In this document: in pieces, positions 1-64,000 of the stretch
Position numbering within the stretch: position 1 is the first letter of the stretch
Layout: every line of letters begins with the position of its first letter
Source of the DNA: Perkinsus olseni
Taxonomy: Eukaryota; Perkinsozoa; Perkinsida; Perkinsidae
Length of the DNA: 64,000 nucleotides
Assembly (NCBI GenBank): GCA_013115135.1
Contig: JABANP010000068.1
Location: 62,001 to 126,000, forward strand
Reading direction: 5' to 3'
Position numbers and translations under genes: made by a program
Notes under the pieces: model-generated
The model's database searches: none
What the model was told of the DNA's origin: nothing
Seen by the model: the letters and a program-made list of their open reading frames with translations, nothing else

Positions 1-2371
1 GAGATGGCCGCCTGCACCGCCATGGTCATATCTTCTTCCATCTTCTCGTAGGCGCCGAGCCGCTCTTTCAGCACCGCCATCTCCCCACGCACCGAACTCA
101 GCTCCTCTGCCCCGGACGCTCGTCTCTCGTCTAGCTCTGTCCGCAGTAACTACGAGGATGCCGATACGCTACCGATACGATAAATTCACTCACTTCCACT
201 TTCCCTCGTAGAACCTTGCACTCCTGCTGCAGTTCCTCCACCACGGCCCCTCGGTCCTCAGCAAGATTGGTCGCACGATCTGTCTCAAACCTCTAACAAG
301 GACAGAAACGGCCCATGAACTCTCCTAGTGGTAGCACTGCCAAGTGTTATCGATACATGCATACGGTAGTACTGACACATGGTACACTGTAGTACAGCAA
401 TAGCGGGCTAGTAATGATGGTGAGACCAGCTGTACCACGAACAAGCATGCATATGAACGAGGAATGCTACACCGGCTCACCTGTAGTTGCAGCATGCCCT
501 GCGCCTCGACCAGGTCTCGCTGTAGGGCCGCGGCAGAACGGGAATGAGCAACCTATGCGATGCTCACAGGCCCTAGGGAGAGGGACCTTACCTTGAGCTC
601 ATCACAGGTAGCCTCCAACTCCTCCGTTCTACGGAGAGCCTGCAGCCGAGCCGCCTCAGCCATGTCCAACTGAGCCTGCCGAGCGAGCACCGACCCTGCC
701 ACCTTCACAGTGAGATTAGCCTCACTCGAAGACCATCGATTTCTCGAGAGTGCAGCTCGACGAGGCCCTGCTTCATAGCGACGACCTGAAAAGAGCTCCC
801 CTGGACCCGAACTACAGAAGCCCGGCACGGTCACACTTCTGCTTGCTGCTTCTCAGTCAGACGCCGGATCTCGGTATCCACTTTCCTCTGCGCCTCGGCC
901 ACCATTGTAGAGTTGTCTCTGAAGGGGCTCCGTACTGGGTCCACGTACAGCCTCCTGAGACCAACCTCTCCATAGCAGCCGCCAGCTCCTTCTTCTTTGC
1001 CTTAACCACACTCAGCTTGGTCTCCAACGCCTCCACGTCCCTGAGTAACAACCCAAGGTAACAAAGACCAACCAAGCGAACACCAGCCGTGCCTATCCTT
1101 CCTCTCGCATTCCATCTCCAAATGCTTCACTTGCCGCTCCATCGCGTCCCGGTCTCGGCGGGCCAAGTCTCGCTCCGCCTACAATAACGAGTCCATCCAC
1201 TCATTCAAGTTGTATGAACGTGGCGGCACGGCTCCTTGCCCACGGAAATCTCCGACGATTTACTCACGCGCAAACCGACACGATCTTCCTCTGTAGGGAA
1301 GATATGCACCGACCTGCGCCTGCGACAATGCCTCAGCCTGTGAGCTCATCTCCGCCGCCAGTTTATGTAAACTCGCCGCCGAGGTTGAAGAGGTCTCCCG
1401 AGCCTCCTGAACCCGTTCTGTGTCGACCCTGCTGTGACGGCACGCTCCCAACCTCGAGTTCCTTCGTGAGCCTTCTAACGTCGTCGTTCAGGGCTTTGTA
1501 CCGCATACCGTGACCCTCCAGCTCAGCACACCTCTCCTCAGACAGTCTGAGCGACTCCGTCAAGGTCTGCACTCGGGACTGTAGCGAGCTGAGGGTCGTC
1601 TCTGAGGACGGCAGGGGTGAGCGACATACACGTGCAACGACAGTTTACCAGAATCCATCTTGTATTCCTGCAACTGTCGTTGAGCTTCCGCTTCCATGCG
1701 CTGAGCCCTCTCCCCAACAGCTCGCTCCTTACCCAGCTCCTCTACTAGCGAGTCCCGCTCAGCCTCAAGACGCCTCACCTGCCCGACCGACGTTCCAGCG
1801 TCACGCGCCACGAAAATATCACCTCAGCGGTCTTCATAGCCAGGCCTCGTTGCAGGTCCTGTAGAGCCGGCATCTCGCAATGCCAGCTCAGCCCTACATC
1901 GTCAAAGTACTGATATCACACCAACCCCCCGGAGCCCCACCTGACCACTTCCTCCGAGTACCCGTGGAATGCCGGTGGAGACTTGGCCCTTCTCACTGTG
2001 CGGCTTGGCGATGCTACCATGGCCGCAGCACTGGCCAGAACCGCATCGACATTGACACTCGAGACGTTGAGGGACGACGACTCGAGCGAACTAGTGTTGC
2101 CGCTCTCCCCACTGGAGCAGTCCAGACCGGCTAGCCGCAGGGACGTCGTTGTGGTAGTAGAGGACTGTGGGCCCACTCCTTCCTCCTCATCTGGTCAGAG
2201 ACAATCCCTGCGCTGTGATTGAAGATTGACAAACTAACCTGTGCTGCTCCCCTCTGTGAGATTCGCAGCAGCACTGCCACTAGAAGGAGAGGAGGAGTCC
2301 GTGGAGGGACTGCACAGAGCCGATGAGGAAGGCAATGGTTCGTCGGTTGCCGGCCCAGATTCAACGTCCAT
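1..2371 (-). CDS. Coiled-coil protein, PIBF1/CEP90-like (3' part missing)
   Basis: Multi-exon gene on the minus strand, cut by the left edge. The start ATG (2369-2371) opens a Ser/Thr-rich N-terminus (MDVESGPATDEPLP), followed by a 48-nt intron at 2191-2238 and then a long run of heptad-like Glu/Arg/Leu/Ala exons (for example around 1600-1800, 1400-1570, 860-1020, 600-760 and 1-147). Another intron (gtgag...gtag) lies near 148-192. The last visible exon reads LKERLGAYEKMEEDMTMAV, which resembles the 'YEKIEKELDDIIMQ' stretch I recall from PIBF1/CEP90, a centriolar-satellite and distal-appendage protein. Other ciliary genes in the window (RSPH1-like, TMEM231) fit this. A generic coiled-coil protein is the alternative; the diagnostic region after this motif lies outside the window. 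Confidence 0.5.
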
Positions 2372-2818
2372 GGAAAGCTTACAATTGAAAGGGATCCACG
2401 GCCCATAGTTGACAAAACACCATCAGCTGTAGCGTAGAAATGACACGAACCCCATGAACAATAGCAGCCGCAGTCATGCCCTCTGACTCAGATATCGGTC
2501 TCCTCTGGTTCTGGCGTAACCTCTCCCTGCAGTTCGTGGTCGTTGGGGTCCTCCTGGTCAATGATGATTTCTGGTATAGCTTGGCCTTCACTCCAGATGG
2601 TTGCAGGGTCGCACATCTAAAGCGCACACTGCTTTCACGCGACGCCGTCCCTCTTGATTCCGAGTTCCTTTTCGTTTTCGATTCGTTTTCGTGATTCCTA
2701 GCTCGCGAAAAGCTTGGAGATCCACGAAGGCAATAACAGCGATGCACACAGGATCCCCATAGTGGTATGATACTGAACAGCCTCGCCTAGGAGCGCACAG
2801 AGCGGAGTACTAAACAGA
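2372..2818. other. Intergenic, 0.45 kb
   Basis: Region between two minus-strand genes. I see no conserved coding segment, RNA gene or repeat. It should contain the promoter and 5' leader of the coiled-coil gene to the left. Confidence 0.4.
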
Positions 2819-5800
2819 CTACCACCCTATACCGCAACTAGTAGGGGAGCCTACATCCTCAGAGACCTCCATGGCCTTCCGTATGTTGTGGATCAGGGCA
2901 TCATGTTCAGCATCCAGCAGGCAACGACATACGTTCTCCCCGAAGTACCGATTCCTCATCACGTACCAGGCGTTACCCGCCGTCTTCGATGAGCCTGAAG
3001 GGAGGGGGCATCCGTAGGGAAATGTTCCCTTCATAACGTCGTGCAGCCCGGGGCCCGGCCGGACACAACCGAACTGCATAGCCACTGGGTGACTCACTAT
3101 CAGAGGAGGAGTAAGGCTTGCTGGTCCTGTAATCAGCAATGCCTGGCACTCCCACTGCCCTTGCCGCATCAGGCTGTCCCAGTGCGGACTCCTCCGCACC
3201 ACGATCCTGCACCATCATAACCTCTCCAATGCCACCAGCCTCGAGGCGAGGACTACCTCAGAGCCCCAGTCGCTATACTTCGGGCCGACCAGCGCCCATG
3301 CAGCTCGGGCCTGCTCAATCACCGCGTACATCTTCTTCAGTTTATCATAGGCATTCGCCACGTGCTTCCGAGACTCTGTCAACTGTACTGCTTATTCGCC
3401 GCGAAAGCATGGCGTACCGGACGGGTTTATTTGGTCCAGTTTCAAGACCTCCTTATCGCCGATGATTTTGCGGACCTCCTTCTTGTTGGTAACCCACATC
3501 CTAACCAAGTCACTCTGACCGTCCTCTCTCACTCTTCTCGCGTTACGTCTCCATGATTTTACTGCTGGACTCCTCGATCCTATCGGCAAAGGCCAGGAGG
3601 GCATCCTTGACGATCCCTGTTGCCTTCAAGGCATTCACAGCACCGTCGATTCTCGATACCAGCACTTGGTACTTGACCAACAGGACCTAGTGCGCTCCGC
3701 TGGTCGGCCGCGATGAAAACAGACAGAAGAATAAGGCAGCACGTCTTGTTGTTCCTTGAGGTTCTCTTTCGGCTGTTCGTTGCTCTTCTTGATAGTATCA
3801 GGGGTCATTGGCACGGAGCCTTCGATCGTCAGGCGAACGTCCGAGAGGTCCTTCTTGCCCTGAGTGAGTCAGTGAGTGAGGACTCCCGCTACGCGACCCT
3901 CGTGGGTCTTACTTCGGCAGCGTTCCCTTCTCCAATGCCCTGGTCGAGGCCCTCAACGTCATAGTAAGTTTCAGCGGCACCCTGAGAGAAAACTATTTCA
4001 AAGTGAAGACCGATGAACGATAGTGCAACCGTAAAAAGCGTAACATGACCGAAAATCGTGTGTATAATACGGTCATAATAATACCGATGAGTTTCAAAGA
4101 ACCTCACCACTTGGGCCACGTATTGCGCGGCAGTTCTTCCCGAGAGGGTAACGAAGGAGCGGCGCCTGGCGAGGTTCAAGGTCCACAGGAGGAGCAACAA
4201 TGGATCACGGAAGACGCACCACCGCGAAGATCTCGAGCGAAGACCCTACGCGTGAGGGTTCTTCTTTATGGGCGTCCTTATCCTCTTTCTCTTCTATTTC
4301 CTCATCTCCATTTTCCCTTTCCTCATCACCGTCGTCCTCGCCTCTTTCCTCCTGCTGATCTTCATCATCATCTTCCTCCTCCTCACCATCAGGCCCTGTC
4401 TGTATAAAACTGCCAGGGGCTGCTGTAGTCTGTGGTGTGTGAGCGTGCACTTTCATCTTCTTATGAACAAAGCTTGACGAGTCGGCCTCCTTGCCTGACG
4501 GTCATCACCGAGTATCGACCACCCTCGAAACAATACTACCCTCCCCTTCCTTCTTGAAGAGCTTCTTGACACCATCAAGATACTCGTACTTACCGCTGTC
4601 CTCTTCACCTGTGACCACCGCCTACAGTGAGCTTTACTATAACCATGGCCCACCTTCTGTTTCTTCACCGTCCTCTTGCTCTTCGCTATGATGGCTGTGA
4701 TCAGTCTCATCTCCCCGATAGTCATCATCCATGCCGCTACTCCGATCGGCTTCTTCATCCCTCTGATCACTCTCGTGGTCTTCTTCAGTGTGCTGATCAC
4801 CCTGGTGGTGTCCTTCGTCCCGATGATCACTGCGATGGTCTTCTTCATCATTCTCATCACTGCGATTGCCTTCTTCATGGCCTCTGTAGTCCATCTGCTC
4901 TAAATCACCGGCACCAATCCGGTGGCGTTCAAGGCTTCCATCATCAGTATGCTCGCCGCTGATCTCCTCGTCAGCGTGCTCCTCGTGCATATCTCCACCC
5001 GCGTGCCCGTCGTTCATCTCGCCAATGGCATCACCAGCGTGGTCGTCATCGACCTCGTCGCCTCCACGCTCTTCGTCGCTATGCTGGTGTTCAGACCTTC
5101 TACGATGCCCACCAGCTCCATGATGGCCATCCTCCACACCGGAGATCTTAGTCCCACCCTTATTCGACAGTTCGGCCTCAGCTTCGGCCTGAAACATCCA
5201 ACTCAGTCTGGTTTATAATACGAGAAACTCAAGCAATCCAACAACAGAGCACAGCACCACAGACCTACCACAGCAGCCTCCGAGGTGATCATCTCAGTGG
5301 AGACCTCCTTCGCTAGCTTCTCCAAATCGAGGCCTTTCTTCACTTCAATAAAGGAGGCTTCCTCCTCTTCCTCTTCCTCGCCCTCTCCTCGCTCGCCGCC
5401 TTCGTCATCCTCGTATCCAACTTCCTGTTCCCGGCGGCCTTCGTCATTCCCACTCTCATCAACCTTGCTGCTCCCTCCTCCAACTACCTTCCCCTGAGCG
5501 CCATACTTCCTAGGGAAGGTCTGCAGAGGCTTCAACTTCTCCTTCTTGGCTGCATAGTACTCCTAAAGAGGCCCACAGCTTCCCCTCGCCGTCAAGACTA
5601 ACCCTCTCACTTCCTGATCCTGAGTTCCGAGAACTGATGGAAACTTCGCTAACAGAGCACTGATTCGACTCTCATCCTGCTGGTCATCCTGCCAGTAAGA
5701 AATAAAATCGCCTCCAAAGCGAGCACCATCCCACCGCCAACTCCCGACCGAGATTACCGTTTTCCCTTAGCCCAGGGCATAGTATAGATGCCCTCCCCCA

Positions 5801-6894
5801 CGTACGTCTCCAAGCGTATCTTGGTCGCCGTTTCCTTCAACAGTACTGAAACGACGTCTCGCCTCTGATGACACAGAGGGCAGCCGATAAACCTCACCGT
5901 GGAGCTTCGCGAGGAGGTCCATGAAGGCGTGGATGTCGTTCGCTCTCGATGCGAAGTCGTGAGTGCCAAGCGACCACTGGATGTCCGCCAGGTGCTCGGG
6001 ATCCTCTACAAGTCTGGCAGCAAGTACAGATAGGACTGCGATGAGCGTCAAGTTCAATACTTATCGCTAGTCGGCACATACGCCCGCATCTGCCCTATGA
6101 GCTCCCCTGCTAGTTTAGTGAAGAACTCCTTATTCCTGAAACGCATCGATACACGCATCGGCGACCTCCAAGACCCTCATTACGGATCAACATCAATACC
6201 AGTCATCAGCGGACTCGCCCTGAGAGAAGGAATACTCCATCACGCTACTGCCGTTGCAGCAGAACAAGAAGGAGGCTACTTGATATTAGTGAGATGAGTC
6301 TTCACCCTATCGCTGTTCTCTCGCAATATCTCCCTCGCCTCCCCTTCCATGGTCGCATCACCTACAACAGCACCAGCGTCGGCGCCCCCTCCCCTCTCGC
6401 CTAAGAAGACTATTACTGATCTTGTCCCACTTGTCCGACACATCCTCAACGATCTTAGCACTCTCTTCCTTCAGCTTCTGACCACGGTCGCTTTGAGCCA
6501 ACTGCAGCATCACCGTACGGCCACTCAACGCCAGTAGCGTACCATACCGCCTCCGTCTTGTAGTTCTTCGCCGTCTTGTCCAACAGCTCGAGCTCCGCGT
6601 TGAACACCTCCATAAGGGCCTTCAAATCCTCAATCATGCTGTCTGTATTCAAAGACAGCAGTCGCTGGTGATGAGTAGACCTTCCGGAAGCTCACCTCCG
6701 ACGGTCCGCTCCAGTAGGGAAGCAAACTGCTCCCCAAGTATGGCGTTCTGTTGGCGGAGGTTGCCGAAGATGTCCTGCCCAGCCATATCCAGGAATTCCT
6801 TCAACCTGTCGAATGCTCGGCGTATCTTGACCTCGGGGTAGTAGGCTGAGATGAGAGCAGGAGCGATGCCACTCCGCTGCGACGTTCCAATCAT
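2819..6894 (-). CDS. Large acidic/His-rich coiled-coil protein, unknown
   Basis: Many-exon minus-strand gene; the most likely start is the ATG at 6892-6894 (MIGTSQRSGIAPALISAYYP). In order: an N-terminal helical region (DRLKEFLDMAGQDIFGNLRQ; MIEDLKALMEVFNAELELLD); a block with EDPEHLADIQWSLGTHDF; an acidic stretch near 5350-5480; an Asp/Glu/His-rich low-complexity block at about 4640-5200 (repeated DHxSDxRDE-like units); a second poly-Glu/Asp block near 4280-4400; then helices (DLSDVRLTIEGSVPMTPDTI; DALLAFADRIEESSSKIM; NAYDKLKKMYAVIEQARAAW) and a C-terminus ending at 2819. Introns of about 45-60 nt separate the exons; one clear example ends in gtttcag before codons AEAEAELSNKGG. At least one frame change near 5850 looks like an indel. 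I do not recognise a family. The exact exon set is uncertain; two neighbouring genes instead of one is possible. Confidence 0.5.
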
Positions 6895-7076
6895 CCTCAA
6901 TTTCGGCGATGCGATCTCTCCTCCCGGAGCGATTCCGAAAATCAATTTTCTATCTTCCCTTTTTTTCTAGAATTGGCCGTGAAGCGGACACTTTCTACAT
7001 GAACAACAACACATCGACACGCACATCCAGGAGCTGAGACTTCCAATGCCAAGTCGCGGTTTTATTCTCTAGCCGG

Positions 7077-7555
7077 TCAGCAGTAAGATGGAGATTTCAG
7101 TTCGACGAAAAGCGGAAACCCCTTCTACGCTTGAGCGGCCCTTGAGTATGTTCATCGTAGTGAGAGTCATCGAACCACTTGAGAAAATGCGAGTCAGCAG
7201 CTTGTTCCTCCTCCAAATGCTTCTTAATAGCATCCGCGTCGCGATCCTCCTCCTCGATAGCCTGTAGCAATAACAGAACTCACCCTAGGTGCACGCATGC
7301 ACAAAAGATATTCTCTCCACCACCTCCCTCACCTCGATGAAGGATGAGCCTATAAGTGCCGAGATGACCTCCGGGTCGAACATACGAACTTGTTCTTCGA
7401 GGAAGGACACGGAAACCCCATCCGGTATCTGCCATGCTACTCCAATACTCGTCGGCCATCCAGCCCACCTTGGATGCGACCGTCTGGGCGTTCCCTCCAC
7501 CCAAGGGAACCACCACAGTCACCATCCATGCTGCTGCAGCCTGCGGAGCCTTCAT
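7077..7555 (-). CDS. Small hypothetical protein, three exons
   Basis: Short gene whose exons join in phase 0: ATG at 7553-7555 (MKAPQAAAAWMVTVVVPLGG), a 40-nt intron, an exon reading IPDGVSVSFLEEQVRMFDPE then VISALIGSSFIE, a second intron of about 60-75 nt ending in tgctacag, and a charged C-terminal exon (AIEEEDRDADAIKKHLEEEQ, ADSHFLKWFDDSHYDEH) that stops at 7077-7079. About 120 residues. An overlapping upstream ATG in another frame is possible but does not splice as cleanly. It lies only about 90 bp beyond the stop of PRPF31. I do not recognise a family; the consistent splice phases and the acidic helical C-terminus support a real gene. Confidence 0.5.
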
Positions 7556-7646
7556 AGAGATCAAGAGCCTTCGAACGCAGCAGCACCATGCCAGTTGACA
7601 CATTCATTAACAACACAAGCGGGGCTAAGAGAAACCGTAACGTCGC

Positions 7647-10173
7647 TCATTTCTTGAAGCCAGTGTGCTCGTTGAAGTAATCCTGAGCCGCACCCTGTTT
7701 CTGAGCCGCCTTTGTGCGCGGCGTCGATAGCCGCCGCTCGCTTGTTCTGGTTCTCCGCCGTCCGGTTTAGGATCGGCCAGTTCGATACCCTGAACCCACT
7801 CGAATGCGGCAGATGCAGGCTCGGGTGCCCCTTACTACCTCAAACTGCGTGAAAGCAAGACTGCTAGACAAGCCACTGGTGCCGCTGCTGGCAGCAAGCC
7901 GCTGCCTCCGCGTCGCACTCAACTTCTGGTTATGCAACATGCTCTCCATCAACTGCCTACGCTTCTTGTCTTGCTTGGCCGCACTCTAGAAACAATCAAT
8001 GCTCACCCACCCAGGCACGGGCTCTTCTACCTGTCCGACTCGGCCAATGCCTTCGAGGCCTTGACCAGCTCCCCTGGGCTGCTGCCGATAGCATGCCCAA
8101 GCCCCTACCGAAGGCCTCATTCATGTTCAGCTCCTCTTCAGCCTCCTCTCCGAACTGAGGAACAAGCCCGTGCCGCCCATGAGGTCCCGACGGGCGATAC
8201 TACCTTCATCCGATTAACCTGTTTCCTAGCCTCGCTCATACCATACTTTTCCTTAATCGCCCTGTGCCTCTTGCCTCCCCGCCTTGGACCCGGCAACTCG
8301 TCGGGACGAGGCAACGGCTTCTTCTCTCGAGCTTTGGGCGGCGCCTGTGCCTTCGCCTGACGAGCACTAGCCGAGTGATGGTAGAGCCAAACTTGAACCG
8401 GCTCACCAAGGAGGCTAGCAGGTCCTCACGCAATTTCACGCCGACCTTGCCCAGCCTGGCCGACTCTTCCGCACTGCCAGCATTGATATGGAGCGAGTTG
8501 TCCACTCTGAAAAAAGGCAGCTACCCTCACTATTACCCGATCGATTCCCCGTTATGGCGTGACGGTCTAATATGTCCGAATCAATCTCGAGTAATCGACA
8601 TTCTTCTACTTCCACACGAAGAAACATGGAATCGGTCGAGAAATGGTATAGGTTTCGACTGATCCCCTTCCTACCTCGCGCAAATTGCCGACTTGCCCAA
8701 CAGCAGCCGCACTGCCTTCCGCTTGAAATCAGGAGGTGTCATAACAACGATATCACTCTGCCATATCAAGCCTTGCTTCAGCGATACAGCCGACGATGCT
8801 CCCATACCTCACAGAGAACAAACACAATACAATGGTCGTAACCTACCCACGGCCAGTCGGGTCTCACCACTCAACTGCTTCTTCTGCGCTCCCACATGCT
8901 CTATGTTCTGACTAGGCATGATGGCCAACTTGTCCACGCCACCAGCACTAGAAATCAGTCTAGCAGCCAAAGGAGCTCCCAGCAGTGAGTTCAGATTGGG
9001 CGCATGCTTCGCCATCTGACCCTGCAACGAAGGCGACAGTCCGGGCGTCCCATGATCCCTCTGCTGTCTTTACCTGGAGGAAAAATCATAATGTCGTTCT
9101 TGCAGTCTGCAAGGTCATTAGCAGCAGTAATATTGGCCAGCAGCTCTGCATTCTCCCGAGCGGGCAGCCTGACCCCGCTGCCAGCACTTGAGGTGGCTGT
9201 CACCGTAACAGCCACAATGACGTTGTTAGGCAGCAGATCGGAGAGATCCACCTTGGACATGTCCAAGCGTGGCATTCGGACCTACATTGGTGCATTCTAT
9301 CTCCCTCCCCCAGCCAAGCAGCGTCCCCTCCCACCCGATGCATTGCCGAAGACGCCGGCCTCCTCCTTTTCAATGAGCCTCTGCACCACTCTCATGTAAT
9401 CCAAGGGCATCGATACAATGCTCTCCAGCTCGGGGAACTTCTTCGAGTATACCTGGCATAAACCCGTCATCACTATACGATCCGCAAACAAGATCAATGA
9501 CCCCTGCCCCACTCAGTCGCGCGTACTAGTGCCAAACCGACCGAACCTCCATCGGCCAGCAGGACCCCTGCCACAGGCCAATACACTACCTTCTTAACAT
9601 AACGATGTATGTGATAAATATCCTCATCAATAGTCACAGCCACTGTGTTGCACTTGGACAGCAGCTCGTACTCGGCCTTCTTCGTCCCTAGCTCCCGCAG
9701 TAGTACCGGAGGGCGTCATCTGAAGAGCAGCCCTATGAAGCCACCAGCAGTGTCCTCGAGGGAGCCTGCCTCAGCGCTGGCGCCAGCAGTGTCGCCGCCA
9801 TCCTTCATCTCCTCGTCCTCTTCCCCACTCTCCATAGCCGATGAAGCGTCCCTTATCCGCTGCATTGTCGACAGGAAGTCCTCATCGGCCAGCAGCTGCG
9901 ACACCCCAACTGAAGGCTCATCCTCCTCTTTCTCATCACCTACGAACTACCATCAAAAGACCACCCTTGCCAGCTGATACAGCACCACCTTCCACAGGCA
10001 ACTTCTCCTCATCTTCCTCGTCACCTCCCTCAACGATCTTAGCTTTATCATCCTCAGTGTCCTCCGCAGAAGTTCGAACGTCCTACCAACAACTGGATCG
10101 CCAAAGACACCCCTTCAAGTTGCCTCACCAAGACGTCATCTAAGTCCGCTAGGAAGGAGTCCGCTAAAGACAT
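7647..10173 (-). CDS. PRPF31: U4/U6 snRNP splicing factor PRP31
   Basis: Start at 10171-10173: MSLADSFLADLDDVL closely matches the N-terminus of PRPF31. A 46-nt intron follows, then an acidic segment, then a 46-nt intron before VSQLLADEDFL. The Nop/Prp31 region is clear: VYSKKFPELESIVSMPLDYM, DLLPNNVIVAVTVTATSSAG, then the NOP domain MAKHAPNLNSLLGAPLAARL, GGVDKLAIMPSQNIEHVGAQ and KKQLSGETRLAVG. In the family this domain holds the U4 snRNA-15.5K complex and links U4/U6 to U5 in the tri-snRNP in the nucleus. The C-terminus has SSLAFTQFEVV and GIELADP, then QGAAQDYFNEHTGFKK and stop at 7647-7649. Between the last two blocks the frame changes twice, at T-runs 7766-7768 and 7711-7713 (A-runs in the coding strand); changing one base in each run gives a continuous helix, so I read them as consensus errors. 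Confidence 0.9.
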
Positions 10174-10267
10174 GCTGGAAGGGCCTGGCTACAGCGACCA
10201 CTCCACCCCTCTGAGAATACTGAACACAACAGGGTGCCTACTGCCTTGAGAAACTCGGTAAAATGCA

Positions 10268-11823
10268 TCACGCTGTAGCCCGACCAGCAGCGCCCTCCCA
10301 CGTTGGAAGGCCCAGTCGCCGTACCGTCTCCACAGGCAGGGCCCACACGGGATCCACCCGACGCAGATGGAAGGATCCACTTCTATCGAGAAGACTAAGG
10401 CCGGCAAGACCGAAGAATGTGTGGAACACATCCGGTACATCTCCAGGCCTGATTCGAGTCCATCACCACAGCAGCACCTTCCCAGCTACTACCTGTCAGC
10501 AATCCCACCCTCGTCCTCCTCCTGCGCCCGAAGTATGAACCCAGTAAGAGCGTCGCTGTCTATCCAATGCAGCTTGCCCAAGACGGCCAAGGCGGACGTG
10601 ATCCACCACGAGTAGCAGACATCCGGCGCCTGATGAGACCCACCTCGCCACCTCACCAGCCCACTAGGAAGGGCCAATACCTTCTCAGGACGGCCATTGA
10701 AGCCTCCATGCTTCGGTATCTGCCTTTCGGCCAGCCAGTGCCCCAGTCTCCAATCTTCGTTCTCGTCAGCTTTCTGTCCCAGAAGTGCCAAGGCGGCCAC
10801 GGCACAGAAGGTGTAGGCAGCATGGCTCTCAGCGCCCCGGGGATGGAACCGAACGCGCCATCATAGTTCTGGCACGAACGCAGCCATGCTATTGCTCTCT
10901 GGCGATCAATGTCATTGCCTCCGCCTTCTGAAATAAGAACCGCGAACCTTTCCTGTACGTCCAGCACTCTACGTGCCATTCTGGGATTCTGCCATTCGTC
11001 GCACTCGTAGTTGGCCTTGGGTAGACCCCACTCGGAGAAGTACAAAAACCCGACGTTGGGGAGAGGACCAGTAGATATTACCTTCGATTGACCCTACCGA
11101 GTCAAGGAGCGCTAAGATCGCTACGGCGGAGTAGGAAAACCGCCCGTCAACCTCTCCACTGTAATCGCCCTGGAATCCACCATCACTAGTCTGCATGCTG
11201 ATGACGAATCTCCTTGGTGTCCAGCCGCTCTCCCTCTGTCAGCGTATCCAAAGCATCAAGCTCGGCTAAGACAAGTAGTGCGTAGTGAGTTGAGTTGATA
11301 TGGGAGTCCATTCCTGGGAAGAATCTGCCGGAAAATCGCTCGAGGGAGCAACTTGACGCTGCAGCTGCCATTACCCATATCCGCCATCCTGGCCTCTGCA
11401 GGATTTAACGAAGTCGAGGACATCATCCCGGCGAGTGTAAGTTTGGGGGTCCAGTCGGCCCATGACGTCCAGCGCTGTGATGCCCCAGTACCTTCCATAC
11501 AGAGCACTGCTGGTGCTACTTCCAGAGGAGCAAGACTTACGCCCCTCCTATTCGGATGGATTCGGATAGAACATAGTCCATGGTCACGGCCCTGAGGAAG
11601 ACGATGGTCAAAACGACAGCCGGACAGGCCACCAATATGCTACTATTATCTCTACTACTACAACCCCTACCACCAAGCGACAAGGCAGCACGCCCGTACG
11701 GGTCGACAAAAGGCTGTACAACGACAACTACTGCTACTGCTACTTCTCAGGCGTGTCCAAATCATAGATGTATTTTTCGTGTTTATCCACCAGCAGTAGT
11801 GGTCGATGACTTTCCTCTGCCAT
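10268..11823 (-). CDS. RABGGTB: Rab geranylgeranyltransferase beta subunit
   Basis: Catalytic beta subunit that attaches geranylgeranyl groups to C-terminal cysteines of Rab GTPases, working with an alpha subunit and a Rab escort protein. ATG at 11821-11823 starts [21 protein letters not shown] long first intron (gtagcag...ctcag) is followed by [14 protein letters not shown], a 34-nt intron, then [13 protein letters not shown] and the prenyltransferase repeats: [101 protein letters not shown] and [15 protein letters not shown]. The final block ending [16 protein letters not shown] and the CYSWW/ADRPGD wording favour RabGGT over farnesyl- or GGTase-I beta subunits. The zinc ligands fall in the expected DVCYSWW and FHTFFG segments. 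One or two single-base shifts occur between exons (near 10640 and 10830). Confidence 0.9.
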
Positions 11824-12538
11824 AGTAAAACTGTAACCACTGCCAAAAGCCATCACTCACACAACAACCGTCAAGATCGGCTTCCAAGGACCCACATTCT
11901 GATACCCGCCAGGTGCCAATGTCCACTCCAAAAAGCGTTCACAAGTCTCTGGTATGATCAGCGAGGTCCCATCCCTATTGAGTACTCCGAACGCAAGCAA
12001 CGGCAGTCACACAGGGATGAACCATCTTTGCTCATGCTATCCCACGCCATATCAACACCGGAAGTATCTTTCCGCTCGAAAGGTTCATGTTTTGCAAGAC
12101 AAGTCCATCGGACCTTGGACCGCAAACCGCGCGCGCCCAAACAATCGATGAGTTCGATGGGCTGCGTTCCTTAAGCCGGTTAGGTGAAATCGTGCGCTTG
12201 CTGGCCTACATAGGAAGTGGTCGTCTCCCGCCGCCCCAACGTATGTGGACTGACTATAGGGCACACTGGAGGACGTCTGTCTGAATTTTTACCGGAGAAA
12301 TGAGAATTGGAGGCTGGGCCCGGGTGGAATTGGGCGCAATTGGTCGCACTCGCTAGTGGAATAACGTTGAAGTCGATTCGGTCTCGCGTGTCTGTCGTCA
12401 GATGGCTTAGCCGTGGGAGGGAGTAGCAGGTGGATAATAATGGTACTGTTTTCAGGGCTTGATTTTGAGTCGTCGTCCCGCCGAAAAGAACTCAACTTCG
12501 GTCACTGACGAGTCTAGATCTTGCCCAGTAGGGGTGCC
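11824..12538. other. Divergent intergenic region
   Basis: About 0.7 kb between the start of RABGGTB (minus) and the start of the eIF4G-like gene (plus). It must hold both promoters. I see no TATA-like consensus, RNA gene or repeat that I would defend. Confidence 0.4.
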
Positions 12539-15500
12539 ATGTCTTCAACAGCAAACACAAGCTTTAATCAGCAACAATCATCTTCTAACAATATGGGTGG
12601 TGGAACAGGACCTAACGGTGCCAACAACAACAACACCAGTGGTCGCGGTTCGTGGGGTCCCCAGAGTACGGGCCCTGGCAAGGGCAAAGGAAAGGGCGCT
12701 GCACCAAGCAACCAGGGCATGCAGCCCCCACCGCCGCCTCCCCCTCACTCGGCCTACCAACCACAACAACAGCTTCAAGGCGGTTACTATCCTCCCGCAG
12801 CTGCTGGTGGCTATATTATGGAGGAGATGGGAATGCCTCAACAATTCGTCCCTCAGGTAGTAGCACTCCGAAAATCCGTGGAATTTTGCGACCGGTCGTA
12901 GCGCTCGAAATTTACCAAACGCGCTTGCCCTAAATGGAGACTCGGCGCCCTGCGGACTCTTCAAGTCTTATCGAGATTTCCATATCAGCACGTTTTGGAC
13001 CGAGACTGTTGCGCGGGACCCTACTGTTATTTCGTCTGTTTCAGGGATACGGTTTCGTCATGCCACCGTACATGGCGTATGGTGGCCCAACATCCCAGCC
13101 TCCTCCGCCGCCAGTGATGCCCGGCTATGGTTATCAGATGGTACCCGCAGCAGGCATGGGTCCTGGCCCTGGTGGACCAGCCTACTATGTGCCCATGCAA
13201 GGCGTTCCCTATGGGGTTCCTGGCCAGGAGTATGCGATGCAGGCGGCTATGATGCCCCCACCTCCGCCGCCTCAGCATCAGCAAGGGTATCCAGGTGGTG
13301 GTATGTATGGTCCGCCGTACGGGTCCCCTATGGATTCTGGCGGCCCTATGTCAGCGCCGCCAATGCCGCGGCCTGGTAGTGGCCCTCAGCAGCAACAACC
13401 TCCTCATAGCGGTGCTACTGTTGGTAACGCCAGTGATTCTGCATCTGGTGTTATGGGTGGCGAGGATACCCATCTTCAACAACAACAACAGCAACATTTG
13501 AATAGTAATAATAGTAATAATAATATTCAGCATCCTGCTGCTTCCTCTCGTCCTGGTGGTAATGTACCAAGTGGAGGTCCTCCAAGTCGTGGAGGCTCTA
13601 TGGGCCCTGGCGCGCGCCCATTCCCTGGACCGCCACAACGAGAAGGCTCAGCAGTCTCACTTCCGGGAGGGCGGCCTCGGAAGCCATTGACTATCATCGA
13701 CCCCAGTACTGGTCAGGAGGTCAAATTGGTTGACCAACCTGATACCACTACGACGACTGCTGCTAAAGACGCCAAGGCTGCAAACAGCAGCGGCAGCGAC
13801 AGTAATGCAGCTCCTGTTGCTTCTACGGCTGCTACTGCCAAGCCGGCCCGTCTCGACTCCTGGTAATGTGGAGGAGAAGACTGGTGAGACTCGTCCTACA
13901 ACAGCAGCAACAACTGAGAGGCCCGGTTCCCGTCAGAAGCCTGCCCAGCCACCATCCTTCGCGGCAGTTGCCGCTGGTGTGGCTTCAGCGGGCTCTTCGA
14001 CTGACGCGGCCGAAGGATCTTCTGGTCAGGCCGTTGGTCGGGGTCAGAAGCAGCAGCCTCCTGCTTCCCCTACGGCTGCCGCACATCATGACGATTATCG
14101 TGGTGTTAACGATCGGAAGAAGCTCTTGAATGCCGCTTTGCGGAAGCCTCTACCATCGGCGACCACCAAGCCACCACTGATCGACTCTAAGCATCCTAAG
14201 CAGCAGCAGTCAACAGCTCCTCCTGCCGCTAGACCAGAAGGACCCTCAGAGAGCCCTGCTCAGGACGTGGAACGACAGCGTCCGCGGTCGAGTAGCTCGA
14301 GCCGTGTGCAGTCCACTGGCTTCGAAGAGGACAAGGTCAACGGAGAGGCCTATGAGCAGCAGCACGGTGGTCAGCAGCAGCAGCAGCATGCCGGTCTTAT
14401 TCCTGCCGCTGGTGGCCCTCCTCCTCCTATGTATCAAATGGGTGGTCCGATGCCTTATGGTGGTATACCTCCGTACGGAACACCTCCCCCTCCTGCTTAC
14501 CTTGGGCCTCAGTATGGTGGCCCGTTGCAGCAACAGCAGCAGCCAATGCCAATGTATTCACAACCCCCACAAGGCGGTGGTGCTATGATGATGCCGGTGT
14601 TCCCTCAGCCGGGTATGCATGGCCATATCGAGGAGGGAGAGATGGCCTCTCCGCCTCCACCTCCGATGCCCTCTGAGCCATCTCCGCAACAGCAACAGCT
14701 GCAGCCTCCGGTCAGTGGTGATCTGAGTAGTTCCCCACCGGCGTCCCAGGCATCTGTGGCTAAGTCGACGACCCAGTACGGTGGAAAGAAGCTGGCGCTC
14801 AACAAGGCCATCGCTAAGAAGCCACCGGCTGTAGCTGTTACATCTCCTGCAGAGAAGGAGGCCTCCACTGCTCCTACCAGCGGTACGGCTGCAGCGGCCA
14901 ATGAGCCCATAGCTCCCCATACTGAGGGTCCGAACCATCTTGGTGAGACTTCGGCCGTCACGCTCGAGCGCAAGAAGCTGTTCAGTCGGGCGATTGGGAA
15001 ACCAAAGCCTGCTGTGACACCACCACCTCCGCAGCCCTCGCCCGAGCCGGCTCAGGAGGCCGCACCGACAGTGGACGACAGCAAGCAAGAGGCCGTCTCA
15101 GAAGCTCCCGTGGCTGCACCGAAGTCTGTTTCGGGGACCCCGCCATCTTCGGTGGCGTCGCTCGCCAAGAAACGTGGATTCAAGTGAGTCTTAAACGTGA
15201 TTGATAAGGCTTGCCACTCATCGTTATTTTCTCAGGAATATGCCCATCGAGCGGTCGGCAGTGCACCCCAGCCCTGTCGTAGCCCCTCAACCCGCTGCCC
15301 CCTGCCGTCTCGGAAGAGCCACAGCAGCCTGCGACGCTCCCTGAGCCTGCGGCTGTTACTTCATCGGTCCCGACCCCCGAGACTGAAGCAGCGTCGAAGG
15401 ACAAGGACAGTTGGGAAGAGACGAGTTCGTCTGAGGGCGAGCCAGCGAAAGCGGCTGTGGTTCACGAGGAGGCTGAAGTTCCGGAAGGCGAGGAGACCCC

Positions 15501-18108
15501 GTCTGCTCAGTCCAGCGAGGTAGGTGTAGACAACTAAGTGGTCTCTGGGCGTATTTGCTGTTCTTCAGGAGCCTCTTCCCGAGCCCCTACCCTTCACTGG
15601 TCCTCTTTCCCGTAACGACCTCCTCCGCATGTTCCTTGTCGCTCCGGCGACCGAGGCGTTCCGTGGGGACGCTCGTCCGATCGATTTCGCGGACGAAGCC
15701 CCTCCAGCACCATTGGTCAGCCTATCTGTTGCCAGCACCAGCCAAGTGAGGCAGCCCGGTGGTGGCTCTGCTGGTGGTCTCAGAAGGCAGACCAGTAAGG
15801 GTATGATGGGTCAGCGTCAACAAGGTGGTGGCGGTGGTCATCAGCACATCGGCAGTGGCGACTGGCGTAAGGACATGCTAGGTCCCCAGGCCATGCGGGA
15901 GAAGTACAATCGGCAGCAGAGTCGACAGCAGTACAAGCGGTCGAGCGCTCCTGTGGCTCCACTGAAGGTCACTGAGCATGGCTACAAGGTCGCAGCTAGT
16001 ATGGAGGATATATCTCCTCAAGACAAGCTCCATCGCCAAGTCATGTCCAACCTCAACCGTATCACAGCTGAGAACTTCATGCAAGTGACGGCTAGCTTGG
16101 CTGAGCTAGGGGTGAGTCGGGTCTACCGCCATCTGCTGATGCTCATTCATCCCTTGTGTTCTTTCAGATTGACGAGGGCTGGAAGCTTGAGTTGGTGGTC
16201 CGTACCATCTTCGATAAGGCCATTCAAGAAAGCTACTACTGCGAGATCTACTCTGATATGTGCATGCAGCTGCGACGAGTGTTGCCTGAGTTTGAGGGCG
16301 ATGACAGCAGCAAGCCTATGACCTTCACTAGGGCTCTTATTACTAAGTGCCAAGAGGAGTTCGAGGCCCTACCGGAGGATCTCGCCCCAACGCCCGAGGA
16401 AGAGGCTAAGGCCAATGGTGATGCGCAGGAGCTGGAAGTGATCCGGTCTAAGAAGAAGGAGCGTATCTTGGGCAACATGAAGTTCATTGGTCAACTTTTC
16501 CTACGACAGCTACTCAGTGGCAAGGTCATCAAGGAGGTCGTTGGTCAACTCATCTTCCGTTCGGACGAGCCCGAAGAGCACTACATCGAGTGCGTCTGCA
16601 TTCTACTGCAGAACATCGGTTCTACTCTTGACCAGACTGAGCGTGGTCGCCATCTGTGCACGACTTTCCTCAGCCGTCTTAGAGACATCAAGAAGATGGA
16701 CTATCCTAGTCGGCTCAAGTTCATGATACAGGACCTTATCGACAACAGAAGTCGCGGCTGGGTAGACCGTCAAGGGAACCCTGTTGGTGGTCGTAGCAAG
16801 AAGGCGGTGAAATCTGTCACTCTACAGGGTCAGGAGGATTCCAAGCGCCAGGCCAAGGTGGATGAGGCTCGACGGAAGATGGACGAGCTTGCGAGCGAGA
16901 AGAGAGAGCAGAAGGAAGCTAAGGAGAGAGAGCTGCAGGAGGCCCGGGCCTTCAAGGTCGACAAGTTCAAGAACTCTCGAGACTACTTCCACGAAGATGG
17001 TGATCTCAATTCCTTCCTCAAGGACATAACCGCCATGGTCCAGAACGATCCGAGCTGTCCGCCCAAGATGGCTGAGAATCTGGTCACCTGGGGCTCTGAG
17101 GATCCCCGCAAGGCGCCGAAGGACGCCGAGCTCATCGTCGAGCTTGTACGGCGGGGAATCATCCCCTTCAAGGTCTTAAACTTGGTCTTGCGAGGTTTCC
17201 TGGAGGTGCTTGATGACGTCGCGATGGACTTTCCCAAGGCTCCTGAGTTCTACCATCGGTTGTTCGCCCTTCTTCTCATCGGCGATTACTCTGTGGAAGA
17301 TGGCCCGAGCGAGTTCGACCCTCAGCTGATACTCTCATGGAAGGTCCTTGGCTCCGACGAAAAGTCCTTCGACTTGGCAGTCAAGGTGTTGGAGCAAGCC
17401 AAGCATCTTGCAGGAGTTTCCGGTGTCCAACAAGGTTTGCACTTCCTCCGTCCCCTCATGAAGCGGATGAAGCACTTAGACCCATCCGACGACCAGGACT
17501 TGGATCGGATGCTGGACGAGGCCGGCCTTCTCAAGGACGAGACTGACAGCTTGATTACCAAGCTCAGCGCCGATTTAAAGACCAAAGATTTTGACGCGGC
17601 CACGCGGTTGATCAGCGAGGAAGCCTCGGGCGATTTGCTCGGTGGCAAGAACGCGTTATTCGAGCGGAGAGTGATCTCAGCATTGATATCTAGCTTGCGG
17701 TTGGCGTGGTCGAGGGATTCATGGACAGCGCGGCTTAGCCCTGCAGAGAGCCTTTTACGTACGGTTTGTGGTACTGGTACTGAGACGGGCGTTGGTAGCC
17801 CTAACAATCGTGAGCTTCACAACCAGAAGCGGCTCATCGAGTCCTTGGCCAATGCCATTTACGATGCTCGGCTGCCGTCTAAGGACGTCGCCGGGGTCTA
17901 TCAGGCATTTATCAACATGGGCCTCATACGGCAAGTGGTTCTTCAGAACTGGTACTCGCAGCCCTCTACGGAGCCCGATCACGAGGTTCGGAAGTTCATA
18001 GCGGACGGTGTGAAGCGTGTTTTGGCTGCCCGAAGTAGCGATGGTGAGACGCCGCCCGACAGCTCTGCGGAGTCGGTTGCCTCTCCGTCCCCTTCTACTA
18101 CTCAGTAG
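12539..18108 (+). CDS. eIF4G-type translation initiation scaffold
   Basis: Five-plus exon gene. ATG at 12539-12541 opens a long Gln/Pro/Gly/Asn-rich N-terminus. Introns: 12857-13044 (188 nt, much longer than the rest), a likely frame-changing junction near 13830-13900 (intron or indel), 15184-15235, 15520-15568 and 16112-16167. The acidic DSWEETSSSEGE stretch precedes the domain core. The MIF4G domain runs from KLHRQVMSNLNRITAENFMQ through WKLELVVRTIFDKAIQESYY, MKFIGQLFLRQLLSGKVI and CVCILLQNIGSTLD to MDYPSRLKFMIQDLIDNRS. A charged linker and an MA3-like helical region (DYFHEDGDLNSFLKDITAMV onward) fill the C-terminus. In the family MIF4G binds eIF4A and RNA. The extra C in the CCCCC run at 15298-15302 breaks the frame; four C restore it. 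I see no clear YxxxxL-hydrophobic eIF4E-binding motif, so it may be a divergent paralog. Confidence 0.82.
12857..13044 (+). other. Intron 1 of eIF4G-like gene (188 nt)
   Basis: Bounded by gtagtagcac and a pyrimidine-rich ctgtttcag; joining the flanks in phase 0 gives QQFVPQ followed by GYGFVMPPYM. Most other introns in the window are 29-60 nt. Confidence 0.75.
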
Positions 18109-19711
18109 CCTCTTCGGTGACCAGGTAGAGGTAGCTCATATACTACTCTAGCGAGCCGTTAATATAAATAATAATACCAACCGTACCATTGCTCTCGGAG
18201 GCCCAAATCTGGTGGTCCCTCTTAAGGTTGCTTGCGCGTTTTTGTCTCATGTTCCCTTTACTACTACTTCTACTACTACAACTACTGCTAGTAGGCTTAC
18301 TGCACTCGAGCCGTGTGTGGCGAGTGGCTATTCCTATGGATAGTCATACACTTTGGTCTGCTACATCACGGCTTCGGTCCTTTGGCGTCTTGGTCGGTAC
18401 TGTCGACAACAATACCACTGCCCTTTGCTGGGGCCTACGATGCTATCTCTGCTGGTGAAGAAGGAGCCTCCTCTCGCGCGCCAATAAAAGAGAGGTGTGC
18501 TCCGTTCCTCTCACGGCTGGAGAAATTTTCCGTAGAACAGTACCCGACTGATGATGCCTCGGCTTGATGGTTGTTGCCACACCGCCCGTGCGACTATCAT
18601 CTGCCGACTGCTATACCATTCACTGCTCTTATCTCTATCTTGGTAGCGGTGGTCACGGAGAGGGTTGTCCATTGATGTTAGTCTCAGTGTGGCGGCGGCA
18701 CGCCTGCTGAGCGAGCTTGCCAACAACGCCCTCCTTCTTGGTTGCTGCCGATGAGAACTCAGACGAGGAGAGATGCAGAGCCCAACCATTTTTGTCGCTG
18801 GTCATTTCCAGCGACTTTTGCGATACTGCTGAGGTTGACGAGGAGAGAGGGTCGGGTGGTGGTGATGACTGCTCCACTGCCCCTTGGCCCCTCCCCTCGC
18901 CCTCTAGCTCACGTGGTCGATTATTGCTACTACTATTATTACTGCTGCTACTGCGAATGATGATGCCTTGGTGCAGTTAATGAAACACCTTAGGTCGAAG
19001 GCGGTTGTTCTTGCGAACAACTTACAGAATCCCCATAGAAGAAGATGATTACTGATTGCTATTAAAGCGACGCTGTTGCGAGGGTGGCTCCTCTACTCTA
19101 CATGCCTTATGGCTTCTCCCAGAAGGGTGCTCATGAAACCACTAATCTTTTGTATATAAAAGCGTGTAGGAAAAGGGGACTCAGCAAGCGGCGATAACAT
19201 CATTTATAGCTGTGCTGTTAGACAAAAGAAAAACAGTTGTCCAATGGTAATTGGTAGTGTGTCTTTCGGCGACCCATATGGCGTCGCTCATTCGAATGAT
19301 GGAGGTTGATGGTACCGGCATCTACTACCGTACCTCGGGTTATATTCTCAATATTGGGACGTGGTGGTAGTGGTGATGATGATGAAAGTAGTAGCGCAGA
19401 GGCTGCTGCTGCTGCTCTGTTGTTGTTTATTATTTTTTTGCGTGGAAGAGTTGTCAGAGGTAGTCATTACTACACGAGGTTGGCCATTGCTTGGCAGGTC
19501 GTCTTGTCACTGACCGCCGCCCTGCTCTCCAGCTGCTGCTGCTGCTGCCCATACTACTAGACTAAGCGATGCTTCCCTCTTAGACCCGTAGGTCTATTGT
19601 AGATCGATAATGATACTATACCACTGTTAATCTAATTCACGCCTTGCGTTGATCAGGAGCAGCTCTAATGGGGAACGGGCTCCGTATTTCAGCCTTTTAC
19701 CTCTTCTCTCG
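18109..19711. repeat. Non-coding stretch with trinucleotide microsatellites
   Basis: About 1.6 kb between two plus-strand genes. It holds scattered imperfect (CTA)n/(TAC)n/(CTG)n tracts, for example around 18255-18295, 18920-18955 and 19370-19420, and no conserved coding segment that I can find. The first part is probably the 3' UTR of the eIF4G-like gene. Confidence 0.5.
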
Positions 19712-20451
19712 ATGATTCCGATACCATCAGCAGGGGGCCCTCGTGTTCCAAACGAAGCCATACGGCAGAAGTATCGACCCGCCCTGCTTGTCCTCCTCTT
19801 CCTACACCTTGCTGTGGCAGGTGTCAGAATGTAGCGCTCCTCCAGCGAGGTGCCCTTTCGTACTTCTTCTCGCAGTTACCAACTACAGATAGTGAACGGT
19901 GTGATGAGCCTCCTGTGGATCGGCGGTGCCTACTACGTCATAGTCAAGTGGGACATGATGCTCCACTACATAACGATGGTCGGCTTTATTTTCGGCTTCA
20001 ACGGAGTAGTACCCCCTTCGCTGTCCCTATCACCATGCTATGCTGCCTCAGTTCGTCAGTACACTGTATCTCATCGAGAGGCTGACCAAGGTGAAGGCAG
20101 CGCCCATGTTCTCATTCCCGATTGCGGACTCACTGCTCGTGGCCCAGCCCTTGTTGGACGCACTAGTGGCCTTCGTGTGCTGGAGGGTGAGCACCTACAG
20201 GCCGGTCCTCGGTCAAGCGATCAGTCTACCTTCCACAGGTTTACGAGGCTGATAAAAACTTGGAAGGGTATGTCCCCGTTAATTCTGCGTCGGCAGCTCC
20301 TCGCTACAGCACCACCTACGGCAGCTACTCGGTAGTGCTCCTTAGCAGTACCCATTGCCTGTAGGTGTTGTTGCAGGTATCTGGTGGACCCTCGTTTATG
20401 GCTTTCTCTGGTCGGGGCTCCCGACTAGGATCTGATAAGGGCGATGTCTAG
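19712..20451 (+). CDS. Small multi-span membrane protein, unknown
   Basis: Five short exons with roughly 45-nt introns. The likely start ATG at 19712 gives MIPIPSAGGPRVPNEAIRQK then the hydrophobic YRPALLVLLFLHLAVAG. The next exon has QIVNGVMSLLWIGGAYYVIV and MMLHYITMVGFIFGFNG; after a 45-nt intron (gtagtaccc...ctcag) comes FVSTLYLIERLTKVKA and a final span DALVAFVCWR; then VYEADKNLEGYVPVNSASAA and a short tail ending at the TAG 20449-20451. About 180-190 residues with four probable membrane segments. The exon 1-2 junction does not splice in frame as written, so a single-base error or a different first exon is likely. No family recognised. Confidence 0.55.
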
Positions 20452-20572
20452 TGACTCATCATGCCTTCCAGCATGCCATACCATTACCTTGCTCGTCAAC
20501 TTATTACTAGTATTGCGTTCCCAGTGGGTGAAGGGGAGTGGGGCTAGGCGGGCTTCATCAAAGTGCTTGACT

Positions 20573-23500
20573 ATGGTACCATCACCACCACCACCACCGC
20601 CCACAGTGCCTAGTGAACGGCCTTCATCGGATGGTAGTAGACGGGAGAGACTGGCCCAGCCCGACTACTTCCCTTACTACTCAGGCACGGTGCTCACTGA
20701 GCTCCCGAAGTCTCTGGACTCAGCAGTCATGCGACAGCCGATGCCGGTTATTGAGCCTGGCAATGAGGGGGTAGTAGTAGCGTCAGTAGCATCTCCCGCC
20801 GCCAGCGGCAGTCCCTTAGATCCTGGTCGGCTCACCAACGACCTTCGACGAACGTATTAAGGACCAGAGCAGCTCCACTGGTCACCCCAATCTCCTCGCG
20901 CAATACTCGGAGCTAGTTCTATTCTACCGATATTGGCGCACCGTCCGAGGCGACGGCAACTGCTACTATCGGGCCCTGGCCTATGGCTTTGTGGAACACT
21001 CGGCTCTCTTCTGTCCGGCCGCGCTTACAACTCTTGTGAATAAGCTCGCGGCCATGTCTGATAAAGGGCGGAGTCATCCAATGTTTGCTGGTAGTAAAGG
21101 GAGGTCTTCGCGGCTCGCTGCTGCGTAGTGCCTCGCTGCAGGTTCGTACAGAGTTTTGTCGATCCTCCTTCCGTCATGGCGAGCCAGGCTAGAGGCCGCC
21201 GCTGGGGACGAGGAGGGCGAGAAGAGAGTTCTCACCGAAGTATTATCACGGAAGGCATCGGGCTGCCTGTCACCGCTCATGCAGATTCATCGTGCTTTCA
21301 ATACCCCGGCCATAGACCAGGCCTTCATAGCTGCCATTCGTCTGCTGGTAGGGGACTACCTCTACAGGCACAAGTCGGAGCCCTGTACCGCGGGCGCCGA
21401 TGCTGATTGCTCTTTCACTTGGGACCAGTGGGCCTATGGGATGATGGATGCTGGTACGCGGAGGTGGTGATGGGCGCTCCCGTTTGTACTCGGTGATGAT
21501 GAGTGACGACGGCTGGCTGCTCAGGGATCGATGGTCCTGGAGGATTCGTCGACTCAGCTGTTCTGAAGATGGAAGAGGACGCCTCCGACCTCGTACAGGC
21601 CGCGGCCCCTCGAGCACTGGGGTGCTGCGTCCGGATCATCATGGTCCACAGGTGAGGGAATCTTTCACAATGCAGCCGTGATCCTCCTCTTATGTCTCCC
21701 CTCTTCTTCAGAGATCGTACTGCTCTGCACAACATCGACTACGGCGACAACTCATCGGTGAGTCGGTTGTCCTTTCGCGAAGTTCTCTACTGCCCCTCAG
21801 GAGCCCCAAGTACACCTTCTATTCCAGCCGGGCCACTATGAGCTACTCATACCAAAGCAACCTGAAAGATACGCTATCCTGCCCATAATAGACGACGCGG
21901 CCCTCGTCCCCGCTGGAGTCCCCGTGCAAGGCCCCCCACAGGGCAGCTCGAGCAACGAGTTCGAAGGCTTCATGCAGCAAGTAGGGCCTCAGCCTCCTCT
22001 TTGGCGTGACATGCCTGTCTCCCGTAGGTGCTCACTAAGTACCACTCCCTCTGGGGGCAGTCCCGGTACCTGAGCAGTACTCTGGACCAACTCCTGTCTC
22101 GCCTAGACCTTCACGCTCGACCAAGCTCCAACGCTGAACCGGTGGACGCGCGCAGTGAGCTCACCGAGATGCGCAACGTTTTGAATGTAAGTCGGGTCTG
22201 ATCGACGCTGATGAGACCCTCCGCGTTGTAGAACCTAGTAGAAGCCCAACGGCAGCTGAGCGCCATGCCGGAGGACCCGATGGACGAGGAGACGCCAGTA
22301 CCTCCCCCACCACCGTCGGCCAATGAGGAGAGCTCGGACGGCAATTCCCTCATGCCAAGGTACTTTGGGCGTCGCTGTTGGAAATTGGTGGAGTGGGAAC
22401 CCCAGGTACCTGGCGGCTCTACGGGAGCTCTCCAAGCCAGCTGCAGCACCCCAAAGGGGACGGGGTTAATTTGAAGATCGAGGACGGCAGTGAAGAGGCC
22501 CTCATGGACTGGCCGGAGCTGCAAAATTCGATCACCCCTGCCACAGCGTCAGCTGGTGCCTTCATCTGCGGGCTGTGTGGGAAGGATGGCCAGCTCGGAG
22601 GCGACGAGGGAGATGGTGTCCGAGCCCCCTGCGGAGACAAGATCCATGAGGAGTGCCTTAGAAAGTTCATAGACGACACTATTGAGAAGAACGGCACTCC
22701 ACTGCAGGACATTCGCTGCTGGCAGCACGAACGGAGGTCACTTCTATCGAAGCCTCCTCTCCTTATCGCGCAAGGCTTCCCCCACAGGTTCGGTCGCGCC
22801 TTCCTCCAAGCAAACATGCGGGCTCCGGAGTCGACTGATGACGCAGAGATGAAGTCGGACGGGACGGACGTCGCCACTGCTGATGAGCCCGAGGGAGAGG
22901 AGCCGACGGAGAAATGCGTCATCTGCAACAAACCGGGGGACCTCGGGGTCCGTTTTCCGTGTGGCTGTCCCTCCCACAAGAAATGTCTCGAGAGCAGCGT
23001 TGAAAACGGTGTGCGGAATGGCCAGGCTCCCGCAGAGATCGAATGCCCCGAGCACACAGGGCGAAGGTACGGCTTGGCTAAATCGGAAGAGCGGTAGGGC
23101 CTCTCAGGTTGGGCGTGAGCTTCCTCGAGTCAACAGTGCCCGCCGCTTTGGAGCCGGTACGCTCTGTTTGGAGTGGTTTTTCATCACGGGTTGCCGCGGT
23201 GGCCGCAGCAGCCAACAGCAACAGCAATGCAGGTCTGTCTCCGATCCTCAGCACATCTTCAGACGGTGCCGCTGTGTAGGTACGGTGAAGCCGGGTCCCA
23301 AAGCTGTGCGGAGTGGTGATCGGGTCGATGTCGCTGCTAAAAGCGAAGCCCACAAGGTGAGAACTTCGCCCATCGCACATTCGACCCTGCATCCGATCTT
23401 GTCTATCTTTCCAGGCCGAACCAGGCAGAACAGTGACGCCGTCAGCTCCGGTGAATGCGCCATGGTCAGCAAGGGCGGCAAGTTGTGATGCTTGTCGAGA

Positions 23501-24185
23501 CCCTCTTCTCGCGGCGCAGGGCCTCCGTCTGCCATGCCGGCATCGTTTTCATCGTCATTGTTTGGGGCAAGCACTGACGAGACAAATATCCCATGGCCGA
23601 GGCGATGGCTTGCAATGCCCCGTCTGCAGGGAGAGTGTTGCTATCGAGGCCAATGATGCCCTCCTCAAGAGCTGTCTCGATCCTGGTGTGTATTACAAGC
23701 TGCATTCCTCTCGAGCACCGCAGCGTGCTGTTGCCGAACCCGCCTCTTCGAGACCCTCGCGAAGTCCCGATACGGCCAGAGGCTCCGCAGAAGATAAGCA
23801 TACTTTGAGACAGAAGTTCCAGCATGGCTGGCGCCCCTGCCCCAAGGGCTGCCGCTTTCTCGGCAACTTCCCGAGCTCGACCGATGCCGAATTCATCACG
23901 TGCTCGTGTGGTTATCGATACTGCAGGGGTTGCGGTGTTGACGAAAACATCATAGCTGCTCATGACGGTCGATGGCACAAGCCATCCTGCTCGTATTTCA
24001 AGCACTACTCTTCCTTCAAAGCCGCTCCCCGAGCATCATCGAAGTGCCCTCAGTGTACGGAGCTCCACCACCGGTGTCCTTTCCCTATGAACGATGGCTA
24101 CCCTGATAGGCTAATGCGGTCTCTACTGAATGATGCACGCACAGGGACAGAGGCTCGCAGGCCAGCTCCCTGGGCTAGGAATTGA
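20573..24185 (+). CDS. Otubain-type OTU deubiquitinase fused to RING/IBR fingers
   Basis: Many exons that splice in frame from end to end. ATG 20573 starts a proline-rich leader; a 49-nt intron (20771-20819) leads to FDERIKDQSSS and the otubain core: VRGDGNCYYRALAYGF (catalytic Cys codon 20961-20963), an alpha-helical arm, FNTPAIDQAFIAAIRLLVGD, and VHLLFQPGHYELLIPK (His codon 21834-21836). After linker exons (VLTKYHSLWGQSRYLSSTLD) come two RING-like fingers ending C-x2-H (CGLC...CGDKIHEEC...CWQH near 22565-22735; CVIC...CGCPSHKKC...CPEH near 22915-23065), a canonical RING (CDAC...CRHRFHRHC...CPVC, 23481-23640) and an IBR-like finger (CPKGC...CSCGYRYCRGC...WHKPSC, 23830-24000). Otubains cleave ubiquitin chains; RING/IBR modules recruit E2s. 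One extra C in the run 22449-22452 breaks frame. A model with two separate genes is possible but no stop or promoter-like gap separates the halves. Confidence 0.75.
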
Positions 24186-24461
24186 TATTTGCGCGTTGTT
24201 AATGTTTCCTCCGTACTGTTGTGTGATACTTGACTTTCGTTTCTCGTGTTCGAACAGTGTGTTTTGAGTTTCGAGTTCCCAGTGAGTTCAAATTGCAAAG
24301 GTAGGTATGAACACAAGACGGAATCTTTCCAAGTTCGAAGTTGCGGATGGGTTAATGCCATTGGCGGTTGTGTCGTGTTTTTCACGACCGCTGCCGAAAA
24401 AACGTTCTAAAAGGAGTGAAATATCGACTTGTAACAGATAACTGGATTTAAAAAAAGACTT

Positions 24462-25550
24462 TTAAGAGAACTCGTCTGAGCTCTTGTTGAATATAACAAC
24501 GTACTTCTCGGTGAGACCCTCGATCTCCGGTTCAGCCACGACGTCGAAGCCCACCGCCCCGAATCTCCTGAGGATAACACGAAGAGGTCGAGTCAAAAGG
24601 GCCGTTCAGTGAAACACGATGAAGTCGACGGAATAGAACAGGGCCGTCCAAGCTCACCTCAACGAAGACGTCTTTGTCGGCCCGCACGTGCTCCATCACC
24701 CACATTTTGTCTTCCCTATTACTTCTGTTTGGGGTCGCGCCAGAAGTCTACTAGCACTAATCTGCCAGTATCTAGGAAAACAGCTTCAACGACTGGCTCA
24801 TCACCATCATTCTCTTCGAGGTTGGAATTTCCAACTTGGAAAACACAGGACCTTGCAGAACTCGTAAACCGTGACATGAATATCCTCACCCTTCAGTGCT
24901 TTTCTGAGTTGCTGAATTATTGTCTTCGGGTAAGTAAGGTGATGGTAAACATCACAGAGCACTGCCAAGTCGACCGAACCATCGGTCTCAGCTGGCAGAC
25001 ATAAATCTTCTTCGGTACCTGACGGGGTACACAGTTTCAGCGCGCTCGACGAAACTCGTCAGCTCACATCCAATGATTTCCACTTTGTTATTATCAATCC
25101 TGGGGTCGGTTTTGAGGTGCTGTATGAAGCCATCCGAGAGCTCAGGGGCATAGACCTTCTTGCCCGGCCGCAGACTGAGCTCACGTGTCAACAGGCCGGT
25201 GCCAGGCCCCACCTCAATGGTAACCGTCTCATGGGTCAGGCCGAGTATCTAAATGGGGACCTCGCCGGGGCACCCGAGAAGGAACATTCTAGCCAGAGTA
25301 CAGGCACAGCCTCTGTGGGGCACTGCTAGCTCATTCCATTGACTGGAGAGCAGGAACCCAACGAACTCCTACATTACCTCAAAAAGCCCGTCAAGATGGT
25401 GGGCCAACGGTCTTTCGACCTCGAACAGCGGGGTGAAAAAAGTCTATCAGTTCATCCTTGTCTTTGTCTTGGAAATCTTTATTCGCGCCTTCAATGAAAT
25501 GAGATACTCCCACTGAAGTCTGCTACTTCTGGACAAACTGATTGTATCAT
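24462..25550 (-). CDS. SAM-dependent methyltransferase, tandem copy A
   Basis: First of three tandem paralogs. ATG at 25548-25550 gives MIQSVCPEVADFS; then an EGANKDFQDKDKDELI segment, an intron, the SAM-binding motif I VEVGPGTGLLTRELSLRPGK, KVEIIGCELTS, a 37-nt phase-1 intron, EEDLCLPAETDGSVDLAVLC with DVYHHLTYP, then DTGRLVLVDFWRDP, ADKDVFVE, an intron, and VVAEPEIEGLTEKYVVIF ending at 24462-24464. The CDxYHHxxYP and the final EPEIEG...Y..IF block resemble class I methyltransferases of the UbiE/COQ5-like group; substrate unknown. Frame breaks occur at runs 25436-25441, 24728-24730 and 24557-24560, plus one near 25517; each is repaired by one base, with copy B as guide. A decaying copy is the alternative explanation. 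Confidence 0.75.
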
Positions 25551-26130
25551 TTCGAGAGAGTTTGAGGAGCGAGCGGACCAACGAGACAAACCTTCCCACG
25601 TCACGCAGACAAGCTAGCTTATCGAAGACAGATCCGACGGGAAGGAGCTGGCTTGCTAGTCGCCCACTTCCCATCCGACTTCCATAATATCCTCCTGAGC
25701 TTTTGGCACGGCGTGCGGGCTCGGTGGGTGCAAGCTCCATCCCGTACTCGCAGAGTTTCATCGCGATATGACTAAGCACGGACTAACTCAACGGTGACAC
25801 GCAATGTCTGTATCGGCTCCATTTAGCTCCCTGTCCCCATCCGTCCTCAATCATTGGCTCAGTCCGCGGGCTTCGACCGGCTTCGCTGTAACTTGCACGA
25901 CGGGAGGCTCTTTGGTAATTGACCACTTCAGGTTATCGACTCTCTCGTGATTCGACCAGGGGACCAATCAAGACTGAGCTCAACGCAACAAGTAGCCTTC
26001 AAAAGAACTTGTGAATACAGAACTGCCTTCGCCGGCTGCCGCTCGCTTTTTACGAGGACTGCCGAAGCAGTGCGCGTCACCAAGTAAAGAGAAATGTCAA
26101 AATCGAAACACGACTCGTAGTTCGGCTCTT
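25551..26130. other. Intergenic between methyltransferase copies A and B
   Basis: 0.58 kb with no conserved coding segment; carries the 5' flank of copy A and the 3' flank of copy B. Confidence 0.4.
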
Positions 26131-27138
26131 TTACGCCTTCTTGAAGATAACGACGTAATTCTCGATGAGCCCCTCAATCTCCGGTTCCGCTACAACGTCG
26201 AAGCCCTCCGATCGAATCTCCTGAGGAAGGCGACGAAGATTCCGAGACGCTGAGCAACCGCGAAAACCGTACTCCCCGTCGTAGCTCACCTCAACGAAGA
26301 CGTCTTTGTCGGCACGCAAGTGCTCGATAACCCACGTCTTGTCCTCTCTAGTGCTCTTATTGGGGTCACGCCAGAAGTCTACCAGTACTAGTCTGCCAGT
26401 ATCTGACAACCTTCAGAATGTTATACACACTGAAAACTGGGGAATTGGCCCGAATCTGACTTCTCTCCGACGAGGAAGGACCAAGACTCGCAATGTAAGC
26501 CCGGCACTCACTAGCAATCGTAGACTATCGGATTCGTGACACGAATATCCTCACCCTTCAGTGCTTTTCTGAGTTGCTGAATTATTGTCTTCGGGTAAGT
26601 AAGGTGATGGTAAACATCACAGAGCACTGCCAAGTCGACCGAACCATCGGTCTCAGCAGGCAGACATAAATCTTCTTCGGTACCTGACGGGGTACACAGG
26701 TTTCAGCGCGCTCGACGAAACTCGTCAGCTCACATCCAATGATTTCCACTTTGTTCTTATCAATCCTGGGGTCGGCTTTTGAGGTGCTGTATGAAGCCAT
26801 CCGAGAGTTCAGTTGCATAGACCTTCTTGCCCGGCCGCCGACTGAACTCACGTGTCAGAAGGCCAGTGCCAGGCCCTACTTCCACTGTGACCGCCTCAGG
26901 GGTAAGGCCGAATACCTGAACGGAATATTTATGATGGAGTGGAGCGATATGGAGGACTGAGCCGTGCTACCTCGAAGAGCCCATCAAGGTGGTGAGCCAG
27001 CGGCCGCTCGACCTCGAACTTCGGCAGGAAAAACTCGAGCAATTGATCCTTATCCTTGTCTTGGAACTCCTTGTTCGCCCCCTCGGGGTAGTGAGATATC
27101 TTGCTGAAGTCGGCTACCTCGGGACAAGTCGATTGCAT
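26131..27138 (-). CDS. SAM-dependent methyltransferase, tandem copy B
   Basis: Best preserved of the three. ATG at 27136-27138 starts MQSTCPEVADFSKISHYPEG; HHLDGLFE is followed by an intron (gtagcac...gttcag), then VFGLTPEAVTVEVGPGTGLL, KVYATELSDGFIQHLK, DPRIDKNKVEIIGCELTS, an intron at the same position as in copy A, LCLPAETDGSVDLAVLC with CDVYHHLTYP, DTGRLVLVDFWRDPNKSTRE, HLRADKDVFVE, a short intron and FDVVAEPEIEGLIENYVVIF ending KKA (stop 26131-26133). Motif I (VGPGTG) and the acidic end of motif II mark a Rossmann SAM-methyltransferase; substrate unknown. One extra A in the run at 26777-26780 shifts the frame between HLK and DPRIDK. High identity to copy A over introns as well as exons indicates a recent duplication. 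Confidence 0.8.
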
Positions 27139-27576
27139 TAGTCAAAACGAGTTTGGTTTGCCTCTACTGACAGAGTCGAAGTAGACCACGCAGCGCGACG
27201 GCCTCGAGGCGCCTCAGCTACAGAGGTTGGGACAGTCCTCGTGACATTCCTCGAGGAAGTCACAGGGCGTGTCCTTCGCGCGCTGAGAGTGTCTCAATTG
27301 CGCTCACAATGGACTACGATGCACAACAAGGCCCATACAGAGCTAGTGGGAAAGGATTCCCTTGCCGGCTCCGGTAGAAGCTCCGGCGACGACAACAAAC
27401 CCTCCGCGCATCGTTCTCACATACAGAGGCCACGATGTCACAGCTTCCGGAGCGAAATCAGAGCAGGATTGCGATATCGCCGTCACCCCACACTTCAGCC
27501 AACTCGAGTCAGTCGAAAAGAGTAGAAACACGGTCGAGGAAGGAACGTGGTGAGAGGGTGAAGGACAGTGTGTAAA

Positions 27577-29640
27577 TCATTGCAAGTCCTTCTTGAAAAC
27601 AACGGCGTAGTTCTCCTCGACTCCTTGAATCTCGGGCTCCTCCACAACGCGGAAGCCAGCGGCGGTGATCTCCTAACAAGACAGAGGGCCTATAACTTAG
27701 GGATTTCAAGTGCATTTCCTTAAGGAAGTCCTTAAGGGAATTGGGTAAAACCTTAAGGGATTGGCTTAGTGGGTATCATAGGGCTAGGACCTAAACCTTG
27801 AAGCGTAAGGACCTAAGCTTAGGACCTACGACTTAAGACCTTAAGGTTTTACTCAAGGACCTTAAGGTGTAGGAAAGTCGGTATCACAACGCTTAGGTAC
27901 TTGAAAAACCCTTAAGGTTTTCCGCTCCTTAAGGAGTACCGTTCAAGGTTGGTCCGGAGCAGCCTTTACGGGCCTCCAGACCACTCCTAACCTGCTGGGC
28001 GCGCGATTATTGAAATTTGTTGTTAATCCATGGTACGAAACCCACGAAGGTTCTAGTCTCACCTTGCCCACTACTCGTCATTCTCATAGTATAAGACTCG
28101 TACTACTACCCATGCTCAAACTTTAGTTAGTTTCGCACACACTTTCGCACTAGTTGAGGCAAAACTCCGGCAGCAGGACCAAAAGACTATCATCGCTGAA
28201 CACCCGTCAAGCATCAACGAACATTCTACGCCCTTCAGCGGCGTAGACTATGCCGCGTTGCACGACCCGCGAAGTATCTCCTCTCCTATCTCTTCTGCGG
28301 GTTGCATAGTACAACTTGCACTGTACAAGCCGCAGGCCTCCACATCAGTTACAATTTAAAATGTCGTAAGGTGCACTTGGTCGAATAGATATGTTCTACG
28401 TTTGACATGCCCGTGTCCGGGGTTCGATTTTTGGTACAGCGACTATACGGGGATTTTCAGTCGGGCGCACGCTAAACTTACTTAGGTCCTACGACTTGAG
28501 GTTTTTGAGTTCCTAATATTTAGGAGCGCCTTGAGGAGCTCCTAAGTCTTGTGATACCCACCTAAGCTCCTAACTACTCCTTAAGGGACCTTAAGGACCT
28601 AGACCTAAATCTTAGGTCCTAAGTTTCGTGCATTCCCTAAGTTATAGGCCCAGAGACTCCGTTTGCAGTTTTGGCTTCAGCCTGGACTGTCGCAACACGA
28701 GAACACGAGACAGGGCAGCCGCTACCTGCACGAAGTCTTTCTTGTCTCCCCGCAGGTGCTCGTAAACCCAATTTTTGTTGGTTTTGCTCGACTTCTCGGG
28801 GTCCTTCCAGTAATCCACGAGAACCATTCTCCCATCATCTAACGAAACCAATCGCATACCGCCACTCGGGAGTTGATGACCATGAACTTACTCTTCAGGG
28901 CGGTACTGATTTCGGACAAAACTGCACGAGGGTGCGTGAAGTGATGGTAAACATCGCAGAGGACAGCGAGGTCTACAGCGCCGGTGATCTCGTCAGGGAG
29001 GCAAAGGCTCTCTTCTGTACCTGTCCGGATACACTGCTTTTGCAGGTTTCGCAACGTCTAACTCTAACATGAGCTTCCGGGCAAGCCCAAGACGACCAGG
29101 CGAACGCGGTGTTTTGGAGCCTCGTTAGTTTTCAAAGCCACTCGGTATAGACGCAGTAGCTTACATTTGACGAGCTCCACCTTATTCTTGTCAATGCGGC
29201 TATCCTCCCTGAGATGGTCCAGAAACCCTTGAGAGATCTCCGTGGCATAGACTTTAGCACCAGGGCGTTTGGCTAGCTCTCGTGTAAGAAGGCCGGTACC
29301 GGCGCCGACATCCACACTGACTGCGTTATCCTTGAGGTCGAGTATCTGGAAATCGGAGAGACTGGCCGCGGCTGTCCCCAACACCCTGGCGGGAGCGCAT
29401 CATGGTGCAATCGGGTCTGTAAACTTCGAGTTGCCTACGTGCATGAGACTGTCGAGGTGGTTTTTCAGTTGTCGGTCTCCTTCAAATATCGGAAGGAACT
29501 TGTCCAAGAGCTCCTCCTTTGAGGATTCCTCGAACCCCTTGTTGGGTCCCGTTGGGGTAGTGTGCAGGGTCGAATGTCACTTCCTCCGGGCACTCGGACA
29601 TAGGGGAAATAGGAGGGTTGAATGCTGCAAGGTGAGTCAT
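27577..29640 (-). CDS. SAM-dependent methyltransferase, tandem copy C
   Basis: More diverged paralog. ATG at 29638-29640 gives MTHLAAFNPPISPMSECPEE, then KGFEESSKEELLDKFLPIFE, HLDSLMHVG, an intron, DLKDNAVSVDVGAGTGLLTR, YATEISQGFLDHLREDSRID, KVELVKC, an intron about 140 nt long at the conserved phase-1 site, TEESLCLPDEITGAVDLAVL, CDVYHHFTHPRAVLSEIS, RLVSLDDGRMVLVDYWKDPE, and NWVYEHLRGDKKDFVQ. The last intron spans 27673-28725 (1053 nt) and contains an inverted-repeat element; the matching intron in copy B is about 65-70 nt. The final exon EITAAGFRVVEEPEIQGVEE ends at 27577-27579. The donor gtagcg and acceptor ttgttag still look functional. One base near 29560 shifts the frame within the N-terminal exon. 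Confidence 0.75.
27686..28651. mobile_element. Inverted-repeat (MITE/foldback-like) element in an intron
   Basis: The ends are exact inverted repeats of 18 nt: GGGCCTATAACTTAGGGA at 27686-27703 and its reverse complement at 28634-28651. Imperfect inverted similarity continues inward for well over 100 nt, rich in CTTAAGG and CTTAGGACCT palindromes; for example GGGTATCA occurs at matching depth in both arms. The three bases AGA flank both ends and could be a target-site duplication. No transposase coding segment is visible, so this looks like a non-autonomous element. It sits wholly inside the last intron of methyltransferase copy C. Confidence 0.7.
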
Positions 29641-29854
29641 GGGATCCGCCACGGCACACAAGAACCCCCCATTAGTCCGAACGCAACATCAGGCCTTGGT
29701 AATACTCTCAATGCATGATACTAACAGCGCTGAGTATACCAGCAGCTGCAATTCCCAGAAGGGTGGGCAACCGTTGCCCAGCCCTGTCTTGCGTACGCCA
29801 CAATGCCCGCACGGCCTCAAGGAGGAAGGCACCCCACATACGCCGCTAGCCGTC

Positions 29855-30820
29855 TCAAGACGTCCTCGAAGTCTTACTCACTTCGCGAGTAAGACTAGCA
29901 TCCTCGACCTCCAACGGGTTTGTGAAGACCTCCCTCTGGAATACAAACGAGTCACCAAAACTGGCGAAGTAAACAAATCTGCCGGCCATATCTATACGGC
30001 TGTGGTCTAGTGAAGTGGAGCAGACCGCTAAAGCCTCTCCCACAGCGGGGTCGAAGAATACGATGCTGTCGACAATGCTCAGCAAAAGCACGAAGCGACC
30101 GTCTGAGAGGCTACCAGAAGCCATGTGGGTAACTAAGTTCAGGTAACCCTTCCTCCACACTCTATGCTTAGCCAGGGCCGAGGCGTCGCCACGATACTCC
30201 GTGACGGACCCGGTAGTGACGTCTTTGGTGAATATTGAGAGATCTCCTTCGACGGTCGTCCGAGCAGCGACCAGCGAAATCTCGCCTGGGAAAGGTATGG
30301 TGGTACTCTGTCCCGTATCAAGGTCAAGCAACTGCAGGCCCCAGTCGAACCCAACTCGACGCCAGATCAAGGAGCTGCCGCCATGCACAGCCGATAAACC
30401 GGATTTATAACCGTGACAGCGAGACAACGATTTAGGCGCCCACCCTAGGGACTGATTGATCTCTAAGAGGTCTCCGTTGACTAAGCTCACAAATGCCCGT
30501 CCGGGAATGCTTTCAGCAGCGCAGATCTCGATAATGCCGAAGGCAGTCTCGAGTATCGCCTGAGGCACTCCACTGGTGGAGATGACCATCACGTTATTAG
30601 GCTTCTTTAGCCCGACAAAGAGGAATTTCCCATCGGAAGCCACGCAAGATATGTCGCACTCCGTGTCGCACAGTACTGTCATATCACCGAAATGCAGACA
30701 CCTACTAGGCATGAGGTAGCTCCAAGTGGTGCGAATAAGTTCCTCCGGGAGACAGAGTTGAGCCTTTTGCAGCCGGAGCAACTTCAGAAGGGCCGTCTCG
30801 GCTGCGCGATGACTGCTCAT
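29855..30820 (-). CDS. Single-exon protein, possibly F-box plus beta-propeller-like
   Basis: Uninterrupted reading frame of about 320 residues. ATG at 30818-30820 (MSSHRAAETALLKLLRLQKA) is preferred over the in-frame TTG further upstream. The N-terminus has LPEELIRTTWSYLMP, which weakly recalls an F-box helix. The rest alternates short hydrophobic strands with turns (CVASDGKFLFVGLKKPNNVM; GLQLLDLDTGQSTTIPFPGE; GRFVLLLSIVDSIVFFDPAV; RFVYFASFGDSFVFQREVF), the look of a beta-propeller of WD/kelch type without canonical repeats. If the F-box reading is right it would be an SCF substrate adaptor, but that is only a guess. Stop at 29855-29857. Confidence 0.6.
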   Translation of the reverse strand: MSSHRAAETALLKLLRLQKAQLCLPEELIRTTWSYLMPSRCLHFGDMTVLCDTECDISCVASDGKFLFVGLKKPNNVMVISTSGVPQAILETAFGIIEICAAESIPGRAFVSLVNGDLLEINQSLGWAPKSLSRCHGYKSGLSAVHGGSSLIWRRVGFDWGLQLLDLDTGQSTTIPFPGEISLVAARTTVEGDLSIFTKDVTTGSVTEYRGDASALAKHRVWRKGYLNLVTHMASGSLSDGRFVLLLSIVDSIVFFDPAVGEALAVCSTSLDHSRIDMAGRFVYFASFGDSFVFQREVFTNPLEVEDASLTREVSKTSRTS

Positions 30821-31137
30821 CGAGGCCAAGTCACAAACTCTGAGCCGACAGTGAGCACTCTGGCCCGACCCAAAATGTGCAACTCAACAAAACCTCGCGA
30901 CCTTATTAAAGCATGGATCATGGGCGGAAGGTGATAGAACGAGGATCATGCAAGTCACAATCAGTCGGGATGTGGTCGAAAATGTTACCCAAGAAGAATT
31001 GACACCTTGAGAGGCCGGACCGGCAGAGATCATGAGTGTAGAACCAATGGCAGCGGCGTGCGACCAGCTCTATCAAGTCTAAGATCGTGTCCAATTTCTG
31101 CATAGTGCGGAGGTCAATGGCCACTTGGTACTTATCA
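30821..31137. other. Intergenic, 0.32 kb
   Basis: Between two minus-strand genes. A short open frame here shows no similarity I recognise; I treat it as flanking or UTR sequence. Confidence 0.35.
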
Positions 31138-33323
31138 CTAACCCAGCCGCACAAGGGCCAGCAAGGAGCAGCCTAGATCCTCCAGCCGTGTGCTGGGGCC
31201 CCACGTGTCAATCACAGGAGGGCTGACGAAGGACCGAAGCTGCTGCCGTTTGCTCTTAGCCTCTTGCTTGAGTTCGTCGATGAACTGCCTCTGGCGGCGA
31301 CCCCGCTCGATGCCGACGAGAAGGCCACAAAAGAAGTATCCAATAATGATGGCCCTCTACAACATATCGCGATGGGACAAGTAGAGATAGTAGTGCAAGC
31401 AGGAGAAGAGCCAGCAGAATGATAGTACTCGCCCATGCGCACTTCCAAGCGAAAAGATTCTTCATTTTTTCGAAAGCGACGCATACTGTGAGAATGGCAA
31501 AGAGCACCTCCTCGACGTTTTGTTTGACTCTACTGAATACCGCCTCCCACGGCGTCAAGACTGCCGAGCTGGGCACAGTCATCACCGGCGACGGGCTCAG
31601 CCCTGGCGAAACGGTGTCAACGCTGGGCCCTGAGGGCGGCCTCGCCAGAAGCTCTACTGAAGCAACCTTACCCTTTAGTTGAGCCATCTCAGCTGACCTA
31701 ACCTTCGTCCCTCTGAAGACCCTCCGACGGACGTAGCACCAAGCATCGCACTCCTTGAGCCAGGAAGAGGCCCCTCCGAAGCCCATAGCGTATTGATAGC
31801 CGTTCTCATCAGTACCAGCGTCTACAACTACTTGCCATGACCAGTAGCTGCCGTCAGACATAATGGTCCGAGGACCTTTACAGGGGAGCATCTCGACTTC
31901 CCCAACGTTGTTGAGCAGCGGTGTGCTCCATTGTGGAGGGTCCCACAGGAGCAGATGCTCCGGTGAGAAGTCAGCGAAGACGAACAGCCTGCGCTCGCTC
32001 TCGTACGCGTCCATCCCTTCCAGAGTCTCCGCCTTACCCGCCGCGTCCCTACATTCAACTGGACGAAGTGCCAATACCCACCCTGCTAAGCCGGCGCACA
32101 GACCCTCCGTCAATGGATGGTGTTGCACAAGGAGCAGGGCGCCGAGGCCGAAAACGATGAAGAGGGAATACTCGTACAGATAGAGGGTCCAGATAGCACG
32201 AGAGCACGCCGAAGACAGATAAGGGTCCAGAAGGACAATCCGAAGAACCACAAGAGAAACACCAAGGGCCGCTCGAAGTAGCTCACTGCCAGGATCTTCC
32301 TCCCGACGCCTTGGGCGATGGCTAAGTCCTCTCCTATACGACGAAACGATGGCTCCAGAAAGCCATCAGCAATCTGACCGAGGGTGAGGTCCCGCGGCCA
32401 TCCACACTCGGACCCCTGGGCTGGGAGGAAGTACCGCGACCACGGCCGTCCATCTCCTCCATCTATCGCTATCAGCACCTTGACCTTCTGTAATTCCCTT
32501 GCTCCTATATCGTCACTATCAGTGTCATCCGGAACTTCGTAGGTGATCACCTTCGACTGGAGACGCTCTATCTCGTAGAGGGGACAATGAAACTCAACGT
32601 CCTTCACCGGAGGGCCTCGATCCGCCGACCTTTCTTCCCAGATAGAGATCTCCACACAGGCATTGGGGTTGTTGTGTATGAGAGGGATCTGAGTAATCTC
32701 TGCAGGAAGGCTGTCCACCGCAGCGCTACGAACGCTGTAGCCAGCATGAGTGACCTCCAAGCAGGTACCCGCTTCCCACCTTCCCTCTACTGAAAGCAAC
32801 AGTACTCTCAAAGAGCCCAACCCTCGGTCTCGGGCGGCAAGCTCTGCCCGGCACGCCTCCGCGATACGATCGGCCCATTTCTCCATCTCGATGTCCGTGC
32901 GGAAGGCGAAGGAGAGGGGATACTTATAGGCATCAAGAGGCACATAGATGGTGAGAATATGCTCGTATCCCACCATGGCTCGATCCCTCACTCTCGAATT
33001 AGGCGTTGTATCCACCCATCCCCCTGCCAAGTCTATGACCTTCTCCTCCATGAAAAGAACATTGTGTGCTTCCCCCTCCCTGAACTGCGTCCCCAACCGG
33101 ACGAATTTTTCTCTCCAGTAGTCCTGCGGGGCATTTCAACTATACGCGTGACCTCGGCGATCCCCTGAGCCATGTACTCTCCGAGACTTGCCACTACTGA
33201 GCCCTCTCTCAGCCGCGTTCTCCCTTCGTTCAGGAACCGCGCCAGAGACTGCCGAATAGGCGGTTTATTACGCATCTTCATGATCCGCCCGGAGAGCTCA
33301 TCTACGCCGATGAGGCCCGCCAT
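31138..33323 (-). CDS. PH/C2-like, membrane hairpin and dysferlin-domain protein
   Basis: ATG at 33321-33323 (MAGLIGVDELSGRIMKMRNK). Order: a basic N-terminal segment; a PH/GRAM-like region (VGYEHILTIYVPLD; FAFRTDIEMEKWADRIAEA); a C2-like beta region (LRVLLLSVEGRWEAGTCLEV to QKVKVLIAIDGG); a hydrophobic hairpin (VLRIVLLDPYLSS; EYSLFIVFGLGALLLV); a dysferlin module with DysFN (MDAYESERRLFVFADFSPEH) and DysFC (GSYWSWQVVVDAGTDENGYQ, YVRRRVF); and a second hydrophobic hairpin (ASTIILLALLLLALLSLLVP, AIIIGYFFCGLLVGIERG) with a charged tail ending at 31138-31140. A membrane hairpin plus DysF recalls the Pex23/Pex30 ER proteins; the C-terminal hairpin recalls MCTP tethers. An ER or contact-site role is inference. 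Runs at 33128-33131 and 31353-31355, and one near 32250, shift the frame by one base. Confidence 0.65.
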
Positions 33324-34904
33324 AGCGAGAGGACACTGACGCTGTCGGGCTCATTCCCAGCCCTCGACTACCGTCTGAACGCAACTCCGAGGCGCAAGAA
33401 CGTTTGACATGCAGTTGGTAAAGTTTCTGTGTTCAATGGGTCGCCTATATTACATAGACTGTATACAACGAACTGCTTCGCTCCGTGAAGGGCTATATAC
33501 TGGTCCACCATCGAGAGATGAAATTTCCATCATGAAACAGTTTCATTGTGTTTCATTGAGGTGAGGACAATACGCTGGTATTACCAGCCTGGTAAAACGA
33601 GTGTAATATTAGTCACAGCCCCAGAGCAATAACTGAAGACTCCAAATTGCCAATTTGAAATTGGCGTCTCCAGCAACTGAACAACCTTCCCGTACACTAA
33701 GACCCATCCTCAATTCGAGGACCTCAAAATAGCAACCAGAGAGGATCATCAAACAACTTCGCAGTGGCGTGAGTAATTGTAGTAGTTCTAGTAGAAAGCC
33801 AAAGAGAACGTAGCTCACGCATGGTATTTTTCCTTGAATACGCACACCTCTTCCGCCAGGACATCATAGTTCATCCCTAGGCGACGGTGTGAGGACAAAA
33901 CGTCAATGATCTGAGAGACAAACGAGGATGGGAGCGTACGCCAAGAAAGGCACTAGTAGTGCCGCACTACGTGAAAAGCGGTGAAACCAGGCATCGCGTT
34001 GAAGTCTTCATCAAAATGAAGCCTCAACAAGTAAGCAAATGCCATGTGTAGCTTGCTTTGAATGCAGACCTCTCGCAGCTCTCACAAGATAGCAACACAC
34101 CCAAATTCTCATGTCACATCACATGTCTCATGTCCGTCTCTGTCACGGGTTTCCCAATGGGAAACCCGTGACGCATACATACCCACAACCATTGGAGCTG
34201 CATAGCTCACCAACACCTGAAAGAGACGGAAATGCCGGTTGAGCCACAAAGCTAACTCCTAAATTGACCCACCTTCACAAGGGCGCTCGGGAGAGCAACT
34301 GTCAATAAACGACCTCGCATACCACGGCATCGTTGAGGATGGATACAACTCACTTACCGGCACAGTGCCACCAACGATCACCGCCAAACAGACTAAGTAG
34401 ACTGATGTCGGTCGGACAAATTTTCAAAATCCTGAGGAAGAGAGTAACGGGACCCGTAAACGGTTACCGTTCCGCATACAACCGTTTCGAATCTTGCGCA
34501 TGCATACAGGCGAGCGAGACCTTGAGCGAGATCGGGGATGTGTTTGCGCTCGCCTGCGCACGTAGGACGAAGGAAGAGTGTTGATTAGCCCAAATCATTT
34601 AATTTATGAAATTTGGCCTGCGCAGGTGAGAGCTGACCCCGCGTTTTGGTCAACTTTATGCCTCCAGTCACTGCGGCCCAGTGGCTATACTGCGTCGAAT
34701 ACACCGGACTCCACCCGAGGGGTTAGTTATTAGGGTTCTTAGGCTGGCTTCCTCTATGAAGCAGCAGAAATTTTTGCTTCCAGGGGAATAAGGTTCATGA
34801 CCCACCCCCGGAGCCCCCCGAACAATGTACCCCCTTCCAAACCGTAGCCCCAAATCCCGAGAGTATCCCAAATGAGTGTAAGCTGATTGCCCAAGACGAG
34901 TCCT
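33324..34904. other. Intergenic region, 1.6 kb
   Basis: Between the dysferlin-domain gene and its pseudogene copy. I see no conserved coding segment. A long hairpin at 34142-34172 is listed separately. The first 80 bp upstream of the ATG is also duplicated beside the pseudogene. Confidence 0.4.
34142..34172. repeat. Perfect 14-bp hairpin
   Basis: gtcacgggtttccc, then a 3-nt loop aat, then the exact reverse complement gggaaacccgtgac. No T-run follows and it is not beside a gene end, so its role is unknown. Confidence 0.75.
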
Positions 34905-35400
34905 CTTCCCTGCGGCAGTTTCGTAGCAAACCCCACCCTACCCACCGCAGAGACCCTCAGTCAATCGATTATGTTTCACGACGGAGAGGACACCGAGGCC
35001 GAAAACGATGGTGAGAGAATACTCATACAGATAGAGGGCCCAGAAGGACAACCCAAAGCAGGGTATCCGAACGCTGCAGCAGGGTATCGAATACCCGGTA
35101 TTCCAACTGTACCTGTGACCTCGGCGACCCCCTGTGCCATGAACTCTCCAAGACTTGTCACTACTGAGCCCTCTCTCAGCCGCGTTCTTCCTTGGTTCAA
35201 GAACCGCGCCAGAAACTACCGAATAGGTCGTTTATTACCCATCTTCACGAGCCCCTCGGAGAGCTCATCCACGCCGGTGAGCGGCTTTCCGTGAGCCCGC
35301 CATAGCGAGAGGACACTGACGCAGCAGGCCCCTCACAAGCCTTCGACCACCGTTTGAACGCAACCCCGAGGAGCGACAATACAACCCATAGGGGACGAAC
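34905..35400 (-). pseudogene. Internally deleted copy of the dysferlin-domain gene
   Basis: Two segments match the intact gene in the same order but lie next to each other. 34905-35045 matches about 32055-32200 (for example caccgaggccgaaaacgat versus cgccgaggccgaaaacgat). 35095-35400 matches about 33130-33400, including the start region and the upstream cgccatagcgagaggacac flank. About 0.9 kb coding for the PH and C2-like regions is missing between them, and the rest of the 3' part is absent. The frame is broken, with a short insertion near 35285 that interrupts the start region. It is a truncated, internally deleted duplicate and should not encode a functional protein. Confidence 0.75.
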
Positions 35401-35456
35401 GCGTCACATGTGGAGTCACATACTATCCGCAACGAACCGCAGACTGATGCCGCCTT

Positions 35457-36522
35457 TCATAGACTCCTCCCCGTCTTCGGTCGGAATATCTTCATGGACG
35501 TATCTGGCCAAGGACAATGCCAATCCAAAGGCCTCCATGAGTTGTAGTACTTCCCCGAAACCATGTGGCCCTGTCGGCATGGCATTTTCCAGTACCCCTC
35601 ACCATAAGGCTTATTCTCTCTGAAATAAAGAGGGCGGTAGAGTCGATGTTGAAACCGATACTACTTGAAATCTCCAGTGTAGCGGAGACCACTAGGGAAG
35701 TGTCCAAGTTCCTGTTATCAGAGACCCTTCCTTCCATTCACCCTTCAGTGAGGACCCATCCTTATACACGTACGTTCCACTGCCGTGCTTCTGGCCCTTA
35801 CACCAATCCCCTACACAAAAGAAATTAGAAACGGTCCGCCCATTCACCACCGATCGAATGCTCTTCACACGAGAGCGGTTGTCCCGTCCAGGACGTAGAT
35901 CGCCAAGACGACACGCCGAAAACTGGACTCGCGAAGACCTACTCACCGAGTGTCTCCCTACCGGAATAGACATCACCATTATCGAACTTGTAGGTGCCCT
36001 GGCCGTGCTTCTGGCCCTCCTTGAACTGCTCCATGATACGTGCCCCCACAGAGGGGTGCACGACCTGCGAATATGTCATACCGGGCCGGTAGACATCCCA
36101 TCTACTACTTTCGTCTCCTTCGCCGTCCTCTTCACCGCTCACCACCTTCTTGCCGGTGTAAACCAAACGACCCACACCGTGCTTCTCATTCTCTTGAAAC
36201 TGGCCAGTGTAAACATCGCCATTGATATACCAGTACCTACAACGCTCAGAGATTTGTCACAGCACAGACCTTTTCTCAGGCGAACACCGCAGGCAACAGC
36301 CATCGGACTTACGTCCCTTCCCCATGCCTAACACCTTCGTCAAAGACGCCATCATAAACTTCCCCATTAGCGTACACTGCACGGCCACGACCATTGTAAT
36401 CTCTCGAAGCATGGACAACTGTGATTGCGAGCATGGTCTCCATCGATGACGCGCACCCTCTCACCTGTACCATCCTCAAGCGTGAGGCTGTACGGTGGTG
36501 TCTCTTCTCCGTCCTCTGCCAT
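35457..36522 (-). CDS. MORN-repeat protein, radial spoke head 1-like
   Basis: ATG at 36520-36522 (MAEDGEETPPYSLTLEDGT), then an intron of about 65 nt and a series of MORN repeats spread over five or so exons: YNGRGRAVYANGEVYDGVFD with EGVRHGEG; WYINGDVYTGQFQENEKHGV then GRLVYTGKK; FKEGQKHGQGTYKFDNGDVY; WCKGQKHGSGTYVYKDGSSL then KGEWKEGSLITGTWTLP; and a last exon ENKPYGEGYWKMPCRQGHMV with SGKYY. RSPH1 has the same layout: consecutive MORN repeats, then a 'GTAEL...NKNPVGPGKYVF' block followed by a Cys/His-Gly-x-Y segment, which the last exon resembles. RSPH1 is a structural part of the radial spoke head of 9+2 axonemes. A different MORN protein remains possible. Stop at 35457-35459. Confidence 0.65.
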
Positions 36523-36614
36523 GTTGGGTGATCTCTATCCATGTCGATAGCACCCGATTACCCAACGCCAACATCAGTGAGTTCAAGAGACGGCTACGAG
36601 TGCTGCCATGCACA

Positions 36615-38208
36615 TTAGGCTGCCTTGATGCGCTCCCCAACGACTAACCGTCTCGACGTCAGAGGATCCACGACGAACGTGCGCACCTTGACGAGAGACT
36701 ATCTTCTATCGAAGCTCTCGCACATACTATGTTGTTTCTGTAGCAAAAGGAGAGGACGCAGGTGGTCAGTATATACATCGGGACCAACAGAGAAAGGTAC
36801 TGCACCCAGGCGAACTTCCATGTCTCGAAGCCTTCCATCCTGTAGTATCTGAGGGCCCGAGTGACGCAACGGCGGAGACAGGTAAATAAGTACACTATTT
36901 GTTCCGGAATGACGAAAGTGATGCGGGCAGTGAAATCTGTGGTGTTATCCGCTGACGACGGATTAGACCTGACCATAGGTGAGCAGCGGACCCCGTGTTC
37001 TCACCCAAGCTGGTGTACTGATGGTCGCTCTCGATGAACAGCCTGGGGCTTACCACACATCTGGGAACACCCTGGTCCCAACGAGGGCGACCCCTTGACT
37101 GGCCTGTAGGGCGCCGAGGGCAACGAGAAAGTCATCACTCGACCCTCTTCACTAGATAGGCGGCTGCTAGCCTGCAGGTATAGACCGGAAACACCGCACG
37201 GTCACTGCTTCCACCCACTTGCCCGAGCAAGCTCTCACTGCCAGCCAGGCGGTCCTCATCGAGAGCATCTTTCTGAACTAGCTCGAGCCTCAGCCAGGCA
37301 TCGAGGCGGCTGCTGCTCGATACACCACCGGGGCGTACGAACTCGGCACCGACTACACGGGTAGCAATCGAGGGTTGAGCCCGCCACAGGGCGAAGGATA
37401 GCACTGGTTGTTCATCGAGAGCCAATGAGAGCCCGACGACCCTTCACTACCAACCTGCCGTGTGGGATGCAATCCGGCGTTTCTTAGAAAGCTCCATTCT
37501 GAACTCTCCCACGATCTGAAGACTGGTGATGTCTGACAGCATGAAGACCATCGAATTGGCACTAGCGAGCTCATCACACCCCCTCTTCCATCGGGAATTG
37601 TAACTTCTAGTTGTATCTGCTCCACATCGCCGCTCGACTGTACCGTAACATCCGATGTGTTAGCGATTGTGGTGAGGCCTAGCCCTGCACTAGCCCGAGG
37701 CTGGCCGTTCGCTAAGTAGCTGATAAGAGGGAGCTGCCTCACTGAAGTTGAGCATTAAACCCTAGTACGTAGAACGTTTCAGTGAAATTCACTACTGGTC
37801 GCTCATGATAAGTAGCCGATCTAACCCAGAGAGCGTCGCCTTGCAGTGCTAGTATAAGAGGGACCTGTGTAGTAGCAGTACGAGCCTGTCGGTGGAAAGC
37901 GATCCGTGCATGCCAGACGGGGAGTTCATGCACAACTGCAGCGACTCAGCACGTGGGATGCACCATTCCCTACGGCCTGGGGTACTCCAGAAAGACCCAG
38001 CGATCATCACTCCCACACATGGCCTAGGCACGGTACTTACCACTAAACCGATGACAGCCATCACCAACCACAGACAGTATGCGCATGAGCATCGACCTAA
38101 GGCACGGTCTCAAAGCTGAGCCAGTATCGAGGGCCTCCTACTGGTGGCGACGAAGTGGGCGGCATACGGCTCACTATGAACCTTTGCAGGAAAGAAGGGC
38201 AACATCAT
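36615..38208 (-). CDS. TMEM231: Transition-zone membrane protein TMEM231
   Basis: Exons: a first one starting at ATG 38206-38208 or 38203-38205 (MMLPFFPAKVHSEPYA), whose junction to the next is unclear; RALGRCSCAYCLWLVMAVIG (first membrane span), an intron of roughly 170 nt (gtaagtacc...ccgacag); LILALQGDALWVRSATYHER with PVVNFTETFYVLGFN; QIQLEVTIPDGRGG; SDITSLQIVGEFRMELSKK; and the C-terminal span GFETWKFAWVQYLSLLVPMY, then CYRNNI, a 29-nt intron and VKVRTFVVDPLTSRRLVVGE to the stop at 36615-36617. The pairs WLKRSSYEEQPTVRF/LWVRSATYHERPVVNF and WEMVKFAWVQYVSILL/FETWKFAWVQYLSLLV with the human protein as I recall it make the identity strong. TMEM231 belongs to the B9/MKS complex that gates the ciliary transition zone. 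It is adjacent to the RSPH1-like gene in the same orientation. Confidence 0.85.
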
Positions 38209-38312
38209 CGCAACTTGATAATAATCTTGGATGAAATCTTGAGTTCTCACCCTCACTTACGAGTCCTCAACGATAGAAGTGCATCCTGCCATTGGAAAGT
38301 CGCTCGTAGGAT

Positions 38313-39781
38313 ATGGCAGCATCACCCTTAGACGAGCTCATACCAGAACTGACTAATCTGGGGCTGGATACGTCCCGAAGAGAGGCCTGCTATGGGACGC
38401 TAGCGAGGATACTCGGAAATATTCGAGATGACCCCACTGAACCCAAATACCACACCATAAAGAAATCGGCCAAGGTGAGACGAATCTTCGAGGTTGGCCC
38501 TTGAAAGATACGAAATAGGTCAGGTTTTCGCGCGCATCAAGAATATCGATCATCGCCATTCGGCAATGCAAACTGCTTCTTCAGGTTCTCCAGAATTCCT
38601 TGTGCGATCCTCATACAGGCCAGCTGTATTCCCCGGTGAGAGGCATACTCCGAGAAGCTGGCTTTAAAGAGACCGTGGACGCTTACGTCTGGGATTCCCC
38701 TACTGACCAACAACGTGAGAACATCACTGGTATGCCACCGATCAACTCTCGCTTGCAGATGAGACCCTAATAGACGCTGCCGAGCGCATAGAGGATCTCC
38801 GCGATGCTCTAGCGGCTGCCGTCAACACCGGACCAAGTGGTAATGTGGGCACGAGTTGATTACTTGTTCTCATGCTCGACTGTCAGCTACTGGCTCTGGT
38901 ACGTTCGGTAGAAGGCCTACCACGGGACAGTCGCGGCAGTTCACTCCGCGGACGGACGTAGAGAAGAAGAGGCTCGATCACGAGAAGCAGATGAGACAGG
39001 TCAAGGAAGCCTCTCGGGATAAGTAAATTCACCACCCACTCGATGCTCAGTCCGCGACTAGCTGCGCTCTTCGTAGGTTTTATGGTTCAGCCTCTGTCTT
39101 GCCATCGGGACAAAGTGCAGAGGCACGGTCGACTACCAGTTCTGAATCGCCGGAGCCTAACGATGGCTGCCTACGGCCAACGAGCTCTGGCAAGTCCAGG
39201 CGGTCGGCATTCGATTTCGAGAGTCGTCAGGCTAGAGTGGATCGCGAACAGCGAGCTCAAGATCAGCTCACCAAGCTCAGAGAAGAGCAGCGACGGAGGT
39301 CCTGCGGGGAAGAGGCTATCGCTTAAAATTGAGGCCTCCTTTTCTACCCTCCTCCCGCGACCCATTCGGCGGCGTCTGTTTGTCTACGTAGCCATCGGTG
39401 CGGGTAGCTCTGTCGCGCCCTCCCCTTAGCTTTCAACTACGCCTATCATACTAATGTAAATGCCTGTAGCGGTGATCCCTCAGGTATCAGGAGGCAGCCG
39501 CTGACCCGCAGACCTTCAACACGTCAGCCTACCGGAAGCCTCCAAGCATAGCACCGGGTGGTAGAGAGGAAGGCAGTAGTTGGACCAGCTGGCTGCCCTT
39601 CTTCGGGGGCTCGTCATCCTCGTCGTCGCCCGGAGGTGGTAAGCTCTCTGGCTCTCTTACGTTCTTCATTGCTCACGGAATGCTAGGCGGAGGGAATGAC
39701 GACCATCGTAGAGGCGGATCTTCGGGACGCCCCAACATAAAAGGGATAGGAGACCTTCCCAAACCTCCTAGAGGGGGCTGA
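38313..39781 (+). CDS. PUB-like domain protein with Gly/Ser-rich tail
   Basis: ATG at 38313 (MAASPLDELIPELTNLGLDT). The N-terminal exon EACYGTLARILGNIRDDPTE with KYHTIKKSAK fits the start of a PUB (PNGase/UBA-UBX) domain, which in that family binds the C-terminus of the p97/CDC48 ATPase. After a roughly 45-nt intron, further helices follow (RQCKLLLQVLQNSL; GILREAGFKETVDAYVWDSP), with a frame change between them near 38540. Later exons carry DETLIDAAERIEDLRDALAA, QFTPRTDVEKKRLDHEKQMR, a Ser-rich stretch and QARVDREQRAQDQLTKLREE. An intron of about 184 nt (39299-39482) joins REEQRRR to YQEAAADPQTFNTSAYRKPP. The tail is Gly/Ser-rich and ends NIKGIGDLPKPPRGG at 39779-39781. A p97 cofactor role is inference from the PUB-like region. 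Confidence 0.5.
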
Positions 39782-39829
39782 GGTAGTGTCAGGGAATAGA
39801 CAGTAGAGTCAGCTATAGACAACTTTAGA

Positions 39830-41951
39830 ATGGACAACTATCAGTCCCTTTCTCTACCTCTCGAGGCATATGGTCGGGATACGTGCGGCTTCTCAGGTCC
39901 GGCGGCATGCTAAGCAGTCAGTAGCCCAAGCGCCTGTAGGCAACTAGCGAATGATCGCTTCGGAGCAAACCCGCGAGGGATTCCGAAACGCTGAGAAGCC
40001 AGTCGCCGTCACCTACGCGTGACAGGACTTGGGCCAAGTTTTGCTCCTCTAGCCTTGTTATGAAGCACTCCTTCGATGCGCACTTTTGTATTGCACTATT
40101 GGCATTGAGATGGTTAGGAACCGTCGGTTACTAGCGATCGACAGGCGTCTTGTGAACGCCGTCGTATCGAGGCTGTCTATACACCATTACTTGACGTTAT
40201 ATCGATTCCGAGCCGCTGTGCTCTGAGTTTAGTATTCGTGGTGGACCTGGGGGTGCAGTCGATCTTGGCCGATCCGTGGATGGTCCGATGTTCCGTCACT
40301 CCACAACTGAGCCCTTCTCTCTGCGTCTGGAGGTCATCATAAGCCTCGTTGACGCTTCTCCTGTCGGACAGCAGATGGCCCATCTCATTACCACTGACAA
40401 GGCTTGTGAGGTACGAGCCACTTCCCCGAGGCGATGATCTGACATCTGGCGTGCCTCAGCTGTCTCTCCGGCTAACTCTCATGGAGTATCCTGGTACTGG
40501 CTATAGTACCCCCCGCGGTTGACATAGATACCACTCATGTGATTGACTTTGGCGGGCGGGGGAAATCTTGGTGAGATTGCGGGAGACTTTCGGAAGGCTG
40601 TAGTGGAGCGATATTTTTCCGTCGCAGCGACTTCACGATCAAGGCGGGGGCTCCGTGGGGGTCGAACCTGTGCCTTTGTGGCTACTACTGGTAGTAGGAG
40701 GGTTCGTAAATGTTTCATAGATCCATACCGGGGCTGTAGATCGTCAATCAGCGAAGCAGGTTCTCCGGGTGGGAGAAGAGGATCAATACTTGCTCGCCAC
40801 CGGATGCTTCGACATGCGCAAGTACGTAGAGAAAGCAGTCCTCGGTCGAGCAGAAGGGGCTTCCTTTGACAAGCTCACAGTGGCATTGGCTCCTACCACT
40901 GGTGAGCTGATTGCTATCCTTCGCGGGGAGATCACGTAGCACTCGGCAGGTGCCCAACCACCTGTAGAGGTCTCTCTTTACCTTCGGATGTCGAGAGTCG
41001 GTAGCAGCAAGCCGGCTTCGAGGGCTGTTGAAGTCATCGAACCGCGCCCACCAGCGATTGTCTGTGCCACCGCCAATGTCGGGTACTGACCCCTTGGTAG
41101 AGGAGCATACAATTGAAGAAGGCCAACGGACTGCAGTCGCCTCCACAGTAGCCGAAAGAGGCGCGAGGAGCGCCGTAGCTACTACCAGCAGGGGGCAGGG
41201 ACCAGTTGAGGCAGCGACTACGAGGAGAGGGAGATCGCACAGCACCGGCCTGAGTCCCGGGAACTTGCGTCGACGGCTCTCTCGAAGTGTAGAGGAGCAG
41301 CTTAGGAGATCCACTGACAGGCATAGAGCCCAGTCAAGGAGCCTCTGTAAACTCTCGCCTGTGTTGAACATCTGCTGAATTTTCGTCTGCAGCCCGGAGG
41401 CGGTCGAGGTCACCGCCTCTCACAGCACTGCGGGAGCTAAATCGGAGAGGACGGGAGCACTTCGGCTCGGTTCTACGTAGTTCGGCGACCGTAGCCGCGC
41501 GTAGCTCCTATCGGCTCAGGTCGCAGCACGAGCGAAAAAGGCCTGCGGTTATCAGCACCTTTTGAGGCTAGCGTAGCTCCTCGGCTACCGTCAACTGCTC
41601 CCACACTTCATGATGTGCTAGCTGACGCTGATGATCAATATGGAAGGGATGGAACCGAGAGAGTAGCTGTGATTCAACTCGAGGCCGAGTCGTGTAGCCT
41701 CGCGATTGCAGATGGTCCCCCCTGCCGCGCCATCAAGGCCCACTTCGTCGCGGCGGCGAGTTCCGCTAGTGAAGACGCTGTCCCTGATAAAAGAGTTATC
41801 GGATGAGTTGGTGAAGATACAAAAGATGACCATGTCTAAACCTGCTAGCGCGGGCGAAAGGGTGACTTGTTTCTGTTGCGGAGCGGAGGTGAGCGTGGAC
41901 AGGGTTTTGAAAGTCAGTAGCGCCGTAGTAGGTACCGATCGGCAAGGCTGA
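39830..41951 (+). CDS. Unknown multi-exon protein, Arg/Ser-rich middle
   Basis: Start probably ATG 39830 (MDNYQSLSLPLEAYGRDTCG); the next 300 bp are unclear. Convincing coding pieces: GAVDLGRSVDGPMFRHSTTE with PFSLRLEVIISLVDASPVGQ; NLGEIAGDFRKAVVERYFSV; an intron of about 47 nt; VLRVGEEDQYLLATGCFDMR with YVEKAVLGRAEGASFDKLTV; VEVSLYLRMSRVGSSKPASR; an Arg/Ser-rich block (LRRRLSRSVEEQLRRSTD); a 46-nt intron (gtaaactctc...ctgcag); TLHDVLADADDQYGRDGTER; and a C-terminal LIKELSDELVKIQKM with a FCCGAEV cysteine pair ending at 41951. Single-base shifts sit at runs 41081-41083 and 41717-41722 and near 41540. I do not recognise the family. It might be more than one gene. Confidence 0.45.
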
Positions 41952-42196
41952 TGCTCACGCGAGGAAGAAATGCCTTCGAGTACTGCCTAGTGTTCTGTCG
42001 CCGACCAGTGTAGACGATCATAGGTGTCGTCGAGAATCTCGGCAAGTTTGGCGTTAGCGATATGCACTGTAAATTGACCCACATTCAATGTAACATGACA
42101 GTATCCTATACACTATGAGGCTGCTTGGAGTGGAGTATTCAAGAGTACGGGAGGCTACCGGTGTTACCCCGACTCGATTTTAGTTCTTTCTTTCCT

Positions 42197-43573
42197 ATGC
42201 ACGCTGGCTCCACAGGCGTTCTTGGGGCTACTGCCTCGTTGGTGGTTACTTGTGTGGGCGTTGGTGTATTAGGCCTTCCCAAGGTCATGCAACAGTCCGG
42301 TTGGATAGGAGGTTTTATAATTCTATTCGTAGCCGGTCTGGCATCTATGTGGATGGCTATGCATCTTTGCGATGCATGTGTAGCCCTGAAAAAAGGCAGC
42401 GAGTACCCCTCCTTCCAAGACGTGGGTATGCGTACTTTCGGGATAGCAGGCAAACTGGCTGTTGTCCTCTGTATGGATATTTTCATGGTCGGTCTTTGCG
42501 TCATTATGTTGATTCTATTCGCCCAGAACACCATGCGATTGTGGCCTGGTGGATTAACACAGGACTGGTGGGTCCTTATTTACGCTTGCCTGATGGTCCC
42601 TTTTGTGTGGATCCGCTCGATGAAGCTCATCGGTTGGCTGTCATCGGTTGGCGTCATCTCTATTATCGCTACTTGTATAGTCATCGTCATAGCCAGTGCT
42701 ACCAACGCTGTGAAGGAGGGCGATACATTGGAATATCACCTTTTCAATGACCAGCTTGGCAGCGCTATGGCAACTCTTATGACATCTTTCGGTCTCACGA
42801 GCATGCTATCAGCAGTTCTCGATGGCTTGGGAGACCCGAGTAAATTCACCAAAGCTCTCATTTGGGCTTTTGCTATAATATTCGCCGTCTACATCGGCAT
42901 CATGGCTGCTGGTTATGCGGGCTACGGTGATGGCATAGCCCAATATGGTGATATAGTGAGCGCCATTTCGACCTCTACGGGCAAGCTCAACTGGGCTGGC
43001 TATGCCATTATCGTTTGTATCTTAGTACTATGTGCTACCCATTTCCTCGCTCTCTTCACCCCAGTGGCCATGGATTGCGAGAGGCTTATCCCAGAGAAGG
43101 CTCCATTGCGTCGTCTGATATCCTACTCTATACGAACGGCCCTTGTCGCATTGTGTGCACTCCTTGCCACGGTTGTTCCTGGCGTCATGACTCTCATATC
43201 TATTCTGGGAGCTATTCTTGGGATGCCCTGTGTAAGACGATCGTAGAGCTAACGTGTGAACTCGAATGCGTGCTACTGAAAGTCCTGCAGTAGTCCTTCC
43301 GACTGTCTGGTGATGAATATATGATAATGCGGAAACGGTCGAATCTGGATCGAGCAGATAGAGCTGTGAAATCGGCAGCCTTTTACCGAGTAGATGCCGC
43401 CAAGTGATTGTGATGTGTTTCAGGTTATGTTACTTCCTCTCTTCTTTTACTGGAAGGCCTGTTTTGTCGACACTGCTGGTCTACGTTCCATCTACTCCGG
43501 GCGTATTGTTCATTTCATCGGAGAGATTCTGATTATCCTGCTCTCCATCTACACCTTAGTTTTCGGGCTGTAA
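42197..43573 (+). CDS. AAAP-family amino-acid transporter, copy 1
   Basis: ATG 42197-42199 (MHAGSTGVLGATASL) is the first in-frame ATG; upstream there is only an in-frame TTG. The protein starts into the AAAP/SLC36-SLC38 signature: SLVVTCVGVGVLGLPKVMQQ, GWIGGFIILFVAGLASMWMA, followed by about ten hydrophobic spans (VVLCMDIFMVGLCVIMLILF; WWVLIYACLMVPFVWIRSMK; MATLMTSFGLTSMLSAVLDG; WAFAIIFAVYIGIMAAGYAG). A 192-nt intron at 43232-43423 separates the last exon, VMLLPLFFYWKACFVDTAGL to LLSIYTLVFGL, stop at 43571-43573. Family members are proton- or sodium-coupled carriers of neutral amino acids in plasma or vacuolar membranes; substrate not predictable here. No frame breaks. Confidence 0.85.
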
Positions 43574-44487
43574 GTTGAAGTCTGTTGCCAGCCATCGGCC
43601 CTTGCGATCAACTTTTCGAAGAATGCGTGCTTGTCAGGTACCAAACGATTATAAGCATGTAGAAATCTACAACCGCGACCCTTCCCCTGCTAGTTACTCA
43701 CCGTTTCTGCTAATGCAACATACTTTCATCCCAAAGTCTGCCTTTTGAGTTACTTAAACGCTTCCAGGTAACCTCCCGAGTGAATAAGTATGTTGCGGCT
43801 ATTCTCGCCCAGCGTTGAGTCATTAATAGAAGCTAATCGCTGGGATCGGCTTTCGTTGGAGAAAAAGTGCCAACATCAGTGTTATACACTTCGTCAAGCG
43901 GCTCCTCCATGCTAATACAACGTACGCGGCAAGGGGTGACTGGGACAAAGTGAACACGTATCGTGTATGCGTGCTAGTTCTGCAATTTCGATCGCGCTAC
44001 TCTCGGCGCGGTTGTCTTCCTGAGTCTCTGCGCAACGACTTCATAATAGCAGCATCTGTGAGACCATACATCCTCAACAAGGACTGCTCACAATGCAATC
44101 GTGTCCTCAACAACTGTCGAATGGCATGAAGCATCTCGTCTAGGCCAGGAAGATGGACTGAGTAATCGCTGACCACCTGGGCTTGGGGGAAGATCGGCGG
44201 GTGAAGATAGGAGAATAGAGGTCGCTAGAAATGTTGCGAGGTTCGGGGGAGTTACCGATGATTCATAAGTGCCGAAGCAACCAAACGGAAGCCGAGCTTG
44301 ATCGGCAGTAAATCATGGTTTTCCGGTTCTCTGACCAGGTCGAGAAGCTCTTTAGCCAGAACATTGAATGCGAAGAGTTTATCGCAACGCAGTTTGATAT
44401 GACGGTTTCTTGAATGCAATGAGGTTGGTCCGACCAGACAACTTGCGGAGACGGTTAGCGTCTCTCGGTCTCAGTTCTGTCTCTTTT
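43574..44487. other. Intergenic between the transporter copies
   Basis: About 0.9 kb. The part just after copy 1 (from about 43637) resembles the sequence after copy 2 (from about 45932; shared caggtaccaaacgatta), so the duplicated unit includes the 3' flank. No separate gene seen. Confidence 0.5.
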
Positions 44488-45890
44488 ATGCACGCTGGCT
44501 CCACGGGCCTCATAGGGGCCACAGCCTCGTTGGTAGTTACTTGTGTAGGCATCGGTGTATTGGCCCTTCCCAAGGTCATGCAAGAGTCCGGTTGGATAGG
44601 AGGTTTTATAATTCTATTCGTAGCCGGTCTGGCATCTATGTGGATGGCTATGCATCTTTGCGATGCATGTGTGGCCCTGAAAAAAGGCAGCGAGTACCCC
44701 TCCTTCCAAGACGTGGGTATGCGTACTTTCGGGATAGCAGGCAAACTGGCTGTTGTCCTCTGTGTGGATATCTTTATGGTCGGCCTCTGCGTCATTCTCT
44801 TAATTCTGTTCGCCCAGAACACCATGCGATTGTGGCCTGTTTTAACACAGGACTGGTGGGTTCTGATTTACGCCGGCCTGATGGTCCCTTTTGTGTGGAT
44901 CCGCTCGATGAAGCTCATCGGTTGGCTGTCATCGGTTGGCGTCATCTCTATTGTCGCTACTTGTATAGTTATCGTCATAGCCAGTGCTACCAACGCTGTC
45001 AAGGAGGGCGATGCATTGGAGTATCACCTTTTCAGTGACCAGCTTGGCAGCGCCATGGCAACTCTTATGACATCCTTCGGTCTCACCAGTATGTTGTCAG
45101 CAGTTCTCAATGGCTTGGGAGACCCGAGTAAATTAAATAAAGCTATCATCTGGGCTTTTGCTATAATCTTTGCCGTGTACGTCAGCGTGATGGCTGCTGG
45201 TTATGCGGGCTACGGTGATGGCATAGCCCAATATGGTGATATAGTGAGCGCTATTTCGACCTCTACGGGCAAGCTCAACTGGGCTGGCTATTCTATCGTC
45301 GTTTGCATCTTAGTGGTGTGTGCGACGCATTTCCTCGCCCTCTTCACTCCAGTTGCCCTGGACTGCGAAAGGCTCATCCCAGAGAAGGCTCCGCTGCGCC
45401 AGTTGATGTGCTGTTGTACACGGACTGTCCTTGTGGCAGTATGTGCACTTCTTGCCACACTCGTGCCTGGCGTCACGACGTTGATATCTTTCTTGGGTGC
45501 CATTCTTGGGATGCCATGTGTAAGCAGGGGTTGTCTTGCGCTGTCGCAGCTCCTCTTATAGCCTATTTGAATGTGCATCTATGGATGTACGTGATAGCAT
45601 ATGAATGCTGTAACAGCATTGCTGTTTCATCGTGCAGGTTGTAGGAATCCTTGCCCGGTTCGACTGTGGGAATTGCAGCCGTTTGAAACGGCCCGTTTCC
45701 CGAGCCTATCGATGCCGCCAGGTCATTGAGATGTCTTCAGGTTATGTTACTTCCTCTCGTCTTTTACTGGAAGGCCTGTTTTGTCGACACTGCCGGTCTC
45801 CGTGCCATCTATTCTGGGCGTGTTGTTCCTTTCATTGGAGAGATTCTGATTATTCTACTCTCCATCTACACCTTAGTTTTCGGGCTGTAA
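44488..45890 (+). CDS. AAAP-family amino-acid transporter, copy 2
   Basis: Tandem paralog of the preceding gene with very high identity. The start is taken at ATG 44488-44490 (MHAGSTGLIGATASL) to match copy 1; an in-frame ATG at 44419 would add about 23 residues (MRLVRPDNLRRRLASLGLSS) that copy 1 lacks. Same order of spans: SLVVTCVGIGVLALPKVMQE, VVLCVDIFMVGLCVILLILF, WWVLIYAGLMVPFVWIRSMK, WAFAIIFAVYVSVMAAGYAG. The intron at 45520-45740 (221 nt) is at the same place as in copy 1. The last exon, VMLLPLVFYWKACFVDTAGL to LLSIYTLVFGL, ends at the TAA 45888-45890. Differences cluster at third codon positions, which indicates purifying selection on both copies. Confidence 0.85.
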
Positions 45891-46370
45891 GTTGATGCGG
45901 AGCTGTACGCACTGAGACTTGCCTGTTGGTCAGGTACCAAACGATTACAAGCATGTAGAAGTCATTAACAAATAACCTTTCTACAGCTACTTACTTTCCG
46001 TTTCTGTTTAGCGCAACGTACTTCCACTAAAGTCAGCCTCCGGGTTACTTTCACGCTTAATCTCAGCTCACGAGCTAACTAGTATGTTGCCCTCATTCAC
46101 CTACGTGCTCGAGTTACCTGTTGAGAGTGTTCACTGGGATATTGCAGCAGATCGCTAGTCCAAACCCGAACCCGAGCTCAGATCGCGCGTCGCAATTTGA
46201 CCAGAACAGGGCCGTGCAACGGCAAGCGTGTAATTTGAATACGGAGCTGCTGCAACTGAAAGGTTGAGTGAGAAGATTTCTGGAGACTCCTTGTGTCAAT
46301 GTCCTAATTCACCATATTCGTAGTGCAGTACGAGCTTAGTTCAGAGCAGTCCAGAACGTAGTCAAGTCAT
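45891..46370. other. Intergenic between convergent genes
   Basis: About 0.5 kb between the plus-strand transporter and the minus-strand secreted family. It begins with sequence similar to the 3' flank of transporter copy 1; nothing else seen. Confidence 0.4.
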
Positions 46371-48726
46371 CTATATGAGTAGGTGTCTCGCCGGCAGAGG
46401 TTCAACAGCAGTTGGTTCAGGAGGCATCTCCGCGGCTGGATACCCAGTGCACTTGTACAGGTCGGAATCACATTCGGTCTTGGCGATACAGTTGAGGCAC
46501 TTACTAGTTGTTGGACCAGAAAGACATTTGAACATACACTTATCTCTACCACATTGGACAGACTGGCCGAAACAAGCTGAACAAGTTGAAGTCAAGCCAG
46601 ACTTCTCGAGACACTTCGTCGTACCATCAGCGCTTCCCCACGCTTGTTTTCCACAGTAGGCGATGTAGTTACTGTAGGCCTGACCGTAGCTCGTCCACAA
46701 GTTGTGATCTGACGCGCTGCACTTGCCTTGAGCAGCGGGTGTTGCCGCCGAAGTAGTCGTGGTAGTGGTGGTAGTGGTTGTAGTGCTAGTCGTAGTGCCG
46801 GTCGTAGTGCTAGTCGTAGTGCTAGTCGTAGTAGTGGTACTGGTCGTGGTGGTAGTGGTACTCGTCGTGGTGGTAGTGGTACTCGTCGTGGTGGTAGTGG
46901 TACTCGCCGTGGTGGTAGTGGTACTCGCCGTGGTGGTAGTGGTACTCGCCGTGGTGGTACTGGTAGTGGTACTGGCAGTGGTGGAAGGAGCACTTGTAGT
47001 TGCCGGCAAAGGACTCACAGCATTAGGTGCAGGAGGCATCTCTGAGGCTGGATAACCGGCGCACTTGTACAGATCAGGATCGCACTCAGTCTTGGCGATG
47101 CAGTCGAGACACTTACTAGTTGTTGGACCAGAAAGGCAGCTGAACATACACTTATCTCTACCACATTGGACAGACTGGCCGAAACAGGCCTGAACAAGTT
47201 GAGCTCAAGCCGGATTTCTCCAAGCACTTCGACGTGCCATCAGCGCTTCCCCACGCTTGTTTTCCACAGTAGGCGATGTAGTTACTGTAGGCCTGACCGT
47301 AGCTCATCCACAGGCTGTGATCTACCACACTGCACTTGCCTTGCACCGCGGGGTGGTCGTAGTCGTGGTAGTGGTAGTAGTTGTTGTAACGGGAGTGGAC
47401 GTAGTAGTCGTAGCAGAAGTGGTCGTAGTAGTGGGCTTGGTAGTGGTAGTAGTGGAAGGAACACTAGTAGTTGCCGGCAAAGGACTCACTGCATTTGGTG
47501 CAGGAGGCATCTGTGAGGCTGGATATCCGGCGCACTTGTATAGATCAGGATCGCACTCGGTCTTGGCGATGCAGTCGAGACACTTACTAGTGGTTGGACC
47601 AGCAAGGCATTTGAACATACACTTATCTCTACCACATTGAACCGACTGGCCGAAACAGGCTGAACAAGTTGAGGTCAAACCAGACTTCTCGAGACACTTC
47701 GTCGTAGCATCAGCGTCTCCCAAATGACTGTTGGCCCGCAGTAGGCGATGTAGTTACCGTAGGCCTGCCCATAGTTTGGTCCAAAGATTATGATCAGCCG
47801 CCGTGCAGTTGCCTTCGACCATGGGAGTGGTGCCCGCAGTTGTCGTCCTAGGGGTAGTCGTCGTCGTACTCGAGGTAGTACTCGTCGTACTAGGAGCGGC
47901 CGATGTTGTAGTGGGAGCGACAGTTGTAGTACTAGTGGTGGTCGCTGTCGTGCTGGTGGTAGGAGCCATCGTGGTAGTCGGCAAGCTTGTGATGTGCGTG
48001 CTGGGATTGGGAGGCAACTCCTTCGCTGTATAACCACTGCATGTCGCCAACTCACCAGGGCACTTGGAGTTGTCGATACAGCTCAAACACGAACTGGAGG
48101 TGGAGCTCCACATGCAGGTATACCAGCACTCGTCCTTAGCACAGTTTTGGAAGTTACCGAAGCATGAAGCACAAGGCTGCGACAACTTGTTCATAGGATC
48201 GTTTAGAAGGCACCTCGTGGTCTTCTTAGCGTTACCCCACTCCTTCTTGGCACACCCAGTTAAGGAAATCGCTGAAAGTTTGACCGTAGGAACTCCAGAA
48301 ATCGTGATCGTGAGCTGAGCACTGGCCGAGGGCTGGCAGGCTGCTAAGTTTCCCGAGCGGGCGAGGAGGTAGTTGGCCAGAGCCATACCCAGTACAAGTT
48401 TCCAACTGACCGCGGCATTTCGAGCCGTCAATGCAGTTCAAGCACCAGTTAGAAGTGGAATCCCACATACAATGGAACCAGCATTCATCCTTGGCGCAGT
48501 TCTCATAGTCACCGAAACAGGTAGCACAAGGAGCAGAGAGGTCGTTGTGAGGATCGCTCAGCAGGCACTGCGTGGTCTTCTCGGCGCTACCCCATTCCTT
48601 CTTGGCACAGCCAGTGAGAAAATCACTGAAACTCTGGTCGTAGGAGCTCCAGAACTCGTGATCATCGGGCGTACATTGTCCAGCCAGGGCCACTCCAACG
48701 GTAGCTGCTGCAACGAAAGACCTCAT
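46371..48726 (-). CDS. Secreted Cys-rich/Thr-rich repeat protein 1
   Basis: ATG at 48724-48726 begins a signal peptide (MRSFVAAATVGVALAGQC). Five copies of a roughly 110-residue cysteine module follow. Each has C...DH.[FL]W.SY.Q..S.[FY][LI]..C near its start, then CFG.[YFS].[NQ]C..[DG].C...C, then S..CL.CI...C...L..C.GY, and are joined by Pro/Thr-rich linkers (TTTTS...). The first two modules resemble each other most (DHEFWSSYDQSFSDFLTGCA; DHDFWSSYGQTFSDFL). The last three carry SYGQAYSNYIAYCGKQAWG. The final exon ends with LPARHLLI* at 46371. The Thr linkers suggest heavy O-glycosylation of a secreted or surface protein. At least four single-base shifts interrupt the frame (near 48250, 47780, 47730 and 47190-47350); copies 2 and 3 are open, so errors are likelier than decay. 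Function unknown. Confidence 0.65.
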
Positions 48727-48949
48727 TATGTGAGGGAACTTGCTAGGATTGTCGGACACTGAGGGGTTAGGCGCCCTCTATAGCTGACAAGCTACGGATT
48801 GTGTCGGGAGACAGCTGAGGATTCGACCAACTGCCGACCAACGAACTGCGGAAAGTTAGGGACTGGTAGAGATAATACCCATACAGGTTGGGATTTCTCG
48901 TCAGACCAATCGGAAGGTGCGGATGAAGAGCGGAGACCATGAGGGAACC

Positions 48950-49035
48950 CGAAAGGAAAAAGGAAAGGAACGATGAAAGGAACGCTACGTCCGAAGTAGA
49001 TCGCACGGAGACCGGCAGTGTCAACAAGCTTGACA
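48950..49035 (-). pseudogene. Relic of an AAAP transporter last exon
   Basis: The minus-strand frame reads KLVDTAGLRAIYFGRSVPFI, matching CFVDTAGLRAIYSGRVVPFI from transporter copy 2, with about 60 nt of clear nucleotide similarity (gttgacactgccggtctccg is shared). No other part of the transporter is present nearby and the following sequence is low-complexity. It is inverted relative to the intact genes 3 kb away. Confidence 0.65.
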
Positions 49036-49661
49036 TCAGATACTGTAGTATGCATTGCATACCATCTTACAGTAGCGATATCCATCTATTTCCGAACAAA
49101 TTGGCAGAAACGGAAGTGTAGATAGTGGTAGTTAAACGCGGGTGGTCATGGTAAAGTGGATACTCCCCGACGTCCGCGCTCGGTCGAAGCCTTTGCCGTG
49201 CCACAGATCGTTCAACTTGATCACTGACCGTGTCTGAGTGTTTAGGATACCACAAGACAAACCGAATACCTACATGGTCAACCTTGCTCCATGATACCTC
49301 AGGAGACTGAGTGCGATAATCGCACTACGATTCCAAGTGCGAATCGTGCCATTAGCAGTTCATCATGTCTGCAACGCGGACTATCCAGGCAACACGAATG
49401 ATCAGCCTCCCCCAAAACACCCAGCGTGGCCCAGGAATGCACTCAGACGGAACCATATGTCTCATTCGCCGTTCCCATTAACCCAGTATTTACAAAGCAA
49501 TGACTAAACACCACGGGAAAACTGGTATCCGTCTTGACCGAGTTAACGGACTCAATTCAAGAAGCAGTCCATAGAACAGGAAGAGGAACGAAAATTACAT
49601 AACGGAAAATTGAGCGGATCGCCTGTAAACATGACTGTATCAATCGGCGAAACTGAACAAC
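49036..49661. other. Intergenic
   Basis: About 0.6 kb between secreted-protein genes 1 and 2; no coding segment or repeat seen. Confidence 0.35.
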
Positions 49662-51209
49662 TTAACATGAGCAAGGCTTGTTCGAGCCAAAGCAGACCGA
49701 AGGCTCTTCCCAGTACTTGCAATAGGAACCTGGCAATTCGGCGGCGCACTCAGCATCGCACTTTGCCACCGAAGGGGTGGTGGTGACGACGGCCTTGCAG
49801 GAGCAAGGGATATCGCTTCCGAAGCAAGTGGGCTCATCCATCCAGTACTTGCAATAAGAGCCAGCATACGACTGAGCACAAACCTTATCGGCCTCCGAGC
49901 AATCATCCTCTTGCGTCGGCGTGGCCTTCGTCGATGTTGCCATCGTGGATGAAGTTACAGTAGTACTGGTGATAGACTTCGTCGTGGGAACAGCAGTAGT
50001 GGTGGTAGACTCCGTAGTGGGAACAGCAGTAGTGGTGATAGACTCCGTAGTGGGAACAGCAGTAGTGGTGGTAGACTCCGTAGTGGGAACAGCAGTAGTG
50101 GTGGTAGACTCCGTAGTGGGAACAGCAGTAGTGGTGGTAGACTCCGTTGTGGGAACAGCAGTAGTGGTGGTAGACTCCGTAGTGGGAACAGCAGTAGTGC
50201 TGGTAGTGCTGATCGACTTAGTAGTGGGAGCAACAGTAGTGCTGGTAGTGCTGGTAGAAGGAGCGGAAGTAGTAGTAGGAAGAGGATCCGTGCCTGTCGG
50301 GTTTGGTGGCATCTCATTGGGTCCATAACCGGTGCACTTGTACAAATCGGGGTTACACTTGGTCTTCGCAATGCAGCTCAAACACTTCTCAGTGGCCGGA
50401 CCAGCGATGCAGCTCATCATACACACGTCACGTCCGCACTGAACCGACTGTCCGAAGCAGGTAGAGCAAGAATCGGACAAGCCTGACTTTTCAATACAGG
50501 CAGTAGTGGCCTTGGCGTCACCGAACGACTCGAGACCGCAGTAAGCTATGAAGTTACTGTAGGCCTGACCATAAGATGTCCACAAATTGTGGTCACCAGC
50601 GCTGCAGCTTGCTTGCGTGACAACACTGGTAGTCGTGGTCGTAGTACTAGGAGTGGTAGTCGTGGTCGTAGTACTGGGAGTGGTAGTCGTGGTCGTAGTA
50701 CTAGGAGTGGTAGTCGTGGTCGTAGTACTAGGAGTGGTAGTCGTGGTCGTAGTACTAGGAGTGGTAGTTGTGGTCGTCGAGGTCGTAGTAGTGGGTGCAG
50801 CAGTCGTCACAGGCAAAGACGAAACAGTTCCAGTCGGATCCGGAGGCATCTCAGTAGCAGGATAACCAGTGCAGGCATACAGCTTGTCATCGCACTGAGA
50901 ATTATGAATGCATTTGAGACACTTGCTCGTAGCAGGTCCAGCAATGCAGCTGAACATGCACGAACCTCTTCCACATTGAACGGAATCACCGAAGCATTGA
51001 GCGCAGGAAGGAGTTAGCTTGTTCATTGGATCATCGACCAAGCACTTAGTGGTTCCCTTAGCGTCACCCCAGGCTTGTTTGCCGCAGCCAGCGAGGAAGT
51101 TGCTGAAGGTCTGACCGTAAGAAGTCCAGAAGGCTTGATCCTCACTCGTGCACTGCCCGGCGAGAGCAACACTGAGAGTAGCGGCGGTGGTAACAGCAGC
51201 AAACTTCAT
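49662..51209 (-). CDS. Secreted Cys-rich/Thr-rich repeat protein 2
   Basis: Single open frame of about 515 residues. ATG at 51207-51209 (MKFAAVTTAATLSVALAGQC) is preferred over the longer in-frame extension because it gives a clean signal peptide. Two cysteine modules as in gene 1 (EDQAFWTSYGQTFSNFLAGC; DHNLWTSYGQAYSNFIAYCG) are separated by a TTTTTTPS-type linker (about 50640-50780) and followed by a TTESTTTTAVP repeat (33-nt unit, about 49985-50205). The C-terminus has two short cysteine motifs of the form C...C...GSYCKYW...P.CFGS..PCSC and stops at 49662-49664. This could be an extracellular-matrix, wall or host-facing protein; I cannot name a family. Intact frame, unlike gene 1. Confidence 0.8.
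   Translation of the reverse strand: MKFAAVTTAATLSVALAGQCTSEDQAFWTSYGQTFSNFLAGCGKQAWGDAKGTTKCLVDDPMNKLTPSCAQCFGDSVQCGRGSCMFSCIAGPATSKCLKCIHNSQCDDKLYACTGYPATEMPPDPTGTVSSLPVTTAAPTTTTSTTTTTTPSTTTTTTTPSTTTTTTTPSTTTTTTTPSTTTTTTTPSTTTTTTSVVTQASCSAGDHNLWTSYGQAYSNFIAYCGLESFGDAKATTACIEKSGLSDSCSTCFGQSVQCGRDVCMMSCIAGPATEKCLSCIAKTKCNPDLYKCTGYGPNEMPPNPTGTDPLPTTTSAPSTSTTSTTVAPTTKSISTTSTTAVPTTESTTTTAVPTTESTTTTAVPTTESTTTTAVPTTESTTTTAVPTTESITTTAVPTTESTTTTAVPTTKSITSTTVTSSTMATSTKATPTQEDDCSEADKVCAQSYAGSYCKYWMDEPTCFGSDIPCSCKAVVTTTPSVAKCDAECAAELPGSYCKYWEEPSVCFGSNKPCSC
49985..50205. repeat. 33-bp minisatellite (TTESTTTTAVP)
   Basis: About seven near-identical copies of a 33-nt unit (gtggtagactccgtagtggg followed by aacagcagtagtg), coding for 11 residues on the minus strand inside secreted protein 2. 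Confidence 0.85.
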
Positions 51210-52481
51210 CGTATCGACGTCGTTCACAAATGATATACCGGATGATGGTACGTCTTGGCGAGACCTAGCCCAAGATTAGCTGCGGTCTACTTTGTGTCAG
51301 ATTTTTGTGTGAAAGGGGACAAAATGCAGGGGCATGCCTCTGATCGCGCAGGCTCCTTCTGCAGGCTTCAGAAGTACCCTGTCATCGGGGAGAGGAGCAG
51401 CTGAGTTATGCTCAGCCCGTCTCCAAGGCCCGTCAAGGGTCCCCCCGAGGATCTATCTAGCCTTTCCGTATTGGTTCACGTGTGCGTGAAATGGCGAGCC
51501 TACCGCGAAGACGCCGACACAGTTGTCCACGTCTCCGTAATGTGGTTCTGCTTCCGGCCATAACCACACCGGTAGGTTATTGGTGCTTGAAAAGGTATTG
51601 GCGGTAGAACGCATCGGCAGATGGAGGGAAAGAGGTTTCTACGTACATTCTCCAGCAGCCCATTGAACATCCCAACTTAGGATTCCCGTGCACAGTCCCT
51701 GGGTGAATCGATCGACAGAACATTCGAAGGTTCTCTTGATCGATCACAATCTAAGCTATTGTTCATATCCGAGTCTGTGACAGCCGCGACCTCGCTTGGC
51801 CCAAGCTCTACCCTGAGTGAATCTATGACGACGAGGTACCTTACAGACACGTGAAACCACGTGCTTCGTTGGATGCAAGCCCGTGGGTTCAACGAAGCGA
51901 TTTCCCTTAGAACCCGAGTGATGCTGTAGTAACGCTGCTATAAACTCTGAGCAGCGATCCAATCAGCCTACACTCGCCTGTGCTCTCCGGCATCTACAAG
52001 CACAAGCCACTCAGACCGAATGGAAGGGAATCGAGACCACCTTGTACATCTATTGTGGTTATCCAGGCTTTGTCAGCAGCATCCGTATCCCCGGTGCCAC
52101 CAAAAATCCCGACCCATTGGCTTCTCGGAAGCCCCTCTGTAACGTACTCCGACCTAGTAGAAACGAAAACAGGAGTTGGTTCAGTCACTCGAGACCCGAA
52201 ACCGTCGTGACCGCTACTGGGACTAACTCGAACTGTAACTGCCTCGCTATCACAGAGTGTCATGGTGTTATCGTCTCGAAAAGTCTCCTACCACCTCGAT
52301 GCAACCAGTCATTTTCCTTCCGCATTGACAGAACAAAATGATGAAGCAATACGGAAAACGAGTTCGCCTCGTAGCCAAGAAGGTCAGACTGAGCCAAACA
52401 CTCGAAGGAGCTGGCAGAGGAACGAAAATTACAATCGTGGAAAATTAAGCAACTCCTCCACATACGACAAACTGGAAAACT
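51210..52481. other. Intergenic, 1.3 kb
   Basis: The first 60 bp upstream of gene 2 resemble the bases upstream of gene 3 (ttggcgaga.ctagc), so the duplicated unit includes the promoter side. No coding segment that I trust. Confidence 0.4.
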
Positions 52482-54692
52482 TAACAAGAGCAAGGCTTAC
52501 CCGAGCCAAAACAAACAGACGGTTTCTCCCAATATTTGCAATAGGAGGCCCGGGAATCCAGCTTCGCATTCAGCATCACACCTGGCAATGGACTTAGTCG
52601 TGGTAGTGCTCACAGGCTTGCCGGAGCAGGAGCAAGGGATATTGCTCCCGAAACAAGTAGGCTCATCCATCCAGTATTTGCAATATGAACCAGCATATGA
52701 CTGAGCGCAAATCTTATCGGCTTGAGTACAGTCGCCCTTTTGCGTCGGCGTTGCCTTGGTTGATGCTAGCGTCGTACTCGCTGGCTCGGTAGAGGCAGCC
52801 CTCGTGCGTGGTGCGACGGAGGTCGAGCTAGCGTAATTTGTAGTGGGAGCAACAGTAGTGCTGGTAGCGCGAGTGGACTCCGTAGTAGAAGCAACAGTGC
52901 TGCTGGTAGTACTGGTAGACTCCGTAGTGGGAGCAACAGTGGTGCTGGTAGTGCTGGTAGACTCCGTAGTGGGAGCAACAGTGGTGCTGGTAGTGCTGGT
53001 AGACTCAGTAGTGGGAGCAACAGTAGTGCTGGTAGTGCTGGTAGACTCAGTAGTGGGAGCAACAGTAGTGCTGGTAGTGCTGGTAGACTCAGTAGTGGGA
53101 GCAACAGTAGTGCTGGTAGTGCTGGTAGACTCAGTAGTGGGAGCAACAGTCGTGCTGGTAGTGCTGGTAGACTCAGTAGTAGGAGCAACAGTTGTGCTGG
53201 TAGTGCTAGTAGACTCAGTAGTGGGAGCAACAGTAGTGGTGGTAGTGCTGGTAGGAGGAGCGGAAGTAGTAGTAGGAAGAGGATCCGTGCCTGTCGGGTT
53301 TGGTGGCATCTCATTGGGTCCATAACCGGTGCACTTGTACAAATCGGGGTTACACTTGGTCTTCGCAATGCAGCTCAAACACTTCTCAGTGGCCGGACCA
53401 GCGATGCAGCTCATCATACACACGTCACGTCCGCACTGAACCGACTGTCCGAAGCAGGTAGAGCAAGAATCGGACAAGCCTGACTTTTCAATACAGGCAG
53501 TAGTGGCCTTGGCGTCACCGAACGACTCGAGACCGCAGTAAGCTATGAAGTTACTGTAGGCCTGACCATAAGATGTCCACAAATCGTGGTCGCCAGCGCT
53601 GCAGCTCCCTTGAGTGACAACACTGGTAGTCGTGGTCGTAGTGCTAGGAGTGGTAGTCGTGGTCGCAGTGCTAGGAGTGGTCGTAGTGCTAGGAGTGGTA
53701 GTCGTGGTCGTAGTGCTAGGAGTGGTAGTCGTGGTCGTAGTACTAGGAGTGGTAGTCGTGGTCGTAGTACTAGGAGTGGTAGTCGTGGTCGTAGTACTAG
53801 GAGTGGTAGTCGTGGTCGTAGTGCTAGGAGTGGTAGTCGTGGTCGTAGTACTAGGAGTGGTAGTCGTGGTCGTAGTGCTAGGAGTGGTAGTCGTGGTCGT
53901 AGTGCTAGGAGTGGTAGTCGTGGTCGTAGTGCTAGGAGTGGTAGTCGTGGTCGTAGTGCTAGGAGTGGTAGTCGTGGTCGTAGTGCTAGGAGTGGTAGTC
54001 GTGGTCGTAGTGCTAGGAGTGGTAGTCGTGGTCGTAGTGCTAGGAGTGGTAGTCGTGGTCGTAGTGCTAGGAGTGGTAGTCGTGGTCGTAGTGCTAGGAG
54101 TGGTAGTCGTGGTCGTAGTGCTAGGAGTGGTAGTCGTGGTCGTAGTGCTAGGAGTGGTAGTCGTGGTCGTAGTGCTAGGAGTGGTAGTCGTGGTCGTAGT
54201 GCTAGGAGTGGTAGTCGTGGTCGTAGTGCTAGGAGTGGTAGTCGTGGTCGTACTCGTAGTGGTGGTAGTTGTAGTAGTGGGTGCAGCAGTAGTCACGGGC
54301 AATTTCGAAACAGTTCCAGTCGGATCTGGAGGCATCTCACTAGCAGGGTATCCAGTGCAAGTGTACAGCTTGTCATCACACTGAGAATTGTGAATGCATT
54401 TGAGACACTTGCTCGTAGCCGGGCCGAACATGCAGCTGAACATGCACGAACCTCTTCCACATTGAACGGAATCACCGAAGCATTGAGCGCAGGAAGGAGT
54501 TAGCTTGTTCATTGGATCATCGACCAAGCACTTAGTGGTTCCCTTAGCGTCACCCCAGGCTTCTTTGCCGCAGCCAGCGAGGAAGTTGCTGAAGGTCTGA
54601 CCGTAAGAAGTCCAGAAGGCTTGATCCTCACTCGTGCACTGCCCGGCCACGGCAACACTCAAAGTAGCGGCAGTAGCAATAACAAACCTCAT
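52482..54692 (-). CDS. Secreted Cys-rich/Thr-rich repeat protein 3
   Basis: Closest paralog of gene 2. ATG at 54690-54692 (MRFVIATAATLSVAVAGQC, signal peptide). Cysteine module 1 (EDQAFWTSYGQTFSNFLAGC), then a very long TTTTTTPS linker (24-nt unit, about 25 copies), cysteine module 2 (DHDLWTSYGQAYSNFIAYCG), a TTVAPTTESTSTTS linker (42-nt unit, about nine copies), and the C-terminal motifs YAGSYCKYWMDEPTCFGSNI and, after restoring one base near 52555, GSYCKYWEKPSVCFGSGKPC ending at 52482-52484. As written the frame runs on with LLLQILGETVCLFWLG, ending 15 bp earlier in another frame; the gene 2 paralog shows which frame is right. Linker lengths differ strongly between paralogs while the cysteine modules are nearly identical. 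Confidence 0.8.
52845..53255. repeat. 42-bp minisatellite (TTVAPTTESTSTTS)
   Basis: About nine copies of a 42-nt unit (ctggtagactcagtagtggg followed by agcaacagtagtgctggtagtg), some with single substitutions, coding on the minus strand in secreted protein 3. Confidence 0.85.
53630..54255. repeat. 24-bp minisatellite (TTTTTTPS)
   Basis: About 25 tandem copies of gtggtagtcgtggtcgtagt plus gcta/acta-gga variants, each 24 nt and coding for eight residues on the minus strand. One shorter unit near 53680 and one TTTTPSTA variant are present. All six frames stay open across much of it because the unit has no stop in several frames. Confidence 0.9.
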
Positions 54693-54985
54693 AGTGTCGT
54701 GGTTATGCGCAAAGGATATCCCAAAGGATGGTATGCTTTGGCGAGTCCTAGCTGTAGCATGTGCATTGTGTACAGGGACAGTGTTCTACAACACAGAGCT
54801 TGTCTCACCCCAAGCGGGCTGCTGCATAGATAGTGCTCTTAGAGTTGGAGCCAAAGCCCGTGGCTCCGCCGGGAGTAGAAGGCACTTGAAAGGGCGACAG
54901 AAAGCATCAACCTCCTTATGAAGTGAAGTTGAGAGCCAGGCTGCGTTCCCGCCACCCATTGAACATCTCAAGCTCAATCCTTGGT

Positions 54986-56949
54986 TCATTCAACGAATTC
55001 AACTCCAAACCAACGGGAGGTCTCTTGATCAATCACTCTCTGTGTCATGGCTGCATGCAGGGGTGGAAGTGCTGCTTGCTCCCATGCCGGAACAACGAGC
55101 GGGGTCTCGCGCAGGAGCTTGTAGACGGCGTAAGAGCCGCACAGCATCGCGATTTTGACGTAACCCTGGGACGTGATGATGTAATCCAGCTCAGTGAGTC
55201 TAACTGGCGTGTCAGCTTTGACCTGAAGGACATTGCGTATGATTCAACGTCGGTTGGGCGCCGATAACCGACCTTCACTATAATGCTCTTTATGTCGAAG
55301 TCCGCGAGTTTGATGCCTGCGATAACCGCGACCTCGTTTTGGGTCGGCTCAACGCTAACGAAGAGGACGTTAATGATATGAGACGATCCGATACCTGTCA
55401 CAGGCGATATCTAGTTCTAGTTCATCCGAGGGGCCGATCGTGATTTAGCAAACATCAAGGGGTCCCCGAATAACCTGCATGACTCAAGAGCTCGTCCAAC
55501 TGGAAAGGTCCACGCTCGTCCACTTCCTGCCTAGGTATGAGCCTATCCTCACTAACCCGGCGACTGACCGGCACTACAGAATGGTCAAGAACATGGCACG
55601 AGCGATAGGCTCTGAATACGTGCCACCGATACTCGGGGTCTGGCGACTGACCGGAGAGCACGCACCTGAACTCCAACGAGAGTTGGCGTTCAACTCCGAC
55701 GTCGTAACACTTGGTACGATGTAGAACCATAAACCATTTACATCAATGCGGTGCCATCACTGCGAAGGAAAGAACTGCCATCCGCCCGGCCTACACTCCT
55801 CTCCAGCCCAGACATTTTTCTAGCATGAATGAGTTAGACCCTTGAAAGGGTGACTCTCGCGAGCCGATGTCAACGTAGAAGGGTGTAGCATCTTGCAGGT
55901 CATGCACGCTCAGGTGTTTAACGACATAGTCGTCGAGTCTGCACTGAAAAACTGACCAGTTAGGGCGGTCTGTAGGAACGAACTTCATTTTCTAGTTTAA
56001 AAGTAACCGGGTAGAAGCCGCTCACTTCAGCGGGAGATTGATAGTCGTCTCCTCGACGAAATCTATCGCAGTTCAGATCATCGAATGCATTCGCTGGCAC
56101 TATTGGGTCATCTATCGACAGCGTCGGTATCCCAGATGCTGTCCAGATTCCCAAGCTTCCGATCACTCGACTAGCTGCAGCTGCAACGTACTCCCACCTA
56201 CTCGAGATGAATGAGCTGGCCCAGTCACTGAAGCCCCTGCTACGTCTCTAGCAAGCGACGACACGGAACGCTCGGAGAAGGAACTGCGTCGATTGTGGTG
56301 TCATTCGTGGCACACACATGTTCGTCGAGAAAAAGGACAGCGCTGAGAAGTTCCTGGTCTCCAGCCAGCTGTCGAACACGTGAAGGGGTGACACGGAGAC
56401 TAGGGCCGATGAGGACTGAAAAATAGCACCGACAGTGTATTAGCGACTAGCGTTTTCGCGAAGTCAACCATAATGCGCCTGTAACCTCGCGTTACCCATG
56501 GAACATCTCGGTACGGTCCATTCGTCTGGAACATGATCGTAGTCGGCAGCGAACAGCACGCGCTCCCCGTAGCTGGCTTCCTTCAGCTGTTCCACCATCT
56601 CGAGGTTCCAGCGCTCGATGTCAACAATATGGCAGACCGAGTGATGGAGCCTCGTCAAGAGGAAGTCCACGGTATCCCTCAGCCTCGATCTACCAAACAA
56701 GAACTATGCCATCGAGGCGAGGACTCCACCTAGCAAAGACGACCGCGACCCGAACAGCCCCTTCCGGCCGCATGCGATACCCACCACTGCGCAGAGTAAC
56801 CGTGGAACTTACGCCATCCCGAAAGCACATATGTGGTTCAAGGTTTGATTCGTATCTCTTTCTGAGATGTACTCGTGCAGAAGACGCTCCAGGTGATCGC
56901 CACGTGTGAGCGTGAAGAGAAACCAGAGCAGGGAGCGCATTAGAAACAT
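54986..56949 (-). CDS. FkbM-type methyltransferase, membrane-anchored
   Basis: ATG at 56947-56949 starts MFLMRSLLWFLFTLTRGDHL, a short membrane anchor; the exon ends HICAFGMA before a gtaag donor. Middle exons include HHSVCHIVDIERWNLEMVEQ and SIDDPIVPANAFDDLNCDRF. The catalytic part has FYVDIGSRESPFQGSNSFML then EKCLGWRGV, which fits the FkbM family pattern 'DIGANDG...N[ST]..LE..LGW.G[IV]C', and later FQLDELLSHAGYS, NVLFVSVEPTQNEVAVIAGI and FDIKSIIVKV, the second FkbM block. A 51-nt intron precedes VKADTPVRLTELDYIITSQG and the stop at 54986-54988. FkbM enzymes O-methylate sugars or polyketides. The SRESPF replacement of the usual GANDG glycine loop is unusual. Frame near 55740-55790 needs one correction. 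Confidence 0.65.
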
Positions 56950-57134
56950 CCCCGTCCAGAAGATCTCTGAAGGAAGGCTAGGGCGTGACAACAGCTGAAA
57001 CCAGGGCTCAGGTGCGGGCGACCAGTTCTTGGATGACTCTGATACGTCTGCGCATAGCCGGCGACCCAGCAGACTAAGACACCTTTTAATTCACCACTAC
57101 TCACAGCACGGTGCGGGGGAGAAGAAACGTTCGA

Positions 57135-57719
57135 TCATTTACAGCAGGTTTCCTTGTGTCCTGCAAGCCAGTCTTTTTTCTGACAGGCAGAGCTACAGTA
57201 CCAGACTCTCTTACACCGACTGCAGCAGTTCGAGCACACTTTACCGCAGACTTCGCACATCCGATCAGTCTCCTCGAGCTTGTTGAAGAAGCAGTAATAC
57301 AGTACTTCTGGATTTGTCTCTTTGTTGCACTCCTCCCAGAATCGGAAATCAAAGCCTGCCTCGACCCCCAAGAGCTCGTACACAGCAACACATTCCATAT
57401 TGCCCTTGCCTCCTTCGCGATCAACAGGGACCCCGAGCTTCTCAGCAACGTCACTGTACCGAAAATCTAGAGAAAGGTCGAGCGGCAAGTCCCCTTGATA
57501 TCGTGTGTAGCCCTTGTTCTTGGCATTGGACGTGTAAACGTAAACACAGTCGACTCGGCCGCCTTTCAGCCGTGTGCTGATGCCCTGGGATTTGGACTGT
57601 ACGTAGCTGCAGTCTGAATACTCTTTCTCTTCTATGTCACTCGCACCACGAGTCTCAAGGAATTGTCGAACTCCAGTAGGTGTCGCACCAAGCAGGGGCT
57701 CCAAACTCGATGAAGCCAT
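57135..57719 (-). CDS. MYND zinc-finger protein
   Basis: Single exon of 194 residues; ATG at 57717-57719 (MASSSLEPLLGATPTGVRQF). The N-terminal 150 residues (DCVYVYTSNAKNKGYTRYQG; DLSLDFRYSDVAEKLGVPVD) have no family I recognise. The C-terminus is a MYND finger: CEVCGKVCSNCCSRCKRVWY then CSSACQKKDWLAGHKETCCK, with the full C-x2-C, C-x2-C, YCS-x2-C, H-x3-C set. MYND fingers bind proline-rich peptides; a scaffold or quality-control role is inference. Stop at 57135-57137. Confidence 0.8.
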   Translation of the reverse strand: MASSSLEPLLGATPTGVRQFLETRGASDIEEKEYSDCSYVQSKSQGISTRLKGGRVDCVYVYTSNAKNKGYTRYQGDLPLDLSLDFRYSDVAEKLGVPVDREGGKGNMECVAVYELLGVEAGFDFRFWEECNKETNPEVLYYCFFNKLEETDRMCEVCGKVCSNCCSRCKRVWYCSSACQKKDWLAGHKETCCK

Positions 57720-58083
57720 TTTCAGGAGAGACACTGGAAAAACGGATGAACGACAAGGTGGTCGAAAACCAAAGGCTCAGTTACGAACGGTACAAGCTCA
57801 CAACAAGCTTCACACCAATAACGGGCAACGCGACAATTGGGCCACGGATCGAAAAGAAGTCTGGTAAACTTGGAAAATCGGTGCATAAACTCAGATTCGA
57901 TGATGGTATTGAAGAATCACAAGTTGAAGTCGTCTCCAGTGGATGGAGCTGTGAGTCTTTTCTTAAGGAAAGAGCCAACGGTATACAGCCAGTTTGGTGA
58001 TTCCGTTGAAGAGTCGGTACCTGGACAAGAGTACTCCACAGTACTCCACAGGCCACTCGGCAGGGCTAAAGCAGGCTCAAACA
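57720..58083. other. Intergenic, 0.36 kb
   Basis: Between two minus-strand genes. A plus-strand open stretch here has no recognisable similarity and overlaps the MYND start antisense; I do not call it. Confidence 0.35.
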
Positions 58084-61000
58084 TTAGTTACCTTCCGAGG
58101 TGGAAGATTCCTCCCTGGTGTAGTCCTCTCTGATTATCTCACGAGGCGACTTCTCCTCGGTTTTTTGTTTCTGTGCAGCAGCTGCAGCAGCTTGCTTCTT
58201 CGAAGCCTCGACAACGAAGTAGTCTACGAGCTTAGGACGCCCATCAGGCTGAGGTTTGCGGTAGTCCTGACAAGAGCCATAGCGCCGAATGTAGCTGACT
58301 TAGCATCGCGCAGCTCGCTTACTGAAGGCGACGGGCCTAGCCCTTGCTTCACCCTTGTAGCCCAGAAGGAGAGATCCTCTTCCTTGGACTTCGATTCAGT
58401 CTTCGGACGATATTTGCTCGGAGTTATCCACTTCCAGGACGGTACCTGGTAGCCGGGCATGTTGTCAGCGAGATGAGCGATACACGTGACATACCCGAGA
58501 TCCCCTTGGCAGGAGTTTTCCATCCCAATAGGGATCCGCTTCCCACTGCCGGGCAACGTGGTCGATGCCGATCACGAAGACGTGTAGGTCGCCTGTGTCA
58601 GGACTGACCCACATACGAAGGAAGTGCTTGTAGTCCTGTATCCGCAGAGAGCTGAAGGCTTCATTCCAGTGTTGACCGAGGTAGTTGAGAGAGATCAGCA
58701 GGTAGACGCCGAAGATGAAAGAAGCGATAGGGGTCATGATGATGTAGAGGAAGGGCAATACCGAGCCTAGGTATCCGAGGTACTCGAAGCGATCGATTGG
58801 CTGAAAAAAAGAAGCAGTAGCGAGTCGCTACTAGCGACCCACAGAGCAACACTAGGAGCACGGCCAACAATATGCATCAACCGACAGCAGAAGGCACTAG
58901 AGAAGTCTGTAACCCAAAACATCCGCTTACCAAATTCTTCGCTATAGAGTTGCAGACGGCAGCTCTGTTATAATACGCCCTGCTAGGCAAGTCCGTTATC
59001 GAGAGGAACCAGGAGTTGAGCGTGGCGGGGGATGGTAGCATCGACGCCTGGATGAGGGGACTGCTGCAGCTGTGGTCAAGGCTGGGCTTACCCAGAACGG
59101 GCCCAGAGTCGACACGATGAGGGCTTGTGTCGAATCGAGGATCTCCAAACTGTCACCACCCGATGCGGCAGGGTTGGCACTAGCCAGGTACTCGCAGAAG
59201 CACTCCACTAGACAGACCGCGGAGACAGCTGCCAGGGAATGGCACAGGCCATGGATCGCCCCGACAAACAACCTGCGGGAGAGATCAAGCTCCTTCGACG
59301 ATCCGCGGGAGACTTCGGGACCTACCTCTTGGCCTGCCCCATCTGTTCCTCAGTAAAGCTGATACACATTGCCATGAACACTACTTGCCCGACGAGGGAC
59401 ACGTACCTGAAAATGGACCATCGATTGTGGCAAGCGCCGATGTCTGGCTAGCCTCGCTATTACGACTGGCGGAAGATCTTATCGTAGGCCTCGAAGATGA
59501 GCACGATGAACTCGTACAGACAGAGGAGGGCATTAGGCTGCTGTATTACCCGGCGAGCGTTGCACAGTGGTAGGGCAGAGATGCTCTGAAAGAGATAAAC
59601 TCAGTCCTAGTGCCTCGCGGGATAACAAAGAGTCCCTTGCGAGAGCTCCCAAACGGCAGCACTAATCGCTTTTACTTCTACTATATAGCACCTGTGCGTT
59701 ACAGCACGCTAGAATCAATGCACAATTGACAGCTGAACATACGCGATTGAAGTCCATAGACAAGTGTCTTGACTTGAAATGGCGCCGGGGGGTCGGGAGA
59801 CTGTCCCGGAAAGAAGCTTACCATTCCTAGATAGAACATTCCCAGAACCACATCAGCCCCCCAGTTGCGCCTTCGGAAGTGTATAGGGTTGAGCCACGTC
59901 AGACGACGACTGACCTTCTCGGGCGGGTAGGACTTCACACGGGTGTACCTGTGGTACAGCGACAAATGCTGCGTTGTGTACGGCAAAAACATATGCAGTT
60001 CGACGCCACGACTGCCGACCGCCGACCTCTAGGAGGAAGCTGGAGTGAGCTATACGATCTTCGAGAAGATTTCACGGAGGGAGTCCTCTTTCGGGAAAAG
60101 TAACTCTCGAGAAGATACCACATTAGAGCCACGGGGATAAGAGGGCCATCGCAGATTAGTACCCAGTGCCCAGAGGTTTCGAAACCGCCGGGGGGACCTT
60201 CAGTCCCGATCCTCCAGCAGCGAAACCGAACTCATTGTTATTGAGCTTGCCAATCCTCTTGTCCACGGACTCCTCCCGTAATATGTCCTTAGGAGGGAAG
60301 TGAGTCGGATGCAGGAAGGCGCCCGCCCCACCAGAGGTTACTAAGGGCACTCCTTTACTGCCATCCTGAAGAGAAAGCACGCTGAAACTCCCAAAGCCTC
60401 ACGTGTAGGGCAACGGACGGTATTACAGGCGGCATGTACCGCGAGTAGTGATGAACATCGCCAGCGAGACGCATGGCCAAGCGCGGCTCTCCTATTTTGT
60501 CTAGCAGGACGCTGAGCATGTAACCAGTCCTCTGAAAGAGATCGCCAAGTCAAAGGGAGAACCCACGAAGCGGAGGCGCCTTCTTACAATGTCTTCAGCA
60601 ACATCAGACTCCCAGTTAGGTCTGTGAGTGATGACTACCACACGATCTTCTGCGCCAACTTTGCCAGAGTCCAGAAGGCCACAGAAGTAGTCATATTGTG
60701 GGCGGTCCAAGTCATAAGAGAGGCTGAGGTCCAGACCCCATATCCACCAACCATGGGACAGCTTCACGGCGAAATACGAGCTCTTCTGCGGGAGCCTCCA
60801 GCCAGCCAAATGGTCTTGGCCGACAAACCAATGGAGGTAGACCTCTAGTCCATCGTACCTGCGCATCGAACCCTCGGACGCCAGAAGGAAGACCCTAGGG
60901 TACTACCAGTCATGATTGCCCGGGATAGCGAAGAATCGCGGCTGATCCACCGCGGCCGAGGACTTCGATTCCGCGGTTGTTGGGGCCTCCTCACAAGGAG

Positions 61001-62268
61001 GGAAGGCCCACTCGAGAGGACGTACCAGCCTGTTGACGAAAGCCTTGTGGCTCGGAACTGGATAGGCCAGGTCTCCACCATGGAACACCACGCTAGCCCT
61101 AGGGAGCATGATACGGCGATGGCCAGCACCGCCGTCAGACGGGGTCCTCCGCATACTCGTAAGACGTATCTCAGAGGCGGTACTGTCTGTCCTCATCCGT
61201 TTGCCCCCGCGTCCCAGTGATGGCATTGATCTGTGACGCTTCATCGCAAAGGAATCCGAGCTGCTATCTCGCTCCAAGGCCTCAATGCTTCCCTTAGAGA
61301 GGCTTGCGATCGAGAGCTTGTCCACCTTCTCGGCAACGGGATCGTCTTCGGGCACATCCACGCCCAAGTATGGCTGAGCTATCAACCGCCCAACCGTATA
61401 ACTAGAGTCGAAGCCGTCACCACCATCAGCGAAGAAGTCGAACCAAGTCTCTTCTTTATCGGACTGGTCGTCGAAAGTCAATGTCCCTTCCGGCTCTCGA
61501 GTCAGCGCGGCCATCAGCGCCCTCACGTCAAAGCCGTCCCATGAAGACCTTGAGCATCACCGTGACTTGCGGGATGTAGGTTGTCATCAGAAGACTGTAC
61601 CACGATACCATAGTCTTGCGCAGCTTCGGGTCCGGTCCCCGTCGCTTCTCGGCCTCCTCCTCCGCCTGGTGGTGCTTGGCCAGCACCGGTCCAGCAGAGA
61701 AGAAGCCGTGACGTCGTCCTAGTATCCTCTGTACAAGCCATGATAAACCGTAAAGGAGGAGCATGGTTAGGACCACTGGCAACTGCAGCTGGACGGGGCT
61801 GTCCAGGTACTCACAGTACTCGTCGGTAGAGGATCCCAGTCGGTCCTCCTCCTGCTTACAGAAGCCGTATTGCAGACTCAGGGCCGAGGCCATCAACAGA
61901 AGGTTGTTGAAGTATTCTCTACGAGTTCTCCGCATCGAGATGCCTCTCATGCGCAGGACACCTTCGACAATGTAGAACCCAGGCAGTCCCAGGACAAGGG
62001 CCGGTAAGAAGAAGGAGATCACCTTACTGAAGCGGAAGGGAACAGCAGCTCCGGCAGGGGCGCTCTCGGTGTGACGAAACACCGTCATGAGGAGAAAATA
62101 TGTCGAGAGGTTGATGAACCAGAAGTACCGAGAGTTGCGGTCGGCATCTTGAATGTGCTGCAGGGGGGACAGGAACCAGTAGAAGGCCAAGAACATGACC
62201 GAGTGTAGAAACACCCACCATTCCACGCGCAAAGTGAGGGATGCCTCTGAGGCTGAGAAGAGCTCCAT
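58084..62268 (-). CDS. Multi-span calcineurin-like phosphoesterase, copy 1
   Basis: Start at ATG 62266-62268 (MELFSASEASLTLRVEWWVF) or in an upstream exon beginning at 62378. N-terminal half: four or five membrane spans (VFLHSVMFLAFYWFLSPLQH; FWFINLSTYFLLMTVF; VISFFLPALVLGLPGFYIVE; LQLPVVLTMLLLYGLSWLVQ). Then the metallophosphoesterase domain: WFDFFADGGDGFDSSYTVGR, an acidic/Ser insert, VVFHGGDLAYPVPS, FFAIPGNHDW, VVVITHRP and RLAGDVHHYSRYMPP, giving the metal-binding GD, GNHD, H and GDxHH motifs. The C-terminal half has more spans, including YIIMTPIASFIFGVYLLISL and GQHWNEAFSSLRIQDYKHFL, then PSWKWITPSKYRPKT and a charged tail ending at 58084-58086. Several introns and probable one-base shifts make the total length approximate (about 1,200 residues). 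Substrate unknown. Confidence 0.7.
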
Positions 62269-62502
62269 AATGGGAAAGAGGTGGTCGAGCAAGCCAGAGG
62301 GATCAAGAGAAAACAGTCAACTGAAAAAAACCTCACACAGGAAGTCTCAACGCTACCCAACGAGGCCATTGGTTGCATGAAAAACTAAGTCTCGCGTCGC
62401 AGCTCATACTGCACTGCTATCCCCTCATGTTCTACATATTGAAGTCATCTCTTAGCGACTCGTTCGAGCCAGTATACTGCAGCAAAGATGAGACCCGTCT
62501 GA

Positions 62503-64000
62503 TCAGGCTCGTAACGGGGTTCGGGCTGGGGACGTCCACAGAGGAACCTTCACAGACAAGATACGTAGCATCATACACACCGAACCTCTACCCTCAGCTT
62601 CCTCCTCTGTGTAGTAGTCCTCGCCTAACAGCGGTGGTGTACTAACGTCAGCCCGGCGCTTCCTCGAAGCCTTCACCACGAAGAAGTCTACGACCCTCGC
62701 TCGACTTCCACTCTTTACGATCTGTCCAGCCTGAAATCGACGACCTGAGGCCTTCCGCCGCTAACGCTCCTTCACCCTGTCCTTGGAGCTCCTGTGGACT
62801 CTGGGTCGATACTTGCTAGGAGTCACCCACTTCCAAGAAGGCACCTTCAGAAGGACAGAAAGACTGAGACAGTGACTTCGCCGAGCTCAACGAGCGCAGA
62901 AAGGAGACAAAAGGTTGCACAATGGCAGCCCGCGAAATGCGTCAACTGCGCCACCCTCTGCCTACTTTCGCGTTCCTTGGCATAAAGGTCTTGTCCCAGT
63001 AAGGGTCCATCTCCCAACGAGTAGGGACGTGATCAACCCCGACAACAAAACAGTGCAAGTCGCCCGTCACAGGCGAGATGTGCATGCGCAGGAAGTTCTT
63101 GTAGTCCTGGATCTTGAGGGAGCTGAAGGCCTCCGTCCAGTGTTGGCCGAGGAAGTTGAGCGAGACCGAGAGGTAACAGCCGAAGATAAAGGACGCGATT
63201 GGAGTAATGATAATCCACAAGTATGGGACGAGCGGCCCAATCAAGGCAGCATAGTCGAACCTCGTCAGAGCCTGATGAACCACAGGGGGGATATTGCAAT
63301 CGTCAGGATTCATGACACGACATGATCTCCGTTCCGGTGAACACGTGCGATGAAACTCAGCCAGAGGGGAAGGTAGGGCCGCAATGGAGCAAGAAGCCAT
63401 GCTCACCTGCCCGGCAGCCATGCTCGCACAAGCGGCCTCTCTGTTAGTGGCGATTATCCGAGGGAGGTCGCAGATGGACAGGGCTAGTGTATTGAGTGCC
63501 GATGGTAATAGATAGAGGGGTATCTATGAAAGGATACCCACAGCGGCAGCAGACCGAGGTCATCGGGCGCACCTCGTAGCCGCTACCCGCAGCCTCGATC
63601 AGAATACCATCCAGGAACCGAACGATCTCTGGGGATTCACCGCTGGTCACTGTATGCAGTTGGGCAAGGTAAACGGTGGCGCACTCGGCAAGGCATATGC
63701 AAGCCACCGCCGCTATGGCGTGACAGGCATAGTGCACGACTCCTACCCCCAGCCTGATCACCGTGAAGTGCAACGCGACCGCGCTTCGATTCACCTGTAC
63801 TTCCAAGCCACACCCATATGGGTCTCAGCTAGCGCTATCATGCAGGCGAGGAAGCAACAGTGAGTGAGCAAGGATAGGTAACTGGAAGGGAACCTCACGC
63901 GCACTTTATGAAAAAGTAGCGCCTACGAGGTGTTGAAAATAGTGTAGAATGTTTCAATTATTAGAAAAAAGAATTCCTTCAAGACCAGAAGGAAGTCGGG
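62503..64000 (-). CDS. Multi-span calcineurin-like phosphoesterase, copy 2 (C-terminal part)
   Basis: Tandem paralog cut by the right edge; only the C-terminal membrane region is visible. HYACHAIAAVACICLAECAT matches the copy 1 segment HGLCHSLAAVSAVCLVECFC; YLWIIITPIASFIFGCYLSV, then GQHWTEAFSSLKIQDYKNFL, and FVVGVDHVPTRWEMDPYWDK match copy 1 at about 58550-58750. The tail PSWKWVTPSKYRPRVHRSSK, then VDFFVVKASRKRRAD and an acidic EDYYTEEEAE, ends near 62503-62505. The catalytic domain must lie beyond 64000. Only about 0.1-0.2 kb separates it from copy 1. Confidence 0.7.

What the first reader, a model, noticed from the sequence alone, without database searches (positions are those of the whole stretch)
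20573..24185. Deubiquitinase and ubiquitin-ligase-type fingers in one protein
An otubain-type OTU core with Cys (DGNC) and His (PGHY) in place continues, through introns that all splice in frame, into two RING-like fingers ending C-x2-H, one canonical RING and one IBR-like finger. In animals the A20 protein pairs an OTU domain with zinc fingers for ubiquitin editing; here an unrelated otubain-class OTU is joined to RING/IBR modules, so this may be an independently evolved ubiquitin-editing enzyme. I know of no described otubain-RING-IBR protein, but I could not search.
Basis: partly seen in the sequence, partly recalled or inferred. Interest (0 to 1): 0.8.

Follow-up and report, generated by a model that had tools for sequence, protein, structure and literature searches.

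The report
Deubiquitinase fused to RING zinc fingers
A gene of a single-celled parasite of molluscs appears to join an enzyme domain that removes ubiquitin tags to zinc fingers of the kind that help attach them, and two sister genes in the same genome carry a similar join, so this lineage may have built its own two-way ubiquitin-editing proteins.

Summary
The window is very likely from Perkinsus olseni: the best database protein is named so and comes from a contig of the same length as the window's, 172,779 bases. The gene at 20573-24185 encodes an otubain-class domain (Peptidase_C65, E 6.5e-15) and one good RING (zf-RING_2, E 4.3e-8), with two tandemly duplicated RING-like modules between them and a last C/H-rich finger of IBR-like spacing whose only Pfam match at E <= 10 is a weak RING-type one.

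That OTU and fingers form one gene is well supported, not proven. A P. marinus gene model runs from the OTU through a homologous linker into the fingers. New here: two of the other three otubain loci found also carry a RING-like finger straight after the OTU, one in a single uninterrupted 327-aa frame; the fourth seems to stop just after the OTU.

Weak points: the junction at 22360-22470 has no unique splice solution; the third catalytic residue appears to be Glu; both structure predictions failed.

Best reading: a lineage-specific otubain-RING architecture that may edit ubiquitin. Both activities are inferred; A20-like function is untested, RBR membership not shown.

The parts
20573..24185 (+). 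Otubain-RING gene; my spliced model C is 977 aa with 13 introns of 41-77 bases; N-terminal exon and the 22360-22436 junction uncertain
   Evidence: exon joining; alternatives; the deposited P. olseni protein P0001 and P. marinus P0002 cover parts of it
20877..21850 (+). Otubain-class OTU domain (Peptidase_C65) over six exons of model C; Cys in RGDGNC at 20961-20963, His in PGHYE at 21834-21836, Glu two residues after the His
   Evidence: PF10275 E 6.5e-15 and 4.1e-16 on P0001; 12 PDB sequences at E <= 0.001, named otubain-like, OTUB1, OTUB2 or ubiquitin thioesterase
21851..22557 (+). Linker between OTU and fingers, homologous in P. marinus along its length; frame discontinuity relative to P. 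marinus within 22406-22470
   Evidence: alignment; frames
22558..22832 (+). RING-like module R1 (C-x2-C ... C-x4-H-x2-C ... C-x2-H; Asp at the fourth ligand position), probably split by intron 22737-22787 in phase 2
   Evidence: alignment with R2: score 108, 0 of 500 shuffles as high; weak Pfam PHD/RING matches only; does not match the RING pattern
22915..23150 (+). RING-like module R2 (C, C, C, C, H, C, C, H), intron 23067-23107 at the same place and phase as in R1
   Evidence: RING pattern match 22915-23055; intron phases; weak Pfam PHD/Prok-RING matches only
23484..23690 (+). Canonical RING-H2 finger R3, with Arg right after the last ligand (CPVCR)
   Evidence: zf-RING_2 E 4.3e-8, above cut-off; E 6.8e-9 alone; genome search E 4.8e-7
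23838..24090 (+). Last C/H-rich finger, C-x3-C ... C-x-C-x4-C-x2-C ... H ... H-x3-C: IBR-like spacing, unassigned family
   Evidence: only Pfam match at E <= 10 is zf-RING_4 at 0.46; no PDB match taken as meaningful; one match in the genome at E <= 1, itself

Best explanation
The gene encodes one protein in which an otubain-class deubiquitinase domain is followed by a linker, three tandem RING modules (two degenerate, one canonical) and a last zinc finger. It belongs to a small Perkinsus otubain-RING set: three of the four otubain loci found in this genome have a RING-like finger after the OTU. Most likely mechanism (inferred): the canonical RING (R3) recruits a ubiquitin-loaded E2 and directs ubiquitin onto a substrate, while the OTU domain, held on the same chain, trims or removes ubiquitin from that substrate or from the protein itself, so that one protein sets the balance. 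R1, R2 and the last finger most likely serve dimer, substrate or ubiquitin contact. Shown: domain identities, tandem duplication of R1 and R2 (R3 probably too), recurrence in sister loci, linker homology in P. marinus. Inferred: a single transcript, both activities, the editing role.
For: OTU family and Cys/His; RING family; a P. marinus gene model spanning the OTU from after its Cys, linker, most of R1, R2, half of R3 and the start of the last finger, 77% identical to my model in the alignment, with homology right through the linker; sister locus C301, one uninterrupted ORF (L021:4441-5421:+) with AGDGQC ... GCGHYD then a C3HC4 pattern; sister locus C445, whose GHYD exon joins in phase to CPIC...LFHRSC...CPVCR; R3 and the C445 RING align with 0 of 1000 shuffles as high. 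The RING pattern occurs a mean of 0.0 times per shuffled 64-kb window over 20 shuffles.
Against: No transcript data. The OTU-finger junction has no unique in-frame splice, and the reading conserved in P. marinus stops at 22467 in this assembly. P0005 is a finger-only P. olseni protein. NCBI's own protein P0001 ends before R3 and also carries an upstream stretch that I take for another gene, so predicted models that merge things are not strong evidence here. Glu at the usual Asp/Asn position of the catalytic triad (recalled) may weaken the OTU. The residue that usually contacts the E2 (two after the first Cys, recalled) is Ala in R3. The C301 RING does not align significantly with R1, R2, R3 or the C445 RING (148, 163, 51 and 468 of 1000 shuffles as high), so common descent of all these fusions is not shown. 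The RINGs of C301 and C445 are below Pfam's curated cut-offs, and one inner junction of the C445 OTU was not solved.
Confidence: 0.5

Rival explanations
1. One gene, but not a two-way enzyme: the fingers (R1 without a standard ligand set) are scaffold, substrate or ubiquitin-binding modules that aim the otubain domain, or the OTU is a weak or dead ubiquitin-binding domain aiming a RING ligase.
For: R1 has Asp at a ligand position, R1 and R2 end in His, and their Pfam matches are weak. The OTU has GHYE where the other three loci have GHYD. R3 has Ala at the usual E2-contact position (sequence; rule recalled).
Against: R3 is a full RING-H2 above the Pfam cut-off with Arg after the last ligand. 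The OTU Cys and His are in place, and Glu is a mild change.
Confidence: 0.35
2. Two neighbouring genes: an otubain gene ending near 22467 and a finger gene starting near 22500-22830, joined only by annotation.
For: A stop at 22467 in the OTU-side frame; a conserved Met just upstream of R1 (EALMDW); P0005 as a finger-only model; a deposited Perkinsus model that seems to merge neighbours (P0001 N-terminus).
Against: No room for untranslated ends: the two frames overlap, and protein-level homology with P. marinus runs across the boundary. Two sister loci carry OTU and RING together, one in a single exon.
Confidence: 0.1
3. The P. olseni copy is decaying: the frame discontinuity at 22406-22470 is a real lesion and the fingers are no longer translated with the OTU in this strain.
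For: The frame that matches P. marinus breaks there.
Against: Finger frames downstream stay open and nearly identical in another P. olseni entry (P0005, 98% identity over 77% of the query); a shifted acceptor or an assembly error would also explain it.
Confidence: 0.08

Closest known systems
Otubains (OTUB1, OTUB2; Peptidase_C65)
   Same: C65 profile match over the cut-off, RGDGNC and PGHY motifs, PDB sequence matches
   Different: Glu two residues after the His (Asp in OTUB1, Asn in OTUB2, recalled); long C-terminal linker and fingers; otubains as I recall them end soon after the His loop, as the C1 locus here seems to do
A20 / TNFAIP3 (called the Ub-chain-editing enzyme in PMC3705208; passages seen)
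   Same: OTU first, zinc fingers after, on one chain; possible two-way action
   Different: OTU of another subfamily (PMC3705208 sets the otubains apart from the A20-like group); RING modules, where A20 has A20-type fingers (recalled)
RING-type E3 ligases (RING-H2)
   Same: R3 matches the RING-H2 profile over its cut-off and has Arg after the last ligand
   Different: joined to a deubiquitinase domain; Ala at the usual E2-contact position (rule recalled); preceded by two degenerate copies
RBR ligases (RING1-IBR/BRcat-Rcat; PMC3940038, passages seen)
   Same: RING followed by a finger with IBR-like spacing
   Different: no Pfam IBR match, and no further domain with a catalytic Cys recognised
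Perkinsus marinus PMAR006951 (P0002)
   Same: same order of OTU part, linker, R1, R2, part of R3 and the start of the last finger
   Different: deposited model begins after the catalytic Cys and lacks parts of R1 and R3 and most of the last finger

Membership tests
Otubain (Peptidase_C65) | match to the family profile above its cut-off | tested here: met
   PF10275 55.7 bits against a cut-off of 24.3
Otubain (Peptidase_C65) | catalytic Cys (DGNC) and His (PGHY) | tested here: met
   sequence at 20961-20963 and 21834-21836; both aligned with a solved otubain, the His also with P. marinus
Otubain (Peptidase_C65) | Asp or Asn as third catalytic residue (recalled) | tested here: not met
   Glu in P. 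olseni and P. marinus; the three other loci have Asp
Otubain (Peptidase_C65) | deubiquitinase activity | not testable with these tools
   no assay
RING-type E3 ligase (R3) | eight zinc ligands in RING order, profile above cut-off | tested here: met
   zf-RING_2 33.7 bits against 27.3; pattern match
RING-type E3 ligase (R3) | hydrophobic E2-contact residue two after the first Cys, Ile or Leu as a rule (recalled) | tested here: not met
   Ala in R3 (C-D-A-C); R1 and R2 have Leu and Ile there (sequence)
RING-type E3 ligase (R3) | ligase activity with an E2 | not testable with these tools
   no assay
RBR E3 ligase | IBR (BRcat) domain after the RING | tested here: inconclusive
   IBR-like spacing by eye; no IBR match in Pfam; genome-wide IBR search finds 6 matches at E <= 0.05, none on this contig
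RBR E3 ligase | Rcat domain with catalytic Cys after the IBR | tested here: inconclusive
   no such domain recognised before the stop at 24183-24185, but only by Pfam and by eye
A20-like OTU subfamily | A20-type zinc fingers after the OTU (recalled) | tested here: not met
   Pfam at E <= 1 on the 1008-aa model lists C65, eight RING-type models and PHD_NSD, no A20 finger

The most novel reading that the evidence does not exclude
Perkinsus has its own family of ubiquitin-editing proteins, built not on the A20 plan but by joining otubain-class deubiquitinases to RING ligase modules (at least three genes, one with three tandem RINGs and an unassigned finger), so that the same protein both adds and removes ubiquitin at one E2-bound site.
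Probability: 0.4. Interest if true: 0.7.

Novelty: new variant of a known kind. Interest (0 to 1): 0.52.

Why it matters
If the protein does both, otubain-based ubiquitin editing arose apart from A20, in a protist lineage. That would give a second, unrelated design to compare when asking why a ligase and its opposing protease should sit on one chain. [quoted passage not shown] It would also correct the deposited P. olseni protein, which is annotated with a C65 domain only and ends before the canonical RING.

Tried and rejected
Structure prediction: the finger protein P0005 (2 sequences, mean pLDDT 38.0) and P0001 (4 sequences, mean pLDDT 33.0) gave no usable models, so no fold search was run and nothing is argued from them.

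A first exon join was out of frame because of a wrong first intron and was dropped. An alternative linker with two introns (22360-22405 and 22465-22546) also reads in frame; I do not favour it because it removes a stretch (VNLK...TAT) that P. marinus keeps.

RBR membership: considered and not shown. Lipase and cutinase matches of the last finger in the PDB (E 0.02-0.37) were set aside as chance.

One scan of viral contigs with the C301 protein: 1 stretch matched a pattern, none encodes a relative. NCBIfam gave nothing for P0001 and P0005 at E <= 1. Searches scored only the 7,990 and 7,992 candidates sharing most words, so distant relatives may have been missed. The two hits, P0003 and P0004 (source 'lgn', no organism named), have a C65 domain and no RING by Pfam at E <= 0.1; their longest contigs are 1,810 and 1,500 bases, so they speak neither for nor against a fusion. 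A paper search for the Perkinsus genome assemblies listed one unrelated paper.

Full report
1. What the window is. A protein search with my spliced model returned two proteins at E <= 0.001: P0001, a Perkinsus olseni protein of 990 aa (93% identity over 75% of the query; longest contig 172,779 bases), and P0002, P. marinus PMAR006951, 635 aa (70% over 58%). The window's contig C645 also has 172,779 bases, so P0001 is very likely the deposited model of this locus.

2. Gene model. Short GT-AG introns join the open frames from 20573 to 24185. Comparison with P0001 and P0002 indicates that 21240-21284 is an intron; the internal repeat suggests that 22737-22787 is one too, although P0001 keeps it and P0002 leaves out more. 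Model C has 977 aa and 13 introns of 41-77 bases. The last three introns (23067-23107, 23233-23279, 23357-23414) agree with P0005, another P. olseni entry that reads through R2, R3 and the last finger to the same C-terminus. P0001 leaves intron 23357-23414 unspliced and so ends before R3, and it carries an upstream stretch (about 19.6-20.4 kb, hydrophobic by eye, no Pfam match for the 110 aa tested) that I take for a separate gene.

3. The doubtful junction. Between 22360 and 22470 several donor-acceptor pairs keep the frame (list cut), so 'in frame' says little there. The exon that resembles P. marinus (RYLAALREL against KYLSALRKA) runs to a stop at 22467 in this assembly, while PKGDGVNLK..., also conserved, is in another frame. 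A shifted acceptor, an assembly error or a real lesion could each explain this; I cannot tell. In P. marinus the deposited model is continuous through it. No second copy of 22300-23060 was found in the assembly.

4. Domains. Peptidase_C65 (E 6.5e-15) and zf-RING_2 (E 4.3e-8) are the only two of ten Pfam families listed that pass their cut-offs in the 1008-aa model A. PDB sequence search of the OTU part: 12 distinct sequences with E <= 0.001, named otubain-like, OTUB1, OTUB2 or ubiquitin thioesterase. The other OTU family, PF02338, has its 2 matches elsewhere in the genome. R1 and R2 align with a score of 108 (0 of 500 shuffles as high) and share an intron at the same place and phase, if 22737-22787 is one; R2-R3 0 of 500 and R1-R3 0 of 500, the last 1 of 1000 in a repeat. 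So the three are most simply read as tandem copies, R1 and R2 the most recent pair. A RING ligand pattern matches R2 and R3 and nothing else in six frames of the window; R1 fails it; 20 shuffled windows gave a mean of 0.0. That shuffle kept base composition in 500-base blocks only. The last finger has IBR-like spacing (rule recalled) and no assigned family; it had one match in the genome, itself, as had the R1-R2 region.

5. Sister loci. The genome search for C65 gave 5 matches (E <= 0.001) at 4 loci: C645 (the window), C1 (two), C445, C301. I fetched 9.4-9.5 kb around each of the other three. C301: one uninterrupted frame of 327 aa, L021:4441-5421, with AGDGQC, GCGHYD and, 21 residues after GHYD, a finger CSRC...PCGHWLCPTC...CIPC; Pfam C65 E 3.1e-8, zf-C3HC4_3 E 0.0042, below its cut-off. 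C445: the exon with LLFKPGHYDILY joins in phase, by introns of 62 and 65 bases, to CPICR...CGISPDCPELFHRSC...CPVCR and a stop; each of these two junctions has one alternative. C65 E 1.6e-11 and 8.4e-6 for its two ends; RING matches are weak (zf-RING_2 E 0.0002 for the finger alone; 0.0097 in the longer piece) and below the cut-off. Of the five junctions tried inside its OTU part, two had one solution, two had five and eight, and one had none with introns of 35-130 bases. C1: GHYDLLV is followed by a stop, and no RING pattern was seen in any frame of L019; a RING split by introns would be missed, as the one of C445 was. So 3 of 4 loci have a RING-like finger after the OTU. The genome-wide zf-RING_2 list (132 matches at E <= 0.01; 150 of 168 candidates scored) contains R3 but not the C445 or C301 fingers, so that list alone would have missed them.

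6. One fusion or several. R3 and the C445 RING align with 0 of 1000 shuffles as high; R2-C445 2 of 1000, R1-C445 6 of 1000. The C301 RING does not align significantly with any (51 to 468 of 1000). The OTUs of C301 and the window align over 20 residues around the Cys (0 of 1000). Common descent is therefore likely for two and open for the third.

7. How it may work. PMC3705208 (12 of 31 passages shown) calls A20 the Ub-chain-editing enzyme, reports OTUB1 as Lys48-preferring and cites it as a buffer for charged E2, and places otubains and A20-like OTUs in different subfamilies. By analogy a RING beside an otubain domain would let one protein hold E2~ubiquitin and cut chains. This is inference. 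Against it stand the Glu in place of Asp/Asn after the catalytic His in both Perkinsus proteins and Ala at the usual E2-contact site of R3 (both rules recalled).

8. Literature. 'Perkinsus' with 'otubain': 0 papers. 'Perkinsus' with 'deubiquitin': 6, seen as listing only. 'Peptidase_C65' with 'RING': 0. Five further searches on otubain or OTU with RING, fusion, editing or alveolates, of which I saw listings only (15 of 18, 20 of 98, 2 of 2, 4 of 4 and 10 of 43 papers), show no title or abstract start that describes an otubain-RING protein. The apicomplexan survey PMC2408969 was seen in passages only (12 of 20); those mention none. The library lacks most subscription papers, so this is weak evidence of novelty.

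9. Verdict. A real gene with a domain architecture for which I found no description, and which recurs in its genome; single-transcript status probable, dual activity possible. Interest 0.52.

Noticed in passing
L021:4441-5421 (C301) and L020 about 5003-3308, minus strand (C445): Two further otubain-class genes with a RING-like finger right after the OTU domain; used as evidence here, but each deserves its own study, with relatives outside this genome.
   Followed up: partly
window 20573-24185, database entry P0001: The deposited P. olseni protein seems to fuse an upstream membrane-like stretch to the OTU gene and stops before the canonical RING: probably annotation errors at both ends.
   Followed up: partly
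window 24988-25248 and 26760-26966, minus strand: Two similar methyltransferase-type pieces (RrnaAD, E 3.6e-7 and 1.4e-5), part of what looks like a tandem duplication downstream of the gene.
   Followed up: no
window 16105-18108, plus strand: Open frame of 667 aa with a MIF4G domain (E 3.5e-28), perhaps an eIF4G-like factor.
   Followed up: no
window 22558-23150: R1 and R2 seem to carry an intron at the same place and phase, a trace of module duplication after the intron was gained.
   Followed up: partly
L019 about 5412-4518, minus strand (C1): Otubain that seems to end a few residues after GHYD, the plain form of the family in this genome.
   Followed up: partly
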